64,000 nt of DNA from Pelagibacterium limicola (GTDB taxonomy: Bacteria > Pseudomonadota > Alphaproteobacteria > Rhizobiales > Devosiaceae): positions 248,001 through 312,000 of the forward strand of contig NZ_JADQDB010000002.1 of assembly GCF_015694405.1 (NCBI RefSeq). The letters are read 5' to 3'. The first letter of the stretch is position 1. Each line of letters begins with the position of its first letter. The position numbers and the translations under genes were made by a program. Shown here piece after piece: positions 1 to 64,000 of this stretch. The notes below the pieces were generated by a model. The model saw only the letters and a list, made by a program, of their open reading frames with translations, was not told the origin of the DNA and ran no database searches.

Positions 1-27
1 CAACGGCCGGTGAGACGGCTGTACCGG

Positions 28-44
28 TTTGGAATAATTCTAAA
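28..44. promoter_or_regulatory. candidate iron-control palindrome (Irr/ICE-like)
   Basis: TTTGGAATAATTCTAAA is a near-perfect palindrome with 8-nt arms, one mismatch and a one-base centre, about 150 bp upstream of the first gene. From memory it resembles the iron control element bound by Irr in Rhizobiales. In related genomes the neighbouring hydrolase and tyrS often lie next to the suf iron-sulfur operon, so the site may serve a divergent gene left of the window. The rest of 1-193 shows no gene. Confidence 0.35.
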
Positions 45-193
45 CTGGTATTTCAGTCAGTTTTATGGACACCGGAGGCGTTCGTCAAGCCGCGCTGTCG
101 ATTCGCATGGTTCCCATGCGTCGGACGCTCTAAAAGGTTTTCACGGATGCCGGCGTAACCGTGCGGCCGATCAAGAATTAAGGGTTTTTGCTC

Positions 194-856
194 ATGCCTG
201 AAGTCATTTTCAACGGTCCCGAGGGCCGCATCGAAGGCCGTTACCAGCCGGGCAAGGAGCCCAACGCCCCAATAGCCATCGTTCTCCATCCGCACCCGCA
301 GTTCGGCGGAACGATGAACAACCAGATCGTCTACAACCTCTTCTATATGTTTGTGGAACGCGGCTTTGCCGTGTTGCGCTTTAATTCGCGCGGCGTTGGC
401 CGCTCCCAGGGCGTTTTCGATCACGGCATCGGGGAGTTGTCCGACGCCGCCGCTGCGCTTGACTGGCTCCAGACCCTCAACCGCGAGAGCCGAGGCTGCT
501 GGATCGCAGGTTTTTCGTTCGGGGCCTGGATCGGAATGCAACTGTTGATGCGCCGGCCGGAGGTGGAGGGCTTCATCTCGGTATCGCCCCCGGAAAATCT
601 CTACGATTTCTCCTTCCTCGCCCCCTGCCCGTCCTCGGGCCTGATCATACATGGCGACAAGGACCGCGTGGCGCCCCCTGAGGCAGTTCAGAAACTTGTG
701 GACAAGCTCAAGACCCAGAAGGGCATCACAATCGAGCAACAGATCATCGAAGGCGCCAATCATTTCTATGAAGGCAAGATCGACGAACTGATCGGAGCCT
801 GTGGCGAGTATCTCGACCGTCGCCGGGCCGAGATCGCAGCCGGCGGCGGACGTTGA
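194..856 (+). CDS. alpha/beta hydrolase
   Basis: A 220-residue cytoplasmic alpha/beta-hydrolase fold protein with no signal peptide. The N-terminal [12 protein letters not shown] stretch, the nucleophile elbow GFSFGAW (Ser in G-x-S-x-G), the acid in HGDKDRVAP and the late His in GANHFYEG give a complete Ser-Asp-His triad. The substrate is unknown; relatives are called dienelactone-hydrolase-like. I chose ATG 194 over an in-frame TTG two codons upstream because AAGGG sits at a good distance before it. It lies just upstream of tyrS on the same strand, an order I recall next to suf genes in Rhizobiales. Family is secure, function is not. Confidence 0.88.
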
Positions 857-899
857 GCGACAAGTAACACCCTCAACAAATCGATTGGGGCATTGCCCA

Positions 900-2153
900 A
901 TGACGCAGTTCAAGTCTGAATTCCTCCACACGCTGCACGAGCGCGGGTTCATCCATCAGATTTCCGACCCCGAAGGCCTGGACAAGAAGCTTTCCTCGGA
1001 AATCGTCACGGCCTATATCGGGTATGACCCGACTGCTGCCTCGCTCCACGTCGGACACCTCATGCAGATCATGATGCTGCACTGGATGCAGCAGACCGGC
1101 CATCGCCCCATCGCACTGATGGGCGGCGGCACGGGCATGATCGGCGATCCATCCTTCAAGGATGAAGCGCGCAAGCTTCTTACGGTCGAGGACATTGGCG
1201 CCAATATCGAAGGCATCAAGCAGAAGTTCGCCAACTTCCTCGACTTCGACCGCGCTGAAAATCCCGCCATCATGGCCAACAACGCCGACTGGCTCCTCGA
1301 TCTCGGTTACGTCGAATTCCTGCGCGACGTTGGCCGGCACTTTTCAGTCAACCGGATGCTCTCCTTCGATTCGGTCAAGCTCCGGCTGGACAGAGAGCAA
1401 TCGCTCTCTTTCCTCGAATTCAACTACATGATCCTGCAAGCCTACGATTTCGTGGAGCTCAACAAGCGCTACGGCTGCATCCTGCAGATGGGCGGATCGG
1501 ATCAATGGGGTAACATCGTAAATGGACTCGACCTCGGCCATCGGATGCTGGGGACTCAGTTTTACGCCCTCACTTCACCGCTTCTGACGACCGCCTCGGG
1601 CCAGAAAATGGGCAAGACCGCCAATGGCGCAGTTTGGCTCAATGAGGACGCCTTGTCGGTCTACGATTTCTGGCAGTATTGGCGAAACACCGAAGACGCC
1701 GACGTTGAACGGTTTCTGAAACTTTTCACCACTCTCCCGCTCAGCGAGATCACACGTGTGGTCGGCGGTGTCGCGACTGACATCAACGAGGCAAAGAAGG
1801 TGCTGGCCACCGAGGTTACGGCCCTCGTCCACGGTCGCGCCGCCGCAGAGGAAGCCGCTGCGACCGCTATCGCAACCTTCGAGGCCGGTCAGCTCGACCT
1901 CTCCCTGCCCACCATCCAGATCGGCTGGTCGGCGCTGCGCGGTGGCCTAGGCATCCTTGCCGCTGCCGTCACCGCAAACCTCGCCGCTTCCAACGGCGAA
2001 GCGCGCCGCCATATCCAGGCCGGGGCGTTGAAGGTCAACGACGAGACGGTAGCCGATGAAAAGCTGGCGCTCGGTGAAGCCCATGTCCTGCCCGAGGGCG
2101 TCATCAAGCTTTCAATCGGCAAGAAGCGGCACGTCCTGCTCAAGCCGGTTTGA
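900..2153 (+). CDS. tyrS: tyrosine--tRNA ligase
   Basis: Class I aminoacyl-tRNA synthetase that charges tRNA-Tyr in the cytoplasm; 417 residues, the normal bacterial length. The HIGH-type signature is HVGH at residues 50-53, following YDPTAASL, and the KMSKS-type loop is KMGKT at 236-240. The Tyr-binding region GGSDQWGN is at about 199-205. The C-terminus ([14 protein letters not shown] and onward) is an S4 RNA-binding domain. The frame is open upstream to 801, but family alignment supports ATG 900 (MTQFKSEF). It follows the hydrolase by 43 nt, so the two may be co-transcribed, and is closed by a strong terminator. Confidence 0.97.
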
Positions 2154-2173
2154 GACCGATCCCACATATCTGG

Positions 2174-2200
2174 AAAAGGGCCGCTCGACGGCCCTTTTTT
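2174..2200 (+). terminator. Rho-independent terminator of tyrS
   Basis: Stem GGGCCG/CGGCCC with a CTCGA loop, flanked by AAAA on the left and a run of six T on the right. It ends on the stop codon of the convergent AsmA-like gene, so it can work in both directions. Confidence 0.85.
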
Positions 2201-5200
2201 ATGGCCTGGTCTGTGCCTGCGACCGATATTCGAACAACGTCCTGAACACGCCCGGCGCAAGGATGGACACGGGATTGACCAGGATATCGGGCTGGCTCAG
2301 CGGCCCACGCACCGCAAAGGTGACCCCGATCAGCCCTTCGCCCTCCCGTCCACCGAAGATCGGCCCCAGGATCGGCAGTTGCTGGAAGATGTTGTTCAGC
2401 CCGAACAAGGGCACATACGTGCCGGCCAGATCGTACTGACCCGCCCGCGTCAGAATGTTCCCGCGCATTGTTCCGCCAACGAGGTCTCCATAAAGCGCTG
2501 CCTCGAGAACCTCAATCCTGTCCGGCGTCCGCAAGAATTGCGCGCGACCATAGTCGAACGCCAGGGAATTGCTGCGACCCACGAGTTCGCGCGATTCCCG
2601 GTGCTCCCCAACGATCTGGGAAAGTTTTGCTTCATCGGCGATAGCAAACTGACGCAGGATGAATTCGCCCGTATCGGTCTGGGAAGGCGGATCGTAGCGC
2701 ATGACGAGGCTGCCTTCGCCCCCGACAAGGCGCGGATAAATGCCGATAAACCGCAAGACGGCACCCACGTCGTTGGCCGCATAGGTGATGACCCGCCCCG
2801 ACGGAAGCGCATTGGTCGTCGCAGACATCGTCCGGTCGCCGCCAAGCTGCGCGGTAAGATTAGCCCGGCGCAGCTCGTCCCCGCGCACCGAAAGATCGAG
2901 GTTGAGGTTGTAGATGACTGTCGCATAGTGCCCGAGCGCGCGCGCAAGGTTGACCGTGACGTTGAAGGTCTGGTTTCCAAGATCCCGGCTCGCGCCGGCG
3001 CTGCTGTCACCCTCGAGGTTGAAAAAGCGCTTGAGGACAGGCTTGACGTCAAGCTGCTCGCCGCGCACGTCGAGCGCGAAACCACCTTCGATGGGCCGCA
3101 TCGAAACCCGCGCGTTGTCGCCTGGGCTGATCTGGAATGTGGAGAAATCGGCGGCCTCCAGGGCGCCATCCAGACCTGCGCGCACCTCGCCCATCAACCG
3201 CACCGTGCCGAAAGCAAGATCGAGTTCGGTAATCGACACCTCATCGGCGTCTAGTCTTACCACCCCGGCCACGCGTCCGGCATCACCGCGCGGCTTTGAG
3301 ACGCCGATGTCTTTGAGCCGCAATCCGGCATCGGCAAGATCGGCGAGAACCTGGAAACTGCCGTCGGGCATGGGACGCGTCACAACGCGCACCTGGCCGT
3401 CGACGAATTCGGAAAGATCGAGTCCCAAGGACCGCGCATCGGCGACGCCGAACGTGGCCGCCGCCCTGAAATCAGCCTGATCGCTTCCCGACCGCGTGGC
3501 CTGCAGATCGACTTGGATATCCCCGAGCTTGCCTTGTCCGACGACGCGAAATCCTGCTTGCGAAGCCGTAAAGGAAAGTTGGGTGTCCGAGAACGAAAAC
3601 CCTTCGATCGGCTTGACGCTATGGAGGTTGGTCACGGCCCCGTTGAGCGCATAGTCGGTGCTCACCATGCGGCCGGTGTCGTCGGTCGCAATGGTCGAAA
3701 TCACCGTCGCCGCGACGGTTCCGCCAAGGTCTCCGGCCAGCGCATCGAGGTCGAATCCAAACTGGAACTCCTCGAGCAGGTTGAGCGGCTCGGCATTGGC
3801 CATGCGCATGATCGTCGGAACCGTCCCCGCGATATCGCCGGAAATCTCGAAAATCTGCGACGGCGCAGAGGTGTCCTGATTGATAAACGCGGCGTTGCTG
3901 ATCGTAATGTTGCCCGCCGGATCGAAAATATTGGCCCGTTCGAACGCCATGGTGAACTGGTTGTCGCGCACTGTCACGCGCGCCTCGCCCTCCACTTCGA
4001 ACCGGGGGATGCCTTCAAACGGCTGGATCTCGAGATTGCTGCCCACCAGTTCGATATTGATAGCGCCATCGGGAACCGGTCCCGTCAATTCGGGTTTGCC
4101 GATCGTCCCGACAGGAAACCGGAAGTGCATGTCTGCGGAGTGGACCTGCCCGTCAATGACATATTCGGTGAAGAGCTCGCGCACCTCGGGCGAGAACAGA
4201 TATGGCCACAGGCGCTTGACATCGTCCGCCGACGCCCCGCGGCCGCTGATCGTCACGTCAAGTCCAATCCCTTCCCGCACCGTGTCGACACGACCCTGCA
4301 TGACGACCGAGACATTCTCCCGGGCGCCGACCATCCTGTCGATTCCGATGGCGCCGTAGAGTGGCGCGGTCCACCCTTCGAAGGTGAAAAGCTCGAACGG
4401 TTCGGGCGGCGCCTCTAGGTCGTCCGGGTGCAGCCATACATCGCTGGCCCGCACGGAAATGCCGACTGTCGGTCCGAATTGCTGGTCGAATCCCAGAACC
4501 AGGTCGCCGCTGACATTGCCCGTGCTTTGCCCGATAGCAACTTCGACATCAGTGAAGCTAAACCGCGCCTCATCTGGCGTCCAGGTGACCGGGAAGGGAG
4601 CCGTTTGAATGGCGAAAAGATCGTTGTTAAACCGGAGTGCAGTCCCTGAGAGGTCGATCACGAAGTCCGCGCCTTCGACTTTCCCTTCGCCGTCATAAGC
4701 CACATGCGCGGATAGCGTGCCCGCACCCCGCAGGGCGGCTATGCCTTCCGCGTCATCAAGGAAAGGGATGACGGTGGAAAAGTCGATGTCCGCCACGTCC
4801 GCATCGAGCACCGCACCCTCAACGGTCTCTTGCCGCGCCAGTGTACCCTGCATTGTTCGCCCCGCAATGCGGGCCGAAAAGACCGCCACCGTGCGCCCCT
4901 CTTCGCGTCCAGCGCGGACGTCCACCTCTACCGCATCGAAACTCTTGTAAAGGCCGTACACAGTGTCGAGCACGCCGGCCGAGCCGTTCCGCACTTCGAT
5001 CCTGTTGACCTGGCCCTCCATTGCATGAGTGGCAACCTCGGCCAGCGAGGCGTTGATCGCCTCGACATTGGCAATCAGCCAGTCGTTGTCCGATCGTAGT
5101 CCGACCGCCGCCTCCACGCCCTGCCCGATGGATAAACCTTCGCTGCCAATCGTCACGTGGCGCCCGACCTCCCCCCCGTCATGGATGGAAATCACAGCCG

Positions 5201-5666
5201 GTGTGCCGTCGCCGGGGTCTTCGATGTCGAACCGCGAAAGCCGTGTGCCGAGCAGGTCCTGTACGAGTTGGAAGTGTGGATCGACCAGTACGATTCGCGC
5301 CTCGGGGCGTCCGCGTGTCATGCCCAGGGGAGAGATCGTAATGTCGAGCGCCGACATCGTGATCATCGAAGGCTTGGCCTTCTCTGTCAGCGTTACATTC
5401 GAAAGCCGGAACGCGGGCGTGAAGGGATCGCTGAGCGACAGTCCGAAGTCGGTCCAGCTCACATCGAAGCTGTCGTCGATGACGCCGGCGATCATGGATT
5501 GAGCCCTGTCGGACAGGAAATTCAGTGAAACCGGCCCAAAAAGCAGACGAACATAAAATGCCGCCAGAAGCACAAAAGCGATAAGCAAGAACAGCCGGGC
5601 GCCCCCAAGCCGGCGCCGTTTGCGCGCGGGAGGTGGAGCGGCAGAGAGGCTATCGATTTCGCTCAC
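2199..5666 (-). CDS. AsmA-like / YhdP-type inner-membrane protein
   Basis: A very large protein of about 1155 residues. It has a short basic cytoplasmic tail (KRRRLGG), one transmembrane helix (LFLLIAFVLLAAFYV) and then a long beta-rich periplasmic repeat region. The C-terminal part (IGVTFAVRGPLSQPDILVNPVSILAPGVFR) is the typical end of AsmA-like/DUF3971 proteins. Family members bridge the envelope and are linked to phospholipid transport and outer-membrane homeostasis; that role is inferred here. The frame stays open to 5894, overlapping bcp, so I prefer GTG 5666 (VSEIDSLS); the start is uncertain. It is divergent from bcp, an arrangement common in Rhizobiales. Confidence 0.85.
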   Translation of the reverse strand: MSEIDSLSAAPPPARKRRRLGGARLFLLIAFVLLAAFYVRLLFGPVSLNFLSDRAQSMIAGVIDDSFDVSWTDFGLSLSDPFTPAFRLSNVTLTEKAKPSMITMSALDITISPLGMTRGRPEARIVLVDPHFQLVQDLLGTRLSRFDIEDPGDGTPAVISIHDGGEVGRHVTIGSEGLSIGQGVEAAVGLRSDNDWLIANVEAINASLAEVATHAMEGQVNRIEVRNGSAGVLDTVYGLYKSFDAVEVDVRAGREEGRTVAVFSARIAGRTMQGTLARQETVEGAVLDADVADIDFSTVIPFLDDAEGIAALRGAGTLSAHVAYDGEGKVEGADFVIDLSGTALRFNNDLFAIQTAPFPVTWTPDEARFSFTDVEVAIGQSTGNVSGDLVLGFDQQFGPTVGISVRASDVWLHPDDLEAPPEPFELFTFEGWTAPLYGAIGIDRMVGARENVSVVMQGRVDTVREGIGLDVTISGRGASADDVKRLWPYLFSPEVRELFTEYVIDGQVHSADMHFRFPVGTIGKPELTGPVPDGAINIELVGSNLEIQPFEGIPRFEVEGEARVTVRDNQFTMAFERANIFDPAGNITISNAAFINQDTSAPSQIFEISGDIAGTVPTIMRMANAEPLNLLEEFQFGFDLDALAGDLGGTVAATVISTIATDDTGRMVSTDYALNGAVTNLHSVKPIEGFSFSDTQLSFTASQAGFRVVGQGKLGDIQVDLQATRSGSDQADFRAAATFGVADARSLGLDLSEFVDGQVRVVTRPMPDGSFQVLADLADAGLRLKDIGVSKPRGDAGRVAGVVRLDADEVSITELDLAFGTVRLMGEVRAGLDGALEAADFSTFQISPGDNARVSMRPIEGGFALDVRGEQLDVKPVLKRFFNLEGDSSAGASRDLGNQTFNVTVNLARALGHYATVIYNLNLDLSVRGDELRRANLTAQLGGDRTMSATTNALPSGRVITYAANDVGAVLRFIGIYPRLVGGEGSLVMRYDPPSQTDTGEFILRQFAIADEAKLSQIVGEHRESRELVGRSNSLAFDYGRAQFLRTPDRIEVLEAALYGDLVGGTMRGNILTRAGQYDLAGTYVPLFGLNNIFQQLPILGPIFGGREGEGLIGVTFAVRGPLSQPDILVNPVSILAPGVFRTLFEYRSQAQTRP

Positions 5667-5810
5667 GGTAGAGGGCGCATCCAGATCGAGGCAATTACGC
5701 AGGTAAGATAAGAATCGGCTAAAAACCGAAGGATCGTTGCGCGACCATACCGGCTCCAATATGGCGCAAACACCCCGCAGCCTCGAAAATTGCAACAGGA
5801 CGCCATTTTT

Positions 5811-6272
5811 ATGACCGAGCTGGCCAAGGGCATGACCGCCCCCGACTTTACGCTTCCCACAGACAAAGGGAGCAAGTTCTCGCTGTCGGCCCATCGCGGC
5901 AAATCGGTACTACTATATTTCTATCCCCAAGCCGACACCCCCGCCTGCAACAACCAGAATCTCGATTTCACCGCCAATGCTGAAGCCTTCGCGGCCCGTG
6001 AAATCCTACTGGTCGGCATTTCCCCAGACACAGTCGAGGTCCTCGCCAAATTCCGCGAGACCTATGACCTCTCCCCGATTCTGGTCTCTGACCCCGATCA
6101 TGTTGCCATCGATGCGTTTGGGGTCTGGGGAGAAAAACTCAATTATGGGCGAACCTATATGGGCCTCATTCGGTCGACGTTTCTCGTCGGTCCGGACGGG
6201 AAATTGCGGGAAATCTGGCGCAACATCCGCGCCAAAGGACATGTGGAACGCGTCCTTAAGGCGCTGGGTTAA
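5811..6272 (+). CDS. bcp: peroxiredoxin (BCP/AhpC-TSA family)
   Basis: A 153-residue thioredoxin-fold thiol peroxidase that should reduce H2O2 and organic peroxides in the cytoplasm. The signature PQADTPAC fits the universal Prx motif P-x-x-x-T-x-x-C, giving peroxidatic Cys46. The following residues are NNQNLDF, whereas typical BCPs have CTTEACxxRD with a second Cys five residues on; no other Cys exists in the protein, so this is a 1-Cys type. ATG 5811 is chosen over TTG 5790 because CAGGA lies about 10 nt upstream. It is followed by the M23 gene on the same strand. Confidence 0.9.
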   Translation: MTELAKGMTAPDFTLPTDKGSKFSLSAHRGKSVLLYFYPQADTPACNNQNLDFTANAEAFAAREILLVGISPDTVEVLAKFRETYDLSPILVSDPDHVAIDAFGVWGEKLNYGRTYMGLIRSTFLVGPDGKLREIWRNIRAKGHVERVLKALG

Positions 6273-6350
6273 CCGGCGGTTTGGCAGATTGTTAACCATG
6301 TAACGGCATAGTCCCTTTTCATCGTTTGTTGAGTTCTGGGGAAGCGTCGC

Positions 6351-7499
6351 GTGCCGTCTGGAGATGCGCAGATCGGATTTGGCCGCGGAACGGCCAAGGG
6401 TGCGCCGCAAAAACCGCGCCTGTCCAATGCACTTTTTTATCTGATCTTTGCAATTTTGCTCGGCACCAATGCGGTGACCGGAATCGCTCTCTACTACGCC
6501 CCCGAAATCAGCAGTCTTCTGCGCGAGGACAACTCGGCCATCCTCACCGCTTATGAGCAGCGTATCGTGCAGCTCCGGCTGGAGGTCGACCGGCTCCATT
6601 CGCGCCAGTACGCGCAGATGGGCGACATGAACCTTCAGATGCACGAACTCGTGCAACAACAGGAAATCCTTGCGGAACAGCACGAATATGTTCGCGCTTT
6701 GGCCGACATGGCTCGCGAAATGGGCATCGCCTCGCGCAGCGGCGAAGCCACCGTCGGTGCCGATACCTTGACGGGTGCGGCGGGTGACCCAGCACCCGGT
6801 GAAGTCGGCAGCACCGCTGCACTAGCTCAGAATCTCATCGCTATGCAGGAAGAAACCCGCCTCACTTTGGCCTCCCTGGCTGATGCCGCGGCTCTCTCGA
6901 CCCAGGAAATCGTCGGGGAGCTTCAGACACTTGGCATTCGGCCCGCGCTTCCCCAATCTTCGGGAGTGGGCGGGCCATTCATCCCGGCGAGCGGCTCGGG
7001 GGAACTTTCGATCGTCGAAGAGGCAAACGCGGTGGCAACGGCTCTGGCCCAATTCCATTCGGCGCGGCAGGCGCTTGGGGTTGCACCGGTGAGGCGTCCA
7101 ATCACCGGGGGCATGACGATCAGCTCCGGCTTCGGCAACCGCATGGATCCCTTCCTCAAGCGTACCGCCTTCCACGCCGGCATAGATTTCCGGGCGCCGA
7201 CGGGAACCCCGATCCTTGCCGCTGCCAGCGGTACAGTGATTCATGCCGGCCCCAATGGCGGTTACGGCAAGATGGTCGACATAGACCACGGCAACGGCCT
7301 CGTGACGCGCTATGCGCATATGAGTTCCATTGGCGTGCACGAGGGCCAGGTGATTACTGGCGGGGAGCGGATCGGGCTCGCCGGCTCGACTGGACGTTCG
7401 ACTGGCCCGCACCTTCATTTCGAAGTGCGTCGGAACGACACTGCAATCGACCCGGCGCGTTTTCTCGCCGCCGGCAGGGCGTTAGCCAAGTTCCTCTAG
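6351..7499 (+). CDS. M23 family murein peptidase
   Basis: A 382-residue membrane-anchored LytM-type metallopeptidase. Residues about 27-49 form one transmembrane helix (ALFYLIFAILLGTNAVTGIALYY). A coiled coil follows (AYEQRIVQLRLEVDRLHSR and onward), then a linker and a C-terminal M23 domain beginning near GGMTISSGFGNRMDPFLKR. Zinc ligands are visible in AFHAGIDF (H-x-x-x-D) and HLHFEV. It should cut peptidoglycan cross-links or act as a divisome/envelope regulator in the periplasm. The start is GTG 6351 with CTGGGGA upstream. Its TAG stop shares CTAG with the convergent ycaQ-like gene. Confidence 0.92.
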   Translation: MPSGDAQIGFGRGTAKGAPQKPRLSNALFYLIFAILLGTNAVTGIALYYAPEISSLLREDNSAILTAYEQRIVQLRLEVDRLHSRQYAQMGDMNLQMHELVQQQEILAEQHEYVRALADMAREMGIASRSGEATVGADTLTGAAGDPAPGEVGSTAALAQNLIAMQEETRLTLASLADAAALSTQEIVGELQTLGIRPALPQSSGVGGPFIPASGSGELSIVEEANAVATALAQFHSARQALGVAPVRRPITGGMTISSGFGNRMDPFLKRTAFHAGIDFRAPTGTPILAAASGTVIHAGPNGGYGKMVDIDHGNGLVTRYAHMSSIGVHEGQVITGGERIGLAGSTGRSTGPHLHFEVRRNDTAIDPARFLAAGRALAKFL

Positions 7500-8668
7500 G
7501 CGCGCCTGCGTCCAGCCAGACTCTTACGGACCTTGGCAACTGCGCGGTCATCGAGATGTGGGCACATATTGTAGTCGGCAAATCTCTGTAACGCATCGCG
7601 AAATGCCGGAAAGAACTGCTCGAGGTCCAGCGGCCCCTCTTCGAGATGGAAGCTCAAGACCTCGAAGCGTTTCTCGGCCCGGTGCGCTTTGCAATCTATG
7701 CGGGCGACGAACCTGTCGCCGTAGAGAACCGGCAGGCAGAAATAGCCGAACTGGCGTTTTGGTGCAGGCACATAGCATTCGATACGATAGTCGAAACCGA
7801 ACAGTGCGCTCAATCGGTCGCGGTGAATGACCAGATTGTCGAAAGGCGAAAGCACCCGCACCCGGCCCTCGATATCCGCCGACCGCTCCAGGGCTTCGAC
7901 ATCCACATAGGCTCCCGCCCCGGCGCCATTGACCGGCTGCACCACGCCAGCCGCGACACGATCCTCGAGAACTTCGCGCATCGCGTCGCGTAGCGGCTTC
8001 CCTTTCTTGAGATGCACAAGCTGCTTCCATGTGAAAACGCCGTGCGCCCTGCGCATCGTATCGAACAGATAGGCGGCGTATTCGGGAAGGCTCGGCGCTC
8101 GTAAATCGAGACCGTCCGGAAGGCAGCGCTCGGCGAGGTCATAGGTTTTCTCCATGCCATTCCGCGCGCAGATCATCAGGTCGCCCTGCATGAACAGCTT
8201 GTCGAGCGCCTTCCGGCCCGGCCCCCAGTTCCACCAGCTGCCCTTGCCGTTTTTATCCGTCTCGACATCGCGCACGCCCAACGGCCCTTCGGCGCGCACG
8301 CGGGCCAAGATCTCCTTCATCAGGCGCTTGTCCACATCGGAGAAATAAGGGTGCTCGCCCTTCCGGATCGCCTGCATCTGCGGCAGTGCGAAGCGATAAT
8401 CGCGCGTCGGAAGATAGGATGCGGCGTGGAACCAGTATTCAAAGATCTGACGCTCCCCGATGAGCGCATTGAGGTGAGTGGACGCATAGCCCGGCACCCG
8501 GCACCACAAGACATGGTGATGCGCACGCTCGACAACCGCCAGCGTATCGATCTGCACATAGCCCAGATGCTCGATGGCTCTGCGCGTCCCCTCCAACCCG
8601 TCCCCGAACGGCGGTTGCGGAACGAGGCCCTGGCTCGCAATTGCGAGACGTCTCAACTCCGGAATCAT
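7496..8668 (-). CDS. YcaQ/AlkX-type winged-helix DNA glycosylase
   Basis: 390 residues of the HTH_42 (YcaQ/AlkZ) family, which excises alkylated bases and unhooks interstrand DNA cross-links. The N-terminal motif LGYVQIDTLAVVERAHHHVLWCRVPGY contains the Q-x-D signature that, as I recall, marks the YcaQ branch (the Streptomyces AlkZ branch has Q-x-Q). Winged-helix segments follow, with a conserved tail LSPFDNLVIHRDRLSALFGFDYRIECYVPAPKR. ATG 8668 begins directly at the conserved IPELRRLAIASQGL. It is a single gene, tail-to-tail with the M23 peptidase and sharing its stop tetranucleotide. Confidence 0.88.
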   Translation of the reverse strand: MIPELRRLAIASQGLVPQPPFGDGLEGTRRAIEHLGYVQIDTLAVVERAHHHVLWCRVPGYASTHLNALIGERQIFEYWFHAASYLPTRDYRFALPQMQAIRKGEHPYFSDVDKRLMKEILARVRAEGPLGVRDVETDKNGKGSWWNWGPGRKALDKLFMQGDLMICARNGMEKTYDLAERCLPDGLDLRAPSLPEYAAYLFDTMRRAHGVFTWKQLVHLKKGKPLRDAMREVLEDRVAAGVVQPVNGAGAGAYVDVEALERSADIEGRVRVLSPFDNLVIHRDRLSALFGFDYRIECYVPAPKRQFGYFCLPVLYGDRFVARIDCKAHRAEKRFEVLSFHLEEGPLDLEQFFPAFRDALQRFADYNMCPHLDDRAVAKVRKSLAGRRRA

Positions 8669-8780
8669 TGGAAATCCCTCTGCATACCTTTGTTCTACTT
8701 ATGTTCTCGCCCGTAAGCAATACCGTCTGCCATCCTGAAAACGGCGGCTGCGATCCCAGCAGGTCGATTGCCGGCAGCTA

Positions 8781-8797
8781 CTGACACGCATTGTCAG
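8781..8797. promoter_or_regulatory. candidate operator upstream of the VOC gene
   Basis: CTGACA-CGCAT-TGTCAG is a perfect 6-bp inverted repeat with a 5-bp spacer, about 45 bp before the VOC start codon and inside the divergent promoter shared with the glycosylase gene. It is the size expected for a dimeric HTH repressor. No regulator gene is adjacent. Confidence 0.35.
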
Positions 8798-8842
8798 CAG
8801 CGCTGTGCATTTATCGGTTTGTCAAACAAAGGAGAGTGAAAA

Positions 8843-9322
8843 GTGAGAGAATACAAGCCGCAAGGTTATACCGACGTGACCCCATGGATCATCAGCCAGG
8901 ATACTGCGGGGCTCATGGACTTTCTGAACCGCGCGTTCGGCGCAGAAGAACTGTCACGGCTGGCCGATGAGGACGGCGTGATCGGCCACGCCGAGATGCG
9001 AATCGGCGACGCGATCGTGATGATGTTCGACATGCCGGATTGGCCAAAAATGCCGGCCTTCCTTAGGCTCTACGTTGAGGACGCAGAGAAAGTATTCAAT
9101 CGGGCCGTTGCTGCGGGAGCGATGCCAGTCACGCGCGTCACCCATCTTGCGTTCGGCGATCGTGTTGGCCGCGTCAGGGACGCCTACGGCAATATCTACT
9201 GGATACAGACCCGCATCGAGGACGTGAGCGAGGAAGAAATGAACCGGCGCTGGACCGATCCGGAATGGGCCGCGCGAATGGCGTATGTGCAAATGTCACT
9301 CGAGAACGGTCTGCAGCCCTAA
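8843..9322 (+). CDS. VOC (glyoxalase/PhnB-like) protein
   Basis: 159 residues of the vicinal oxygen chelate superfamily, PhnB/YdcJ-like branch: [25 protein letters not shown], then [16 protein letters not shown], then [27 protein letters not shown]. Such proteins are metal-binding lyase- or dioxygenase-like folds; many in this branch have no known substrate. The start is GTG 8843, preceded by a strong AAAGGAGAG. It ends tail-to-tail with prfB, overlapping by four bases. The C-terminal extension ([21 protein letters not shown]) is typical of alphaproteobacterial homologues. Confidence 0.85.
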
Positions 9323-10438
9323 GCCTCCTCGCCCGTTTCCGCTCCGACGCGCTGTGCGAGGGAAGCTTCCATGAACTTGTCGAGATCGCCGTCGAGCACG
9401 TCCGAGGGCGCGGTGCTTTCAACCTGCGTGCGCAGGTCCTTGACGAGTTGATAGGGCTGCAAAACGTAGGAGCGAATCTGGTGTCCCCAGCCGATTTCCG
9501 TTTTGGAAGCCGCTTCTGCGTTCGCCGCTTCCTCCCGTTTTTGCAGTTCGAGTTCATAGAGGCGGGCGCGCAGCATGTCCCATGCTTGCGCCCGATTCTT
9601 GTGCTGGCTGCGCTCGTTCTGGCACTGAACGACGATTCCGGTGGGAATATGCGTGATACGGACAGCAGAATCCGTCGTATTGACATGCTGCCCACCGGCG
9701 CCTGAGGCTCGATAGGTATCGATGCGTACATCGGATTCGTTGACTTCGATATCGATCGACTCGTCGATCACGGGATAAACCCATACGCTCGAAAAACTCG
9801 TATGACGACGCGCCTGGCTGTCATATGGCGAAATGCGCACGAGGCGATGCACGCCGCTTTCGGTCTTGAGCCAGCCATAGGCGTTGTGGCCCTTGATGAG
9901 AATGGTCGCGCCTTTGATGCCCGCTTCTTCGCCCGCTGTGTACTCGTAAGTTTCGACCTTGAACCCGCGCCGCTCAGCCCAGCGCGTGTACATGCGGAAA
10001 AGCATCTGCGCCCAATCCTGGCTTTCGGTACCGCCGGCACCTGCATGGACTTCGAGGTAGCAATCGTTGCCATCGGCCTCGCCCGATAGCAGGGTTTCAA
10101 CCCGCATCCGCGCGGCCGTTTCCCGCAGCGTGGCGAGCGCAGCTTCGGCGTCCGCGACAATCTCGGCGTCGCCCTCGGCCTCGCCGAGTTCGATCAGTTC
10201 CACATTGTCCGAGATCCCCGATTCGAGCATCTTGACGCTGTCGATTGCAGCTTCGAGCGACTGGCGCTCGCGCATCACCTGCTGGGCGGCTTCAGGATCG
10301 TTCCAGAGGTCGCCCGATTCGGAGCGGGCGTTGAGGGCGTCTAGTCTTCGCTGGGCCGTATCCCAGTCAAAGATGCCTCCTCAGCAGGCTTATGGCCTGC
10401 TTGATTTGATCGACTGTCTTCTGCGTTTCCGCGCGCAT
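9319..10438 (-). CDS. prfB: peptide chain release factor 2, made by programmed +1 frameshift
   Basis: RF2, which recognises UGA and UAA stop codons. The zero frame starts at ATG 10438 ([15 protein letters not shown]) and reads 23 codons to an in-frame TGA at 10369-10367. A +1 shift at CTT-TGA joins the main frame (Asp from GAC at 10368), giving 372 residues. In that numbering the peptidyl-hydrolysis motif GGQ is at 248-250 ([12 protein letters not shown]), and the stop-codon recognition tripeptide is SPY at 203-205 rather than SPF. A conventional gene caller would report a 319-residue protein from 10278, missing the N-terminus. It lies 67 nt downstream of PBP1A, probably in one transcription unit. 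Confidence 0.96.
10366..10381 (-). promoter_or_regulatory. RF2 autoregulatory frameshift site
   Basis: On the minus strand AGGAGGCATCTTTGAC has the classical layout: an internal Shine-Dalgarno (AGGAGG), three spacer bases, the slippery CTT and the UGA stop with C after it. Low RF2 lets the ribosome pause at UGA and slip +1, so RF2 controls its own synthesis. Confidence 0.95.
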
Positions 10439-10505
10439 GAGCTATCCCTTGAAGCGTGAGGGTTTCGGCAGGTGCCTAAAGCAAAAGCCCCCGGCAATCA
10501 ACAGC

Positions 10506-12917
10506 CTACCAGAGCCCCCCGGTCCCCGTGAGGAACCCTTGCGTATTGGGATTCTGGATGTTGTCGAAGGCTGCCGAGTTGACCCCGATCACCGAGGTGA
10601 TGGAATTTGCTCCGGTCCCCGGTTTGAACGCTTCCCGCACGCCGCCGCCCGCGGAGGCGACGCCGGTGGCAGGGTCAATCCATTCGAGACGCATCCCGGC
10701 TGGCATGTTGAAAGGGGTGGCCGGTTCGCCGCGCAATGCGGCTTCCACGAAGTCCGCAAAGATCGGTGCCGCCAGTTCGCCACCGGTCGAGGACCGGCCC
10801 ATCGAGCGCGGGATGTCGTAGCCCACATAAACCCCAACGGCGAGTTCTGGCGTGAAACCCACGAACCAGGCGTCCTTGTAGTCATTGGTTGTGCCGGTCT
10901 TACCTGCGACAGGGCGATCGACGCGGCGAACGGCGCTTCCTGTGCCTCGCAGCACAACACCTTCCATCATTGACGTAATCTGGTAGGCGGTCATCGGGTC
11001 GAGAACCTGGGCACGATTATCGATGATGTAAGGTTCGCCCTGCCCCACCCACTCGGCTTGCGAACACCCGTCGCAGATGCGCTCGTCATGGCGGTAGACC
11101 GTATGCCCGTAGCGGTCCTGTATGCGATCGATGAGAGTCGGTGTGATCTTGCGGCCACCGTTGGCGATCGTCGCATACGCGGCCGTGAGGCGCAGCACCG
11201 TCGTCTCCCCCGAGCCCAGGGCCATGGCGAGCACAGGCATCATGTTGTCGTAAATGCCGAACAGGCGCGCATATTCCGCGATCATTGGCATTCCCAGGTC
11301 CTTGGCAAGGCGCACTGTCATGACGTTCCGAGAGAGCTCGATGCCCCGACGCAGTGTTTGGGGACCATAGAACCGCTGCGCGTAGTTCTCGGGACGCCAG
11401 ACCGAACCATCCGCATTGACGATTTCCAGCGGTGCATCGAGCACCACAGACGCCGGCGTATATCCGTTGTCGAGCGCAGCCGCATAAACGAAAGGCTTGA
11501 ACGAGGACCCCGGCTGCCGCATGGCCTGCGTCGCGCGATTGAACTGGCTCTCGGCGAAAGAAAATCCGCCGACCATCGCAAGAACCCGGCCCGTGCGTGG
11601 ATCCATCGCAACCAGCCCACCTTCGATTTCGGGAACCTGCCGCAAGGTGTAGATGCCTACCTTGCCTTCAACCGGCTCGACATAGACGACGTCGCCCACA
11701 TTCAAGACCTGACCCAATGGCCGATTGACCCATCCCACCTCAGCGCCAGGCAGCTGCGCTTCGATGCGGGCCGATTCGACTCGTCCATCGATATCGATGG
11801 CCGGTCTTAGGCCGATATGGGCGAGGTTGTTTTCCATGCGCAATACGACCGCAAGCTGCCATTCCGGCACGTCGCGCAGCGGTATGATCTGAGACAGGTG
11901 CAGACCCCAGTCGCCTTCTGTCTCGATGGTCGCCACGGCGCTACGGAACCCCCGCGCCTGATCGAAGCGAACGAGCCCGTCCATCAGCGCCTTTCGCGCC
12001 AGGGCCTGCAGGCGCGGGTCGAGCGAGGTACGCACCGACATGCCGCCGCCATAGAGCTGGTCCTCACCATAGAACGAGCCCAGTTGGCGCCGCACCTCTT
12101 CGGTGAAGTATTCGGCCGAATAAAGCTGCGAGCCGCCGCGACGCGGTATGACGTTGAGATTCTCGGCCTTGTAAGTCGCCGCTTCGGCAAAGCTTATGTA
12201 GCCATTCTCCGCCATTCGATCGAGAACCCAGTTCCGCCGCTCGATGGCGGCCCGCGGGTTCCGGAACGGGTGATAAAGCGATGGCCCTTTCGGCAAGGCG
12301 GCAAGATAGGCCGCCTCCGAATAGCTCAACTCATAAAGCGCCTTATCGAAATAATTGAGCGCCGCTGCGGCAACACCATAGGAATTGAGGCCCAGGAAAA
12401 TCTCGTTGAGGTAGAGCTCAAGTATCTTGTCCTTGGAAAAGGTATTCTCGATCCTCAGCGCAAGCAGGGCTTCCTTGATCTTGCGGTCCCATGTCTGCTC
12501 GGAGGTAAGGAGAAAGTTCTTGGCGACCTGTTGGGTAATCGTGGATGCCCCCACGAGGTTGCCACCACGCCCGGTCGCGATCTGCTCGATATTGTCGCGC
12601 GCCGCGCGGACGACGCCGGGAATGTCGATGCCGAAATGCGAGAAAAAGTCCTTGTCCTCGGCGGAGAGAAACGCCGCGATCACATGAGGCGGTATCGTTT
12701 CGATCGGCTGGAACAGCCGCCGTTCACGCGCAAATTCGGCCAACAGCGTACCGTCGGCCGCATGAACCCGAGTGGTGACGGGAGGCTGATAGTCCTTGAG
12801 GACCGTATAGTCAGGCAGGTCTTGCGTGGCAATGTAGACATATAGGCCTACGCCTACGAGCCCTGTGAGCCCGAAGAACACGCCAAAACCGAAGAGCCAG
12901 CCTAAAAGACGAAACAT
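10506..12917 (-). CDS. mrcA: penicillin-binding protein 1A
   Basis: An 803-residue bifunctional class A PBP that polymerises glycan strands and cross-links peptides at the outer face of the inner membrane. An N-terminal transmembrane helix (residues 5-30) is followed by the GT51 domain with catalytic Glu87 in EDKDFFSHFG. An OB-like insertion comes next (about 325-425), then the transpeptidase domain with SSFK (Ser471, Lys474), SRN at 529-531 and KTG at 673-675. All catalytic motifs are intact. ATG 12917 starts immediately before the membrane helix. It lies between the amidase and prfB on the same strand. Confidence 0.96.
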   Translation of the reverse strand: MFRLLGWLFGFGVFFGLTGLVGVGLYVYIATQDLPDYTVLKDYQPPVTTRVHAADGTLLAEFARERRLFQPIETIPPHVIAAFLSAEDKDFFSHFGIDIPGVVRAARDNIEQIATGRGGNLVGASTITQQVAKNFLLTSEQTWDRKIKEALLALRIENTFSKDKILELYLNEIFLGLNSYGVAAAALNYFDKALYELSYSEAAYLAALPKGPSLYHPFRNPRAAIERRNWVLDRMAENGYISFAEAATYKAENLNVIPRRGGSQLYSAEYFTEEVRRQLGSFYGEDQLYGGGMSVRTSLDPRLQALARKALMDGLVRFDQARGFRSAVATIETEGDWGLHLSQIIPLRDVPEWQLAVVLRMENNLAHIGLRPAIDIDGRVESARIEAQLPGAEVGWVNRPLGQVLNVGDVVYVEPVEGKVGIYTLRQVPEIEGGLVAMDPRTGRVLAMVGGFSFAESQFNRATQAMRQPGSSFKPFVYAAALDNGYTPASVVLDAPLEIVNADGSVWRPENYAQRFYGPQTLRRGIELSRNVMTVRLAKDLGMPMIAEYARLFGIYDNMMPVLAMALGSGETTVLRLTAAYATIANGGRKITPTLIDRIQDRYGHTVYRHDERICDGCSQAEWVGQGEPYIIDNRAQVLDPMTAYQITSMMEGVVLRGTGSAVRRVDRPVAGKTGTTNDYKDAWFVGFTPELAVGVYVGYDIPRSMGRSSTGGELAAPIFADFVEAALRGEPATPFNMPAGMRLEWIDPATGVASAGGGVREAFKPGTGANSITSVIGVNSAAFDNIQNPNTQGFLTGTGGLW

Positions 12918-13027
12918 GTTCCACTATTTTTCCGGGGCACGCGACCGCGCGCCGCCTGCATCGAATCATAACTACCAGACGAGGCCCAAATTGTGGACGG
13001 ATACGGCGAATTCGTGATGAGCGTGGC

Positions 13028-14260
13028 CTATCTCTCCTCGAAATAGATCGCCACCCCTCGCGCCAGCGCCGCCGCAACGCGGTCCAACCACGCTTCGGTG
13101 GTGAGATTGGCCCTATCGTCTGAATTCGAAAGAAAACCCAACTCGATCAGCACCGATGGCACCTCCGGCGCGTTGAGCACGAAAAAATCCGCCTGACGCA
13201 GCGGGAAACGCCGGAGCTGAACCGAAGGCTCGAGTTGTTCGATAAGCGCGCGGGCGGCCAGATAGGATTGGCGACGCGTTTCGCGCCCAAGAAAATCGAC
13301 GAGCACGTCGACCACGGCCGGATCGTCGGGCGGGTTGAAGCTGGCGACCAGTTCTACCCTGCTCTCGTTTTCCGCGAGTATCCTGTCGAGCGAACTCAGC
13401 ACGATATCGCCCCGCGTATAGATGCTCGCGCCGCGCACGTCTTCCTGGTCGAACGAATCCGCATGAAGGGAAATAAAGAGATCCGCTTGGTTCGTCCGCG
13501 CCAACGCCACCCGGTCGATCAGCGTGAGGAACGTGTCGGTTTCACGCGTCAGTGCCACGTCGAACTTGCCGGTCTCAACGAGAAGGCTCTGCAATTTCAG
13601 TGCAAAGGCCAGAACGATGTGCTTTTCCTCGAGCCCGGAGAATGACCGTGCCCCGCCATCGACACCGCCGTGTCCGGGATCGATGACCACCAGAGGTTTG
13701 ACCGCCGGCTCGGCGGAGGTGGTTTCTCCAGGCGCGGTCTCCTCGCCATCGAGCACCGCCACGGCGGGTTCTTCTACCGCTCCAGGAGTCTCCAGGACGC
13801 GGACATTGGCAGCGAAGTTTTCCGGGCTGTCTGGAATGAGGTCGATAACCAGGCGGGCCGGCTGATCCTCGAAGGCCTCCAGGATATAGGACTGCTGCAC
13901 CCGCGCCGGCTCGGCCAACGCCAGTTCGGCCCTCACGCGCTCGGGCCCGGCAGGGTCGACGCGGTAGTCCGATACGAGCCCCTCGCCTGCCACCTGACCT
14001 TCGGTCGATGTCGATTGCGCCCGCAACTCGACCACCAGACGGTTCGGATTCGCCAGCGTATAGACACCAAACTCGGTGGGATTGGTTATATCGAGAACCA
14101 GGCGCGCACGCGACGGCGTCGAGGTTACCCGCGAGTCGAGAACGGCGGGCAGCGCCTCGTCGCCGGCAGCCTCTACGGCATCCTGCGCGTGACCGGTCCA
14201 GACAGATCCGGCAATGATCGAGAACGCGAGAAACAGGGCCCGCAGCGGCGTAAGATTCAT
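13028..14260 (-). CDS. amiC: N-acetylmuramoyl-L-alanine amidase with AMIN domain (AmiC-like)
   Basis: A periplasmic zinc amidase of 410 residues that cleaves the MurNAc-L-Ala bond during cell separation. A signal peptide (MNLTPLRALFLAFSIIAGSVWTGHAQ) is followed by an AMIN domain (TSTPSRARLVLDITNPTEFGVYTL and onward) that targets septal peptidoglycan. The Amidase_3 domain contains VVIDPGHGGVDGGA (first zinc His), the Glu in GLEEKHIVL, FISLHADSF (second His) and the late Glu in SVLIELGFLSN. ATG 14260 is preferred over ATG 14272 because GGAG lies at the right distance. It lies upstream of PBP1A and is divergent from rne. Confidence 0.94.
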   Translation of the reverse strand: MNLTPLRALFLAFSIIAGSVWTGHAQDAVEAAGDEALPAVLDSRVTSTPSRARLVLDITNPTEFGVYTLANPNRLVVELRAQSTSTEGQVAGEGLVSDYRVDPAGPERVRAELALAEPARVQQSYILEAFEDQPARLVIDLIPDSPENFAANVRVLETPGAVEEPAVAVLDGEETAPGETTSAEPAVKPLVVIDPGHGGVDGGARSFSGLEEKHIVLAFALKLQSLLVETGKFDVALTRETDTFLTLIDRVALARTNQADLFISLHADSFDQEDVRGASIYTRGDIVLSSLDRILAENESRVELVASFNPPDDPAVVDVLVDFLGRETRRQSYLAARALIEQLEPSVQLRRFPLRQADFFVLNAPEVPSVLIELGFLSNSDDRANLTTEAWLDRVAAALARGVAIYFEER

Positions 14261-14860
14261 AGAGAACTCCATTTGCCGCGCACCTTATGTGATTCTTGGG
14301 CGATTTGAGGGCTGGCTTGCATAACCGGCTTTCAGCACCCATGTGGGCTTGGTCGTCCTGCCGGACATTGGCTATTGCCAATCGGCGGGAACACCCGTAA
14401 GGACTGTAATTGGGCGAGAATATCGTTTGCGGCGAAGCCGTTGCCTCAAGTCGGCCACTCCAAGGACGGCGGCAACTTCTCCCAATCGCGCGAGCCGATA
14501 GCGCCCTGAAGGATAAAGGCCCTCACGGGCCGAAGGTACATTCGGCATCGGATGTACCGGTTGCGCGGAAGTACACTCGCTTTTCAGGCAGTACCGCGCA
14601 GCATGAGTTTGAGCGGTATCGGGCATACTTTGTCCCTTTGCGGCTCTGAGGATGAGGTCGAATGGGCTATTTGCTGGCAACTTGCGACATCGCAGATTTG
14701 ATGTGCCGTAGCCCGCTGCTCTATGCCCCCTCGACCGAAACCCCAACATCCCCGGACGCGGCAAGCGTCCTCCCTCACCTGACATACGCCTCGCATGGCG
14801 CCGGCGCCCATCGTCACGATGGACGCGGCATCGGCGCGCGAGCGCGCGGAGTTTTCATAA
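14261..14860. other. 600-nt divergent intergenic region, rne leader
   Basis: I see no convincing gene on either strand. Small open frames exist but lack coding character and good ribosome sites. The segment must hold the amiC promoter on the left and the rne promoter and leader on the right. The leader has several GC-rich dyads. Long structured leaders let RNase E act on its own mRNA in other bacteria; autoregulation here is inference. Confidence 0.5.
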
Positions 14861-17395
14861 ATGCCTACAAAAAGAATGCTGGTGGATGCCACCCACCCGG
14901 AAGAAACGCGGATTGTCGTCACTAGCGGCAACAAACTTGAGGAATTCGATTTCGAATCCGCCGAACGGCGGCAATTAAGGGGAAATATCTACCTGGCGAA
15001 AGTGACGCGGGTGGAGCCCTCATTGCAGGCTGCGTTCGTCGAATACGGCGGTAACCGTCACGGTTTCCTTGCCTTTTCCGAAATCCATCCCGACTACTAC
15101 CAGATCCCCGTCGCCGACCGCGAAGCCCTCATGAAGGCCGAAGAAGAGGCAGAGGAAGAAGAAGCCGCGCTCGACGAGGTCGACTCCGACACCGAAACTG
15201 ACGAGGTCGAGGGTACCGACGAGGAGAACGGCGATGCCGGCGACGAACTCGACGCGCCCAAGGGCGAGAAGGTAAAGGTCGAACAGATCGGCGAAGGCGA
15301 CGCCCTCGAGGATCTTCAGGAACGTCCGCGCCGCAGCCAGCGTAAATACAAGATCCAGGAAGTCATCAAACGCCGCCAGGTGCTTTTGGTGCAGGTCGTC
15401 AAGGAAGAGCGTGGCAACAAAGGTGCCGCTCTTACCACTTATCTCTCGCTGGCAGGACGCTATTCGGTCCTTATGCCCAACACCGCGCGCGGCGGTGGCA
15501 TTTCGCGCAAGATCACCAGCGCGGCGGATCGCAAGCGGTTGAAGGAAATCGCCCACGAACTCGAAGTCCCCAAGGGCATGGGCGTGATCCTGCGCACGGC
15601 CGGCGCCTCGCGGACCAAGGCCGAGGTCAAGCGTGACTTCGAATACCTCATGCGCCTGTGGGAAAACGTCCGCACCCTGACGCTCGAATCGACCGCCCCT
15701 TGCCTCGTTTACGAGGAAGGCAGCCTGATCAAGCGCACGATCCGCGATCTCTACAACAAGGACATCAACGAAGTTCTCGTCGCTGGCGATGCAGCCTATC
15801 GCGAAGCCAAGGATTTCATGCGCATGATCATGCCGTCGCACACCAAGAATGTGCAGGCATATAAGGACGATGCACCGATTTTCTCGCGTTTCAATATAGA
15901 AACGCAACTCGACTCCATGTTCCACCCGCAGGTGACCCTCCCCTCCGGCGGCTACATCGTCATCAACCCCACCGAAGCGCTCGTTTCGATCGACGTGAAC
16001 TCGGGCCGCGCTACCCGCGAGCACAATATCGAGGATACCGCGCTCCAGACGAACCTCGAGGCCGCCGAGGAAATTGCCCGGCAGCTTCGCCTGCGCGACC
16101 TGGCAGGGCTGATCGTCATCGATTTCATCGACATGGAAGAGCGCCGCAACAACCGTTCGGTGGAAAAGAAGCTCAAGGATTGCCTCAAGAACGACCGCGC
16201 ACGCATTCAGGTTGGCCATATCAGCCATTTCGGGCTCATGGAGATGAGCCGCCAGCGGATGCGCTTCGGCGTTCTCGAGAGCTCGACCCACGTCTGTCCG
16301 ACCTGCGCGGGTACCGGGCTGGTGCGCTCCGTTTCCTCGGTTGCTCTGATGGTCATGCGCGCGATCGAGGATCACGTGCTGCGCAAACCGGGTCAATCGA
16401 TCAACGTCAACATGCCTGCAGATGTCGCGCTCTACATCCTCAACACCAAGCGCGAAACGCTCTTGGCGCTCGAAGCCAAATACGGGCTTTCGATCACCAT
16501 TTCGGCTCAGTCCGGGCTTGTCGGCGCCCAGTTCAACATCGAACGCGGCGAGACGCGTGCGCCGGTTTCGGCTGCAGCCGTTCAGCACATCCGCGCCGAT
16601 TCCGCGACGATCGAGGACTATGACGAGCCCGAGGTCGAAGTCGAGGTCGAAGAATCGGCCGAGGAAAGTGAAGAGGAATTCGAAGAAGCCGCGCAGCCTC
16701 AGCGCGATGGCAAGCGCCGTCGTCGGCGGCGGCGCGGGCGCGTTGCGGGTAATGGCGCGATTGGCGCCACTGAAATTGCAGCGCCCGATGCCGAAAGCGG
16801 CGACACCGAAGAGGAGCCGGGCCCGCAGGCCGCCGCAGAGGACGATGACGACCAGCCGCGCAAGCGCCGCCGACGCGGCCGCCGTGGTGGGCGTCGCAAC
16901 AAGCGCGGCCAGGACGGTATGGACATGGCCAACGAGGGTGCGTCAGCGGAAGCCCTCGCGATGGACGCTGTCGAAGGCCGCAGCCAGGAGGAAATCGAGG
17001 AGGCGCCTGCCGCCGACGCCGCCCCGGTAACCGAGGCGGAAGAAAAGCCCAAAAAGGCTCGCCGCCCGCGCAAGTCGGCAAAGGCGAAGGAAGAGGCAGC
17101 CGAGGCCGTCAGCGAAGCCGTCGCCGAAGAACCGGTCGCCCAAACCGAGGAAAAGCCGGTCAAAAAGACCCGCGCTCCCCGCAAAAAGAAGGCCGAAACT
17201 GCGGTCGCCGAGCCCGCAAGCGAGCCGGAATCTGCCTCCCCGGCAGAAGAACCGGCGGAGCAAGCGCCCGTGCGCTCGCGCAAAAAGGCCGTCCCCGCCG
17301 ACGAGATCGTTGTCTCCTCGACAGCGGAGCCGGAAGGTGAAGCGGAAAAGCCCAAGAGAGCTGGTTGGTGGCAGCGGCGGCTGGGATTAAGTTAG
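14861..17395 (+). CDS. rne: ribonuclease E
   Basis: An 844-residue single-strand endoribonuclease, scaffold of the RNA degradosome. The N-terminal half has an S1 domain (LRGNIYLAKVTRVEPSLQAAFVEYGGNRHGFLAF) interrupted by a long Glu/Asp-rich insertion (about residues 88-140), as is usual in alphaproteobacteria. The DNase I-like catalytic part includes LVSIDVNSGRATREHNIE and LIVIDFIDMEERRNNR, with the magnesium-binding Asp residues. The zinc-link CPTCAGTG joins subunits. From about residue 580 the protein is disordered and alternates acidic and Arg/Lys-rich blocks for RNA and partner binding. ATG 14861 has GGAG upstream. Confidence 0.96.
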   Translation: MPTKRMLVDATHPEETRIVVTSGNKLEEFDFESAERRQLRGNIYLAKVTRVEPSLQAAFVEYGGNRHGFLAFSEIHPDYYQIPVADREALMKAEEEAEEEEAALDEVDSDTETDEVEGTDEENGDAGDELDAPKGEKVKVEQIGEGDALEDLQERPRRSQRKYKIQEVIKRRQVLLVQVVKEERGNKGAALTTYLSLAGRYSVLMPNTARGGGISRKITSAADRKRLKEIAHELEVPKGMGVILRTAGASRTKAEVKRDFEYLMRLWENVRTLTLESTAPCLVYEEGSLIKRTIRDLYNKDINEVLVAGDAAYREAKDFMRMIMPSHTKNVQAYKDDAPIFSRFNIETQLDSMFHPQVTLPSGGYIVINPTEALVSIDVNSGRATREHNIEDTALQTNLEAAEEIARQLRLRDLAGLIVIDFIDMEERRNNRSVEKKLKDCLKNDRARIQVGHISHFGLMEMSRQRMRFGVLESSTHVCPTCAGTGLVRSVSSVALMVMRAIEDHVLRKPGQSINVNMPADVALYILNTKRETLLALEAKYGLSITISAQSGLVGAQFNIERGETRAPVSAAAVQHIRADSATIEDYDEPEVEVEVEESAEESEEEFEEAAQPQRDGKRRRRRRRGRVAGNGAIGATEIAAPDAESGDTEEEPGPQAAAEDDDDQPRKRRRRGRRGGRRNKRGQDGMDMANEGASAEALAMDAVEGRSQEEIEEAPAADAAPVTEAEEKPKKARRPRKSAKAKEEAAEAVSEAVAEEPVAQTEEKPVKKTRAPRKKKAETAVAEPASEPESASPAEEPAEQAPVRSRKKAVPADEIVVSSTAEPEGEAEKPKRAGWWQRRLGLS

Positions 17396-17406
17396 GCAAG
17401 TTTCAG

Positions 17407-17431
17407 GGGCGGCCTTCGGGCCGCCCTTTTT
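17407..17431 (+). terminator. Rho-independent terminator of rne
   Basis: Stem GGGCGGCC/GGCCGCCC closed by a stable TTCG tetraloop and followed by five T, 11 nt after the rne stop codon. Confidence 0.9.
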
Positions 17432-17479
17432 AGTTGTCTCCCACTTCAGCAGGATTTGCCTGTGCGCATCATGCAAGGT

Positions 17480-17641
17480 TTCGTATGATTTCAACAAGCG
17501 GCGCTCACCTATCACTGGAAAAAAGGCTCGGGCTTGAAGCCTTGGTGAGCCGGTGAAGGCAAAGGAAAAGGCAGCAGAGGCTGGGATTGGGCAACTAAGG
17601 TCTCAAATGCAAGCGCCCCGGCTGATCCCGGGGGCGTTTTT
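17480..17641 (+). ncRNA. candidate small RNA with its own terminator
   Basis: Between the rne terminator and the GNAT gene there is no open frame of note. There is a nested hairpin (outer GGCTC/GAGCC, inner GGC-TTGAA-GCC, near 17527-17554) and, at 17614-17641, a second plus-strand terminator-like stem CGCCCC/GGGGCG followed by TTTTT. Since rne is already terminated upstream, the second terminator suggests a separate transcript. I could not find a convincing promoter, so this is speculative. The last hairpin might instead end the convergent GNAT transcript, though its U-run faces the plus direction. Confidence 0.22.
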
Positions 17642-17644
17642 CGA

Positions 17645-18151
17645 TCAGGACCTGGTATACCGATAAACCAGATCGTCGGGATCCGTGCGCGGTGCCAGTG
17701 CATCGATCCACCCTCCGAGCCGTTCGGCCACAGCCGCAGACCGTCTATTGTTGCGGTCCATATAGCTCACCAGTGTTTCGATCCCCGCTTCGGCAAAAGC
17801 CCAATCCCGCAACGTCTCTGCCGCTTCGCTCGCATAGCCGGAACCTTCAAAGCCCTCGTACAACAGCCAGCCCAGTTCCTTTTCGGGAAACAGCGGCCCG
17901 TGATTGATTCCCACCTGCCCTACACACGTGCCCGTTGCGGCAAGCTCGATCATCAGCGCTCCATGTCCGTAAAGCGGCCACAGTGCAACGTCGTGGCAGA
18001 AGAGGCCCCATGCCCCGCGCAGGTCGAATGGACCACCCATCCCACTGGCGCGCGGCGAGGCCATGAGCGCAGCATATGCGGGGAAATCCTCGATCTTGGG
18101 CGGACGAAGAACCAGCCGTTCGGTCTGCAGCACCGGAATTTCCCGCCTCAT
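17645..18151 (-). CDS. GNAT family N-acetyltransferase (RimJ-like)
   Basis: 168 residues of the GNAT acetyltransferase_3 type, using acetyl-CoA. It begins with the typical IPVLQTERLVLRPPKIEDFPAYAALMASP. The acetyl-CoA-binding region is ELGWLLYEGFEGSGYASEAAETLRDWAF, where the usual (Q/R)-x-x-G-x-(G/A) loop is relaxed to EGSGYASEA. The end NNRRSAAVAERLGG is the family's late signature. The substrate is unknown. Its ATG overlaps the stop of the upstream aminotransferase gene by four bases (ATGA), so the two are translationally coupled. Confidence 0.87.
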   Translation of the reverse strand: MRREIPVLQTERLVLRPPKIEDFPAYAALMASPRASGMGGPFDLRGAWGLFCHDVALWPLYGHGALMIELAATGTCVGQVGINHGPLFPEKELGWLLYEGFEGSGYASEAAETLRDWAFAEAGIETLVSYMDRNNRRSAAVAERLGGWIDALAPRTDPDDLVYRYTRS

Positions 18152-19293
18152 GCTCCCGCTCTCAAATACTGCTCCATGCGCCTAAGCCCTTCCTCGACGC
18201 TTCGGCGCGTGCCGGCATAGGAAAATCGTACATAAATGCCGCCTCCGACACGATCGAAATCGGCCCCCGGCGTTGCGGCAACCCCCGCGTCATCGAGCAG
18301 GCGGATGCAGAAATCCATCGTGTCGTTAGTGAAGGCCGATGCGTCAACATAAGCGTAAAACGCCCCCTCCGCCGGTTCTGCCGCGCCGAAACCGAGCCGC
18401 TTCAACCCCTCGGCCAGAAGCAGGCGGCTCGCCGCATAGTCGTCACGACGCTTGTCGTATTCGACCCGTTCGTCCAACGCGGCAAGCGCCGCGGTCTGCG
18501 ATACGCTGGAAGCGGAAATGAACAGACTCTGCGCCATCATCTCGGCACGGCGGATGACGTCATCCGGCATCACAAGCCAACCTATCCGCCAGCCGGTCAT
18601 GCAATAGTATTTTGAGAAGCTGTTGATGACGACGTGGTTCTTGCTCGTTTCGAGCGCGCTGACATCGCGGCCTGAATAGTTGAGGCCATGATAGATCTCG
18701 TCAGATATGAACCGCACCCCAAGCCGGTCGCAACACGCGACGATGTCGGCAAGTTCCTCCTCGTTCAGCACGGCTCCCGTGGGGTTGGCCGGGCTGGCAA
18801 GCAATAGGCCCTCGAACGGCGCCTGCGCATGGGCGGCCTCGATATCGGCAACGGCAGGCTTCCATCCCCTCGCGGCGCTGAGCGGAATTTCGGTAACACG
18901 CATGTTGAGCGCAGCGAGAATGTTGAGATAGGCCGGATATCCCGGCCGCGTAACGGCGATCCGCGCGCCGGGCGCAAAGGCTGAGAGAAAGGTCAGAACA
19001 AAGCCGCTCGACGATCCCATCGTCACGACGATATTGGCCGGATCGACCGCGACACCGTGCTGGTCCTCATAATAGCGCGCCAGCCGTTCACGCAACGCCG
19101 GGTTGCCCTTTGCGGAGGTATACCCCATCGGTCGCCCGAGACAGGCCCGGACCGCATCGAGCACGCGCGCGGCCGGCGCACCGCCCGGCTCGCCGAGTTC
19201 GAGATGACAGATGTCCCTGCCCTCGGCTTCGAGCGCCTGCGCCCGGCCCAGGATCTCCATCGCATAAAACGGCTCTATTGCGGCAAAGGTCAT
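18148..19293 (-). CDS. PLP-dependent class I/II aminotransferase
   Basis: A 381-residue fold-type I aminotransferase. Lys228 in SFSKYYCMTGWRIGW is the Schiff-base lysine. SPANPTGAVL carries the Asn contacting PLP, SDEIYHGL the Asp/Tyr pair, and the late Arg is in YVRFSYAG. The substrate is uncertain; relatives are called aspartate- or alanine-type. The frame is open 35 codons further upstream, but homology begins at ATG 19293 (MTFAAIEPFYAMEIL); no strong ribosome site is visible there. It is coupled to the GNAT gene and divergent from the M48 gene. Confidence 0.9.
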   Translation of the reverse strand: MTFAAIEPFYAMEILGRAQALEAEGRDICHLELGEPGGAPAARVLDAVRACLGRPMGYTSAKGNPALRERLARYYEDQHGVAVDPANIVVTMGSSSGFVLTFLSAFAPGARIAVTRPGYPAYLNILAALNMRVTEIPLSAARGWKPAVADIEAAHAQAPFEGLLLASPANPTGAVLNEEELADIVACCDRLGVRFISDEIYHGLNYSGRDVSALETSKNHVVINSFSKYYCMTGWRIGWLVMPDDVIRRAEMMAQSLFISASSVSQTAALAALDERVEYDKRRDDYAASRLLLAEGLKRLGFGAAEPAEGAFYAYVDASAFTNDTMDFCIRLLDDAGVAATPGADFDRVGGGIYVRFSYAGTRRSVEEGLRRMEQYLRAGA

Positions 19294-19418
19294 TAAATGG
19301 TCCAACTTGTGTCCGACTGCACCAACGGAAGGCAAGGCATGCGGCGGATCAGGGTGATAGCCACCATCGCTTTCCAATATTGGTGTAATAAGTAGCATGA
19401 ATTGCCATGTCTACATAT

Positions 19419-19430
19419 AATTCTAGAATT
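19419..19430. promoter_or_regulatory. AT-rich palindrome in divergent promoter
   Basis: AATTCTAGAATT is a perfect 12-bp palindrome overlapping a consensus-like TATAAT (19416-19421), between the aminotransferase and M48 genes. It could be an operator or just part of an AT-rich promoter. Confidence 0.3.
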
Positions 19431-19474
19431 TTATTCCATAATATCCAGAATTAGCGAAATCAGTGGGGGACTCG

Positions 19475-20821
19475 ATGGCTTGGCAAATGAGGATCGCTGC
19501 GTTTTTGGTCGCGTTCGGTATTGCCGCGAGCAGTGTGGCCCCCGCCTACGCCCAATCCATCCGTATCATTCGCGACGCTGAAATCGAAGCCATGGTCGCC
19601 GCATTCGCCACCCCGCTCTTCCGGGCCGCAGGGTTCGCGCGCGATCCGCGTATCGTGATCGTCAACGATCGACGTTTCAATGCCTTTGTGACCGAGGACG
19701 GGAATATCTACATCAACCACGGCACAATTCTGGACGTGGAAACGCCTGGCGCGCTCAAGGCCATTCTGGCCCATGAGATCGGCCATCTCGCCGGCGGGCA
19801 CATCGCGCGCCTGCGCGAACAGATGAACCTGCGCGGTCAGTTGCAGGTGCTCTCGATGATCCTGGGCGTCGGCGCGGTTGCCGCATCCGCAGGCACGAGT
19901 GCTGCGGGCGAAGTGTCCCAAATGGCTTCGGCCTTTCTCATGGCCTCGTCCGCTGCGGCCCATAATTCGCTGATGGCCTACCGGCAATCGGAGGAAAGCG
20001 CAGCGGACGCCGCCGCCCTGCGGCTGCTCGAGCGCACCGGACAGTCCCCCCGGGGCCTCGTCGACACCTTGCGTCTGCTGCTCGAAAGCCAGGTGCAGCG
20101 CGCCGGCGCACAGAACTACATGTCCACGCATCCCCTGGCGCAGGACCGGCTCAACCAGGTCGAATCCCAGGCCCGCCAGAGTGCGCATTGGGGCGCCGCG
20201 GACAGCGCCGCCGACGTACGCGCGCTGGCCATGGCCAAGGCCAAGATCATCGGCTTTCTCGAGCCCAATACCGTCACCGCCAATGCATATCCCAACTCCG
20301 ACCGCTCGCTGGCCGCGCGCTATGCTCGCGCAATCGCTGCGTACCGGGCCGGCGGCGGTGTGAGTGCGGTGCAGATCATGCCCACACTGATCTCCGAACA
20401 GCCCTCAAATCCCTTCCTGCACGAACTCTATGGGCAGATGCTGTTCGAGCTGGGCCAACCCGCGCAGGCAATAGCCCCTCTCAAGCGCGCGGTCGATCTC
20501 GCGCCGGACCAGCCGCTCATCCGTATTCTTTACGCCCAGGCGCTGGTCGCTGCGGGCGGCGCGGCCAATCTCAACGAAGCGGTGCTGCAACTCAAGCGAT
20601 CGCAGGCCGCCGAACCGCTCAACGTGCGGTTGTTCACGGTCATGTCGCAGGCCTATAACGGCCTGGGCCAGCCCGGTCATGCCACGCTCGCTGCTGCGGA
20701 AGCGGCGATTGCCCGCAGGGAGTTGCCAACCGCACGCGGGCTTGCGCGGCAGGCTCAACAACAATTGACCCAAGGCTCACCCGAATGGTTGCGCGCGGGT
20801 GATATCCTCGGCATGCAATGA
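19475..20821 (+). CDS. periplasmic M48 metallopeptidase with TPR region (BepA-like)
   Basis: 448 residues. A signal peptide (MAWQMRIAAFLVAFGIAASSVAPAYAQ) targets it to the periplasm. The peptidase M48 domain has the zinc motif HEIGH at 100-104 and a third ligand in the ESAADAAAL segment. The C-terminal third is helical TPR-like (NPFLHELYGQMLFELGQPAQAIAPLKRAVDLAPDQPLI). This layout matches BepA/YfgC proteases, which degrade or help mature outer-membrane proteins. ATG 19475 follows GGGGGA; a GTG at 19463 is also in frame. It is adjacent to the DsbA-like gene, consistent with envelope quality control. Confidence 0.93.
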   Translation: MAWQMRIAAFLVAFGIAASSVAPAYAQSIRIIRDAEIEAMVAAFATPLFRAAGFARDPRIVIVNDRRFNAFVTEDGNIYINHGTILDVETPGALKAILAHEIGHLAGGHIARLREQMNLRGQLQVLSMILGVGAVAASAGTSAAGEVSQMASAFLMASSAAAHNSLMAYRQSEESAADAAALRLLERTGQSPRGLVDTLRLLLESQVQRAGAQNYMSTHPLAQDRLNQVESQARQSAHWGAADSAADVRALAMAKAKIIGFLEPNTVTANAYPNSDRSLAARYARAIAAYRAGGGVSAVQIMPTLISEQPSNPFLHELYGQMLFELGQPAQAIAPLKRAVDLAPDQPLIRILYAQALVAAGGAANLNEAVLQLKRSQAAEPLNVRLFTVMSQAYNGLGQPGHATLAAAEAAIARRELPTARGLARQAQQQLTQGSPEWLRAGDILGMQ

Positions 20822-20856
20822 GCCCGCCTGACGATCGGGACGATTCGGAGTTGTCG

Positions 20857-21723
20857 ATGCAGAACCTCACAAACCTCGCCGTGTCCGCCGCCGTTGCTGC
20901 CATTTGCGCCGGCCTCGTCGCCGGTGTGCTGTTGCGGCCCACCCCCGGACCGGGCGAGGATGAAATCCGCGCGCTCGTCGACGCCGCGGTCGCCGAACGT
21001 CTTGCAGCACAAGCACCTGCCCAGGCCGTGGCCCTGCCGATGGATACCGCCGATCTCAACGCGGCGATCGAAACCTACCTTCTCGATAACCCGCGCCTGC
21101 TCGAGCAGATGTCGACCGCGCTCGAATCGGGCCGAAGGGCCGAGGAGCAGGAACGCGCCCGCGTCGCACTTGCCGCATTGACGGAGGATATTTATTCCGA
21201 TCCTGCCAATATCGTGCTCGGCAATCCCGAAGGCGACGTCACGCTGGTTGAAATGTTCGATTACAACTGCGGCTACTGCCGCCAGGTCGTTCCCGATCTC
21301 ATAGCCCTGATCGACGAGGATCCCGACCTGCGCATCATCCTCAAGGAATTCCCCATTCTCTCCCAGGGTTCAGTCGACGCCGCGCGCGTGGGGGTTCTCG
21401 TCAACCGGGCCGATATCGACTATGCCGATTTCCACACCGCCCTTTTCTCGTCCCGCGGCGCAATCACCGGCGAGACGGCGCTCACTGCCGCCGAAAGCCT
21501 CGGAATGAGCCGGGTAATGCTGGAACTCGACATGAACAATGACGACGTGACCGCGGTGATCCAGCGCAATTATGCCGTCGCGCAAGCCCTGGGCATTTCA
21601 GGAACCCCCACTTTCATCATCGGGGACGAAGTCATTCCGGGCGCAGTCAACAAAACTGAGCTTTCCCGTCGCATCGCCAACATGCGCGAGTGCGGTACAA
21701 CCGAGTGCGGGCTGGATGGTTGA
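20857..21723 (+). CDS. DsbA-family thiol:disulfide oxidoreductase, membrane-anchored
   Basis: 288 residues with an N-terminal membrane helix (LAVSAAVAAICAGLVAGVLL), an alpha-helical linker of about 90 residues, and a thioredoxin-fold domain with the active site CGYC at 138-141 (FDYNCGYCRQV) and cis-Pro in ISGTPTFIIGDEVIPG. The N-terminal linker resembles ScsC/Com1-type proteins that oligomerise and may act as disulfide isomerases. The M48 stop overlaps an earlier ATG at 20818; I prefer ATG 20857, which has GGAG seven bases upstream and leads straight into the helix. Confidence 0.92.
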   Translation: MQNLTNLAVSAAVAAICAGLVAGVLLRPTPGPGEDEIRALVDAAVAERLAAQAPAQAVALPMDTADLNAAIETYLLDNPRLLEQMSTALESGRRAEEQERARVALAALTEDIYSDPANIVLGNPEGDVTLVEMFDYNCGYCRQVVPDLIALIDEDPDLRIILKEFPILSQGSVDAARVGVLVNRADIDYADFHTALFSSRGAITGETALTAAESLGMSRVMLELDMNNDDVTAVIQRNYAVAQALGISGTPTFIIGDEVIPGAVNKTELSRRIANMRECGTTECGLDG

Positions 21724-22057
21724 CAAGGCGCAGGCCAGGCGCATCGACCGGGTCGCTCGATGCTTCGATAGTGCCGGGCGTCTGCAGCGCTGGCCCTCGC
21801 GCCGCGCCGATCAGGAACTGGCGCTCTGGATTATCTGGTCGCAACTGCCTGGTGATGGCCAGCTCGAAGAACTGGAAATCAACGCCATGCTGCGCAATTG
21901 GCACGATTTCGAGGACTACGTCCTGATCCGGCGAGAACTGGTTGATTTCGACCTCCTGCGCCGCACGCCCGACGGCCGCATCTATCGCCGGGTGGCCCGC
22001 GACATGCCCTCCGATGCCGAGGTGCTGGCTGCTCGCATCGAAAACCGCAACGATTGA
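21716..22057 (+). CDS. DUF2087 domain protein, stand-alone
   Basis: A 113-residue protein. Its central part (ELALWIIWSQLPGDGQLEELEINAMLRNWHDFEDYVLIRRELVDFDLLRRTPDGRIYRRV) matches the DUF2087 pattern, which elsewhere is fused to HTH regulators or acetyltransferases. The segment has a winged-helix look (EINAML, RRELVD, then a turn with DGRIYRR), so nucleic-acid binding is possible but unproven. Its ATG 21716 overlaps the DsbA stop codon, indicating translational coupling to the envelope genes. It lies 94 nt before aroQ. Confidence 0.82.
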   Translation: MVDKAQARRIDRVARCFDSAGRLQRWPSRRADQELALWIIWSQLPGDGQLEELEINAMLRNWHDFEDYVLIRRELVDFDLLRRTPDGRIYRRVARDMPSDAEVLAARIENRND

Positions 22058-22151
22058 AATATCCGCCTCGCCCGATCTCCTTTGCGTTTTCCGTGCATTT
22101 CGTATAACCGGGCTTGCACCGAAAATGGCGGTGTTGGAAAACCCTTAGATC

Positions 22152-22589
22152 ATGGCCAAGCGCGTATTGATCCTCAATGGACCGAACCTCAATCTCCTGG
22201 GTTCACGGGAGAAGAGTATCTATGGCGGCATGACACTGGCCGAGATCGAGGCGCTGTGCCGCACGGCCTGCGAGAGCTACGAGCTGTCCTGCGATTTCCG
22301 CCAGTCCAATCACGAGGGCGAGCTGGTGGACTGGATCCAGTCGGCCCGCAAGACGGCGGACGCGATCATAATCAATCCGGCCGCCTACTCGCACACCTCG
22401 GTGGCGATCCACGATGCGTTGCGCGCGGTGGATAAGCCAGTGGTCGAGGTGCACCTTTCCAATATTCACCAGCGCGAGCCCTTCCGTCACCACTCCTACA
22501 TATCGAGCGTGGCGACAGGCGTGATTTGCGGGCTCGGCCCGACCGGGTATAAACTGGCCGTCGAGGCCGTCGCCGAAATCCTGAAGTGA
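22152..22589 (+). CDS. aroQ: type II 3-dehydroquinate dehydratase
   Basis: A 145-residue enzyme of the shikimate pathway, dehydrating 3-dehydroquinate to 3-dehydroshikimate; cytoplasmic dodecamer. [20 protein letters not shown] contains the active-site loop with the catalytic Tyr and the Arg of the flexible lid. [30 protein letters not shown] and [21 protein letters not shown] (catalytic His) complete the family signature. The length is standard. In the same direction as accBC, 40 nt upstream of accB; this order is common in alphaproteobacteria. Confidence 0.96.
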
Positions 22590-22629
22590 GAAAGTCCCCG
22601 GGCAAGCGGGGCGTGGAGCAACGATAACA

Positions 22630-23121
22630 ATGGCAAAAATCTCTCAGGTCGATCAGGACCTCATTCGTACCATCGCAGAGCTGGTTAATGAGGCAAATCT
22701 GGCTGAAATCGAGCTCGAACAGGACGATTTCCGCATCCGCGTAACGCGGACGTTCGCCAAGGAAGTGGTACAGGTCGCAGCCCCCAGTTATGCCGCTCCT
22801 GCAATGCCCGCCGCACCGGCCGCCCCTGTCGCGGCGCCTGCCGCCACTCCGGTTCCGGCGGCATCTGCAGAGGACCTCGCCTCCAACCCGGCCACCCTCA
22901 CCTCCCCGATGGTCGGCACTGCCTATCTCGCAGCAGAACCTGGCGCCAAGCCGTTCATCGAAGTCGGTTCGAAGGTTACGGAAGGCCAGACGGTACTGAT
23001 CGTTGAAGCCATGAAGACCATGAACCAGATTCCGGCGCATCGCGCGGGCACCGTGACCCGCATCCTCGTCGAGGACGCGTCGCCGGTTGAATACGGTGAG
23101 CCCCTCGTCGTGATCGAGTAA
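22630..23121 (+). CDS. accB: biotin carboxyl carrier protein of acetyl-CoA carboxylase
   Basis: A 163-residue carrier of biotin between the two half-reactions of acetyl-CoA carboxylase, the committed step of fatty acid synthesis. It has a helical N-terminus, a mobile Ala/Pro linker (about residues 50-80) and a biotinyl domain with the modified Lys129 in EAMKTMNQI; Thr replaces the more usual Met after Lys. The thumb-bearing region ([22 protein letters not shown]) is intact. It is directly followed by accC, 12 nt downstream, so they form an operon. Confidence 0.97.
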
Positions 23122-23133
23122 GGAGAATTGTCA

Positions 23134-24480
23134 ATGTTCTCCAAAGTCCTCATTGCCAATCGCGGCGAGATCGCCCTGCGCATCCTGCGCGCCTGCAAGG
23201 AACTGGGCATCCAGACAGTCGCTATCCATTCTCTGGCCGATGCCAACGCCATGCATGTCCGCCTTGCCGACGAAAGCGTTTGCGTGGGCCCTAACGCGGC
23301 CAAGGACTCCTACCTAAACATCCCCTCGATCCTTGCCGCATGCCAGATCACCGGCGCGGACGCAGTGCATCCGGGCTACGGCTTTCTCTCCGAAAACGCG
23401 CGATTTGCCCGCATTCTCGAAGAACACAAGATCGCCTTCATCGGCCCGTCCGCCCATCATATCGAAATCATGGGCGACAAGATTCAGGCCAAGAAGACCG
23501 CGCTCGAACTCGGCATTCCTTGCGTGCCGGGATCGGCCGGAGCGGTGACCAGCGAAGCACAGGCCAAGGAGACCGCCAGGGAAATCGGCTATCCCGTGCT
23601 CATCAAGGCCGCCGCCGGCGGTGGCGGGCGCGGCATGAAGGTCGCCAAAACCGAGGCCGAGCTTTCCGTGGCCTTTTCGACGGCGCGCACCGAAGCCAAG
23701 GCGGCATTCGGCGACGATGCGGTTTATATGGAAAAATATCTGGGCAAACCACGCCACATCGAAGTGCAGGTTATTGGCGACGGTCAGGGCAATGCCGTCC
23801 ATCTCGGCACGCGCGACTGCTCGCTCCAGCGCCGCCACCAGAAGGTGTGGGAAGAAGCCCTCGCGCCAACTGTGCCGATGGACCAGCAGGCCAGCATCGG
23901 CGAGATCTGCGCGGCGGCAATGCGCAAGCTCAAATACTCCGGTGCCGGGACGATCGAGTTCCTCTACGAGAACGACGAGTTCTATTTCATCGAGATGAAC
24001 ACGCGTCTGCAGGTGGAGCATCCCGTATCCGAGCGCATCACCAATTTCGACATCGTCTATGAGCAGATTCGCGTCGCCGCTGGCGAAAAGCTCTCACTCA
24101 AGCAGGATGATGTAGAATATTTCGGCCATGCCATCGAAGTCCGCATCAATGCCGAGGATCCGCAGACCTTCGCCCCCTCGCCTGGCAAGATCACCTATTA
24201 CCATCCCGCCGGTGGCGTGGGTGTGCGGGTCGATTCGGCTGTTTATCAGGGCTATAACATCCCCCCCTATTACGACTCGCTCATCGGCAAGCTGATCGTG
24301 CATGGCCGGACGCGACCCGAATGTCTTCAGCGTCTACGCCGTGCGCTCGATGAATTCATCGTCGACGGCGTCAAGACCACGCTCCCGCTGTTCCGTCGGC
24401 TCATTAACGAGCCCGATATCCAGGCCGGCAATTACGACATTCACTGGCTCGAGAAATATCTCGAGGCCAACAAGCAATAA
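23134..24480 (+). CDS. accC: biotin carboxylase subunit of acetyl-CoA carboxylase
   Basis: 448 residues, ATP-grasp enzyme that carboxylates the biotin on AccB. The N-terminal domain begins KVLIANRGEIALRILRACKELGI. The glycine-rich ATP loop is AAAGGGGRGMKV, catalytic residues lie in FIEMNTRLQVEHPVSE (Glu, Asn, Arg), and the C-terminal part ends ...PLFRRLINEPDIQAGNYDIHWLEKYL. ATG 23134 has AGGAG eight bases upstream; an in-frame TTG two codons earlier is less likely. It is co-transcribed with accB. Confidence 0.97.
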   Translation: MFSKVLIANRGEIALRILRACKELGIQTVAIHSLADANAMHVRLADESVCVGPNAAKDSYLNIPSILAACQITGADAVHPGYGFLSENARFARILEEHKIAFIGPSAHHIEIMGDKIQAKKTALELGIPCVPGSAGAVTSEAQAKETAREIGYPVLIKAAAGGGGRGMKVAKTEAELSVAFSTARTEAKAAFGDDAVYMEKYLGKPRHIEVQVIGDGQGNAVHLGTRDCSLQRRHQKVWEEALAPTVPMDQQASIGEICAAAMRKLKYSGAGTIEFLYENDEFYFIEMNTRLQVEHPVSERITNFDIVYEQIRVAAGEKLSLKQDDVEYFGHAIEVRINAEDPQTFAPSPGKITYYHPAGGVGVRVDSAVYQGYNIPPYYDSLIGKLIVHGRTRPECLQRLRRALDEFIVDGVKTTLPLFRRLINEPDIQAGNYDIHWLEKYLEANKQ

Positions 24481-24485
24481 CCTGA

Positions 24486-24507
24486 AGCGGCCCGACAAGG
24501 GCCGTTT
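24486..24507 (+). terminator. probable terminator after accC
   Basis: Stem CGGCCC/GGGCCG with a GACAA loop followed by TTT, six bases after the accC stop codon. The T-run is short, so readthrough into aat is possible. Confidence 0.6.
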
Positions 24508-24614
24508 CATTATTTGAACCGCTCTCCCGGACGGTAGGACCGCTCCGGAAGGTGAAAACCCGGGCGAGAGCACATTCGAGCATCAACGAAGCGCGGAGAG
24601 GCTTGAGACCTGCC

Positions 24615-25247
24615 ATGCGCACGAGCGACGATCCATTTGAGATCGACCTGACGCCCGAGCTGATCCTGCGCGCCTACAGGGCAGGCATCTTTCCCATGTC
24701 CGAAAGCGCGGACGATCCCGATATCTTCTGGGTCAGCCCGCAAATGCGCGGAATCCTGCCCCTGGACGGACTCAAGGTTTCAAGAAGTCTAGCCAAGACG
24801 TTGAGAACCCATCCCTATTCCATTCACGTGGACCGGGATTTTCCGGCGACGATGAAGGGTTGCGCGACCGCAGGAACGGAGCGGGATTCGACCTGGATCA
24901 ACGCGACGATCATTGATCTCTACAGACAGTTGTTCGCTATGGGCTATTGCCATACGGTCGAGGTCTACGACGGCGATGAGCTGATCGGCGGTCTTTACGG
25001 CCTCGCCATAGGCGGCGCCTTTTTCGGCGAATCGATGTTCCATCGGCGGACGGATGCGTCCAAGATTGCCCTCGCCCACCTCGTGGAGCGGCTGAACGCC
25101 GGTGGCTTCGCACTCCTTGATACGCAGTTTCTCACGCCCCACCTGGCCTCACTGGGCGGCATCGAAGTCCCTCGGGCAGAGTATGAAGCGATGCTGTCGG
25201 ATGCGTTGGCGCTCGATGCCGATTTTTATGCCTTGGGAGAGCGATGA
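24615..25247 (+). CDS. aat: leucyl/phenylalanyl-tRNA--protein transferase
   Basis: 210 residues. It transfers Leu or Phe from tRNA to proteins with N-terminal Arg or Lys, marking them for ClpAP through the N-end rule. Family signatures are LTPELILRAYRAGIFPMSE, IFWVSPQMRGILPLD, the central VEVYDGDELIGGLYGLAIGGAFFGESMFHRRTDASK and LLDTQFLTPHLASLGG. The frame is open to a GTG at 24552, but conservation starts at ATG 24615 (MRTSDDPFEIDL). It ends one base from the convergent DUF2155 gene. Confidence 0.95.
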   Translation: MRTSDDPFEIDLTPELILRAYRAGIFPMSESADDPDIFWVSPQMRGILPLDGLKVSRSLAKTLRTHPYSIHVDRDFPATMKGCATAGTERDSTWINATIIDLYRQLFAMGYCHTVEVYDGDELIGGLYGLAIGGAFFGESMFHRRTDASKIALAHLVERLNAGGFALLDTQFLTPHLASLGGIEVPRAEYEAMLSDALALDADFYALGER

Positions 25248-25248
25248 T

Positions 25249-25653
25249 CTATCGCTGGTCGGGTGGCGGGATATCCGAACTCTGTTTGCAATCGACGAGC
25301 CAGATGTCGTAGACCGCATCGTCGATGGCATTGAGCGCCGGGCTTTCGGCAAACATCCAGCCCGAAAATATGCGTCGCATGGTGGCGCGGAGCGAAACCT
25401 GATCGACCTCGACAAAGGCGGCTACGTTCTGGGCCTCGGTTGTCGGACGCGAATAGCAGACGCGCGGCGTGAGTTGTAGCGAGCCGAACTGCACCGTCTC
25501 ATCGATATAGACGTCGAAAACCGTTATGCGGCCGGTGATCTTGTCGAGGCCGGTGAAAACCGCAACGGAATTGGAAATCGGCTGTGCGAACGCTGCGCCG
25601 GCCCCCAGACATGCGGCGACGGACATGGAGAGCGCGAGCAGGCAAGTCCTCAT
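25249..25653 (-). CDS. DUF2155 secreted protein
   Basis: A 134-residue exported protein with a signal peptide (MRTCLLALSMSVAACLGAGAAFAQ). The mature part (AVFTGLDKITGRITVFDVYIDETVQFGSLQLTPRVCYSRPTTEAQNVAAFVEVDQ ... GWMFAESPALNAIDDAVYDIWLVDCK) is the alphaproteobacterial DUF2155 domain, with a conserved pair of Cys residues. Its function is unknown; the two Cys could form a disulfide in the periplasm. I start at ATG 25653; a GTG five codons upstream is an alternative. It lies 28 nt downstream of the NDUFA12-like gene on the same strand, a standard pair in this group. Confidence 0.87.
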   Translation of the reverse strand: MRTCLLALSMSVAACLGAGAAFAQPISNSVAVFTGLDKITGRITVFDVYIDETVQFGSLQLTPRVCYSRPTTEAQNVAAFVEVDQVSLRATMRRIFSGWMFAESPALNAIDDAVYDIWLVDCKQSSDIPPPDQR

Positions 25654-25681
25654 GCCCCGATTGGCCACCGGGATTGCGGCC

Positions 25682-26095
25682 TTATTCCGGCGACCAGGCG
25701 TCGTAATCCCCGGTCACGCGCGGGCGCGACTCTGGCGTCAGGATCGAGCCATGCGGCCGGTATGCAGCGGCCGTTCCGGTGAGATTGGGCTGATGCGGCG
25801 CTTCCCACTCATGCGGGCGATATTCGGTTTCGCTCGGGGGCACATCGGTGCGGTAGTGCATCCAACCATGCCAGCCGGGCGGGATCGCGGAGGCTTCCGC
25901 CGGGCCGTTATAGATCACCCAGCGGCGCTTGCGCGCCTTGTCGGTGTAATAGACGTTGCCCGCTTCGTCTTCGCCGACCCTGATCCCGCGCAGGGATGTA
26001 AAGAGCCGCGTGGAAAGCGTCTGGCCGTGCCACCAGCCGAAGAGCTCGAAGATGATTTGTCCGATGCCGCCTTTAGCCACGTCCGTTACCTTCAT
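25682..26095 (-). CDS. NADH:ubiquinone oxidoreductase NDUFA12-like subunit
   Basis: A 137-residue homologue of the mitochondrial complex I subunit NDUFA12 (B17.2), an alphaproteobacterial supernumerary subunit or assembly factor. Diagnostic stretches are GIRVGEDEAGNVYYTDKARKRRWVIYNGPAEASAIPPGWHGWMHY and EYRPHEWEAPHQPNLTGTAAAYRPHGS. The C-terminus is proline-rich and disordered. ATG 26095 (MKVTDVAKGGIGQIIFELFGWWHG) is the conserved start, although the frame remains open further upstream. It is encoded away from the nuo operon, as is usual. Confidence 0.93.
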   Translation of the reverse strand: MKVTDVAKGGIGQIIFELFGWWHGQTLSTRLFTSLRGIRVGEDEAGNVYYTDKARKRRWVIYNGPAEASAIPPGWHGWMHYRTDVPPSETEYRPHEWEAPHQPNLTGTAAAYRPHGSILTPESRPRVTGDYDAWSPE

Positions 26096-26470
26096 GCACA
26101 ACGTTGAGTGCCCGGCATGTAACATACCGGCCCGGTTGAGCCTAGACGGTTTGATGCATTTATTGGAAGCCCGCAAATGACCGCCCGCCGGGCGCATTTG
26201 TGCGTCCAGCACACATTCTTGTCAGACCGGTTGCCACCTGCTGGATACGCACACACGAAAAAAGTGCATCGAGCCCGAAAAAATCGCCCTTGACAGTCAT
26301 TCGGCCTTCCTGAGTCCCGGTACGTCGATTTCAAGACTCTTGTGGTGACGGGCACTTAGCCCGCGATCCGCAAACAAGACTTTATTAACCCTTGCCGAAG
26401 CCGCCCTTGGCACACCCGCGTTAACCGGGTGATCCGTTGTCCCCATTTTCCTCGCTATCCACAGCCGGAT

Positions 26471-26486
26471 ACACTATATTTAGGTT
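26471..26486. promoter_or_regulatory. candidate NrdR box 1
   Basis: ACACTATATTTAGGTT matches 13 of 16 positions of the NrdR consensus acaCwAtATaTwGtgt as I remember it. NrdR is the ATP/dATP-sensing repressor of ribonucleotide reductase genes and normally binds two boxes about three helical turns apart. Confidence 0.55.
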
Positions 26487-26501
26487 TAGCATACAGAATG
26501 A

Positions 26502-26517
26502 GCACAAGGGATAGTCG
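26502..26517. promoter_or_regulatory. candidate NrdR box 2
   Basis: GCACAAGGGATAGTCG begins exactly 31 bp after box 1 and keeps the outer CAC-wA and a-T-w-GT positions (10 of 16), but its AT centre is replaced by GGG. The spacing is the main support. Confidence 0.4.
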
Positions 26518-26664
26518 ATTTCCCTCGATTGACCTTGTGCCAGAATCGCAAAAAAGTCGTCTGCAACAGGCAGTTCGCCTGTCACGCAATCGACACAAGA
26601 ACGATCGTCCTATCGAAGGCCCGCAGGGCCATCAGGGCGGCAAAGTTTGGGGAACTACACGCCA

Positions 26665-29600
26665 ATGCATATAGAGCGGCGATTTACTTCGGCAGGCAAA
26701 GACGCCTATGCCGGAATCGAATTCAAGAGCGCGACGAGCGAAATCCGCAACCCTGATGGGTCTGTGGTGTTCCGGCTCGAGGACATCGCCGTGCCCGCGA
26801 CCTGGAGCCAGGTTGCGGCCGACATCATCGCCCAGAAATATTTCCGCAAGGCGGGTGTCGCCAGGGTTTTGAAACGCGTCGAAGAGAACGATGTCCCCTC
26901 GTGGCTCTGGCGCTCGGTGCCCGACGAAAAAGCCCTCGCCAAACTCCCCGAAGACGAGCGTTACGGCTCGGAAACCGATTCCCGCCAGGTCTTCAATCGC
27001 CTCGCCGGCACCTGGACCTATTGGGGTTGGAAGGGCGGCTATTTCTCCTCCGAAGAAGATGCACGCGCTTTCTTTGACGAGCTTTGCTACATGCTCGCCA
27101 CCCAGCGTTGCGCGCCGAACTCCCCGCAATGGTTCAACACCGGGCTCCATTGGGCTTACGGCATCGACGGCCCCGGCCAGGGCCATTTTTATGTCGATCC
27201 CTTCACCCACAAGCTGGTGCAGTCCAAGTCCGCATACGAGCATCCCCAGCCCCATGCGTGCTTCATCCAGTCCGTCGACGATGACCTTGTGAACGAAAAC
27301 GGCATCATGGACCTCTGGGTCCGTGAGGCGCGCCTCTTCAAATACGGCTCCGGCACCGGCTCCAACTTCTCGGCCCTGCGTGGCTCTGGCGAACGGCTCT
27401 CGGGCGGCGGCAAGTCCTCGGGACTGATGAGCTTTTTGAAGATTGGCGACCGCGCCGCGGGCGCCATCAAATCGGGCGGCACCACCCGCCGCGCCGCCAA
27501 GATGGTGGTGGTCAATATCGATCACCCCGATATCGAGGAATATATCAACTGGAAGGTCAAGGAAGAGCAGAAGGTCGCCGCGCTGGTAACCGGCTCCAAG
27601 GTCGTCTCCAGGCATCTCAAGCTCGTCATGAAGGCGGCGGTCAACTGCGAGGGGCCGGGCGACGATTGCTTCGATCCCAACAAGAACCCGGCTCTGAAAC
27701 GCGAGATCAAGGCCGCCAAGAAGGCGCTGGTCCCGGAAAACTACATCTTCCGCGTCATCCAGTTCGCCAAGCAGGGCTACACCGATATCGAGTTTCCCGT
27801 TTACGACACCGATTGGGACAGCGAAGCCTATCTCACCGTTTCGGGCCAGAACTCGAACAACTCGGTGCGCGTCACCGACGCCTTCCTCGAGGCGGTCGAA
27901 AATGACGGCGATTGGGACCTGGTCTCGCGCCAGTCGGGCAAGATCACCAAGACCCTCAAGGCCCGCGACCTTTGGGAATCGGTGGGTTACGCCGCATGGG
28001 CCTGCGCCGATCCCGGCATCCAGTACCACACCACGGTCAACGATTGGCACACCTGCCCCGAAGCCGGCCCGATCAACGCATCGAACCCGTGCTCGGAATA
28101 TATGTTCCTCGATGACACGGCCTGTAACCTCGCCTCGATCAACCTCCTGCCCTTCAGGGCCAGGGACGGCAAGTTCGACATCGCTGGTTATGAGCACACC
28201 GTCCGGCTCTGGACCCTTGTCCTCGAAGTCTCGGTGATGATGGCGCAGTTCCCCTCGCGCGCCATTGCCGAACGCTCCTATCTCTACCGTACGCTGGGCC
28301 TCGGCTACGCCAACATCGGCGGCCTGCTGATGACCTCGGGCATCCCCTATGACAGCGACGAAGGCCGCGCCATCGCGGGTGCGCTGACCGCGATCCTCTC
28401 GGGCATTTCCTATGCCACCTCGGCGGAAATCGCCTCCGAACTCGGCGCCTTCAAGGATTACAAGCGCAACGCAAAACACATGCTGCGCGTCATCCGCAAT
28501 CATCGCAACGCCGCCTATGGCAATGCGGCCGGCTATGATGGCGTTTCCATCGCTCCCGTCCCGCTCGACCACAGCGCCGCAATCGACGCCGATCTGCTCT
28601 CTGCCGCCAAGGCCGCTTGGGACAAGGCGCTCGAACTGGGCGAAAAGCACGGCTACCGCAATGCGCAGGTCTCGGTGATCGCCCCCACGGGCACCATTGG
28701 CCTCGTGATGGATTGCGACACCACCGGCATCGAACCCGATTTCGCGCTGGTCAAGTTCAAGAAGCTCGCCGGTGGCGGCTACTTCAAGATCATCAACCGC
28801 GCCGTCCCCGAAGCCCTCAGGACGCTCGGCTATTCGGAAGACCAGATCGCAGAGATCGAGGCCTATGCCGTGGGTCATGGCAACATGAACCAGGCCCCAG
28901 CCATCAACCCGGCCACGCTTGCCGCCAAGGGCATCCCGCAGGACAAGATCGACGCGCTGAATGCTGGCATGAAATCGGCCTTCGACATCAAGTTCGTCTT
29001 CAACCAGTGGACGCTTGGCGCCGATTTCCTCAAATCCCTCGGCGTCACCGACGAGCAGCTTGCAGACCCCACTTTCGAGCTTCTGCCCTTCCTTGGCTTC
29101 TCGAAAAAGGACATCGAAGCGGCAAACATCCATGTTTGCGGTGCGATGACGCTGGAAGGCGCGCCCTTCCTCAAGGACGAGCACCTGCCCGTCTTCGATT
29201 GCGCCACCCCCTGCGGCAAGATCGGCAAGCGTTATCTCTCGGTCGAGAGCCACATCCGCATGATGGCGGCGGCCCAGCCCTTCATTTCGGGCGCGATCAG
29301 CAAGACCATCAACATGCCCAACGATGCGACCGTCGAGGACTGCAAGGAAAGCTACATGCTCTCCTGGAAGCTGGCGCTCAAGGCCAACGCGCTCTACCGC
29401 GATGGCAGCAAGCTCTCCCAGCCGCTCAACGCCTCCATCCTTGCCGATGACGACGAGGATGAGGACGACGTGGCCGAACTCGCCGCGCTGCCCGCCGCCG
29501 AGCGCGTGCCCGCGGTTGCCGAAAAGATCGTCGAGCGCATCATCGAGAAGGTCGCCGCGCACGAACGCGAAAAGCTCCCCTCGCGCCGCAAGGGTTACAC

Positions 29601-30357
29601 CCAGAAGGCGATTGTCGGCGGACACAAGGTCTATCTGCGCACCGGCGAATACGACGATGGCCGCCTTGGCGAGATCTTCATCGACATGCACAAGGAAGGC
29701 GCCGCCTTCCGCGCCATGATGAACAATTTCGCCATCGCCATCTCGCTCGGCCTGCAATATGGCGTGCCGCTCGATGAATATGTGGAGGCCTTCACCTTCA
29801 CCCGCTTCGAGCCTGCCGGGCTCGTCATGGGCAACGACCAGATCAAGAACGCCACATCGATCCTCGATTACGTGTTCCGCGAGCTGGCCATTTCCTATCT
29901 CGATCGCACCGACCTCGCCCATGTGACGCCCGACAGCGGCGCCACCTCGATCGGCAAGGGCGTGGCCGAAGACAACGCCATCAAGGACCGCTCCGCCCCC
30001 ACCCCGGTCTCTGCCGAACGCTTCGTCTCGCGCGGCATGACGCGCGGACGAGTCAAGGACAAGAACCTGATGCTGGTCTCATCCTCGGACCTCAACCTGC
30101 CCAACCCGGTCAAGGCCATGCAGACCACGGCGGTGACGGCCCTCAAACAGGACCGCCAGGAAGCCCCGCAAGTCGAACTGCCGCCTCTCGAGGACATCAA
30201 AGCCGCCGCCACCAAAGACGCCAACACCCTCCGCCTCGAAGCCCAGATGAAGGGCTATGTCGGGGAAGCGTGTTCCGAGTGCCAGAACTTCACGCTGGTG
30301 CGGAACGGGACGTGTTTGAAATGTGACACGTGCGGATCGACGACTGGGTGTAGTTGA
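26665..30357 (+). CDS. nrdJ: vitamin B12-dependent (class II) ribonucleoside-diphosphate reductase
   Basis: A 1230-residue adenosylcobalamin-dependent reductase making dNTP precursors with or without oxygen. The N-terminal region has the RNR fold entry ([22 protein letters not shown]). The ten-stranded barrel holds the catalytic N-x-C-x-E motif NPCSEY, and [36 protein letters not shown] is the PTGT substrate loop. A long Lys/Glu-rich insertion precedes the tail, which ends in Cys pairs ([28 protein letters not shown]), the TSCPD-type reducing element. ATG 26665 is preferred over an in-frame TTG at 26647. Confidence 0.96.
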
Positions 30358-30373
30358 ATACTCAAAATGAGTG

Positions 30374-30400
30374 GACCCGGTGGCCAATGGCTATCGGGTC
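30374..30400 (+). terminator. probable terminator after nrdJ
   Basis: Imperfect stem GACCCG/CGGGTC with an inner GGCC/GGCT pairing, 16 nt past the nrdJ stop and followed by the T-rich TAATCTATTTTAG. The T-run is interrupted. Confidence 0.5.
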
Positions 30401-30461
30401 TAATCTATTTTAGAACAAAATAGAAACAACATGACCGCTTCGGCACGGTAAAAATTCTCAA

Positions 30462-31631
30462 ATGAACGAAAAAGGTCAATTGATTGGGCAACTGCGATCC
30501 GCTCTGGCGAGCGCCATTGCTGATTATAAGGCTTACGAAGTACCTGACTTATGTGAACGAGTGGGCTTAAGCGAGGGCGAGCAAAGCGAGGCATTCAATA
30601 GCAAATACCGATACGCTTTTCGTCGCCTTCAAGCATTGCGCTCAGACAAAGTTCTCGACGCAGCGCGTCTATTTTTAGAGGAGTCCGATGCATTCAAGGT
30701 TGCGGAGTTGGTTGCAAAAATTGAGGATTTCGATCGGAATCATGTTTCTGAACTAACCCGCAGACGTATTATCGCGCTCTTCAATGGAGAAAGCCTAGTT
30801 ACAGAAATCGATCAGTTTGAATTTGTGCGGAGAGTCTGGCCAATTGCCGACATGCCGTCGCCATTCGTGGGCAGCGGCTATGCAGAAAACAACCTTGAAG
30901 ACGAGATTTTTCGTCACACCGTTCGTAACGACGATTGGACATCTCAAGAGCTTCTGGAACATCTCGGCATACTTACGTGTTCGCAGCGCCAATTCTTTCG
31001 ATTTCTTCACGAAGTTACCGACCCCATTGCACAAAATCCCGAGCGTCAGTCAGTCTTGGTTTCACAAATAAATGAATACCTCAGGCACGATGGGTTTGAA
31101 CTTAAGCTCAAAAGACTGATGTCAGGTAGCCCGGTCTATGAAGTCGCTCAAATGGCTACCGGAGCTCCGTCGGATGCAGATATCGCTGCCGTCCTACTGA
31201 CATTTAATCCTGACCAAGTGTGGGCACGCTGGGAAGCCGCTCGCAACCGCCGTAGCGGCGATCCTGAGGGAGCAATAACATTGGCACGTACTCTACTTGA
31301 GGACGTATGCAAATGGATCATTCACGAAGCCAAAGAAACCTACCAAGACAAAGATGATCTTCCATCTCTCTATCGAAAGTTGGCAAAAATCCTTCGTCTG
31401 GCCCCGGATGATCATACCGAGCAGTCATTTAAACAGCTTCTAGGAAGCTGCCAGCAGATTGTTGAACTGTTAGGTTCATTGCGATCTAAACTTGGCGACG
31501 CGCACAGCGCCGGGCCGAAACGTGCTCGTCCGGCCGGACGACACGCGGAACTCGCGGTGAATTTGGCGGGAACAATGGCAACATTTCTAGTTGCAACCTG
31601 GCGAGCACGCCAAGATGAAGCCAAGAAATAG
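30462..31631 (+). CDS. AbiJ-like abortive infection protein
   Basis: A 389-residue protein unlike its neighbours: visibly lower GC and different codon use. Residues about 95-230 (LTRRRIIALFNGESL ... FEFVRRVWPIADMPSPFVG ... DEIFRHTVRNDDWTSQELLEHLGI ... INEYLRHDGFELKL) fit an AbiJ N-terminal domain of the NTD3 type. Residues about 260-385 (GAITLARTLLEDVCKWIIHEAKETYQDKDDLPSLYRKLAKIL ... IVELLGSLRSKLGDAHSAG ... HAELAVNLAGTMATFLVATW) fit the Abi_C domain with its R-x(4-6)-H HEPN-like motif, so RNase activity is plausible. The likely role is phage-triggered growth arrest. It stands alone with no antitoxin gene visible. Domain assignment is from pattern memory; confidence is moderate to good. Confidence 0.72.
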   Translation: MNEKGQLIGQLRSALASAIADYKAYEVPDLCERVGLSEGEQSEAFNSKYRYAFRRLQALRSDKVLDAARLFLEESDAFKVAELVAKIEDFDRNHVSELTRRRIIALFNGESLVTEIDQFEFVRRVWPIADMPSPFVGSGYAENNLEDEIFRHTVRNDDWTSQELLEHLGILTCSQRQFFRFLHEVTDPIAQNPERQSVLVSQINEYLRHDGFELKLKRLMSGSPVYEVAQMATGAPSDADIAAVLLTFNPDQVWARWEAARNRRSGDPEGAITLARTLLEDVCKWIIHEAKETYQDKDDLPSLYRKLAKILRLAPDDHTEQSFKQLLGSCQQIVELLGSLRSKLGDAHSAGPKRARPAGRHAELAVNLAGTMATFLVATWRARQDEAKK

Positions 31632-31732
31632 GCCCCGCATTAAATTGCGGTAGTGCGATCGGCATGAATGGCGTTGCCCTCACGCCCTTCCATTCGGCGC
31701 CCGACATCTCCGCCAAACTCTCCCTCGTCGCC

Positions 31733-31749
31733 CGCGGGTCTTGCCCGCG
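31733..31749. repeat. REP-like GC palindrome
   Basis: CGCGGG-TCTTG-CCCGCG forms a perfect 6-bp stem. The surrounding pattern (Cs, G-rich arm, cTTg centre, C-rich arm, ACCC) resembles the dispersed 'CGGGcttgaCCCG' palindromes scattered in many alphaproteobacterial genomes. Only one clear copy lies in this window, so dispersal cannot be shown. Confidence 0.35.
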
Positions 31750-31958
31750 ACACCCGCCTGAACCCGCAGCAATCACCCGGGTCTCGCCCAGCCAGCCCGC
31801 ACCAAGGCCCCCACTTTATCCCCGCCCCTCCAAACGCCCCCATAATACCCTCACGAACCCGCGCTGATGGACGCAAGCGCTACGAACGTTTGGGCGGGTC
31901 CGGTTCGGGTTCCATGCGGGTCGCCGCAGGGAAGGTCCAAAGCGGACAGATGGCCGGA

Positions 31959-31967
31959 TGTGGATAA
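31959..31967. promoter_or_regulatory. consensus DnaA box
   Basis: TGTGGATAA is an exact complement of the R-type DnaA box TTATCCACA. It stands alone; no cluster of boxes or AT-rich unwinding element is nearby, so this is not an origin. Confidence 0.25.
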
Positions 31968-32065
31968 AACGTGTGGTGTGGGGGCCAGAATAGCGGCCCC
32001 TGTGCCTCTCCCACGTCGCACCGGGGAAACCCGGAGGGGCAGCGGTTGATTGGAGGGACTCGGGA

Positions 32066-32109
32066 GGTTGGCAGAAAAAGTGGCTCCCACTTTTTCGGTT
32101 CGACCAACC
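32066..32109. repeat. long stem-loop, AAAGTGG palindrome
   Basis: Core GAAAAAGTGG-CTC-CCACTTTTTC (32074-32096) is a perfect 10-bp stem, enclosed by outer arms GGTTGG (32066) and CCAACC (32104). The T-run on either strand lets it act as a bidirectional terminator. A related palindrome occurs at 36996-37020. Confidence 0.6.
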
Positions 32110-32293
32110 GACCCACCAAAAAGCCAACAAACCCCAGTCCGAGAAGCCGCCATAAGCCTAAAATCCCGGATGCCTGGGGCGATGATCGCTTCATACAAAA
32201 CAATATCAGTGCGGAGCGTTCATCGCCCCAAGCCGTCTTGAAATGTCTGGAACCACAGCGGGCGCCGCATGTGGCGTATCGGTGCGCGAGGGC

Positions 32294-32527
32294 CTAAGCC
32301 CCCTCGAACACCACCTTGACCCCGCGCTGGCGGAAATAGGCCTGCATGGTCTTCCGCCCCGTGCGGTTGTTCTGGGCCAGTTTGGCCGGGTCGAACACAG
32401 CCTCTTTCGCGCCCTCGCGCGCCAGGGCGCGCTTCAAACTCGCGATATGGGTGTCGAGCTCCGCATTGCCCGCCGCAAGCGACGCGTAAATGGACTCCTG
32501 GGCCTCTGCCACACTCGGCTCGCTCAT
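32294..32527 (-). CDS. small conserved-looking protein, unknown function
   Basis: A 77-residue protein, largely helical: MSEPSVAEAQESIYASLAAGNAELDTHIASLKRAL, then a basic tail AKLAQNNRTGRKTMQAYFRQRGVKVVFEGA. I do not recognise a family. Coding character looks real (amphipathic helix, balanced composition, ATG start), and it lies 58 nt downstream of the YbaK-like gene on the same strand, so it may be co-transcribed. The basic C-terminal half with several Gln/Asn/Arg residues could contact nucleic acid; this is only a guess. Confidence 0.6.
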   Translation of the reverse strand: MSEPSVAEAQESIYASLAAGNAELDTHIASLKRALAREGAKEAVFDPAKLAQNNRTGRKTMQAYFRQRGVKVVFEGA

Positions 32528-32585
32528 AAATGCAATTCCTCAAATCGTTTCAGCCGCCCGCATAGCACGGATCGAAAGCCCGCCG

Positions 32586-33044
32586 CTACTCGCCCACATC
32601 CACCCATTGCGCTCCGGTGATCTCCGCCAGCCGGCCCGGCGCAATCCGCACCGAGCTGTTCGTGCTCCCCGCCGCCGGAACGACGATATCGAACGCCCGC
32701 AAACTCACATCGCAATAAACCGGCAGGGGCTGCGCCAGCCCGAACGGGCACACCCCGCCCACCGGATGCCCGGTGATCGCCTCCACCTCGTCGAGCCCTA
32801 GCATCTTGACCTTGCCGCCGAACGCCGCGCGCGCCTTCTTGTTGTCGAGCCGCGCGGTGCCCTTGGTAACGACGAGCAACACCTTGTCCCCCACCCGCAG
32901 CGACAGCGTCTTGGCGATCTGGGCAGGCTCGACCCCGAACGCCTCCGCTGCCAGCGCCACAGTAGCGCTGGAGGTTTCGGCCTCCATGATTTCGATTTCC
33001 GGGGCGTGTTCGGCAAGGAAGGCGCGGACGGTGGCGAGGCTCAT
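32586..33044 (-). CDS. YbaK/ProX-type aminoacyl-tRNA deacylase
   Basis: A 152-residue single-domain editing protein of the YbaK/prolyl-tRNA-synthetase-associated superfamily that clears mischarged tRNA in trans. Diagnostic segments are EAFGVEPAQIAKTLSLRVGDKVLLVVTKGTARLDNKK (catalytic Lys in IAKTL), EAITGHPVGGVCPFGL (GxxP substrate loop) and LPVYCDVSLRAFDIVVPAAGSTNSSVRI. The closest branch is YeaK/ProX rather than YbaK proper, so the exact substrate is uncertain. ATG 33044 is the natural start. It may form an operon with the 77-residue gene downstream and is divergent from the GFA gene. Confidence 0.9.
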   Translation of the reverse strand: MSLATVRAFLAEHAPEIEIMEAETSSATVALAAEAFGVEPAQIAKTLSLRVGDKVLLVVTKGTARLDNKKARAAFGGKVKMLGLDEVEAITGHPVGGVCPFGLAQPLPVYCDVSLRAFDIVVPAAGSTNSSVRIAPGRLAEITGAQWVDVGE

Positions 33045-33175
33045 GGTTCAATCGGAAAAAGGACAGGGATTGTTACGGGTTACACAATCGTCCAGCCCTG
33101 CTCAAGCCACGCATGTATGGATCGCAATGCAGGCGCGCGTCATTATAGGGCGAGGGAAGGTGGAGTATCTCAAAC

Positions 33176-33568
33176 ATGGAAAAATTCACCGGCGGATGCC
33201 TCTGCGGCGAAGTGAAGATCGTGGCGGCGGGCCGCCCCTACAGGGTCGGCCTCTGCCATTGCCTCGATTGTCGTAAGCATCATGGCGCGCTGTTTTTCGC
33301 CGCCGCGATCTTCCCCGAGGATGCAGTGACCGTCGAGGGCGAAACGCGCGATTATGCCGGACGACACTTCTGCCCCCGCTGCGGCTCGTCCGTTTTCGCG
33401 CGCTGGGCTGACGAAATCGAAGTCCATCTCGGCACCCTCGATGAGCCCGGCCAGCTCGTACCCACCTACGAGAACTGGACCATCCGCCGCGAACCCTGGC
33501 TCCCGCCATTCCCGCTCAAACACCGCTATGCGCGGGATCGCGAGTCTACGGGGCGATCCGAAGACTAG
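33176..33568 (+). CDS. GFA family zinc protein
   Basis: 130 residues of the glutathione-dependent formaldehyde-activating (GFA/CENP-V) fold. Zinc-binding cysteines are seen as GGCLCGEVK, LCHCLDCRKHHGALF and HFCPRCGSSVFAR. Only the founding members act on S-hydroxymethylglutathione; most relatives have unknown substrates, so formaldehyde activity is not claimed. ATG 33176 follows GGTGGAG. Its TAG stop shares CTAG with the stop of the convergent flavoprotein gene. Confidence 0.9.
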   Translation: MEKFTGGCLCGEVKIVAAGRPYRVGLCHCLDCRKHHGALFFAAAIFPEDAVTVEGETRDYAGRHFCPRCGSSVFARWADEIEVHLGTLDEPGQLVPTYENWTIRREPWLPPFPLKHRYARDRESTGRSED

Positions 33569-34779
33569 CCAAGCCATTCCGCAACGCCCCTGCCCGCCCA
33601 GCGCCCCGTCGCAAGACACGCGGTGAGCAGATATCCGCCGGTCGGCGCCTCCCAATCGAGCATTTCCCCCGCAACGAATACGCCGGGCAGTGCCGTGAGC
33701 ATCAGCTTTTCATCGACCGCCTCCCACGCCACCCCGCCCGCACTCGAAATTGCTTCCGCAATCGGCCGGGGACGCACGAGGGGAAGTTCGAGCGCCTTGA
33801 TGCGGCGAGCCAACGCCTCGGGGTCGGCGCGTCCGGCCTCGGACGAAAACTCACGCACCAGCGCCGCCTTGACGGGATCGAGCCCCGCCTTGCGCAGCCG
33901 GTTCGCAAAGCTCGCCTTGCTGCCGGCCTTTCCGAGATCGCGAGCAATCCGAGACGCTTCCCGGCCGGGCATCAGATCGAGCATAAGCGCAGCCTTATTG
34001 TCGCGCTCCAGTGCATCGCGCAGCGCGGCGGAATGGGCATAGACGAGGCTCCCCTCGACGCCAGTCCGAGTCACGACAAGTTCGCCCTGCGTCGTGCCCC
34101 CGTGCGAGGTCGCCGCCACGGCCTTGACCGGTTGCCCGGCAAACCGGCTGGCGAAAATCTCGGACCATTCGACATCGAACCCGCAATTGGCCGGCCGGAA
34201 GGCATGAACGGCAACGCCCTCTGCCTCCAGCCACGGCACCCAGGCCGCATCCGATCCCAGCCGCGGCCAGCTTGCCCCGCCAAGCGCGAGGATCACGGCG
34301 TCGAACTGATGGATATGCGGTCCCTCGGGGGTGTCGAACCGAGCGGAGACCCCCGTCCCGCCGTCCGCACCGGCAAACCCCAACCAACGATGCCGCGTCA
34401 GCACGCTGCCCCCCTGCGCCTCCAGCCGCGCCAACCACGCGCGAAGGAGCGGCGAGGCTTTCATAGAAACCGGAAAGACCCGACCCGACGTCCCCACGAA
34501 CGTCTCCTGCCCCAGCCCGGCCGCCCAGTGGCGCATATCTTCGCCGGTAAAGGCATCCAGCACGGGTTTGAGCCGATCCATCGCGGGACCGAACCGGGCA
34601 AGCAAATTCCCATGCGGCTCGGCATGCGTGAGGTTCAGCCCCGATTTGCCCGCCATCAGCAATTTGCGCCCTACAGTCGGCATGGCCTCGTAAACAGTCA
34701 CCCGATGGCCCGCCGCCGAGAGAACCTCCGCTGCCATCAAACCCGCCGGGCCGCCGCCGATAATGCCGATGTTTTTCAT
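33565..34779 (-). CDS. NAD(P)/FAD-dependent oxidoreductase, TIGR03862 (HI0933/BaiN-like) family
   Basis: A 404-residue flavoprotein. The N-terminal dinucleotide fold is NIGIIGGGPAGLMAAEVLSAAGHRVTVYEA, then VGRKLLMAGKSGLNLTHAEP, the HI0933 family signature. A second FAD contact is VILALGGASWPRLGSD, and the C-terminus LPGVFVAGEMLDWEAPTGGYLLTACLATGRWAG closes the FAD site. The substrate is unknown. The start is ATG 34779 with GAGGGAG just upstream, although the frame runs to 34860. It is divergent from the M29 aminopeptidase gene. Confidence 0.92.
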   Translation of the reverse strand: MKNIGIIGGGPAGLMAAEVLSAAGHRVTVYEAMPTVGRKLLMAGKSGLNLTHAEPHGNLLARFGPAMDRLKPVLDAFTGEDMRHWAAGLGQETFVGTSGRVFPVSMKASPLLRAWLARLEAQGGSVLTRHRWLGFAGADGGTGVSARFDTPEGPHIHQFDAVILALGGASWPRLGSDAAWVPWLEAEGVAVHAFRPANCGFDVEWSEIFASRFAGQPVKAVAATSHGGTTQGELVVTRTGVEGSLVYAHSAALRDALERDNKAALMLDLMPGREASRIARDLGKAGSKASFANRLRKAGLDPVKAALVREFSSEAGRADPEALARRIKALELPLVRPRPIAEAISSAGGVAWEAVDEKLMLTALPGVFVAGEMLDWEAPTGGYLLTACLATGRWAGRGVAEWLG

Positions 34780-34874
34780 GGCTCCCTCATGCCCCGCCAC
34801 CGATGGACGCGCAAGGGTTGACCCGATAGGCTGCCGCTTCAATCGATGAGTCCACGACAAAAAGAGTTCCCGTC

Positions 34875-36128
34875 ATGACTGCCCTGCCCTCGTTCCCTCA
34901 GGTCGATCCCCACAAGCTCGACAAGCTCGCGCAAGTCGCCATTCACACCGGGCTCGGGCTCAAGCCCGGCCAGAGCCTCCTGATGACCGCGCCGATCACT
35001 GCGCTGCCGCTCGTTCGCGCCATCACCGAGCACGCTTACAAGGCCGGCGCGCATCTTGTGACGACCATCTATTCCGATGAGGCAACCACGCTCGCCCGCT
35101 TCCGCAACGCCCCCGACGGTGCGTTCGACACCGCCGCCGACTGGCTGTTCGAGGGCATGGCCAAGGCCTTCGACAACAACACCGCGCGCCTCGCCATCGC
35201 GGGCGACAACCCGCTGATGCTGGCCAACGAAGACCCCGAAAAGGTCTCCCGCGCCAACAAGGCGACCTCGATCGCCTACAAACCCGCCATCCAGCGCATC
35301 ACGAGCTTTGCCACCAACTGGAACATCGTCTCCTATCCCAACACCAAATGGGCACAGCTCGTTTTCCCCGGACTCCCGGAAGACGAGGCGATTGGCAAGC
35401 TCGCCGATGCGATCTTTGCAGCGTCCCGCGTCGACCGCGAAGATCCTGTGGCCGAATGGGCGAAGCACAATGCTGAAATCCACGCCCGTCGCGACTGGCT
35501 CAATGCGCAGAACTTCGCAGACCTGCATTTCACGGCCCCCGGCACCGATCTGGTGGTGGGATTGGCCGATGGCCACGCCTGGAAGGGCGGCGCGTCCAAG
35601 GCCAAGAACGGCATTACCTGCAACCCCAACATCCCGACCGAGGAGGTGTTCACCACCCCCCACACCCGCCGCGTCAATGGCAAGGTACGCGCCACCAAGC
35701 CGCTGTCCCACCAGGGTACGCTGATCGAGAATATCGAGATGACCTTCAAGGATGGCGTTGCCGTCGAAGTCACCGCAACCAAGGGCGGCGAGGTCTGGAA
35801 CAAGGTGCTCGATACCGACGAGGGTGGACGGCGCCTCGGCGAAGTGGCGCTGGTACCCCACTCATCGCCGATCAGCCAGTCAGGGCTGCTCTTCTACAAT
35901 ACCCTGTTCGATGAAAATGCCGCCTGCCATATCGCCATGGGCCAGTGCTACTCGGAATGCTTTGTCGATGGCGACAAGCTCTCCGAGGACGAAATCAAGG
36001 CGCGCGGCGGCAATTCGAGCCTCATCCACATCGACTGGATGATCGGGTCCGGCGACATGGATATCGACGGCATCAAGCCCGACGGCACCCGCGTCCCCGT
36101 GTTCCGCAAGGGTGAATGGGCACAATGA
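34875..36128 (+). CDS. M29 family aminopeptidase
   Basis: A 417-residue cytoplasmic metalloaminopeptidase of the AmpS/PepS/aminopeptidase T family. It starts KLDKLAQVAIHTGLGLKPGQSLLMTAPITALPLVRAI. The metal-binding core includes NIPTEEVFTTPH (Glu), ENIEMTFKDG, LGEVALVPHSSPISQSGLLFYNTLFDENAACHIAMGQCY (Glu, His) and SLIHIDWMIGSGDMDIDG (His, Asp), so all expected ligands are present. Broad N-terminal residue release is the known family activity. ATG 34875 has AAAGAG-like bases upstream. Confidence 0.94.
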   Translation: MTALPSFPQVDPHKLDKLAQVAIHTGLGLKPGQSLLMTAPITALPLVRAITEHAYKAGAHLVTTIYSDEATTLARFRNAPDGAFDTAADWLFEGMAKAFDNNTARLAIAGDNPLMLANEDPEKVSRANKATSIAYKPAIQRITSFATNWNIVSYPNTKWAQLVFPGLPEDEAIGKLADAIFAASRVDREDPVAEWAKHNAEIHARRDWLNAQNFADLHFTAPGTDLVVGLADGHAWKGGASKAKNGITCNPNIPTEEVFTTPHTRRVNGKVRATKPLSHQGTLIENIEMTFKDGVAVEVTATKGGEVWNKVLDTDEGGRRLGEVALVPHSSPISQSGLLFYNTLFDENAACHIAMGQCYSECFVDGDKLSEDEIKARGGNSSLIHIDWMIGSGDMDIDGIKPDGTRVPVFRKGEWAQ

Positions 36129-36291
36129 TGCAAAGAGGCCGGGGTTGTCCCCCGGCCCTTCCTGTCCACAATTACTCTCCCGCTTGGCCCGTCCCGAAGC
36201 GTTTTTCACCCCGGATTTCCCAATTTCCAGCTTCCCGGAACGTCGTGTCTGCGGCAATGTGCCGGTCGATATTTCACGAGGGACATTCCAG

Positions 36292-36873
36292 ATGGCCAAA
36301 ACCATTTTCGCCAGTGTTGCAGGCATTCTCGCGCTCACTGCCCCCGCCTTGGCGCAGGATGCACAAGCCGCGTTCCAGGCAGCCTTTTCCGAAGCCTGCA
36401 TGCTTGAAGACCGGCAGGCCGCCGCCGAGTACTATCCCGACGAAAACTGGACACTGACTTGGGAGGACGAATACACGTATATGGAACGTTCGATCGAACT
36501 CCATCAGTTCTTCTGTTCGTCCGGTGCATATAACGTAAACCTCGTTTTCTACGTCATTGACCCCGTTGACGGGCCTATGCCGGTCAGCTTTGCGGTGCCG
36601 GACTTCGACGTTCGATACGTGGACGATGATTTGGATGGTGCCGTCGAATCGATCGACCTGCAGGGCTTCAGAACCCAATCGATGCTCACCAATCCGACGT
36701 TCGACCCCGAGACGCAAACGATCACGGACCATGTATTATGGCGCGGGATCGGGGATGCATCCTCCTCGGGTTCCTGGGTCTGGAGCAGAGGGGGCTTCGT
36801 GCTGAAAAGCTACGAGGTCGACGCCTCATACGATGGCGAGATCAACCCCAAGCGGATTGTCAATTATCCCTGA
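36292..36873 (+). CDS. secreted DUF1176-like protein
   Basis: 193 residues. A signal peptide (MAKTIFASVAGILALTAPALAQ) is followed by a domain with a Cys near its start (EACMLED), FFCSSGAYNVNLVFYVIDP, FRTQSMLTNPTFDPETQTITDHVLWRGIGDASSSGSWVWSRGGFVLKSYEVD, which fits DUF1176 in outline. Function is unknown; proteins of this type are periplasmic. ATG 36292 has GAGGGA eight bases upstream; the frame is open to 36112 but that part is not protein-like. It is closed by a terminator. Confidence 0.8.
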   Translation: MAKTIFASVAGILALTAPALAQDAQAAFQAAFSEACMLEDRQAAAEYYPDENWTLTWEDEYTYMERSIELHQFFCSSGAYNVNLVFYVIDPVDGPMPVSFAVPDFDVRYVDDDLDGAVESIDLQGFRTQSMLTNPTFDPETQTITDHVLWRGIGDASSSGSWVWSRGGFVLKSYEVDASYDGEINPKRIVNYP

Positions 36874-36881
36874 GCGCAAAG

Positions 36882-36923
36882 AAAAGGCCGCAGCGCCGGG
36901 CGGACGACTGCGGCCTTCATTTA
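36882..36923 (+). terminator. terminator after the DUF1176 gene
   Basis: AAAGGCCGCAG on the left pairs with CTGCGGCCTT on the right across a 17-nt loop, followed by CATTTAT. Strong stem, modest T-run. Confidence 0.75.
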
Positions 36924-37225
36924 TATCGCACCTCCGCCGCGCTGTTGAGGGCTTGGGGGACTTCGGCGAAAGCGCGCATCAGCCGATTCGACATAAGCGA
37001 AAGTGGGGGCACTTTTCGCTGCCGAAGCCGCGACAAATCCGTAACGTCCTGCATGGGGCACGTTTGCCGCTTCGACCGATGACTAATAATATCGCCTGCC
37101 AGTACCACAATTAAAGGCCCGATCACCGAACTGTGATGCCGGCGTGCATTAATTGCCCCCGATTGCAAGGCGGCACGGATGCTGGCATGGCTAGTCAGGC
37201 AAGAATAACAAGAACAGGAAATTCG
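36924..37225. other. intergenic region upstream of amn
   Basis: About 300 bases with no gene. It contains the palindrome at 36996-37020 and an AT-richer stretch (37081-37130) likely to hold the amn promoter. Confidence 0.45.
36996..37020. repeat. palindrome related to the 32.07-kb stem-loop
   Basis: AGCGAAAGTG-GGGG-CACTTTTCGCT forms a long stem with one bulged T. Arms share AAAGTG(G)/CACTTTT with the palindrome at 32074-32096. Similar GCGAAAAGTGG-type palindromes are, as I recall, dispersed in Rhizobiales genomes. Confidence 0.5.
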
Positions 37226-38704
37226 ATGAAGCTCGTTACCCCCGATCCGATGCCGCTCAAATCCTTTACCGATCCGGAAAAGGCATGGGACCATATCTGC
37301 GCGATCTATGACCGGAATACGGGCTTTATCCGCGAGCATCTGGTCAATCTGACCAAGGGGATTGTACCGCCGGGCAAGGTGCGCGCACACTATCCCCGGG
37401 TGCAGGTGCTATCGACCAGCTTCCAGCAAAACGCAAACTCGCGGCTTGCCTACGGATTTCTACACAGTCCCGGTCTCTACCAGACCACGGTCACCCAACC
37501 CCGGCTTTACCGCAAATATCTCATTGAAAATCTCGCCGTCATCCTCAAGAACCACGGCGGTCCAATCGAGGTCGGCGAATCCGAAACGCCGATCCCGCTC
37601 CATTTCGCGGTCGATCCCACCGAGCGGGTCGAAGGGGAAGTGCTCCTCGACATCGGCGTTCCATTGCGCGATCTTTTCGATGTCCCCGATCTCGGCCATA
37701 TGGATGACGAGATCGCCAATGGTACCTTCATTCCACCTGCCGGCGGCCCCTATCCGTTGGCGGCGTTTACCGCGCCGCGCGTCGACTATTCGCTGCACCG
37801 GCTAAACCACTATACCGGCACCACGCCCGAGCACTTCCAGAACTTCGTTATTTTCACCAATTACCAGTTCTACGTGGAGGAATTCACGCGCCTTGCCCAG
37901 ATGTGGATGGCCCAAGGACATGAATTCTATGAGAGTTTTGTGGCGCCGGGCAATGTCGTCACGATGAACGCTCGCCAGGGCGGCGAAACCAGCGGGGTTC
38001 ACCCTACCCGCCAGCCCCAGATGCCGGCCTATCACCTCACCGCCCCTAGCGGTCGCGGCATCACGATGATCAACATCGGCGTTGGCCCCTCCAATGCCAA
38101 AACGGCCACGGACCACGTCGCCGTCCTGCGCCCGCATGCATGGCTGATGCTGGGTCACTGTGCGGGCCTCAGGAATTCTCAATCGCTTGGCGATTACGTG
38201 CTGGCCCATGCCTATGTGCGCGAGGACCACGTGCTCGACGACGACCTGCCAGTCACCGTGCCGATTCCCGCTCTCGCAGAAATCCAGCTGGCCCTACAGG
38301 ACGCCGTTGAGGAGGTTACCCATCTCGAAGGACTAGAGGCAAAGGCCATTATGCGGACAGGCACGGTCTTCACCATCGACAACCGCAACTGGGAGCTCCG
38401 CGATCAGACCGAAATCTCGCGTCGCCTGTCCCAGTCGCGCGCCATCGCCCTGGATATGGAAAGTGCCACGATTGCAGCCAACGGCTTCCGCTTCCGCGTG
38501 CCGTACGGCACACTGCTCTGCGTGTCGGACAAACCGCTGCACGGAGAATTGAAGCTCCCCGGGATGGCATCGGACTTCTATCGCACGCAGGTCAACCGCC
38601 ACCTGCTGATCGGCCTCAAGGCGATGGAGATCCTTCGCAACCAGCCGCCGGACCGGCTGCATTCGCGCAAGCTCAGAAGCTTTGCGGAAACGGCGTTCCA
38701 GTAA
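37226..38704 (+). CDS. amn: AMP nucleosidase
   Basis: A 492-residue enzyme that hydrolyses AMP to adenine and ribose 5-phosphate, adjusting the adenylate pool. The N-terminal AMN domain (DPEKAWDHICAIYDRNTGFIREHLVNLTKG ... RAHYPRVQV) is followed by a nucleoside-phosphorylase-like catalytic domain: TMINIGVGPSNAKTATDHVAVLRPHAWLMLGHCAGLR and ALDMESATIAANGFRFRVPYGTLLCVSDKPLHGELKLPGMA. Length and motifs are standard. ATG 37226 has CAGGAA upstream; the longer open frame from 37133 is not conserved. It is convergent with maeB. Confidence 0.95.
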   Translation: MKLVTPDPMPLKSFTDPEKAWDHICAIYDRNTGFIREHLVNLTKGIVPPGKVRAHYPRVQVLSTSFQQNANSRLAYGFLHSPGLYQTTVTQPRLYRKYLIENLAVILKNHGGPIEVGESETPIPLHFAVDPTERVEGEVLLDIGVPLRDLFDVPDLGHMDDEIANGTFIPPAGGPYPLAAFTAPRVDYSLHRLNHYTGTTPEHFQNFVIFTNYQFYVEEFTRLAQMWMAQGHEFYESFVAPGNVVTMNARQGGETSGVHPTRQPQMPAYHLTAPSGRGITMINIGVGPSNAKTATDHVAVLRPHAWLMLGHCAGLRNSQSLGDYVLAHAYVREDHVLDDDLPVTVPIPALAEIQLALQDAVEEVTHLEGLEAKAIMRTGTVFTIDNRNWELRDQTEISRRLSQSRAIALDMESATIAANGFRFRVPYGTLLCVSDKPLHGELKLPGMASDFYRTQVNRHLLIGLKAMEILRNQPPDRLHSRKLRSFAETAFQ

Positions 38705-38709
38705 TGGGT

Positions 38710-38732
38710 GGGCCCCGATGAAACCGGGGCCC
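38710..38732. terminator. shared hairpin between amn and maeB
   Basis: GGGCCCCG/CGGGGCCC with a 7-nt loop lies 6 nt after the amn stop and 8 nt from the maeB stop. No long T-run on either side, but it is the only structure between two convergent genes. Confidence 0.5.
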
Positions 38733-38739
38733 CGGAGTT

Positions 38740-41028
38740 CTACTCTTCCCGCTCCGCCGCCAGCGCCTCATTGACGGTGATTGCCGTCATGTTGACGATG
38801 CCGCGGCTGGTGACCGAAGGCGCAAGGATATGGGCGGGTGCCCGCGTTCCCATCAGGATCGGCCCAACCGGAAGCGCATTGTTCATTTCCTTGAGCAAGG
38901 TCATGGAAAGATTGGCGCTTTCGAGATTGGGGAAAACGAGGAGATTGGCTTCGCCTTTCAACACGGAATCCGGGATGTAGCGTTCCCGCAGGCCCTGGTT
39001 GAGTGCGAGGTCGCCCTGCATCTCTCCCTCGACAATGAGGTCCGGAGCAACCCGCTTGAGCTTGTTGTAGGCCTCGTGCATCTTGATTGAGCTGTCCCCG
39101 ACGCGCGACCCGAAATTGGAGTAGCTCAACAACGCGGCCTTGGCTTCGATGTTGAAACGCTTGAGATGGTCCCGCGCCTGCAGCGTGATCGAAACGATCT
39201 CGTCGGCACTGGGCTCCATCGTCACATACGTGTCGGCAAGGAAGAAAACCCCTTGCGGCATGATGAGCATGGAAAGCGCGGAGACGTCGGAAACGCCTTC
39301 ACTGAGCCCGATAATCGATTTGATGTCGCGGACGTGCTTGATGTAGCGCCCCTGCAACCCGCAGATCAGCCCGTCGGCTTCGCCGCGCTTGACGGCCAGC
39401 GCGCCGATGACTGTGGTATTGGTGCGCACGATTGTGCGGGCCGTATCCGGGGTAACCCCCGACCGCCCCACCAGCGAATGGAACAGTGAAACGTAGTCCT
39501 TGTATCGCGGATCGTCCTCTGGATTGACGATCTCGAAATCCTTGCCGGGCTGGAGAGCCAACCCGAAACGCTCGATCCGCTGCTCGATCACGAAGGGCCG
39601 CCCGATCAGGATGGGCGTTGCTATGCCCTCTTCCAGGATGACCTGCGTGGCGCGCAACACGCGTTCGTCCTCGCCATCGGCATACGCAATGCGCATGCCC
39701 TTGCCCTTCGCCTGCTCGATCATGGGCTTCATCACCATGCCCGAACGGAAGACGAAGCGGTTGAGGCTATCCTTGTAGGCGTCGAAATCTTCGATGGGAC
39801 GCCGCGCCACGCCGGTATCCATGGCCGCCTTGGCGACCGCCGGCGCAATGCGGAGGATCAAGCGCTGGTCGAACGGGTTGGGAATGAGGTAATCGCGCCC
39901 AAAGGTCGAGGCCCCGCTCGGGATCGCCTCGAGTACGGGTTCATGTGCCAGCTTGGCGATGGCATGAGCTGCCGCAGCCTTCATTTCTTCGTTGATCGTA
40001 GTCGCCCCGACATCGAGCGCGCCGCGGAAGATGAACGGGAAGCAGAGGACGTTATTTACCTGGTTGGGGTAGTCCGAGCGCCCGGTGCAGATCATCGCAT
40101 CGGGCCGTGCTTCCTGCGCCAGTTCGGGCATGATTTCCGGCACCGGATTGGAAAGCGCGAGGATCAGTGGATCCTTGGCCATGTTTTTGAGCATTTCCGG
40201 CTTGAGCGCGCCGGCCGCCGAGAGACCAAGGAAAATATCGGCGCCGTCCATCACTTCGGCGAGCGATGTCTTGTCGGTATCCTGCGCGAACGAAGCGCGC
40301 CAGCGGTCGACGAGGTTATGCCGCGCCTTGGTGACGAGGCCGTCACGGTCCGCCACCCAGATGTTTTCGCGTCTGGCGCCGACGGCGATCAGCATGTTGA
40401 GGCAGGCAATCGCCGCCGCCCCCGCACCGGACGTGCAGATCTTGACCTTGGAAATATCCTTTCCGGCCAGCTTGAGCCCGTTGAGCACCGCCGCGGCGAC
40501 GATGATCGCCGTTCCGTGCTGGTCGTCATGGAATACCGGGATCGGCATCCGCTCGCGCAGCGCTTCCTCGATCTCGAAACAATCGGGCGCCTTGATGTCC
40601 TCAAGGTTGATGCCGCCAAACGAAGGCCAGAGCGGCGCTACGGTTTCGATGAACTTCTTGGGGTCCTGCTCGTCGATTTCGATATCGATGGAATCGATAC
40701 CCGCGAACTTCTTGAACAGAACCGCCTTGCCTTCCATGACCGGCTTGGATGCCAGCGCCCCGATATTGCCGAGCCCGAGGACTGCCGTCCCGTTGGAGAT
40801 GACCGCGACGAGATTTGCGCGGGAGGTGTATTGCGCAGCTGTTTCAGGATCGGCGGCGATTTCCTCGCACGGCGCGGCCACGCCCGGCGAATAGGCGAGC
40901 GCGAGATCGCGCTGGTTGGCCAGCGGCTTGGTGGCAACAATCTCGAGCTTCCCGGGTTTGGGATAGTTATGGAAGTGCAGCGCAGCGTCTCGCAACGCTT
41001 TCTGCGGATCGCGCGGTTCGTCGGTCAT
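38740..41028 (-). CDS. maeB: NADP-dependent malic enzyme with phosphotransacetylase-like domain
   Basis: A 762-residue fusion. Residues 1-430 are malic enzyme (oxidative decarboxylation of malate to pyruvate): LALAYSPGVAAPCEEIA, SNGTAVLGLGNIGALASKPVMEGKAVLFKKFAGID, VFHDDQHGTAIIVAAAVLNGL with metal ligands, and the NADP fold VKICTSGAGAAAIACLNMLIAVG. From about 440 to the end is a PTA/PTB domain (LIGRPFVIEQRI ... LLSYSNFGSR ... VGPILMGTRAPAHILAPSVTSRGIVNMTAITVNEA) that is usually regulatory, not catalytic, in MaeB. Feeds pyruvate and NADPH during growth on C4 acids. ATG 41028. Confidence 0.95.
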   Translation of the reverse strand: MTDEPRDPQKALRDAALHFHNYPKPGKLEIVATKPLANQRDLALAYSPGVAAPCEEIAADPETAAQYTSRANLVAVISNGTAVLGLGNIGALASKPVMEGKAVLFKKFAGIDSIDIEIDEQDPKKFIETVAPLWPSFGGINLEDIKAPDCFEIEEALRERMPIPVFHDDQHGTAIIVAAAVLNGLKLAGKDISKVKICTSGAGAAAIACLNMLIAVGARRENIWVADRDGLVTKARHNLVDRWRASFAQDTDKTSLAEVMDGADIFLGLSAAGALKPEMLKNMAKDPLILALSNPVPEIMPELAQEARPDAMICTGRSDYPNQVNNVLCFPFIFRGALDVGATTINEEMKAAAAHAIAKLAHEPVLEAIPSGASTFGRDYLIPNPFDQRLILRIAPAVAKAAMDTGVARRPIEDFDAYKDSLNRFVFRSGMVMKPMIEQAKGKGMRIAYADGEDERVLRATQVILEEGIATPILIGRPFVIEQRIERFGLALQPGKDFEIVNPEDDPRYKDYVSLFHSLVGRSGVTPDTARTIVRTNTTVIGALAVKRGEADGLICGLQGRYIKHVRDIKSIIGLSEGVSDVSALSMLIMPQGVFFLADTYVTMEPSADEIVSITLQARDHLKRFNIEAKAALLSYSNFGSRVGDSSIKMHEAYNKLKRVAPDLIVEGEMQGDLALNQGLRERYIPDSVLKGEANLLVFPNLESANLSMTLLKEMNNALPVGPILMGTRAPAHILAPSVTSRGIVNMTAITVNEALAAEREE

Positions 41029-41127
41029 GCCGTCTCCTCAAGAGGCTTTTCGCGGCCTTAGGTGCCACTAAACACACAAAAAGGGAAGGCTTGAAGGCCG
41101 TCTTCCAATACGCCTTTAGGCTGAAAA

Positions 41128-42714
41128 TCAGGCCGCCATATCGCCGTTGAGGTTCGATCCTCGCGCGGAAGGCTTGAGCGCGTTTGCCAGCGCCAGGAAG
41201 GAGGAAAGCTTGAGCGGGGGCGAGAACAGATATCCTTGTGCGAAATAGACGTTCTTGGCACGCAGGTACAGCGCCTGCTCCTGCGTCTCGACGCCCTCCG
41301 CGATGATTTCGATATCCATGTCCTTGGCCATGCTGATGAGGCCATCGATAACCGGTACCGGCACATGCGGATCACGGATCATGTCGACGAAAATCTTGTC
41401 GATCTTGACGATGTCGATCCCCAACGTATGCAGATAAGCAAGGTTCGAATGCCCGGTACCCGCGTCGTCCATCGCGATGCGGACGCCGAGCTTGTGCATG
41501 GCGGAGACGACATGATTGACCGCATCCCTGTCATCGAGCGGACGCCGTTCGGTGATTTCGAACACCAGTTGAGTGTAGCGAATGCCGCTGCCCCCGAATA
41601 TCGACTGGATATCGTCGACGATGGTGCCGTCCCGGAAATGGCCCTCGAAAAGGTTGATGGAAACCTTGAAGTCGGGAACTTCGGCGCAAAGTTCCTCGAG
41701 ATCGAACCGGACCTGCTCCATTAGGCTCAGCGTCATCGGCACGGCAAGACCCGACATTTCGGCATAGTCGATAAAGGCGCCCGGAGGCACGACTTCACCA
41801 TTGCGCTTGACCCAACGCACCAGCACCTCGCACCCGATCAACTTGCCGGTCTTGAGGTTCATCACCGGCTGGTAATACGGCTTCATCTCGCCTGCGACGA
41901 TCGCACGTTCGATATCGAAAGAAGGCAGGTCCGTGCGCCGTGCGTATTTGAGCATCAGGATGAGGACAAGGACACCCATCAGGCAGGCTACGGCCGTAAA
42001 GCCGAAATCGAGCTCGGCGTAGGACGAGCGCAGGGCTGAAAAACTGGCGCCAGCCTCGGCTTTGATCGGAATGTCGCCCGCAAAGGAACGCACAAAGATG
42101 TAGTCCGCATCCAAGGCCGCGAAGTCGATCGCATCCCCGCGTATTATGATCGGGGCGCCATTGGTCAACGATACCACGAGATGCCGCATGTTCCCGACAA
42201 TCGGAGTGACCTCGCGTGCAACCAGCGGCGCGGCCTCGACAAAAGCCGACACCGCGCGATTCCCGCCGAATTGCTGGGTAATCTTGAGCAGAGGCGTAGC
42301 CTCGCCCTCAAGTTCGACCACGCTGAGCGTCTCGGTGTGGCCGGGAATGGCGAGAGACCCGGAAAGGACTCTGTAATTCACCCCACTTCCATAGGCCGCG
42401 CAGTATTGGATGCCCTCGGCGTTTTCCACGGCGACCTGACGCAGATAAATGGACTGCTGCAACTCCAGGTTGACGTTGGTGAAAAAGGTCGGCGTGCAAA
42501 GCGATGGGCTGTTGTGCAGGATGCGCCGCAGTGAAAGCACTGCGTCTTGCACAATTGTCTGGCTGTCATGGGTAATTGCGTCTAGCGCGGACTGCAGCTT
42601 GTTCGTTTCGCGGGACTTTGCATACCCATCCAGAACATAGTCGACGGCCAGAACCGGCAGGAAGGCCAGTGCTGCAACGACGACGATCAGTATCTGTGAT
42701 CTCTTTGATCGCAC
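41128..42714 (-). CDS. EAL-domain c-di-GMP phosphodiesterase with CSS-type periplasmic sensor
   Basis: 528 residues. TM1 (about 8-27) and TM2 (about 238-257) bracket a periplasmic domain carrying Cys73 (SPSLCTP) and Cys105 (IQYCAAYG), as in CSS-motif phosphodiesterases where two Cys form a redox-sensitive disulfide; here the triplet is CTP instead of CSS. The EAL domain has EVL at 296-298 in place of EAL but keeps the metal and catalytic residues: Asn in SINLFEGHF, EITERR, MDDAGTGHS, VKIDKIF (Lys) and IAEGVETQEQ. So hydrolysis of c-di-GMP is expected. The start is GTG 42714 after GGGCAGGA. Confidence 0.9.
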   Translation of the reverse strand: MRSKRSQILIVVVAALAFLPVLAVDYVLDGYAKSRETNKLQSALDAITHDSQTIVQDAVLSLRRILHNSPSLCTPTFFTNVNLELQQSIYLRQVAVENAEGIQYCAAYGSGVNYRVLSGSLAIPGHTETLSVVELEGEATPLLKITQQFGGNRAVSAFVEAAPLVAREVTPIVGNMRHLVVSLTNGAPIIIRGDAIDFAALDADYIFVRSFAGDIPIKAEAGASFSALRSSYAELDFGFTAVACLMGVLVLILMLKYARRTDLPSFDIERAIVAGEMKPYYQPVMNLKTGKLIGCEVLVRWVKRNGEVVPPGAFIDYAEMSGLAVPMTLSLMEQVRFDLEELCAEVPDFKVSINLFEGHFRDGTIVDDIQSIFGGSGIRYTQLVFEITERRPLDDRDAVNHVVSAMHKLGVRIAMDDAGTGHSNLAYLHTLGIDIVKIDKIFVDMIRDPHVPVPVIDGLISMAKDMDIEIIAEGVETQEQALYLRAKNVYFAQGYLFSPPLKLSSFLALANALKPSARGSNLNGDMAA

Positions 42715-42790
42715 GTCCTGCCCTGAGTTGGGATTGGTCTCAGCCCAACTCTATCCGGCAAGCTTTTAATCCCGCATTAACGGTGTTGCG

Positions 42791-42819
42791 AAAAGCCCGC
42801 GAACTGGTGCTCGCGGGCT
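42791..42819 (-). terminator. Rho-independent terminator of aspS
   Basis: On the minus strand AGCCCGCGA/TCGCGGGCT form a 9-bp stem with an 8-nt loop followed by TTTT, about 16 nt after the aspS stop codon. Confidence 0.88.
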
Positions 42820-42834
42820 GGAACCGACAAGGCC

Positions 42835-44631
42835 TCAGGCCTTTTTTTCCGTCGGCATGTTGACCCGCAGATGCAACTCGCGAAGCTGGCGTGGCGTCGG
42901 CTCGCTCGGCGCCCCCATCAGGAGGTCTTCGGCCTGCTGGTTCATCGGGAACGGCGTGATCTCGCGCAGGTTCTGGACGCCGCACAGGAGCATCACGATT
43001 CGGTCGATGCCGAACGCAGCACCACCATGCGGTGGTGCGCCGTACTGGAAGGCGCGATAAAGACCGCCAAACTTTTCCTCGACGTCAGCCTTGGAAAGTC
43101 CAACCTTTTCGAAGGCGGCAACCATGGTTTCGGGCTGCTGGTTACGGATGGAACCCGAGGCAATCTCGTAGCCGTTGCAAACTGCATCGTACTGATACGC
43201 CTTGATGGTCAAGGGATCGGCGTTCATCAGCGCATCGAGTCCGCCCTGCGGCATCGAGAACGGGTTGTGGGCGAAGTCGAGCTTCTTTTCGTCTTCGTCC
43301 CACTCGAAGAAGGGGAAGTCGACAATCCAGCAGAACTCGAAGCTGTCCTTGTCGACAAGGTCCAGATCGATGCCCACCTTGGTCCGCGCCGCGCCGGCGA
43401 AGTTGACGAACTTGCCCGGAACGCCGCAGACAAAGAACACCGCATCCCCATCAGCAAGACCAAGTTGCGCGCGCACCGCTTCCGTGCGTTCCTCGCCGAT
43501 ATTCTTTGCAATCGGGCCGGATCCCGCGCCCTCCTTAAAGAAAATATAGCCAAGACCCGGCTGGCCTTCACCCTGCGCCCACGCATTCATGCGGTCGCAG
43601 AAGGCGCGGCCGATCGGTTCGGCCCCGGCCTTGTTTTTTGCCGGAATGGCCCAGACTTCCACCTGGGGGTCGGCAGCGATCTGATTGGCGAAAACCTTGA
43701 ACCCGGAATCGCGGAAGTGATCGGTGACGTTTTCCATCTCGATGGGGTTACGCAGGTCAGGCTTGTCCGTACCGTATTTGCGCATCGCAACGTCGTAAGG
43801 GATACGCGGCCAGTCCTTCGTGACCTTCTTGCCGTCCGCGAACTGCTCGAAGACCGAGGTAATGATGGGCGTGAGCGTGTCCCAGATTTCCTCCTGGGTC
43901 ACAAAACTCATCTCGAGGTCGAGCTGGTAGAACTCGCCCGGCAGGCGGTCGGCACGCGGATCCTCGTCCCGGAAGCAAGGGGCAATCTGGAAATACCGGT
44001 CGAACCCAGCCACCATAAGCAATTGCTTATACTGCTGCGGCGCCTGTGGCAGCGCGAAGAACTTGCCCGGATGGATACGGCTCGGCACGAGGAAATCGCG
44101 CGCTCCTTCCGGCGAGGACGCCGTGAGAATGGGCGTCGAATATTCGCCAAAACTTGCCTCGGTCATACCCGCCCGCATGGCAGAAATGATCCTGCTACGC
44201 TTGACGATGTTGGCATGCAGCGTTTCGCGCCGCAAATCAAGGAAACGATAGCGCAAGCGCGTATCTTCGGGGTAGTCCGGTTCGCCGAACACCGGCAAGG
44301 GGAGTTCAGCGGCCTTTCCCAACACCTCGATGTCGCGGATGAAGACTTCGACGCCACCGGTGGGCAGGTTCTTGTTGACGGTTTCGGGCGTACGCGCCTT
44401 CACCTCGCCATCGATGCGGATCACCCATTCTGCGCGCACGGTTTCCGCCAGCTTGAACGCCGGAGAATCGGGATCCACGACGCACTGGGTCAGGCCGTAA
44501 TGATCGCGCAGGTCGATGAACAGCAGCCCACCATGATCGCGGATACGATGCACCCATCCCGAGAGCCGGGCATTCTGGCCCACGTCGCCCGTGCTGAGTT
44601 GGGCGCAGGTGTGCGAACGGTAGCGATGCAT
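42835..44631 (-). CDS. aspS: aspartate--tRNA ligase
   Basis: A 598-residue class II synthetase. The N-terminal OB anticodon-binding domain ([28 protein letters not shown]) is followed by the catalytic core with motif 2 ([25 protein letters not shown]) and motif 3 ([16 protein letters not shown]). A bacterial GAD insertion is included. Many alphaproteobacterial AspRS are non-discriminating and also load tRNA-Asn for GatCAB; I cannot decide that here. ATG 44631 ([26 protein letters not shown]) is the conserved start; the frame is open to 44682. It is divergent from the DUF1801/rnd pair. Confidence 0.96.
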
Positions 44632-44790
44632 GATCGAAAGTCTTTCGAGAAACCAAGGGAAATGCGTGGCGGAAAAGCGCATGAGACGCCCGAAATGTCA
44701 AGCGCGTAGGGCCCAAAGCAAGCCCCGCCCTTGCATCCTGGAGCAGCGCATCCGATGATGATCCGATAGAGAAAAATCCGCGAGTGCGCC

Positions 44791-45165
44791 ATGGCCAGCG
44801 AGAGCAAGCCCGCAACCATTGAAGAGTATATCGCCGCTGCGCCTGAGGCCGCTCAGCCCAACCTTCGGGCCATTCATGCCTGTCTAGCAGAGGTTGCGCC
44901 CCACACTGAGCAGGGGATCAAATGGGGCTCGCCCACTTTTACCGGCCGGCGGATATACTTTTCCTTCGCTGCGTTCAGATCGTTTGTCAATTTCTACCCG
45001 ACGCCCAGGGTCATCGAGGCCTTCAGGGATCGCCTCGCGGCCTATCGCACGACCGACGCGGGCATCAGCTTTCCCCACGGCGAGGCTCCACCCTTGGCGC
45101 TGCTTCGGGAGATCGCCACCTACCGCGTCCGCGACTGCGAAGAGAACGACGCGCGCTGGATGTAA
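44791..45165 (+). CDS. DUF1801 (YdhG-like) protein
   Basis: A 124-residue single-domain protein. IEEYIAAAPEAAQPNLRAIHACLAEVAPHTEQGIKWGSPTFTGRRIYFSFAAFRSFVNFYPTPRVIEAFRDRL is the DUF1801 pattern, an iron-sulfur-assembly-frataxin-like fold of unknown biochemical role. The C-terminal part (YRTTDAGISFPHGEAPPLALLREIATYRV) continues it. ATG 44791 gives a full-length domain. It lies 74 nt before rnd in the same direction; co-transcription is possible, but no functional link is evident. Confidence 0.85.
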   Translation: MASESKPATIEEYIAAAPEAAQPNLRAIHACLAEVAPHTEQGIKWGSPTFTGRRIYFSFAAFRSFVNFYPTPRVIEAFRDRLAAYRTTDAGISFPHGEAPPLALLREIATYRVRDCEENDARWM

Positions 45166-45239
45166 ACGGGCTTTGCCCCGCGCCGCCAACCTGTTACGAA
45201 ATCGGCAACAGTTTTAAACAACTTCAAGAACCGAACCCT

Positions 45240-46397
45240 ATGCAGGTTATCACCACGACGCAGGCCCTCGCTGCGTTTTGCAAGGATGCAGCCAACTACG
45301 ATTTCGTCACCGTAGATACCGAATTTCTCCGCGAAACGACTTATTGGCCAAAACTCTGCCTTGTGCAGGCTGCAACGCCGGAGCGCGCGGTCATCATCGA
45401 CCCCTTGGCGGACGACCTTTCCCTCGATCCGTTCGCCGAGCTTCTGGCCGCCGATCACATAACCAAGGTCTTCCACGCCGCCCGCCAGGACATAGAAATC
45501 TTCGTCAAGCTGTTCGGCGAGGTTCCCAGGCCCCTGTTCGATACCCAGATCGCCGCCAGCGTCTGCGGGCATGGTGATAGCGTTTCCTACGACAATCTCG
45601 TGCGGTCCGTGGTCGGCGAACAACTCGACAAGAGTTCGCGCTTTACCGACTGGTCGGCGCGTCCCCTGTCCGAAAAACAGCTTACCTATGCCTTGGCCGA
45701 CGTCACCCACCTGCGCAATATTTATGCGGCCCTGCGTACCGAAATCGACAAGACTCGGCGCCATAGCTGGGTGGAGGACGAAATGGCGATCCTCGCCAGC
45801 GTCGATACCTACGTCACAAAGCCCGAGGAGGCCTGGAAGCGCCTCAAGGCCAAGGTCAATCGGCCCCGCGATCTCGCGGCCCTGCAGGCGCTGGCCGCAT
45901 GGCGCGAGCGTAAGGCCCAGCGGAACGACCAGCCACGCAGCCGGGTCCTGAAGGACGATGCGCTTTCCGAACTCGCGACCCAGCGCCCCATGACGCCGGA
46001 CGCCTTCGAAAAGCTCCGCGCCGTGCCGCGTGGCTATGGGCGGTCTTCTGCTGCGACCGAAATCATCGAGGTCCTGAAGACTATCGAGGCCTTAGACAAG
46101 ACGGCACTCCCGAAAGTGCCCGAAAAGCCGCGCGGCCCGTCACCCAAGGGTGCAATCGGGGATCTGCTGCGCGTGCTCCTCAAAGCGGTCGCCGACAAAA
46201 ATGGGGTTGCTACCCGCATCATCGCTTCGTCCGACGACATCGATGCGATCGTCCTCGATGACAACGCCGACGTGCCCGCCCTTCGCGGTTGGCGGCGCAA
46301 GCTGTTCGGAGAAAAAGCCCTCGCCGTCAAACACGGGCGCCTCGCGCTCGCAGCAACGCGCAAGGGCGTCGTCGAGGTGCCCGTGGATCTGGAATAA
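45240..46397 (+). CDS. rnd: ribonuclease D
   Basis: A 385-residue 3'-5' exoribonuclease that trims tRNA and other small-RNA ends. DEDD motifs: VTVDTEFLRETTYWPKLCLVQAA (Asp, Glu), KVFHAARQDIEIF (Asp) and YALADVTHLRNIY (Y-x-x-x-D, DEDDy type). The C-terminal region contains HRDC-like helices (LAALQALAAWRERKAQRNDQPRSRVLKDDALSELA). Length matches the family. ATG 45240 (MQVITTTQALAAFCK) fits homologues although no strong ribosome site precedes it. It is close to aspS, as in other alphaproteobacteria. Confidence 0.94.
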   Translation: MQVITTTQALAAFCKDAANYDFVTVDTEFLRETTYWPKLCLVQAATPERAVIIDPLADDLSLDPFAELLAADHITKVFHAARQDIEIFVKLFGEVPRPLFDTQIAASVCGHGDSVSYDNLVRSVVGEQLDKSSRFTDWSARPLSEKQLTYALADVTHLRNIYAALRTEIDKTRRHSWVEDEMAILASVDTYVTKPEEAWKRLKAKVNRPRDLAALQALAAWRERKAQRNDQPRSRVLKDDALSELATQRPMTPDAFEKLRAVPRGYGRSSAATEIIEVLKTIEALDKTALPKVPEKPRGPSPKGAIGDLLRVLLKAVADKNGVATRIIASSDDIDAIVLDDNADVPALRGWRRKLFGEKALAVKHGRLALAATRKGVVEVPVDLE

Positions 46398-46462
46398 CCT
46401 GCACAGGCAAACAGTCTAAGACTGTCCGGCACTTATCGCCGGATCGGCCCTGCATTTTCTAA

Positions 46463-46485
46463 ACCCCGGGAAGGCTTCCCGGGGT
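46463..46485. terminator. bidirectional terminator between rnd and the oxidoreductase gene
   Basis: ACCCCGGGAAG/CTTCCCGGGGT is a perfect 11-bp inverted repeat around a single base, about 65 nt after rnd and 33 nt after the convergent gene. On the minus strand it is followed by TTTAG. Confidence 0.75.
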
Positions 46486-46517
46486 GAAGTTTGTGTTGGA
46501 TGAGTGCGCGAGACGGC

Positions 46518-47666
46518 CTAGGCGCCCAGCTTTGTCCAACGGCTGTCGTTTTTGGACGATTCCACCGAAGCCACGATGAACTCTACGCCTTCAACGCCGT
46601 CATCGAGGGTTGGCAACAAGGCCTCGAAATCCTGCCCTTCGCCCCGGATGACCGCCGCGAACTGGCTGTAGAGCGTCGCAAAGGCTTCGAGATACCCTTC
46701 AGGGTGTCCGGTCGGAATGCGGATGCCCATCGAGGCCGCAGGCGGCGCATCGATGGCTCCGCCGCGCGTTAGAAGCTGCCTGGGCTTTCCGAACTCGGTG
46801 TACCACATGTAGTTGGGATTTTCCTGCTGCCACTCGATGCCTGCTTTCTCGCCATAAATGCGCAGCTGCAGGCCGTTTTCCTTACCCACAGCAACCTGGC
46901 TCGCCCAGAGCATACCCTTGGCTCCGCCCTCAAAGCGCAGCATGATGTGGACGTTGTCGTCGAGCTTCCGGCCCGGCACGAAGGCCGTCAGATCGGCCGA
47001 GACAGCCTCGGTCTTGAGCCCAGTGACATAGCGCGCCAGGTTATAGGCGTGGGTCCCGATGTCCCCAATGGCCCCCCCTGCCCCGGATCGTGCTGGATCT
47101 GTACGCCAGGAGGCCTGCTTGTTGTCCGCATCCGCTTCGACCGCAAGCCAGTCCTGCGCATACTCCATTTGGACGACCCTGATCTTGCCCAAGGCGCCCG
47201 AAGCCACGAGCTCGCGCGCCTGCCGGATCAGCGGATAACCAGTGTAGTTGTGGGTCAGCAGGAACTTGGCATCATTCTTGGGCTTCACCGCCCTAAGGGC
47301 TCGCGCGTCCTCAAGCGTGGCCGTCAGTGGCTTGTCGCAGATGACGTGGATGCCGGCTTCGAGAAACGCCTTGGCGGGCGCAAAGTGCATGTGGTTTGGC
47401 GTGACGATCGAAACCGCCTCGATCCCGTCCTCGCGCGCAGCCTCCGCCCGGGCCATTTCGGCAAAATCGGTATAGATGCGGTCCTCGGCCAGCCCGAGAT
47501 TCTTTCCCGATTCCCTTGCCACCTCAGGCCGGGACGACAACGCCCCGGCAACGAGCTGATAGTCGCCGTCCAGCCGCGAGGCAATGCGGTGCACATAGCC
47601 GATGAAGGCACCGGTGCCGCCGCCGACCATACCGAGGCGAATGGGACGCTTTCCGTTTTCAGCCAT
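46518..47666 (-). CDS. Gfo/Idh/MocA-family sugar oxidoreductase (1)
   Basis: A 382-residue NAD(P)-dependent dehydrogenase. The Rossmann start is IRLGMVGGGTGAFIGYVHRIASRLDG; the substrate-site lysine is in CDKPLTATLED (D-K-P where many relatives have E-K-P). The C-terminal domain holds WRTDPARSGAGGAIGDIGTHAYNLARYVTG with the conserved Asp/His pair. Such enzymes oxidise hydroxyls of sugars, inositols or glycosides; the substrate here is unknown. ATG 47666. It lies 12 nt after a TIM-barrel isomerase gene in the same operon, and a second such pair occurs in the ABC operon at 49-51 kb. Confidence 0.93.
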   Translation of the reverse strand: MAENGKRPIRLGMVGGGTGAFIGYVHRIASRLDGDYQLVAGALSSRPEVARESGKNLGLAEDRIYTDFAEMARAEAAREDGIEAVSIVTPNHMHFAPAKAFLEAGIHVICDKPLTATLEDARALRAVKPKNDAKFLLTHNYTGYPLIRQARELVASGALGKIRVVQMEYAQDWLAVEADADNKQASWRTDPARSGAGGAIGDIGTHAYNLARYVTGLKTEAVSADLTAFVPGRKLDDNVHIMLRFEGGAKGMLWASQVAVGKENGLQLRIYGEKAGIEWQQENPNYMWYTEFGKPRQLLTRGGAIDAPPAASMGIRIPTGHPEGYLEAFATLYSQFAAVIRGEGQDFEALLPTLDDGVEGVEFIVASVESSKNDSRWTKLGA

Positions 47667-47678
47667 TGATTCGTCTCC

Positions 47679-48734
47679 TTAATCCAGCCCGAGCATCTTG
47701 CGGTTCGCGGCGGTGTCGGTGCCTGCATCGGCAAAATCGTCGAAGGCTTTCTCGGTAACGCGGATGATATGGTTCGCGATGAATTCCGCGCCTTCCCGCG
47801 CGCCGTCCTCGGGATGCTTCAAAGCGCATTCCCATTCGAGCACGGCCCAACCTTTGAAGTCGTACGCGGCGAGTTTGGAGAAGATCGCAGCGAAATCGAC
47901 CTGGCCGTCCCCAAGCGAACGGAACCGTCCGGCCCGCTGCACCCAGCCCTGATAGCCGCCGTAAACGCCCTGCCGCCCGGTCGGATTGAACTCGGCATCC
48001 TTGACGTGGAACATCCGGATGCGCTCGTGATAGATATCGATGTAATCGAGATAGTCGAGCTGCTGCAGCACGAAGTGGCTCGGATCGTAGAGCAGGTTCG
48101 CGCGGGCATGGTTGTTCACCCGCTCGAGGAACATCTCGTAGGTGATCCCGTCGTGCAGATCCTCACCGGGATGGATTTCGTAACAAACATCGACGCCTGC
48201 CTCGTCAAACGCATCGAGAATCGGCGTCCAGCGACGCGCAAGCTCATCGAAGGCTTCCTCGACCAGTCCGGCCGGCCGTTGCGGCCAGGGATAAATATAG
48301 GGCCAGGCTAACGCGCCCGAGAACGTCGCGTGCTCGGTCAGGCCCAGGTTCTGCGATGCCTTGGCCGCATATTTGAGCTGCTGCACGGCCCATTCCTGCC
48401 GAGCCTTGGGGCTGCCGCGCACTTCCGGCGCCGCAAAGCCGTCGAACGCCGTGTCGTAGGCCGGGTGCACAGCGACCAACTGCCCCTGGAGATGGGTCGA
48501 AAGCTCAGTAATCTCGATCCCGTGCTTTCCGGCAATACCCTTCAATTCATCGGCATAGGTCTTTGATTCGGCAGCTTTCTTGAGATCGATGAAACCCGGC
48601 ACCCAGCTGGGGACCTGGACGCCCTTGTAGCCGAGCCCCGCCGCCCACCTGCAGATGTTATCAAGCGTATCGAACGGTGCCGTGTCGCCTGCGAACTGGG
48701 CCAGGAATATCGCAGGTCCCTTGAGTGTGCGCAT
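47679..48734 (-). CDS. sugar phosphate isomerase/epimerase-family TIM-barrel protein (1)
   Basis: A 351-residue AP_endonuc_2/xylose-isomerase-like TIM barrel. Putative metal ligands: Glu in DVCYEIHPGEDLHD, Asp and His in LLYDPSHFVLQ, His in RMFHVKDAEF, and Glu in AVLEWECALKHPEDGAREGAEF. Members epimerise or isomerise keto-sugars or, in C- and O-deglycosylating systems, cleave 3-keto-glycosides. ATG 48734 has GGAGGAT just upstream. First gene of a two-gene operon with oxidoreductase 1; its promoter carries a LacI-type palindrome. Confidence 0.92.
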   Translation of the reverse strand: MRTLKGPAIFLAQFAGDTAPFDTLDNICRWAAGLGYKGVQVPSWVPGFIDLKKAAESKTYADELKGIAGKHGIEITELSTHLQGQLVAVHPAYDTAFDGFAAPEVRGSPKARQEWAVQQLKYAAKASQNLGLTEHATFSGALAWPYIYPWPQRPAGLVEEAFDELARRWTPILDAFDEAGVDVCYEIHPGEDLHDGITYEMFLERVNNHARANLLYDPSHFVLQQLDYLDYIDIYHERIRMFHVKDAEFNPTGRQGVYGGYQGWVQRAGRFRSLGDGQVDFAAIFSKLAAYDFKGWAVLEWECALKHPEDGAREGAEFIANHIIRVTEKAFDDFADAGTDTAANRKMLGLD

Positions 48735-48825
48735 GAAATCCTCCGTTTGCGCGCCGACTCGTCACGCCGCGAACTGCGGGCGCTGCATCGGCCGATCGTG
48801 TTTGCATCGCCTCCCCAGGCATACA

Positions 48826-48841
48826 TGACGTACGTGCGTCA
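48826..48841. promoter_or_regulatory. second dyad near the isomerase 1 promoter
   Basis: TGACG-TACGTG-CGTCA, an inverted repeat enclosing a TACGT(G) core, directly beside the LacI-type palindrome on its downstream side. It could bind a second regulator. Confidence 0.3.
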
Positions 48842-48842
48842 C

Positions 48843-48884
48843 GTGAAAACGTTTACACGATAATATGCCCATAGGTCGTGTCAA
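48843..48884 (-). promoter_or_regulatory. promoter with LacI-type operator for the isomerase 1/oxidoreductase 1 operon
   Basis: On the minus strand a perfect -35 TTGACA (48884-48879) is followed 16 bases later by TATCGT as a fair -10 (48862-48857). The palindrome GTGAAAACGTTTACAC (48843-48858), with the central CG typical of LacI/GalR sites, overlaps the -10 and start point, an arrangement suited to repression. Confidence 0.6.
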
Positions 48885-48955
48885 GACGTCCCTATCAGGG
48901 AATCTGGACATCTCTGCGCGTTCCTTGCGCGAGAGGAACGTCGTGGACAACCCAA

Positions 48956-48986
48956 AGTACCCGTCCTGATCGGTCAGAACGGGTAC
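48956..48986 (-). terminator. terminator of the ABC-transporter operon
   Basis: AGTACCCGT/ACGGGTACT form a 9-bp stem; CTGA/TCAG add an inner stem with a TCGG loop. It lies about 45 nt past the last gene of the minus-strand operon. The T-run after it is weak. Confidence 0.65.
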
Positions 48987-49031
48987 TCCAGGCTGCGGGG
49001 ACTCCCCCAAGCCCTGCGCAGCACAGTTATT

Positions 49032-50168
49032 TCAGACCAGAAGCGCCTGCGCCTCTACGGGACCGAGCGCATCGGGGCGTTCGCAGGTCGTCGTCAGCGT
49101 AATCGCCTTGCCTGTCTCGCCCGACTTGAGGATCGAGGTCATGATATCGACGCCGTGCAAGGTTGTCTCGAGCGAGCAGCGCGGTTTACGCCCTGCCTCG
49201 ATGGAGAGCATCATGTCTGCCAACCCCGCCGTGCGGTAATTGGCGAATGGCGGGCCGTTCGGGCGTTCCCAGTTCGGCACGCCCAGCGGATGCTTCCACG
49301 GATCGACCGTCTCGCGCACCCCGTTGCGCCGCGCCAGGATCAGCTCGCCGCCGAAGAAATTGGGATCGGGAACGAACAAGGTTCCGTTCGTGCCATAAAT
49401 CTCCATGTTCCGGTGGTCGTGCGCCTCGATGTCCCAGGAGGCGCTAAGCGTTACGAGAGCGCCGTTATGGAATTCCATTACCGCATGAATGGTCGTCGGC
49501 GTTTCGACGGTGACAAACTCGCCGCGGCGCGGCTCGCTGCTGATTTCGCGCTTGTCCCGGGCCATGCCCGACATCGCCGTCACGCGCTTGACCGGCCCGA
49601 TAAGGTTGATGAGATTGGCCACATAGTACGGTCCGATATCGAGGACAGGCCCCGCGCCCGGCTTGAAGAAAAAGTCGGGATTCGGATGCCAATGTTCGAG
49701 CCCGAAGTTCATCACATGGCATGTGCCCGAGACAATCCGCCCGATCGCGCCTTCATCGACCAGCGCACGCGCCTGCTGATGCGCCCCGCCCAGGAATGTA
49801 TCGGGCGCGCAACCAACCTGAACGTTCTGTGCCGCCGCGGCGGCGCGCAGATCCTCGCCCTCCTCGAGCGTCAGAACGAGCGGCTTTTCCGAATAGGCGT
49901 GCTTGCCGGCCGAAATGATGTCCTTGGTCACGCGGTAATGGGCATCGGGAATGGTGAGGTTGACGATGACGTCAACCTCGGAATTGGCCAGGAGTTCGTC
50001 CGGCGACTGGGCCGCAACGTTGAACTCCTCAGCCCGCGCCTTGGCGGCATCGGAGCTGATGTCGGCAATCGCCCTGACCTCGATCCCCTTAAAGAGCGGG
50101 GCGAGTTTGAGATAGGCGCTGGAAATATTGCCTGCGCCCATAATGCCGACGCCGTAGGTCTTGCTCAT
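49032..50168 (-). CDS. Gfo/Idh/MocA-family sugar oxidoreductase (2)
   Basis: 378 residues. The Rossmann fold starts YGVGIMGAGNISSAYLKLAPLFKGIEVRAIAD; the E-K-P motif is in HAYSEKPLVLTLEEG. The C-terminal domain includes HPNPDFFFKPGAGPVLDIGPYYVANLINLIGPV. Likely oxidises a sugar hydroxyl with NAD(P). It is only distantly like oxidoreductase 1, so the two probably act on different intermediates. ATG 50168 (MSKTYGVG) lies two bases past the stop of isomerase 2, implying coupling. Last gene of the six-gene ABC operon. Confidence 0.93.
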   Translation of the reverse strand: MSKTYGVGIMGAGNISSAYLKLAPLFKGIEVRAIADISSDAAKARAEEFNVAAQSPDELLANSEVDVIVNLTIPDAHYRVTKDIISAGKHAYSEKPLVLTLEEGEDLRAAAAAQNVQVGCAPDTFLGGAHQQARALVDEGAIGRIVSGTCHVMNFGLEHWHPNPDFFFKPGAGPVLDIGPYYVANLINLIGPVKRVTAMSGMARDKREISSEPRRGEFVTVETPTTIHAVMEFHNGALVTLSASWDIEAHDHRNMEIYGTNGTLFVPDPNFFGGELILARRNGVRETVDPWKHPLGVPNWERPNGPPFANYRTAGLADMMLSIEAGRKPRCSLETTLHGVDIMTSILKSGETGKAITLTTTCERPDALGPVEAQALLV

Positions 50169-50170
50169 TT

Positions 50171-50926
50171 TCAACTGTCCTGAAGCTTGGAGACGCTCGC
50201 GAACGAGCGCGATGCGAAACGTTCGAGATCGTTGGGATTGTCGTGTTCCATCACGTAATGCTGCGTGCGGGTATCCGACTTGATGGCGGCCATCAGCCCG
50301 GCCCAATCCATCGTACCATGGCCCACATCGGCCCAGCCGTCCTCGTCCTGCGCTTCCCCTTCGGGCGCGATGTCCTTGACGTGAACGTCGGAAATACGGC
50401 TGCCATGTACCGCGATCCACTTTATAGGATCGTGCTTGCCCCGGACGACCCAGGCGACATCCATCTCCCAGTCGATATCGGGTGCACCTTCGAGAAGGAT
50501 ATCCATCGGAAGACGTCCGCTGGCGGTCGGCCAGAATTCGAAGTGGTGGTTGTGCCAACCAAAGCCGAAGCCTTCGCCCTTATAGAACTTGCCCAGTTCG
50601 GCAAGCTCAGCGGCCAGCGCAATCCAGTCCTCTTCAGGCTGTTCCCAGCGTTCGCGCGGGATAGCCGGGCAATAAAGCGTCTTTATCCCCACCGTGCGGG
50701 CGATGCCCACCATCTTTTCGCGGTCGCGGAGCTGGTCGAGACCGAAATGGGAGGTCGGCATGGCGAGCCCGCGTTCATCGAGCTGCGCGCGCAAGGTGGC
50801 GGGGTCGGCAAAAAGGCCGCCAAACCCCTCGACATTGCGATATCCGAGACGGGCGAGCAACGCGAATACATCTTCAAGCGGGGGGAAGTTGCGCGCGCTA
50901 TAGAGCTGGAACGAAATAGAACTCAT
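50171..50926 (-). CDS. sugar phosphate isomerase/epimerase-family TIM-barrel protein (2)
   Basis: A 251-residue AP_endonuc_2-like TIM barrel, shorter than isomerase 1. ISFQLYSARNFPPLEDVFALLARLGYRNVEGFGG is the usual start. Probable metal ligands are His/Glu in FGWHNHHFEFWP, Asp in DWEMDVAWVVRGKHDP, His in ISDVHVKDIAPEG and Glu in QHYVMEHDNPND. The substrate is unknown. ATG 50926. It lies between the ABC ATPase gene (12 nt upstream) and oxidoreductase 2. Confidence 0.92.
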   Translation of the reverse strand: MSSISFQLYSARNFPPLEDVFALLARLGYRNVEGFGGLFADPATLRAQLDERGLAMPTSHFGLDQLRDREKMVGIARTVGIKTLYCPAIPRERWEQPEEDWIALAAELAELGKFYKGEGFGFGWHNHHFEFWPTASGRLPMDILLEGAPDIDWEMDVAWVVRGKHDPIKWIAVHGSRISDVHVKDIAPEGEAQDEDGWADVGHGTMDWAGLMAAIKSDTRTQHYVMEHDNPNDLERFASRSFASVSKLQDS

Positions 50927-50938
50927 GATTGACCCTCG

Positions 50939-52033
50939 TCAGATACGCTCACCGGATACGGCGTCGAACAGCGAAGCACGGGCCGGATCGAAGCCGAGAC
51001 GAATCTTCTGACCTTCCTCCAGGTTGAGCTCGCTATCGGCGCGGAAAGTGAAGGAATGGCCGCCCAGCGTGGTCCACGCAATCGTATCGGCGCCCATGGG
51101 CTCGACGATCTCGATCGTCGCGTCGAACGAGAACGGCTGGGTGTCCACACCATTGAGGACAATCACGTGCTCGGGCCGCACGCCGAGTACCGCCCTGCCC
51201 GACCAGTTCTCGTTGCCCGGCTCGAACCCGTAGCGCCCGACGGACACAGAGGTTCCGCCCACATCCACGGCACCGTTGGTCAACTCCCCTTCGAGGAAAT
51301 TCATTGAAGGAGAACCGATGAAGCCGGCGACAAACAGATTGACCGGCTTGTTATAGATGGCATGCGGCGTATCGAGCTGCTGGATGATGCCTTCCTTCAT
51401 GATCGCGATACGATCGGCCAGCGTCATGGCTTCGATCTGGTCGTGCGTGACATAGATCATCGTGTTCTTGAGCCGCTGATGCAGCCGCTTGATTTCCACG
51501 CGCAGGTCGGACCTAAGCTTGGCATCGAGGTTCGAGAGCGGCTCGTCGAACAGGAATACGTCCACGTCGCGCACCAGGGCCCGGCCAATGGCGACACGCT
51601 GCCGCTGGCCGCCCGAAAGCGCCATCGGCTTGCGGGCCAGCAAAGGCTCGATCTGGAGGATTTCCGCCGCCCGTGCCACGCGTTTCTGGATCTCCTCCTT
51701 GGGAAGACGGGCATTCTTGAGCCCGAACGACAGGTTCCCCTCCACCGACATCTGCGGATAGAGCGCATAGGACTGGAACACCATGCCGATGCCGCGATCC
51801 TTGGGCTCGTCCCAGGTCACGTTCTTGTTGTTGATGAAGATCTGCCCAGATGAAACGTCGAGAAGCCCGGCAATGCAGTTGAGAAGAGTGGACTTGCCGC
51901 AGCCGGATGGCCCGAGCAGGACAAGAAACTCGCCCTGATGGACATCGATATTGAGCTGCTTGAGCACTTCGACGGAACCAAAGTTCAGCGAAACGTCGTT
52001 GACCTTGACACTCGTAATTGCGTGATCAGTCAT
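50939..52033 (-). CDS. carbohydrate ABC transporter ATP-binding protein (UgpC/MsmK type)
   Basis: 364 residues. Walker A is LLGPSGCGKSTLLNCIAG, the signature is LSGGQRQRVAIGRAL, Walker B is VFLFDEPLSNLDAKLR, and the switch His is in IYVTHDQIEAMTLADRI. The C-terminal OB (TOBE) domain, from about residue 235, is typical of CUT1 sugar importers. It should energise the two permeases encoded just upstream. ATG 52033, six bases after the permease 2 stop. Confidence 0.96.
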   Translation of the reverse strand: MTDHAITSVKVNDVSLNFGSVEVLKQLNIDVHQGEFLVLLGPSGCGKSTLLNCIAGLLDVSSGQIFINNKNVTWDEPKDRGIGMVFQSYALYPQMSVEGNLSFGLKNARLPKEEIQKRVARAAEILQIEPLLARKPMALSGGQRQRVAIGRALVRDVDVFLFDEPLSNLDAKLRSDLRVEIKRLHQRLKNTMIYVTHDQIEAMTLADRIAIMKEGIIQQLDTPHAIYNKPVNLFVAGFIGSPSMNFLEGELTNGAVDVGGTSVSVGRYGFEPGNENWSGRAVLGVRPEHVIVLNGVDTQPFSFDATIEIVEPMGADTIAWTTLGGHSFTFRADSELNLEEGQKIRLGFDPARASLFDAVSGERI

Positions 52034-52039
52034 AATACA

Positions 52040-52981
52040 TCACCCCTTGACTGCGCCGGCCGCAATGCCACGAACGAAGAGCTTGCCAGACACAAAGTAG
52101 ACTATGAGCGGAACCAGCCCGGTGAGCACCGTTGCCGCCATGTTGACATTGTATTCCTTCACGCCCTGAACCGAGTTGACGATGTTATTGAGCTGCACCG
52201 TCATCGGGTAGTTTTCAGGACGCGTGTAGACGACGCCGAAGAGGAAGTCGTTCCAGATGCCGGTGATCTGCAGGATCATGGCCACCACGAAAATCGGCAA
52301 CGACATCGGCAGCATGATCTTGAAGTAGATCCCCCAGAACCCGGCGCCGTCCACGCGCGCCGCCTTGAACAATTCCTCGGGCAGCGAACTGAAATAATTG
52401 CGGAACAGAAGCGTCAGAATGGGCATCCCGAAGATCGTATGGACGATCACGAGGCCGGTGAGGGAGCCATAAAGACCCGCCTCGCGAAGCAGGATCACGA
52501 TCGGATAGAGCATCACCTGGTAGGGCACGAAAGCGCCGAAGATGAGGATCGTGAAGAAGATGTTGGCGCCCTTGAACCGCCAGTTGGCCAAGGCGTAACC
52601 GTTGACCGAAGCAATGGCGATGGAAACGATCACCGATGGGATGGTGATGCGGACCGAGTTCCAGAACCCCCGGCTCAGCCCCTCGCAGTTCAGCCCGGTA
52701 CAGGCTTCTGCCCAAGCCTTCACCCAAGGCTGGAACGTGATTTCGAGCGGCGGCGAGAAGATGTTGCCCATGCGGATCTCGGGCATGCCTTTCACCGACG
52801 TCATGATCATCACGTAGAGCGGCAACAGATAGTACACCGAGACGACGAACAGCGTCCCGTAGATCATGATGTTGCGCGGCGAGATGATCGGACGGGGCTT
52901 GGGTCCGTTCGGGCCGGTCAGAGCTTCTGCACGGGCCTGCGAGCCGGCCGACGCGCGGATATCGAGTGCGGTATCAGTCAC
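52040..52981 (-). CDS. carbohydrate ABC transporter permease (MalG type)
   Basis: A 313-residue inner-membrane subunit with about six transmembrane helices (first at MIYGTLFVVSVYYLLPLYVMIM). The EAA loop that docks on the ATPase is EELFKAARVDGAGFWGIYFKIMLPMSLP. The long N-terminal cytoplasmic tail (about 30 residues) is usual in this branch. The start GTG 52981 overlaps the end of permease 1 by eight bases, with GGAGG inside that gene at the right distance, so translation is coupled. Confidence 0.95.
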   Translation of the reverse strand: MTDTALDIRASAGSQARAEALTGPNGPKPRPIISPRNIMIYGTLFVVSVYYLLPLYVMIMTSVKGMPEIRMGNIFSPPLEITFQPWVKAWAEACTGLNCEGLSRGFWNSVRITIPSVIVSIAIASVNGYALANWRFKGANIFFTILIFGAFVPYQVMLYPIVILLREAGLYGSLTGLVIVHTIFGMPILTLLFRNYFSSLPEELFKAARVDGAGFWGIYFKIMLPMSLPIFVVAMILQITGIWNDFLFGVVYTRPENYPMTVQLNNIVNSVQGVKEYNVNMAATVLTGLVPLIVYFVSGKLFVRGIAAGAVKG

Positions 52982-53867
52982 GCTTCTTGCCTCCGAATTC
53001 GAGATAGGCCCAAGGGATGAGGACGATAAGCACCGTCAGCAGCATCATGGTGGAGCCGGCGAAGCCCTGGGCAAGGTTCTGGCGCAGGAAGAGCGAGTCA
53101 TAGACGTATTTCGCGGGTACTTCCGAAGCGATACCTGGGCCGCCGCTGGTTTGCGCAACCACGAGGTCGTATAGCCGCACGATACCCGAAGCGATCAGGA
53201 CAAGCGTGGTGATGAACACCGGACGCATCATCGGGATGATGATGAAAAGATAGGTCTTCCAGACCGGAATGCCGTCGACGCGAGAGGCCTTCCAGATTTC
53301 CTCGTCGATCCCGCGCAAGCCGGCGAGCATCAGGCACATCACGAGACCGGTCCCCTGCCACAGCCCCGCAATCAGCAGGCCGTAGAGCACGAGGCTCTGG
53401 TTATAGAGAGGATCGAAAACGAAATTTTCCCAGCCCCAGGACCGCACGACACTCTGAATCCCGAATTCGGGATTGAGAATCCATTGCCAGACAAGCCCGG
53501 TTACAATGAAGGAAAGCGCAAAGGGATAGAGGAAGATGGTTCGGAACGTATTCTCGAACCGCACTTTCTGGTCGAGAAACGCAGCGAGCACGAACCCGAT
53601 GACCAAAGAGAAGGTCAACGACAACGTGCCGTAGATCATGATGTTCTGGATCGATACGATCCAGCGCGACGATGACCACAGGCGTTCGTACTGGTCGAAG
53701 CCAACGAATTCCAGCCGCGGCAGCAACCGCGAGTTGGTAAATGAATAAACGACCGTCCACAATGTCGCGCCAGTAAAGATCACCACGGCCGTAAGGACCA
53801 TTGGTATCGATGCGATCTTGGCGTTCAGGTTGCGGAACAGCTGGTTTGGACGACCTGCCCGGTCCAT
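52974..53867 (-). CDS. carbohydrate ABC transporter permease (MalF type)
   Basis: 297 residues, six predicted transmembrane helices beginning with SIPMVLTAVVIFTGATLWTVVYSF. The EAA loop is DEEIWKASRVDGIPVWKTYLFIIIPMMRP. It pairs with the downstream MalG-type permease. ATG 53867 has GGAGAGG directly upstream; a GTG two codons earlier is less likely. It follows the binding-protein gene by 86 nt, a gap that may allow higher expression of the binding protein. Confidence 0.95.
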   Translation of the reverse strand: MDRAGRPNQLFRNLNAKIASIPMVLTAVVIFTGATLWTVVYSFTNSRLLPRLEFVGFDQYERLWSSSRWIVSIQNIMIYGTLSLTFSLVIGFVLAAFLDQKVRFENTFRTIFLYPFALSFIVTGLVWQWILNPEFGIQSVVRSWGWENFVFDPLYNQSLVLYGLLIAGLWQGTGLVMCLMLAGLRGIDEEIWKASRVDGIPVWKTYLFIIIPMMRPVFITTLVLIASGIVRLYDLVVAQTSGGPGIASEVPAKYVYDSLFLRQNLAQGFAGSTMMLLTVLIVLIPWAYLEFGGKKRD

Positions 53868-53953
53868 CGCCACCTCTCCCCGTCTACGATATTATTATGG
53901 GACAAGCGACCGGCTCCGCACTGCGGAGCCGGTCCCCTTGAAAATTGCCAGCG

Positions 53954-55186
53954 TTAGTCGGCTTGGGCAATGATCGCAGCGTAGCGACGCTGAGCGTCTT
54001 CGGCGCTGATCGAGTCGCTGGACCAGAACTCGGTCATCAGGTCTTCGATCTGACCCTGCGTATCAGGGGAAAGAGTCTGGTTGCCGTCGGGCAGGATGTT
54101 GCCACCGGCAAGGATTTCGAGACCCTTCTTCATGCAGTCGTTGGCCGCTTCAAGATCGACGTCGCCGCGGATCGGCAGCGAGCCCTTCTTGAGGTTGAAG
54201 GCGACCTGGACTTCAGGCGAAACCATGAGCGAGGCCAGAGCAAGCTGCGCAGCTTCCTTTTCCGGATCGTTCAGCTTGGGGAAGTAGAAGGCATCGCCGC
54301 CGGTCGAGATGATCTCGTTGACGCCGAGACCCGGCAGACAGCTGTAATCCTCACCGGCAACCTGACCAGCAACCTGGAATTCGCCCTGCGCCCAGTCACC
54401 CATGATCTGACCGCCGGCCTGGCCGGTGATCACCATGTTGGTGGCCTGGTTCCAATCCTGAACGTTCGAGTTCTTGCGGAACTCGCGGGCAGCCGCAGCG
54501 GCTTCGAACACGCGAGCGTATTCCTCGCCACCCGCAACATCGGCGTTCTTGTCGATGTTTACGGCTTCCCATGCCTCCGAACCGGCGATGGCGATCGCCA
54601 ACACACCGAAGGCGCCCGAAGACTGCCAGGGCTGGTTGCCCATCGCGAGCGGAATCTTGCCGGCAGCTTCAAGAGCTGGAGCAGCGGCGGCAAACTCGTC
54701 CCAGTTGGTCGGGACGGGGACACCTGCATCCTCGAATGCCTTATGGCTCAGCCAGAGCCATTGCCACGAGTGGATATTCACCGGCACGCAGTAAATGCGG
54801 CCATCCAGCGTGCACGAATCGAGCAGCGAGGTCGGATGGATGAAGTCCCGCCAGCCTTCGGCTTCAGCGACCTCGGTCAGGTCGAGCATCAGACCGGCTT
54901 CCACCAGCTCTTCTGCCTGACGGCCGTGGTTGAACTGGGTAGCACCCATCGGGTCGCCGCCGGTGATACGGCTGATCATCACGGGGCGGGCGGTGCCACC
55001 GCCGCCGGCGATCGCGCCGTCGATCCAGGTATAGCCGGCCTCTTCAAAGGCCCTGGCGAATTCGGCGACGGCAGCGGCTTCACCGCCGGAGGTCCACCAA
55101 TGCGTGACTTCGAGCTCGGTCGCATGGATGGCGGTCGTGCCCATAAGAGCAGCTGCGAAGGTCGCAGCCACAGCAAATTTCTTCAT
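53954..55186 (-). CDS. carbohydrate ABC transporter substrate-binding protein
   Basis: A 410-residue periplasmic cluster-B sugar-binding protein. Signal peptide MKKFAVAATFAAALMGTTAIHA, then TELEVTHWWTSGGEAAAVAEFARAFEEAGYTWIDGAIAGGGGTARPVM, the start seen in GtsA-like glucose/mannose and related binders. Conserved middle parts are IYCVPVNIHSWQWLWLSHKAFEDAGVPVPTNWDEF and IMGDWAQGEFQ. Many Trp residues suit a sugar ligand, whose identity cannot be read from sequence. ATG 55186 follows GGAGGAA. First gene of the operon, behind two LacI-type palindromes. Confidence 0.95.
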   Translation of the reverse strand: MKKFAVAATFAAALMGTTAIHATELEVTHWWTSGGEAAAVAEFARAFEEAGYTWIDGAIAGGGGTARPVMISRITGGDPMGATQFNHGRQAEELVEAGLMLDLTEVAEAEGWRDFIHPTSLLDSCTLDGRIYCVPVNIHSWQWLWLSHKAFEDAGVPVPTNWDEFAAAAPALEAAGKIPLAMGNQPWQSSGAFGVLAIAIAGSEAWEAVNIDKNADVAGGEEYARVFEAAAAAREFRKNSNVQDWNQATNMVITGQAGGQIMGDWAQGEFQVAGQVAGEDYSCLPGLGVNEIISTGGDAFYFPKLNDPEKEAAQLALASLMVSPEVQVAFNLKKGSLPIRGDVDLEAANDCMKKGLEILAGGNILPDGNQTLSPDTQGQIEDLMTEFWSSDSISAEDAQRRYAAIIAQAD

Positions 55187-55290
55187 GGAATATTCCTCCC
55201 AAAGAGTTGTCCAAGGAGACCCGAAGCCCCCTTCTCCTCCATCCCCGGCCCTCGGCGTCCCGTATTGACGCTCCTCCAAGGTTCCAGAAA

Positions 55291-55304
55291 TGTAATCGAT
55301 TACA
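55291..55304. promoter_or_regulatory. LacI-type operator O2 of the ABC operon
   Basis: TGTAATCGATTACA is a perfect 14-bp palindrome with the central CG of LacI/GalR operators. Its centre is 34 bp downstream of the other palindrome (toward the gene), in the 5' untranslated region. Confidence 0.65.
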
Positions 55305-55324
55305 ATTCCTACGATCCGTATGGA

Positions 55325-55370
55325 TGAAATCGATTTCAAGACCATCCAACAAACGGACAAGCCCTGTCAA
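55325..55370 (-). promoter_or_regulatory. promoter and LacI-type operator O1 of the ABC operon
   Basis: A perfect -35 TTGACA lies at 55370-55365 on the minus strand. The perfect palindrome TGAAATCGATTTCA (55325-55338) falls at the expected start point. The -10 (GATGGT, 55346-55341) is poor, which may mean help from an activator. The rest of 55187-55581 shows no gene. Confidence 0.6.
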
Positions 55371-55581
55371 TAGGGGCATACGACAAAAGTTGTACGCCTC
55401 CGGAAAACCCGTCACTGCAGGGTGGTGGCAAGCCCGCCCGAACCGAACCGAAACCGTGGGGATCCCAAGCCCTCGACAACGGCCTTAACCAGTTTTTCAA
55501 TTTTTCGGCATTCCGGATTTGGGGCTTTGAACATCATCTCCATCCTGACAAGCGGGTCTGATTAGGCTAGAGGGATGATGT

Positions 55582-55658
55582 GGCCCCGTAGCTCAGCCGG
55601 ATAGAGCAGTAGCCTTCTAAGCTATTGGTCGCAGGTTCGAATCCTGCCGGGGTCGCCA
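55582..55658 (+). tRNA. tRNA-Arg (anticodon TCT)
   Basis: Complete cloverleaf: acceptor GGCCCCG/CGGGGTC (one G-T pair), D arm with GCTCAGCCGGATAGAGC, anticodon stem GTAGC/GCTAT with loop CTTCTAA (anticodon TCT, reading AGA), T arm GCAGG-TTCGAAT-CCTGC, discriminator G and encoded CCA at 55656-55658. Confidence 0.97.
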
Positions 55659-55750
55659 CGCAACGCCCCTGAACCACGCCGGGATTGATCGAAGTCAAGG
55701 TGGGGCATCGCGTAAGCGTTATCTATGCGAGTACCAACCTGGAGGCGAAC

Positions 55751-56185
55751 ATGTACAAGCACATCCTCATCGCGACCGACGGCTCGGAACTGGCGACCAA
55801 GGGTCTCGATCACGGTCTCAGGCTCGCCAAACTCGCCGATGCTTCAGTCACCATCGTGACCGTTACAGACGTTTGGGCATCCAGCGCTTTGGCATCTGCC
55901 GGACCTGCGACGCTCGCCGAATACGAAAATGCCATGAACGCCGCCGTGGACGACATTCTCGCCGAAGCGGCCAGGTTCGCCGAACAGAGCGGCGTGCAGT
56001 ACAAGACGATGCATATCCCAAATCGTTATGCCGCCGACGCTATCGTCGAAACGGCTCAGGAAAAGGGTGCTGACCTGATCGTCATGGCTTCGCACGGCCG
56101 CCGCGGCTTCCGCAAGCTGATCCTGGGCAGCCAAACCACCGAAGTGCTTCAACTCAGCACGGTACCGGTCCTGGTCGTCAGATAG
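55751..56185 (+). CDS. universal stress protein (UspA family)
   Basis: A 144-residue cytoplasmic USP. YKHILIATDGSELATKGLDHGLRLAKLADASVTIVTV is the N-terminal half. The ATP-binding signature is in VMASHGRRGFRKLILGSQTTEVLQLSTVPVLVVR, matching G-x2-G-x9-G(S/T) with small changes (HGRRGFRKLILGSQT), so ATP binding is likely. ATG 55751 has GGAGGC upstream. It is a single gene behind tRNA-Arg, ending two bases from the convergent DUF192 gene. Confidence 0.93.
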   Translation: MYKHILIATDGSELATKGLDHGLRLAKLADASVTIVTVTDVWASSALASAGPATLAEYENAMNAAVDDILAEAARFAEQSGVQYKTMHIPNRYAADAIVETAQEKGADLIVMASHGRRGFRKLILGSQTTEVLQLSTVPVLVVR

Positions 56186-56187
56186 GC

Positions 56188-56658
56188 CTAGTCGGCCTCT
56201 ACGCGCGGGTGAACCAGCACGTCGCCCGCGCGGATTCCGAGTTCCTCCGCCCTTCCCCCGGGAATTTCCAGCACGAACCGAACGGGCTCACCCGACGGGA
56301 TCGGTGTTTCGTCATGGGGAATCGCATTCGCATGAATGCGCGCGATCTCCCCATTCGCGCGGATGAACAGCATATCGAGCGGGATCATCGTATTGCGCAT
56401 CCAGAACGAGGTCGGACGTTCGCTGAAAAAATCGAACAGCATCCCAGCGTCAGGCGCCAGTTCGCGCCGGAACATCAGTCCCCGCGCCGAGGTCTCGGGC
56501 GTATCGGCAATTTCGATCTGGAAAGCGAATTCGGTCTCGCCGGAAGTGATAATCGCGACGTTTTCCGCTGCCCGGGCGGGCACGCCAGTCAGGCTCAGGA
56601 ACACGCCCAGCCACACTAAAGCAGCAAGCCGGCCCGCAAGGTGCTGGATGATGTACAA
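56188..56658 (-). CDS. DUF192 exported protein
   Basis: 156 residues. A signal peptide (YIIQHLAGRLAALVWLGVFLSLTGVPARAA) leads to a DUF192 domain: IEIADTPETSARGLMFRRELAPDAGMLFDFFSERPTSFWMRNTMIPLDMLFI and PSGEPVRFVLEIPGGRAEELGIRAGDVLV. Function is unknown. I choose the TTG start at 56658, because GGAGG lies six bases before it and the signal peptide begins there; no ATG fits between the cold-shock stop and the signal peptide. It lies 19 nt after the cold-shock gene, a pairing common in Rhizobiales. Confidence 0.87.
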   Translation of the reverse strand: MYIIQHLAGRLAALVWLGVFLSLTGVPARAAENVAIITSGETEFAFQIEIADTPETSARGLMFRRELAPDAGMLFDFFSERPTSFWMRNTMIPLDMLFIRANGEIARIHANAIPHDETPIPSGEPVRFVLEIPGGRAEELGIRAGDVLVHPRVEAD

Positions 56659-56677
56659 TGTCGCCTCCGGGCGCTGA

Positions 56678-57298
56678 TCAATGCGACGATGGTCCGTCGC
56701 CCCAACCATCAGGCCGGATTTCGGCAACCATAAGGCCTTTCGGCCCATCGCCATAACGGGCAAGCACGACCTGGCCCGGCCGCAACTCGGTCAACCCGAA
56801 TCGGCGCAGCGTCTCCATATGGACGAAGATGTCGGGATGCCCCTCCCCCGCCGAAAGAAAACCGAAGCCGCGGATGCGATTGAACCACTTGACCTCGAGC
56901 CGCTCCAGTTTTGAGGTCGGCTCGACCTGCACATGCGTGCGAGCCGCCGGCATCTGCGAGGGATGACGAGCGGTGCTTTCGTCCATGGAAAGGATGCGGA
57001 AGGCCTGCAACCCCCCGGGACGGTTTAGCGCCTCGACGACGATCCGCGCGCCCTCATAGGCTGTCTGGTATCCGTCGCGCCTCAAACAGGTCACATGGAG
57101 GAGAACGTCTGCGCCGCCATCGTCGGGAACGATGAAGCCGAACCCTTTTCCGGCATCGAACCATTTGATCGCGCCGGAAATCTCGATCACATCGAGTTCG
57201 CTACCCGCCGGCAGAGCCCCATCATGCATGTCCCGACCCGTTTCGCGGGCCGGCTCACGCTCACCCTGCGCTACGCTCGATGTGTCCTTAGCCCCCAT
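56678..57298 (-). CDS. double cold-shock-domain protein
   Basis: 206 residues with two CSD RNA-binding folds. CSD1: ISGAIKWFDAGKGFGFIVPDDGGADVLLHVTCLRRDG (RNP1 KGFGFI, RNP2 DVLLHV). CSD2: LEVKWFNRIRGFGFLSAGEGHPDIFVHMETLRRFG (RGFGFL, DIFVHM). The tandem form is typical of alphaproteobacteria. It probably acts as an RNA chaperone. ATG 57298 is chosen over a GTG at 57325. It heads an operon with the DUF192 gene. Confidence 0.93.
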   Translation of the reverse strand: MGAKDTSSVAQGEREPARETGRDMHDGALPAGSELDVIEISGAIKWFDAGKGFGFIVPDDGGADVLLHVTCLRRDGYQTAYEGARIVVEALNRPGGLQAFRILSMDESTARHPSQMPAARTHVQVEPTSKLERLEVKWFNRIRGFGFLSAGEGHPDIFVHMETLRRFGLTELRPGQVVLARYGDGPKGLMVAEIRPDGWGDGPSSH

Positions 57299-57567
57299 AG
57301 TCCACGCCTTTACACTTGTACTCACGCGAAGGCTCTACGCCAAAGCCTTGCTTCTGGTTCCGGTACACAACTGAACCGCGCCTCGCGTCATTACGCTCTA
57401 CATTGGCCGATTCAAAACAAAAAGTTAAGAAGCATTCACCAAATTGTCCGGATTTATTAACCCTGCCCGCCAACCGGGGCGCCGTATTGGCTCGATCCGG
57501 ATTTTTCTGATAGCGTTCTGGCGATGCGCAAGAGCTCACCCCTTCACGAAAATCGGGAGACTGCCTC

Positions 57568-57984
57568 GTGAAATACCTTCACACGATGGTCCGCGTGACC
57601 GACGTCGATGAAAGCCTGCGATTCTATCGTGACGGTCTCGGACTCGTCGAATCCCACCGGATAGAAAACGAGAACGGCCGCTTCACGCTCATTTTCCTCA
57701 ACGCCCCCGGGGACGAGGATGCCAAGGTAGAACTGACCTTCAACTGGGATCCCGAGGAGTATAGGGGGGGGCGGAACTTCGGGCACCTGGCCTACCGCGT
57801 TGATGACATCTATGCGATCTGCCAGCATCTCATGGACATGGGCTACACCATCCACCGTCCGCCTCGCGACGGGCACATGGCCTTCGTAAAGTCGCCCGAC
57901 GGCATATCGGTCGAGCTGCTCCAGGAAGGCAGGCTCGAGCCAAAAGAGCCCTGGGCCTCGATGCCCAACACGGGAACATGGTAA
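57568..57984 (+). CDS. gloA: lactoylglutathione lyase (glyoxalase I)
   Basis: A 138-residue metalloenzyme detoxifying methylglyoxal as its glutathione hemithioacetal. All four metal ligands are present by alignment with E. coli GloA: His5 (LHTM), Glu55 (VELTFNW), His73 (FGHLAY) and Glu116 (SVELLQE). The C-terminal tail (GRLEPKEPWASMPNTGTW) is longer than in E. coli. The start is GTG 57568. A run of eight G (57764-57771) lies inside the gene at EYRGGRN. No operon partner. Confidence 0.94.
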   Translation: MKYLHTMVRVTDVDESLRFYRDGLGLVESHRIENENGRFTLIFLNAPGDEDAKVELTFNWDPEEYRGGRNFGHLAYRVDDIYAICQHLMDMGYTIHRPPRDGHMAFVKSPDGISVELLQEGRLEPKEPWASMPNTGTW

Positions 57985-58088
57985 ACAGGTAACGGCATTT
58001 TAACCACGACGGTTGACCGGCGGTTAGGCGACCGCCGGTATTTTCATGTCCAGGTTTGGGAACAGGTTGCCCCAAAACGGACAGTGGT

Positions 58089-58553
58089 ATGCGTCTTTTT
58101 TCGTCTCTTCTCGTTACAGTAATGCTCCTCGGCGCGTGCGCCCCGATGGCAATGTTCGCCTCATCGAGCGGCAATGGTTACAACGGTCTGAGAACCGACT
58201 GGGGCACCTTCGTTTCCCACAGCAACGTCAACGCGCTTTGTCTTACGCCCAAGCTGCGCCTGCTCATCTGGGATTTCGAGGGCTATTTCGGCAAGAAGGT
58301 CGTGATGAATTCGGGCTACCGCACCCCCTGGCACAACGCTTCGGTTGGTGGCGCAGAAGCCTCCTACCACACCAAGTGCATGGCGGCGGACTTCTATATC
58401 CCGGGTGTCGAAAAATCCCGGCTTATCGGATACGCCATGCGCAACAATCTCGTTGGCGGGCTCGGCTGTTACCCTGGCCAGCCTTTCATCCACGTCGACG
58501 TCCGCGACCGGCCGCGCGGGCGCAATACGCCCGTCACGTTCAGCGGCTGCTAA
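58089..58553 (+). CDS. YcbK/M15-like peptidase lipoprotein
   Basis: 154 residues. A lipoprotein signal (MRLFSSLLVTVMLLGAC, lipobox LGAC, lipidated Cys17) anchors it to a membrane. The domain resembles Peptidase_M15_3/DUF882: VVMNSGYRTPWHNASVGGAEASYHTKCMAADFYIPGV has the S-x-H-x(4)-A-x-D zinc motif and PFIHVDVRD the third His, so a DD- or LD-carboxypeptidase-like activity on murein is plausible. ATG 58089. The frame extends to 58056, but the signal peptide sets the start. Confidence 0.88.
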   Translation: MRLFSSLLVTVMLLGACAPMAMFASSSGNGYNGLRTDWGTFVSHSNVNALCLTPKLRLLIWDFEGYFGKKVVMNSGYRTPWHNASVGGAEASYHTKCMAADFYIPGVEKSRLIGYAMRNNLVGGLGCYPGQPFIHVDVRDRPRGRNTPVTFSGC

Positions 58554-58625
58554 AAATCGGGAAACGAAGAATTTTTGGTCTTGCGGATTCGCATCACCCC
58601 CCCTATACAGCCGCACATCGGTTAG

Positions 58626-58701
58626 GCGCCCTTCGTCTAGCGGTCTAGGACGCCGCCCTTTCACGGCGGAAACACGGGTTCGAGTCCCGTAGGGCGCGCC
58701 A
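58626..58701 (+). tRNA. tRNA-Glu (anticodon TTC)
   Basis: Acceptor GCGCCCT/AGGGCGC, anticodon stem CCGCC/GGCGG with loop CTTTCAC (anticodon TTC), T arm ACGGG-TTCGAGT-CCCGT, discriminator G and encoded CCA at 58699-58701. Confidence 0.97.
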
Positions 58702-58796
58702 CCTTTCCCACTCTGCGGCTCAACTACGGCTTCGCCGGTTGCCATGCGATGTGCGGAGAGGTATTCATACGATAAGGATCGCCCCGCGATCCATCC

Positions 58797-58871
58797 GCGC
58801 CCTTCGTCTAGCGGTCAGGACGTCGCCCTCTCACGGCGAAAACAGGGGTTCGATTCCCCTAGGGCGCGCCA
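58797..58871 (+). tRNA. tRNA-Glu (anticodon CTC)
   Basis: Acceptor GCGCCCT/AGGGCGC identical to the preceding tRNA; anticodon stem TCGCC/GGCGA with loop CTCTCAC (anticodon CTC); T arm AGGGG-TTCGATT-CCCCT; encoded CCA at 58869-58871. A 95-nt spacer separates the two isoacceptors. Confidence 0.97.
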
Positions 58872-58900
58872 AAAACTTGAAATATCCCTCGCTCCGATCC

Positions 58901-59644
58901 TCACCGCCCACCCGAAACGGTGATCGTCTCCCCGGTCACGTATCCCGCCTCATCACCTAACAGCCACAACACGGCCTCCGCGATTTCCTCCGGTTCGGCA
59001 GCCCGGCCCATGGGTATGGCGGGAGCGACGCGCGAGACGCGATCCGGCTCCCCGCCTGCCGCATGAATGCTGGTACTGGTGATGCCGGGCGCCACGGCGT
59101 TGACGCGGATACCGTGCCGCGCCACTTCCCGCGCCAGACCGAGAGTGAAGGTCTCAATTCCCGCTTTCGTCGCGGCATAGGGAATATATTCGTTGGGCGC
59201 GCCGAGCCGGGCAGCGACCGAAGATATGTTGACGATCCGCCCCCTCGTTCCGTCCGCCAACCAACGCCGGATCGCGACCTGGGATAGTAGCATCGGCGAG
59301 AGCAGATTGACCGCGACCACTTCCGCCATCACCTCGGGCTCAAGCGCATCAAACGTACAGATTCGACCCGTTATTCCTGCGTTGTTGACCAATGCGGTAA
59401 CCGGCCCGAGAGCGGAATCCACCTCGTCCCAAAGCGCCGCGCAGGCCGAGGCATCCTCCGCCCGGTTGCGGATAGCGAGCGCTGGCACGCCGGTCGCCTT
59501 CAGCGCCGCGAGCGTTTCGACCGCAGCCGCTTCGTCGCGGCCATAGGTTACCGCCACCGCGCTACCCGTCCCCGCCACGCGCCGGGCGATCGCCGCCCCT
59601 ATTCCCCGTGTACCGCCGGTGATCAGAATTACGTCGCTTGCCAT
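58901..59644 (-). CDS. SDR family oxidoreductase
   Basis: A 247-residue classical short-chain dehydrogenase. The cofactor site is LITGGTRGIGAAIA, with VNNAGITGR next. Catalytic Ser is in IVNISSVAARLG and Tyr/Lys in YIPYAATKAG. The arrangement resembles FabG-type or glucose-dehydrogenase-like members; the residue context after the second strand (VTYGRDEAAA) suggests NADP preference. The substrate is unknown. ATG 59644, 41 nt downstream of the MFS gene on the same strand, so probably co-transcribed. Confidence 0.92.
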   Translation of the reverse strand: MASDVILITGGTRGIGAAIARRVAGTGSAVAVTYGRDEAAAVETLAALKATGVPALAIRNRAEDASACAALWDEVDSALGPVTALVNNAGITGRICTFDALEPEVMAEVVAVNLLSPMLLSQVAIRRWLADGTRGRIVNISSVAARLGAPNEYIPYAATKAGIETFTLGLAREVARHGIRVNAVAPGITSTSIHAAGGEPDRVSRVAPAIPMGRAAEPEEIAEAVLWLLGDEAGYVTGETITVSGGR

Positions 59645-59685
59645 CCCTGCCTCCCAACCCGATTGGGTTTGACCGGTAACACGCT

Positions 59686-60921
59686 TTAGGGATTGTCAGA
59701 AGTGGGACCGGGCCTGAGCGCGACACGCGCGACAACGATCATGCAGGCCAGGCCCAGCATCCCCACCAGCACCACAAGCCAGAGCGACAGGCCCACGCCG
59801 ATCCCCTCGATGGACAGCGCCAGAAGGAACGGCGCGACCGCTGCCAACACTTGCCTGAAAGCCGCCATCACCCCCAACCGGGCGCCATAGGATTTCGAGC
59901 CGAACAGGGCGAGCGGCAGCGTGCCCTGCACGATGCTCTTGAGCCCTGAGCCGAATCCCAGCAGCAGCGCAAACGCCACGGCTCCCGCCACGACAGGGGC
60001 CGTGGCGGCAAGAAGGCCCAGAGCCAACGGGACCATGAGGGACGCCACGATGGTCGCCCATATGGGATGCCGCACGGCCCCGAATGCCATATTGATGAAA
60101 CGGATCGCAACCTGCGCCGGACCGAAGAGCGTCGCAACCAGAAGCGCAGAGGTCCCAAGCCCAAGCGCCACCAGGACCGGCACCAATTGCGCAAGAATTG
60201 CCGACAGCGCAAAACCCGAAAGCGCAAAGCCGAGGGTGACGAGCCAGAGCAGCAACCGTTTTTCGCCGGACAGCCGGGCTGCGGGCGTGTTTTCCGTTTG
60301 CCGCGCCGCCCCTTTGGGTCGGCCGCGACGCTGCTGGAGCGCAAGGATCGCGTGGATCGGGAAACAGATCACCAGATTGGCGAGCGCAAACCCCAGGTAG
60401 ATTTCGCGCCAGCCGAAAAGGCTCTCAAGCCAGGAGGTCAGCGGCCAGAACAAGGTGGAGGCAAAACCGGCAATCAGCGTCAGATGCGTGATGCGCTTTC
60501 GCGCGTCCGCGCCGCAGGTCTGCACAAGTGTGGCGAAGGCTGCATCGTACAGCGCGAGCGGCGAAACAGCCTGCACGCAGATATATCCGAGGGCAAACAG
60601 CAATCCGGTTGGCGCAAGAGCTGTCCCGGACAGGACGACGGCGAACAAGAGGCTTCCGATCGCCATCACCACCGCCGCGCCATGGCGATCCATACGCCGC
60701 CCGACTTCCGGCGCGATCAGCCCTCCAGCCAGCATGCCGATGGAAAGGCTCGCAAACAGCCAGGATACCGGCCAGCCGAGATCCTGCGCAATTCCTCCGG
60801 CCAGTATCGCAAAGCTATAATAGACCGTTCCATACCCGATGATCTGGGTCAGACCGAGCAGCCAGACGACCGCGGTCGGTGAGAGAGCTCGCCCCGCGCC
60901 CAACAAAGCGCCGGTTTCCAT
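59686..60921 (-). CDS. MFS transporter
   Basis: A 411-residue major facilitator with about 12 transmembrane helices. Its start is TAVVWLLGLTQIIGYGTVYYSFAILAGGIAQDLGWPVSWLFASLSIGMLAGGLIAPEVGRRMDRHGA, including the loop 2-3 motif (G-x-x-x-D-R-x-G relaxed to GRRMDRHGA). The central basic loop (LALQQRRGRPKGAARQTEN) splits the halves. The substrate is unknown. ATG 60921 has GAGGG close upstream, better than ATG 60942. It precedes the SDR gene, so a shared small-molecule substrate is possible. Confidence 0.92.
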   Translation of the reverse strand: METGALLGAGRALSPTAVVWLLGLTQIIGYGTVYYSFAILAGGIAQDLGWPVSWLFASLSIGMLAGGLIAPEVGRRMDRHGAAVVMAIGSLLFAVVLSGTALAPTGLLFALGYICVQAVSPLALYDAAFATLVQTCGADARKRITHLTLIAGFASTLFWPLTSWLESLFGWREIYLGFALANLVICFPIHAILALQQRRGRPKGAARQTENTPAARLSGEKRLLLWLVTLGFALSGFALSAILAQLVPVLVALGLGTSALLVATLFGPAQVAIRFINMAFGAVRHPIWATIVASLMVPLALGLLAATAPVVAGAVAFALLLGFGSGLKSIVQGTLPLALFGSKSYGARLGVMAAFRQVLAAVAPFLLALSIEGIGVGLSLWLVVLVGMLGLACMIVVARVALRPGPTSDNP

Positions 60922-61138
60922 ATGCCCTCGGTCCGTGAACATTGATCGCAGCGCCTCGCATCATCTGAGCCATGACGACCGCGCCGATTTACATATTCAG
61001 CCGCACCGGGAATCACGGTCGATCATATAAGCTGCAATTTATGACACTTTCGCTGCGCACGCCGAAACCCGATTCGCAGCGCCGCGCGCGCCTACGGACG
61101 CGTCCCGGACGACCCCTTTTAGGGGAGTATGGACGGGG

Positions 61139-61525
61139 TCAATCAGCGCGCCCTGCGCCCAGAGCCTGCGCCAATATCCGTTCGAGATCGGAACTCATGA
61201 ACGGTTTGGCGAGCGTCGGCGTATTTCTGAAACGCTCCTGAAGGCCGGCGGCGCCATAACCGGTCGCAAAAGCGAAGGGAATCCGGCGTTCATTGAGGAC
61301 GTCGGCCACATCGTAGCTATGCTGACCGTCGAGATTGACATCGATGATCGCAGCATCGAACGTGGCGGTCCTTGCCGCCTCCAATGCCTCGGGAAGCCGG
61401 GAGGCTGTCGCGACCACCTCGTGCCCCAATGCGTGCAGCGTATCCTCCAGATGCATGGCAACCAGCGCCTCGTCCTCGACGACGAGGATACGAAGCTTTC
61501 CCGTTCGGGAGAATGCAGCGTTCAC
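61139..61525 (-). CDS. single-domain response regulator
   Basis: A 128-residue receiver domain with no output domain. Acidic pocket EDE at 17-19 (ILVVEDEALVAMHLEDTL), phosphoacceptor Asp62 (AAIIDVNLDG), and the conserved Lys in PTLAKPFMSSDLERIL. It probably relays phosphate or works by binding a partner. GTG 61525 overlaps the kinase stop by four bases (GTGA) and has AAGGAA upstream, so it is coupled to the HWE kinase and likely its partner. Confidence 0.92.
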   Translation of the reverse strand: MNAAFSRTGKLRILVVEDEALVAMHLEDTLHALGHEVVATASRLPEALEAARTATFDAAIIDVNLDGQHSYDVADVLNERRIPFAFATGYGAAGLQERFRNTPTLAKPFMSSDLERILAQALGAGRAD

Positions 61526-64000
61526 GACGTTTCCTTCTGGTCTATGTCGGTTTCGATCGTGCACACGGCTCCGGTCGGAGGAAACACCAGTTCGACTTTG
61601 GCACCAAGTTCGTGGGTCAACGCCTTTTCAATGAGGCGTGAACCGAATCCCTTGTTTTCCGGCGGCTTGATCTTGGGCCCGCCGCTCTCTTCCCAGCGCA
61701 GGCGGATACGGGAGCTCTTACCCGGCGCGGTAGGCACCAACTGCCAGGCGATGGAAACGGTCCCTTCCTCTCGCGACAAGGCCCCGTATTTAAGGGCATT
61801 GGTGCACAACTCATGTAAGGCCAGGGAGAGCGACAAGGCCACCTTGGGCCGTAGCCGGACCCGTGGCCCTTCTATATGCACCCGCCAGGGATGGGCACTC
61901 ATAGGCGTGACGGTCTTTTCGACCAGCTCCCGAAGGCCCACACCCTCCCAGTTTTCCCGAGTCAGGGCATCGTGGGCACGCGAAAGTGCGACCAAACGCT
62001 CCTCGAACCGACGGAACGTGGCATCCCGGTCATTCCCGCGAAACGTCTGCGCCGCCAGAGATTGGACGGTGGCGAGTGAATTCTTCACCCTGTGATTCAG
62101 TTCGTTGACGAGTAACTGGCGCCGTTCCTCGGCCTTCCGCCGCTCCGTCACGTCGCGCGCAATCTTCGAGGCGCCGACCACCCTTCCACGAGCATCCTTG
62201 AGTGGAGAAATCGACAGAGAAACATCGATCAGGGTTCCGTCCTTGCGCTTGCGCACCGTTTCGTAGTGATCGATATGCTCGCCTCTGCGGATTCGCTCGA
62301 GAATGGCAGGTTCCTCGTCGGCCCGGTCCGATGGAACCAGCATGTGAATGGGCTTTCCGACGGCTTCCTCTACCGAATAACCGAACAGACGTTCGGCTCC
62401 CTTGTTCCAGGTCTGGATGACCCCCTCGACGTCCTTGCTGATGATCCCATCATCGGAAAATTCGACGATGGCCGCCAGCCGTTCGGCATATTCCTCGGCC
62501 TTGCGGCGCTCGGAAATGTCCACCAGCATGTTGATGGCACCGACCATCTTGCCCTCTGCATCCCGCAGGGGCGTAGGATAAGGTACGAACGGCACTCTCG
62601 TGCCATCGCGTCGCTCGGCTATCGCCTCTACCCCGCGCACCGACCGCCCTTCCTTTAGAGCGATGGCCATTGGACACTCGTCATGGGGAAGATACGTGCC
62701 GTCGGTATTATAGAGACGCCATGTCACGCACCATTTCTGTCCCGGGTCAGGCTCCTGTCCGGCCATCTCGGCCGCGGCCTTGTTAAAGAAGGTAATGCGC
62801 CCTTCGACATCAGTGGTGTAGACCGCCGCTGGCAATGCCTGCAGCAGATCGTGCATGCGCTTCTCACTTTCGCGCAGGCGATCCTCGGCCAGTTTCGCCT
62901 CGGTGACATCCTGAAGCACCCGTACGGCGTATTGAAACGACCCGTCCGGGCTTGGGACAGTTGAACTGTACACGTCGACATAGACAATGCGGCCGTCACC
63001 CCTTACCGCACGTTTGCGCAGGCTGTAGCCATCGATTTCTCCCTCGACCTGCTGCCCGTAAAGCGCCGCCTCCTCTGCCTTGTCCTCGGCATTGGTGTAG
63101 TCAAAGAAGGTCATGCCCAGCAGTTCCTCGCGTGTACGCCCCAGCATCTTGCAAAGAGCATCATTGACGCGCAGGAGCTTGCCCGAGGCATCCGTTTCGA
63201 TAATGCCGACCGGCGCGGCCTCGTAGGTTGCGGCCAGGCGCGCATCGCTGTCGCGCCGCGCCAGTTCAGCCTCGCGGAGCTGGGTAACATCGGTCGTGAA
63301 GCACCGGGTGTTGATGAATTTGCCGTTTTCGAAGCGGCTGCTGGACGTGATCAGGACGTGCCTGAAAGACCCATCCTTCGCCTTCAGCCGCGCCGGATAC
63401 CTCTCAAGCTTTTCCCCACGCCCCAAACGGGCGAGAATATCCTCGATGACTGGAGGATCGGCATGGAATTCAGCGATATGGCGACCCAGATATTCGTCGG
63501 GGGCATACCCAAGCAGATCGAGCTCGGCCTTATTTGCCCTCTGGATCCGACCGTCCCGCCCCACGATATGGAGGGGAATGGCGGCATTCTCGAAAAAATC
63601 GTCGAGATCGTCCCGTTGGCGGCGGACTTCGCCTTCCAGTTCTCGTTGTGTGGTGATGTCCTGGAAGCAGTTGATGGCGCCTTCGATTTGGCCATTGTGC
63701 CCACGCAGAGCCCGAATATTGACTTGCGCGACGATGCGCGCTCCATCCGGCCGCTCGATATGCACCTCGGCGTTCCGCGTCGACACACCGGTCCTGACTG
63801 CCCATGCCATGGGGCAATCCTCATGCGCCATCTCGGTCCCGTCGGGACGGTGAAGGCGATAGGAACCGCAAAACCTGTCCCCGGAAACGCCGGTCGTGGG
63901 TTTCCTGCCCCAAAGATGTTCGGCTTCAGCATTGTAGCGAACGACCCAGCCATCGGCATCGCAGATATAGACCGCCCCGGGGATCGCCTCCAGCACCCCC
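61522..64000 (-). CDS. multi-PAS HWE-family sensor histidine kinase (5' end outside window)
   Basis: At least 825 residues; the frame runs off the right edge, so the N-terminus is missing. I see five PAS domains in series (starting near AIPGAVYICDADGWVV, FFENAAIPLHIVGRDG, TYEAAPVGIIETDASG, LLQALPAAVYTTDVEG and IVEFSDDGIISKDVEG), several with PAC tails. The HWE kinase core follows: phospho-His in NELNHRVKNSLATVQSLAAQTF, LSRAHDALTRENWEG, the ATP site LALHELCTNALKYGALS and RLRWEESGG. No transmembrane helix in the visible part, so it is probably a soluble sensor; several PAS domains may bind flavin or other ligands. It is coupled to the receiver downstream. Confidence 0.93.
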   Translation of the reverse strand, partial: GVLEAIPGAVYICDADGWVVRYNAEAEHLWGRKPTTGVSGDRFCGSYRLHRPDGTEMAHEDCPMAWAVRTGVSTRNAEVHIERPDGARIVAQVNIRALRGHNGQIEGAINCFQDITTQRELEGEVRRQRDDLDDFFENAAIPLHIVGRDGRIQRANKAELDLLGYAPDEYLGRHIAEFHADPPVIEDILARLGRGEKLERYPARLKAKDGSFRHVLITSSSRFENGKFINTRCFTTDVTQLREAELARRDSDARLAATYEAAPVGIIETDASGKLLRVNDALCKMLGRTREELLGMTFFDYTNAEDKAEEAALYGQQVEGEIDGYSLRKRAVRGDGRIVYVDVYSSTVPSPDGSFQYAVRVLQDVTEAKLAEDRLRESEKRMHDLLQALPAAVYTTDVEGRITFFNKAAAEMAGQEPDPGQKWCVTWRLYNTDGTYLPHDECPMAIALKEGRSVRGVEAIAERRDGTRVPFVPYPTPLRDAEGKMVGAINMLVDISERRKAEEYAERLAAIVEFSDDGIISKDVEGVIQTWNKGAERLFGYSVEEAVGKPIHMLVPSDRADEEPAILERIRRGEHIDHYETVRKRKDGTLIDVSLSISPLKDARGRVVGASKIARDVTERRKAEERRQLLVNELNHRVKNSLATVQSLAAQTFRGNDRDATFRRFEERLVALSRAHDALTRENWEGVGLRELVEKTVTPMSAHPWRVHIEGPRVRLRPKVALSLSLALHELCTNALKYGALSREEGTVSIAWQLVPTAPGKSSRIRLRWEESGGPKIKPPENKGFGSRLIEKALTHELGAKVELVFPPTGAVCTIETDIDQKETS

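Follow-up and report, generated by a model that had tools for sequence, protein, structure and literature searches.

A putative non-hydrolytic route for beta-glycoside cleavage, linked to its own ABC importer, in Pelagibacterium limicola

Proposed pathway

We identified eight minus-strand genes in Pelagibacterium limicola that encode an ABC importer and two pairs of enzymes, each consisting of a TIM-barrel protein and a Gfo/Idh/MocA oxidoreductase. Every family assignment is backed by Pfam. The genes lie within the 64,000-nucleotide stretch that was analysed (contig NZ_JADQDB010000002.1, positions 248,001 to 312,000; hereafter the window), and they probably encode a redox-neutral, non-hydrolytic cleavage of beta-glycosides by oxidation, elimination, hydration and reduction, fed by their own importer. 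Most likely, this is an oxidation-elimination route of a recently described kind, here split between two genetic switches.

A beta-glycoside would be imported and then stripped of its aglycone in the cytoplasm, with no hydrolase taking part. The first enzyme (P0004) would oxidize the C3 hydroxyl with NAD+, and P0003, with a metal, would abstract H2 and eliminate the aglycone, leaving a 2-hydroxy-3-keto-glycal. Addition of water by P0002 would then give the free 3-keto sugar, which P0001 would reduce with NADH to the normal sugar. Because one step would use NAD+ and the other NADH, the cycle would be redox neutral and amount to net hydrolysis. The importer, P0003 and P0004 (the front end) would share one LacI-type control, and P0002 and P0001 (the back end) would act as a finishing module with a separate promoter. 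The basis for the pathway is protein families, homology, active-site conservation, gene linkage and operator-like motifs; from these we infer all reactions in the host, the role of P0004, the direction in which each Gfo enzyme works, the substrate and the binding of a regulator. The substrate, beta-glucosides or beta-xylosides (the latter the more novel), is unproven.

Gene content and importer

The front operon begins with the gene for a solute-binding protein (P0005, 55186-53954, SBP_bac_1), followed by those for two permeases (P0007, 52974-53873; P0008, 52040-52981; both BPD_transp_1) and an ATPase of the UgpC/MalK type (P0006, 50939-52033; 440 bits against an NCBIfam UgpC cut-off of 432). 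It ends with the genes for P0003 (50171-50926) and P0004 (49032-50168). After a gap of 297 bases, the second operon encodes P0002 (47679-48734) and P0001 (46518-47666). The first-pass annotation had described an importer with two dissimilar enzyme pairs, and this description holds: all eight genes are present, and P0004 and P0001 share 31% identity over 82 residues only.

Among the eight genes, Pfam searches identified no glycosidase, kinase, aldolase or LacI gene, as had been claimed, and no ThuA domain of trehalose utilization (thu). The claim applies to these genes and not to the genome, which encodes a GH1 enzyme beside a copy of the front-operon operator and a GH43 enzyme in a xyl operon. 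Elsewhere in the genome 20 LacI genes were found, all of them outside the window.

The binding protein is related to glucose-binding proteins, judging from its PDB matches (5xpj, 252 bits; 5dvf, 250 bits; and 2b3b, a "glucose-binding protein", 108 bits). The binding protein and permeases look as if they have been swapped in place, a feature that is new here. A DNA comparison with P. sediminicola, whose importer belongs to the other lineage, yielded a single long match (75%) that did not reveal the borders of the swap, and a tree of the ATPase did not resolve the window's place.

Hydratase and reductase

P0002 is 77% identical over 350 residues to AtHYD, the 2-hydroxy-3-keto-glucal hydratase of A. 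tumefaciens (PDB 8ro4), and is assigned the same function. The gene for P0001 starts 12 bases past the hydratase gene. The closest PDB relative of P0001, at 59% identity, is 3v5n of S. meliloti, a record named just "Oxidoreductase" and given no function. In the published pathways of A. tumefaciens (PMC10628242) and B. smithii (PMC7676230) alike, the hydratase works with a Gfo reductase. A predicted role for P0001 as an NADH-dependent 3-keto-sugar reductase fits its place beside the hydratase gene.

Eliminase and dehydrogenase

P0003 shares 31% identity with the A. tumefaciens eliminase AtOGE (8bvk) and has all eight of its site residues. Across the alignment, seven of these are kept in 23/23 rows and one in 22/23; an HNH motif like that of AtOGE, which includes His125, does not vary in any of the 23. 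Among the 50 Foldseek matches listed, the top group consists of the 3-keto-beta-glucopyranoside-1,2-lyases 8tcr, 8tcd and 8tct (E 1.8e-16 to 4.0e-15), AtOGE (E 2.2e-15) and two uncharacterized Parabacteroides proteins (3obe and 3l23), with the remaining matches from 1.0e-10 on. Thus P0003 is predicted, from sequence and fold, to be a metal-dependent 3-keto-beta-glycoside 1,2-lyase (beta-eliminase) with an AtOGE-type active site. P0003 might instead be an epimerase that, with P0004 and P0001, turns a sugar or glycoside into its epimer via a keto form, as could be suggested by a TIM barrel of the isomerase/epimerase superfamily beside a dehydrogenase and by the epimerases lower down the fold list. 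This appears improbable given the AtOGE-like motif with its invariant histidine, the lead of the lyases over the epimerases by at least four orders of magnitude among the matches listed, and the presence of a hydratase homologue within 6 kb in 102 of the 113 genomes that have both genes.

The first-pass annotation is well supported in its core idea, oxidative cleavage by way of a 3-keto glycoside that needs no classical hydrolase. Its description of the route as uncharacterized is correct in part, as elimination and hydration are known from A. tumefaciens (PMC10628242; 8ro4) and the four-step logic from B. smithii (PMC7676230).

The assignment of P0004 is less direct. No solved relative scores above 71 bits, the best PDB match being a scyllo-inositol dehydrogenase at about 70 bits. 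In the structure model (pLDDT 90.7), this enzyme is again the top fold match, and levoglucosan dehydrogenase is also among the matches. Residue 183 is a tyrosine (Tyr183), at the position where inositol- and levoglucosan-dehydrogenase-like enzymes would presumably have the catalytic histidine. As P0004 has no characterized close relative and carries Tyr183 in place of the expected histidine, its reaction is assigned from context: gene neighborhood and fold indicate that it is likely an NAD-dependent glycoside 3-dehydrogenase.

These fold matches bear on two other substrates raised in the first-pass annotation. The locus could encode the levoglucosan (lgd) pathway, with P0004 as levoglucosan dehydrogenase, P0003 as LgdB1, P0002 as LgdB2 and P0001 as LgdC; the number and kinds of enzymes, the ABC importer and LacI match B. 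smithii, and levoglucosan dehydrogenase is among the folds recovered. However, in a comparison that covered the dehydrogenase (LgdA) step, P0004 (63.7 bits) and P0001 (126 bits) fall far below the 650-bit NCBIfam cut-off for levoglucosan dehydrogenase, which lends no support to either being a member of the known family, and the A. tumefaciens hydratase to which P0002 is 77% identical is part of a glucoside pathway. We consider an anhydrosugar substrate very unlikely. Catabolism of inositol or inosose, to which the weak similarity of all four enzymes to IolE/IolG and the top fold match of P0004 might point, is hardly credible: P0002 and P0003 reach 65 and 40 bits against an IolE cut-off of 290 bits, and the genome encodes a separate IolE (C6:317818) that scores 353 bits.

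In A. tumefaciens the first step is carried out by a flavoprotein, and we propose that the Gfo protein P0004 takes its place, which is new here. Pfam identified no GMC-family protein (the flavoprotein GlycDH type) among the eight; two are encoded elsewhere in the genome. The first was rejected as a GlycDH candidate, as it is choline-dehydrogenase-like, though below the cut-off of that model. The second (C4:489473) is flanked by genes for Gluconate_2-dh3 (upstream) and a cytochrome c (downstream), and its match to fructose dehydrogenase reaches 99 bits. Given these neighbors and this match, a second source of 3-keto glycosides is conceivable: an FAD dehydrogenase, small subunit and cytochrome c, encoded on the same contig, could be an alternative or additional supply.

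Conservation in other genomes

Homologues of P0003 and P0002 are both present in 113 of 136 genomes of the window's family. In all 28 related loci the eliminase gene is followed by a P0004 homologue, which matches in two pieces in L056 and L066 and is separated from the eliminase by a second eliminase in L051 and L052. Of the 28 loci, 18 also contain both hydratase and reductase, and 17 have the full eight-gene set. Within the stretches fetched (genes to 10 kb; L051 is at a contig end), the hydratase is missing from 4/28 loci and the reductase from 9/28. The neighborhood search that had been advised recovered the arrangement, in order, in other genomes. As the gene order recurs, the arrangement is not due to chance; the two operons belong together. 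Among the 10 of 53 literature matches listed, none dealt with this cassette in either Devosia or Pelagibacterium.

Regulatory elements

The front operon is preceded by tandem LacI-type operators, which are new here; binding of a regulator to them is predicted from sequence. Operator A1 (TGTAATCGATTACA, 55291-55304) is a palindrome before the binding-protein gene, and A2 (55325-55338) lies 34 bases from it. Palindromes of this kind had no match in 100 shuffles. Of the 25 related loci that have this stretch, 17 carry a site of the A1 form ahead of the binding-protein gene, and the tandem arrangement is found in all 11 Pelagibacterium/Devosia-type loci that have it (spacing 34 bases in nine, 33 in L044 and 32 in L051). 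An exact copy of operator A is present at the GH1 gene elsewhere in the genome, the sole extra copy in a promoter position; one-mismatch copies (C4:568345, C5:213368 and C5:411536) are inside long open frames. An owner of operator A was sought among the LacI proteins of this genome; the importer-adjacent LacI proteins of Devosia are at most 41% identical to any of them, and thus none is named.

Before the second operon we identified a sigma-70-like promoter on the minus strand (TTGACA-16-TATCGT, 48857-48884), a consensus match only, of a kind found 4 times in the region versus 2.5 times in shuffles. It is accompanied by a different LacI-type palindrome, operator B (TGTAAACGTTTTCA on the minus strand, 48844-48857). 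Operator B has no other exact copy in the genome, and at up to two mismatches there is no clear excess (8 and 8 matches versus 9 and 3 for the reversed pattern). The site is identical in L042, L047 and L048, with near-copies in L043 and L044. Between the operons is a strong minus-strand hairpin with a 23-pair stem (48947-48996; -49.2 kcal/mol over a 91-nt stretch, z -4.6), possibly a transcription block. Long hairpins of differing sequence, judged by eye, occupy the gaps of L042-L044, L047 and L048. The first-pass annotation did not mention A1, A2, the site at 48844 or the palindrome at 48826 (described below).

The differing operators and the hairpin could indicate two unrelated but adjacent pathways, with the front operon serving something else and the hydratase-reductase operon serving xylose-linked metabolism only. 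The two ends are far apart, although in the same record, in S. meliloti and Phyllobacterium, and in 11 of the 113 genomes P0003 and P0002 homologues are separated by over 6 kb or lie on separate contigs. However, they are within 6 kb in the other 102. The gap between the halves is just 24-75 bases in six loci outside the family (L057, L062-L064, L067 and L069), and in Agrobacterium, Phaeobacter and Paracoccus plasmids the halves adjoin a single LacI gene, arranged either consecutively or divergently. We therefore give little weight to two separate pathways, which seem very improbable. The first-pass reading had been made to depend on co-regulation, which is partly borne out: the operators differ here, yet many relatives have the halves adjacent or almost fused.

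Link to xylose metabolism

A further palindrome in the promoter of the hydratase-reductase operon (TGACGCACGTACGTCA on the minus strand, 48826-48841) resembles one at the LacI-xylB-xylA-GH43 locus of the same genome, a likeness that is new here. Allowing up to three mismatches barely lifts the count over the reversed-pattern control (8 versus 6 per strand), and the analysis was restricted to the three sites having no more than one mismatch, one of which (C7:398164) has no recognized sugar gene beside it. The palindrome is found before the hydratase in 10 of the 13 Devosiaceae-type loci that have a hydratase, near the hydratase in none of 15 loci outside this set, and not in the front operon. 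In S. meliloti there is a row, also new here, of LacI-xylB-xylA-hydratase (78%)-Gfo (58%)-GH1. In Qingshengfaniella and Phyllobacterium a related LacI gene lies immediately before those for hydratase and reductase, xylA adjoins the reductase on the opposite strand in Paracoccus, and GH43 genes occur in 7 of 34 cassette loci. The back-end operon probably answers to the LacI-type regulator of xylose genes, for which the LacI protein at C8:302144-303187 is the candidate.

The cassette may accordingly be a non-hydrolytic beta-xylosidase route, or act on xylosides and glucosides both, wired into xylose catabolism. In that case P0004 would form a 3-keto-xyloside and P0003 would eliminate the aglycone to leave 2-hydroxy-3-keto-xylal, from which P0002 and P0001 would yield xylose to feed XylA and XylB. 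Expression of the finishing pair and of xylBA would be turned on jointly by an XylR-like LacI regulator. We regard this as a tentative, rather unlikely extension of the general beta-glycoside route, as the palindrome is missing from the front operon and from the vicinity of the hydratase outside the Devosiaceae-type set, and the characterized relatives use glucosides (PMC10628242).

Significance

The presence of both key genes in 113/136 genomes suggests that oxidation-elimination breakdown of glycosides is a standard, importer-coupled cassette across one bacterial family, and it reaches Marinomonas. The analysis offers likely functions for records labeled just sugar phosphate isomerase/epimerase or Gfo/Idh/MocA oxidoreductase, and proposes an NAD-dependent first enzyme that replaces a flavoprotein. 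As the finishing pair is probably tied to the xylose regulon, the substrate question is directly testable.

Comparison with known systems

The best fold matches of P0003, the AL1 (Alistipes) and BT1 (Bacteroides thetaiotaomicron) lyases (8tcr, 8tcd and 8tct), are about 20% identical to it, and their partner enzymes reportedly differ from those here. As in C-deglycosylation by DgpA and DgpB/C, a Gfo dehydrogenase would be followed by a metal-dependent TIM-barrel lyase. However, P0004 matches DgpA at just 56 bits, no gene for the second subunit of CGE/DgpB-C is among the eight, and these C-glycoside lyases have a glutamate metal ligand where P0003 has His125 (PMC10628242).

The levoglucosan pathway of B. 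smithii (lgdA, lgdB1, lgdB2 and lgdC) proceeds by oxidation, elimination, hydration and reduction, and resembles the locus in having two Gfo-type enzymes, two TIM barrels and LacI and ABC importer genes nearby (PMC7676230). It differs in its levoglucosan dehydrogenase, from whose family P0004 and P0001 are far removed in score.

The O-glucoside pathway of A. tumefaciens comprises four enzymes, GlycDH, AtOGE, AtHYD and a Gfo protein (PMC10628242). There, step one is carried out by the flavoprotein GlycDH, encoded in the operon, rather than by a Gfo/Idh protein such as P0004 (PMC10628242), and the identity between the eliminases is low. The locus described here has a dedicated ABC importer; the term "ABC transporter" does not occur in the text of PMC10628242, which leaves an importer there possible. 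The two systems share the site residues of the eliminase, a closely related hydratase, a Gfo enzyme for reduction (predicted in this locus) and the four-step logic (PMC10628242).

Organization of the cassette

We identified eight minus-strand genes that fill 55186-46518. They encode, in order, a binding protein, two permeases, an ATPase, a TIM barrel protein (P0003) and a Gfo/Idh protein (P0004) and, after a 297-base gap, a second TIM barrel protein (P0002) and a second Gfo/Idh protein (P0001). Pfam family assignments are consistent for all eight, bearing out the cassette described in the first-pass annotation, whose coordinates also take in the promoter stretch. The sequence places genes within each operon at most 12 bases apart or slightly overlapping, except for 80 bases 3' of the binding-protein gene. 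The gap between the operons contains a predicted 23-pair hairpin and a match to a promoter consensus (TTGACA-16-TATCGT). A tRNA-Arg gene (anticodon TCT; 55582-55658, plus strand) adjoins the cassette promoter.

Predicted enzymes

Assignment of the cassette to the oxidation-elimination-hydration-reduction mechanism class is well supported; we infer its first enzyme, substrate and regulators. P0002, the predicted hydratase, shares 77% identity across 350 residues with PDB 8ro4, an entry whose title reads 2-hydroxy-3-keto-glucal hydratase AtHYD of A. tumefaciens. P0003, the predicted beta-eliminase, is 31% identical to the O-glycoside beta-eliminase AtOGE (PDB 8bvk). The published account (PMC10628242) assigns E39, H66, H132, H134, E161, D163, H189 and E233 of AtOGE to the metal site, an alternative metal site or catalysis. 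All eight are kept in the P0003 alignment (E33, H60, H125, H127, E154, D156, H182 and E227), seven being invariant in 23 of 23 rows and E154 present in 22. The first nine Foldseek matches to the P0003 AlphaFold model (pLDDT 91.7) include three 3-keto-beta-glucopyranoside-1,2-lyase entries (best E 1.8e-16) and AtOGE (2.2e-15), along with two uncharacterised Parabacteroides proteins (4.0e-15 and 1.8e-14). Among the 50 matches listed, the remainder begin at 1.0e-10, named 3-epimerases at 1.6e-9 and inosose dehydratases at 3.5e-9. Two Devosia loci have a tandem eliminase pair ahead of a single dehydrogenase gene (L051, 10001-12818; L052, 4242-6957); these eliminases are 60% and 45% identical to P0003.

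P0001, the predicted reductase, is 59% identical to S. meliloti 3v5n, which is named merely Oxidoreductase. No solved structure is close to P0004, the predicted glycoside 3-dehydrogenase; the best is a scyllo-inositol dehydrogenase (70 bits). Its model (pLDDT 90.7) shows 21-24% identity to its nearest fold matches: scyllo-inositol dehydrogenase, a K. pneumoniae oxidoreductase, DgpA1 and levoglucosan dehydrogenase. Lys97, Asp179 and Tyr183 (numbered from two residues ahead of the ATG taken as the start) do not vary in either of two overlapping alignments of 27 rows each. Inositol-type enzymes presumably have His at the Tyr183 position.

Linkage of the two operons

A single P0003 scan of genome contigs yielded 28 related loci, each at most about 20 kb long. 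In every one of them a P0004 homologue comes after the eliminase gene; in L051 and L052 a second eliminase copy stands between the two. The homologue matches in two pieces in L056 and L066, where it is possibly frameshifted. Of the 28 loci, 24 have the hydratase and 19 the reductase; 18 have the two together, and 17 carry the complete cassette of eight. We also surveyed 136 genomes of the host's family, taken as Devosiaceae (the nearest named loci are from Pelagibacterium and Devosia), and identified homologues of P0003 in 121 (1e-30), P0002 in 118 (1e-60) and P0004 in 123 (1e-80). P0003 and P0002 homologues co-occur in 113 of these genomes and are at most 6 kb apart in 102 of the 113, mostly using one position per genome.

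The halves are separated by merely 24-75 bases in six loci (three from Marinomonas), and the whole cassette occurs in a row on a Paracoccus plasmid. On Agrobacterium and Phaeobacter plasmids, the hydratase and reductase genes run divergently from the importer genes, with a single LacI gene alongside. The two halves are separated in Sinorhizobium meliloti and Phyllobacterium. In Rhizobium beringeri, the Gfo protein annotated ahead of the ATPase gene did not match P0004 at 1e-10. Given these linkage counts and the near-fused, divergent and split arrangements, the two-operon layout is best read as a single system with a detachable back end.

Putative regulation

Tandem LacI-type candidate operators of the form TGNAATCGATTNCA (55291 and 55325, 34 bases apart) precede the binding-protein gene; 100 shuffles of the window gave no matches. 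Of the 25 related loci that include this stretch, 17 have a site of this form ahead of the binding-protein gene, and three, from Marinomonas, have a different LacI-like site. Neither type was found there in the other five, all of which carry GH43 or GH2 genes. A LacI gene adjoins the importer in four tested loci (L050, L053, L056 and L064; four of ten proteins examined) and in all six annotated plasmid records. Allowing up to two mismatches, the host genome has 11 sites, vs. one for the reversed pattern. The sole other exact copy lies 5' of a gene at C6:128805, whose product was confirmed as GH1 from part of its sequence. From the end of this copy it is 12 bases to the earliest possible start codon of that gene and 27 to the more probable ATG.

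The hydratase gene is preceded by a LacI-type site at 48844 and, in addition, by the palindrome TGACGCACGTACGTCA at 48826. Three sites in the genome, the one at 48826 included, are within one mismatch of the searched pattern, TGACGTACGTACGTCA. One genomic near-copy, two letters off the window's palindrome, has a LacI gene on one side and the xylulokinase gene on the other, and genes for xylose isomerase and a GH43 protein come next; XylB and XylA of this locus score above their respective NCBIfam cut-offs. Another near-copy (C7:398164) has no recognised sugar gene adjoining. Of 13 Devosiaceae-type loci with a hydratase gene, 10 have a palindrome of this form 5' of it. No such palindrome was seen close to the hydratase gene in the 15 other hydratase-bearing loci, or in the front operon. 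As a control, simple shuffling of the loci gave 0.4 matches for every complete set of 28.

Plasmid relatives of the xylose-locus LacI were examined in six of 171 records. In three (two nearly identical from Sinorhizobium, one from Shinella), LacI (45-46% identity) is followed by xylB-xylA with TGATTTACGTACATCA just upstream, and in both Sinorhizobium records the hydratase comes after xylB-xylA. The S. meliloti row reads LacI, xylB, xylA, hydratase (78%), Gfo (58% to P0001) and GH1. In Qingshengfaniella and Phyllobacterium, LacI (42-43%) is immediately 5' of the hydratase and reductase, and no palindrome of this form was found with the pattern used. The Bosea record has neither arrangement. Because a similar palindrome lies at the LacI-xylB-xylA locus, and LacI, xylBA and hydratase are linked in relatives, we infer that the hydratase-reductase pair is probably part of a xylose regulon.

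Apparent replacement of the importer

The four enzymes are nearest to those of P. sediminicola (84-94% identity), vs. 53-67% for the binding protein and permeases, whose better matches are in loci from other families (69-75% identity in the case of the binding protein). In trees, the binding protein and permease 2 each fall in a ten-row group without other Devosiaceae (99/97 each), and P0003 pairs with P. sediminicola (100/99). The ATPase tree did not resolve the window's position. Trees with the window forced into the Devosiaceae importer clade were rejected both for the binding protein (p-AU 0.0009) and for permease 1 (p-AU 0.0089), although picking the clade after the first trees were seen weakens this test. 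Importer genes outside this clade also occur in P. lentulum and D. epidermidihirudinis. Judging from comparison of 55186-52040 with locus L042, another lineage's versions of the binding protein and both permeases appear to have taken over the positions of the earlier ones, with enzymes and operators retained; DNA comparison found no borders. Thus, with importer trees and identities differing from those of the enzymes, uptake seems to be the variable part of the cassette and the chemistry the constant one.

Possible substrates

The substrate may be glucosides, consistent with the AtOGE activity and preliminary AtHYD activity described in PMC10628242 and with a glucose-type binding protein. Xylosides may instead be used, as suggested by the link between the back end and xylose genes and by GH43 genes in seven of 34 cassette loci. 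Three of these GH43 proteins were compared with that of the host xyl operon, and are 58-62% identical.

Two loci have a gene for a GH2 protein of about 800 residues, with a Pfam mannosidase-type Ig fold, between the ATPase and eliminase genes (L059, 7387-9867; L065, 7598-9988), and L071 has a partial GH2 match. A host GH2 (C5:409101-411578) is 46% identical to the inserted GH2 and has an operator-like site, resembling those before the binding protein, about 10 codons into the gene. The host also has consecutive genes for a Gluconate_2-dh3 protein, a GMC dehydrogenase and a cytochrome c (C4:487564-491200; L081, L041), possibly a three-subunit sugar dehydrogenase.

Comparison with known pathways

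According to the published accounts, C3 oxidation, beta-elimination, hydration and reduction act in turn on O-beta-glucosides in A. tumefaciens (PMC10628242) and on levoglucosan in B. smithii (PMC7676230, PMC10066097). The elimination and hydration enzymes of the cassette are recognisable by homology, and its predicted reductase is a Gfo protein. Unlike the published A. tumefaciens pathway, the cassette has a second Gfo protein, and no flavoprotein, as its predicted oxidase.
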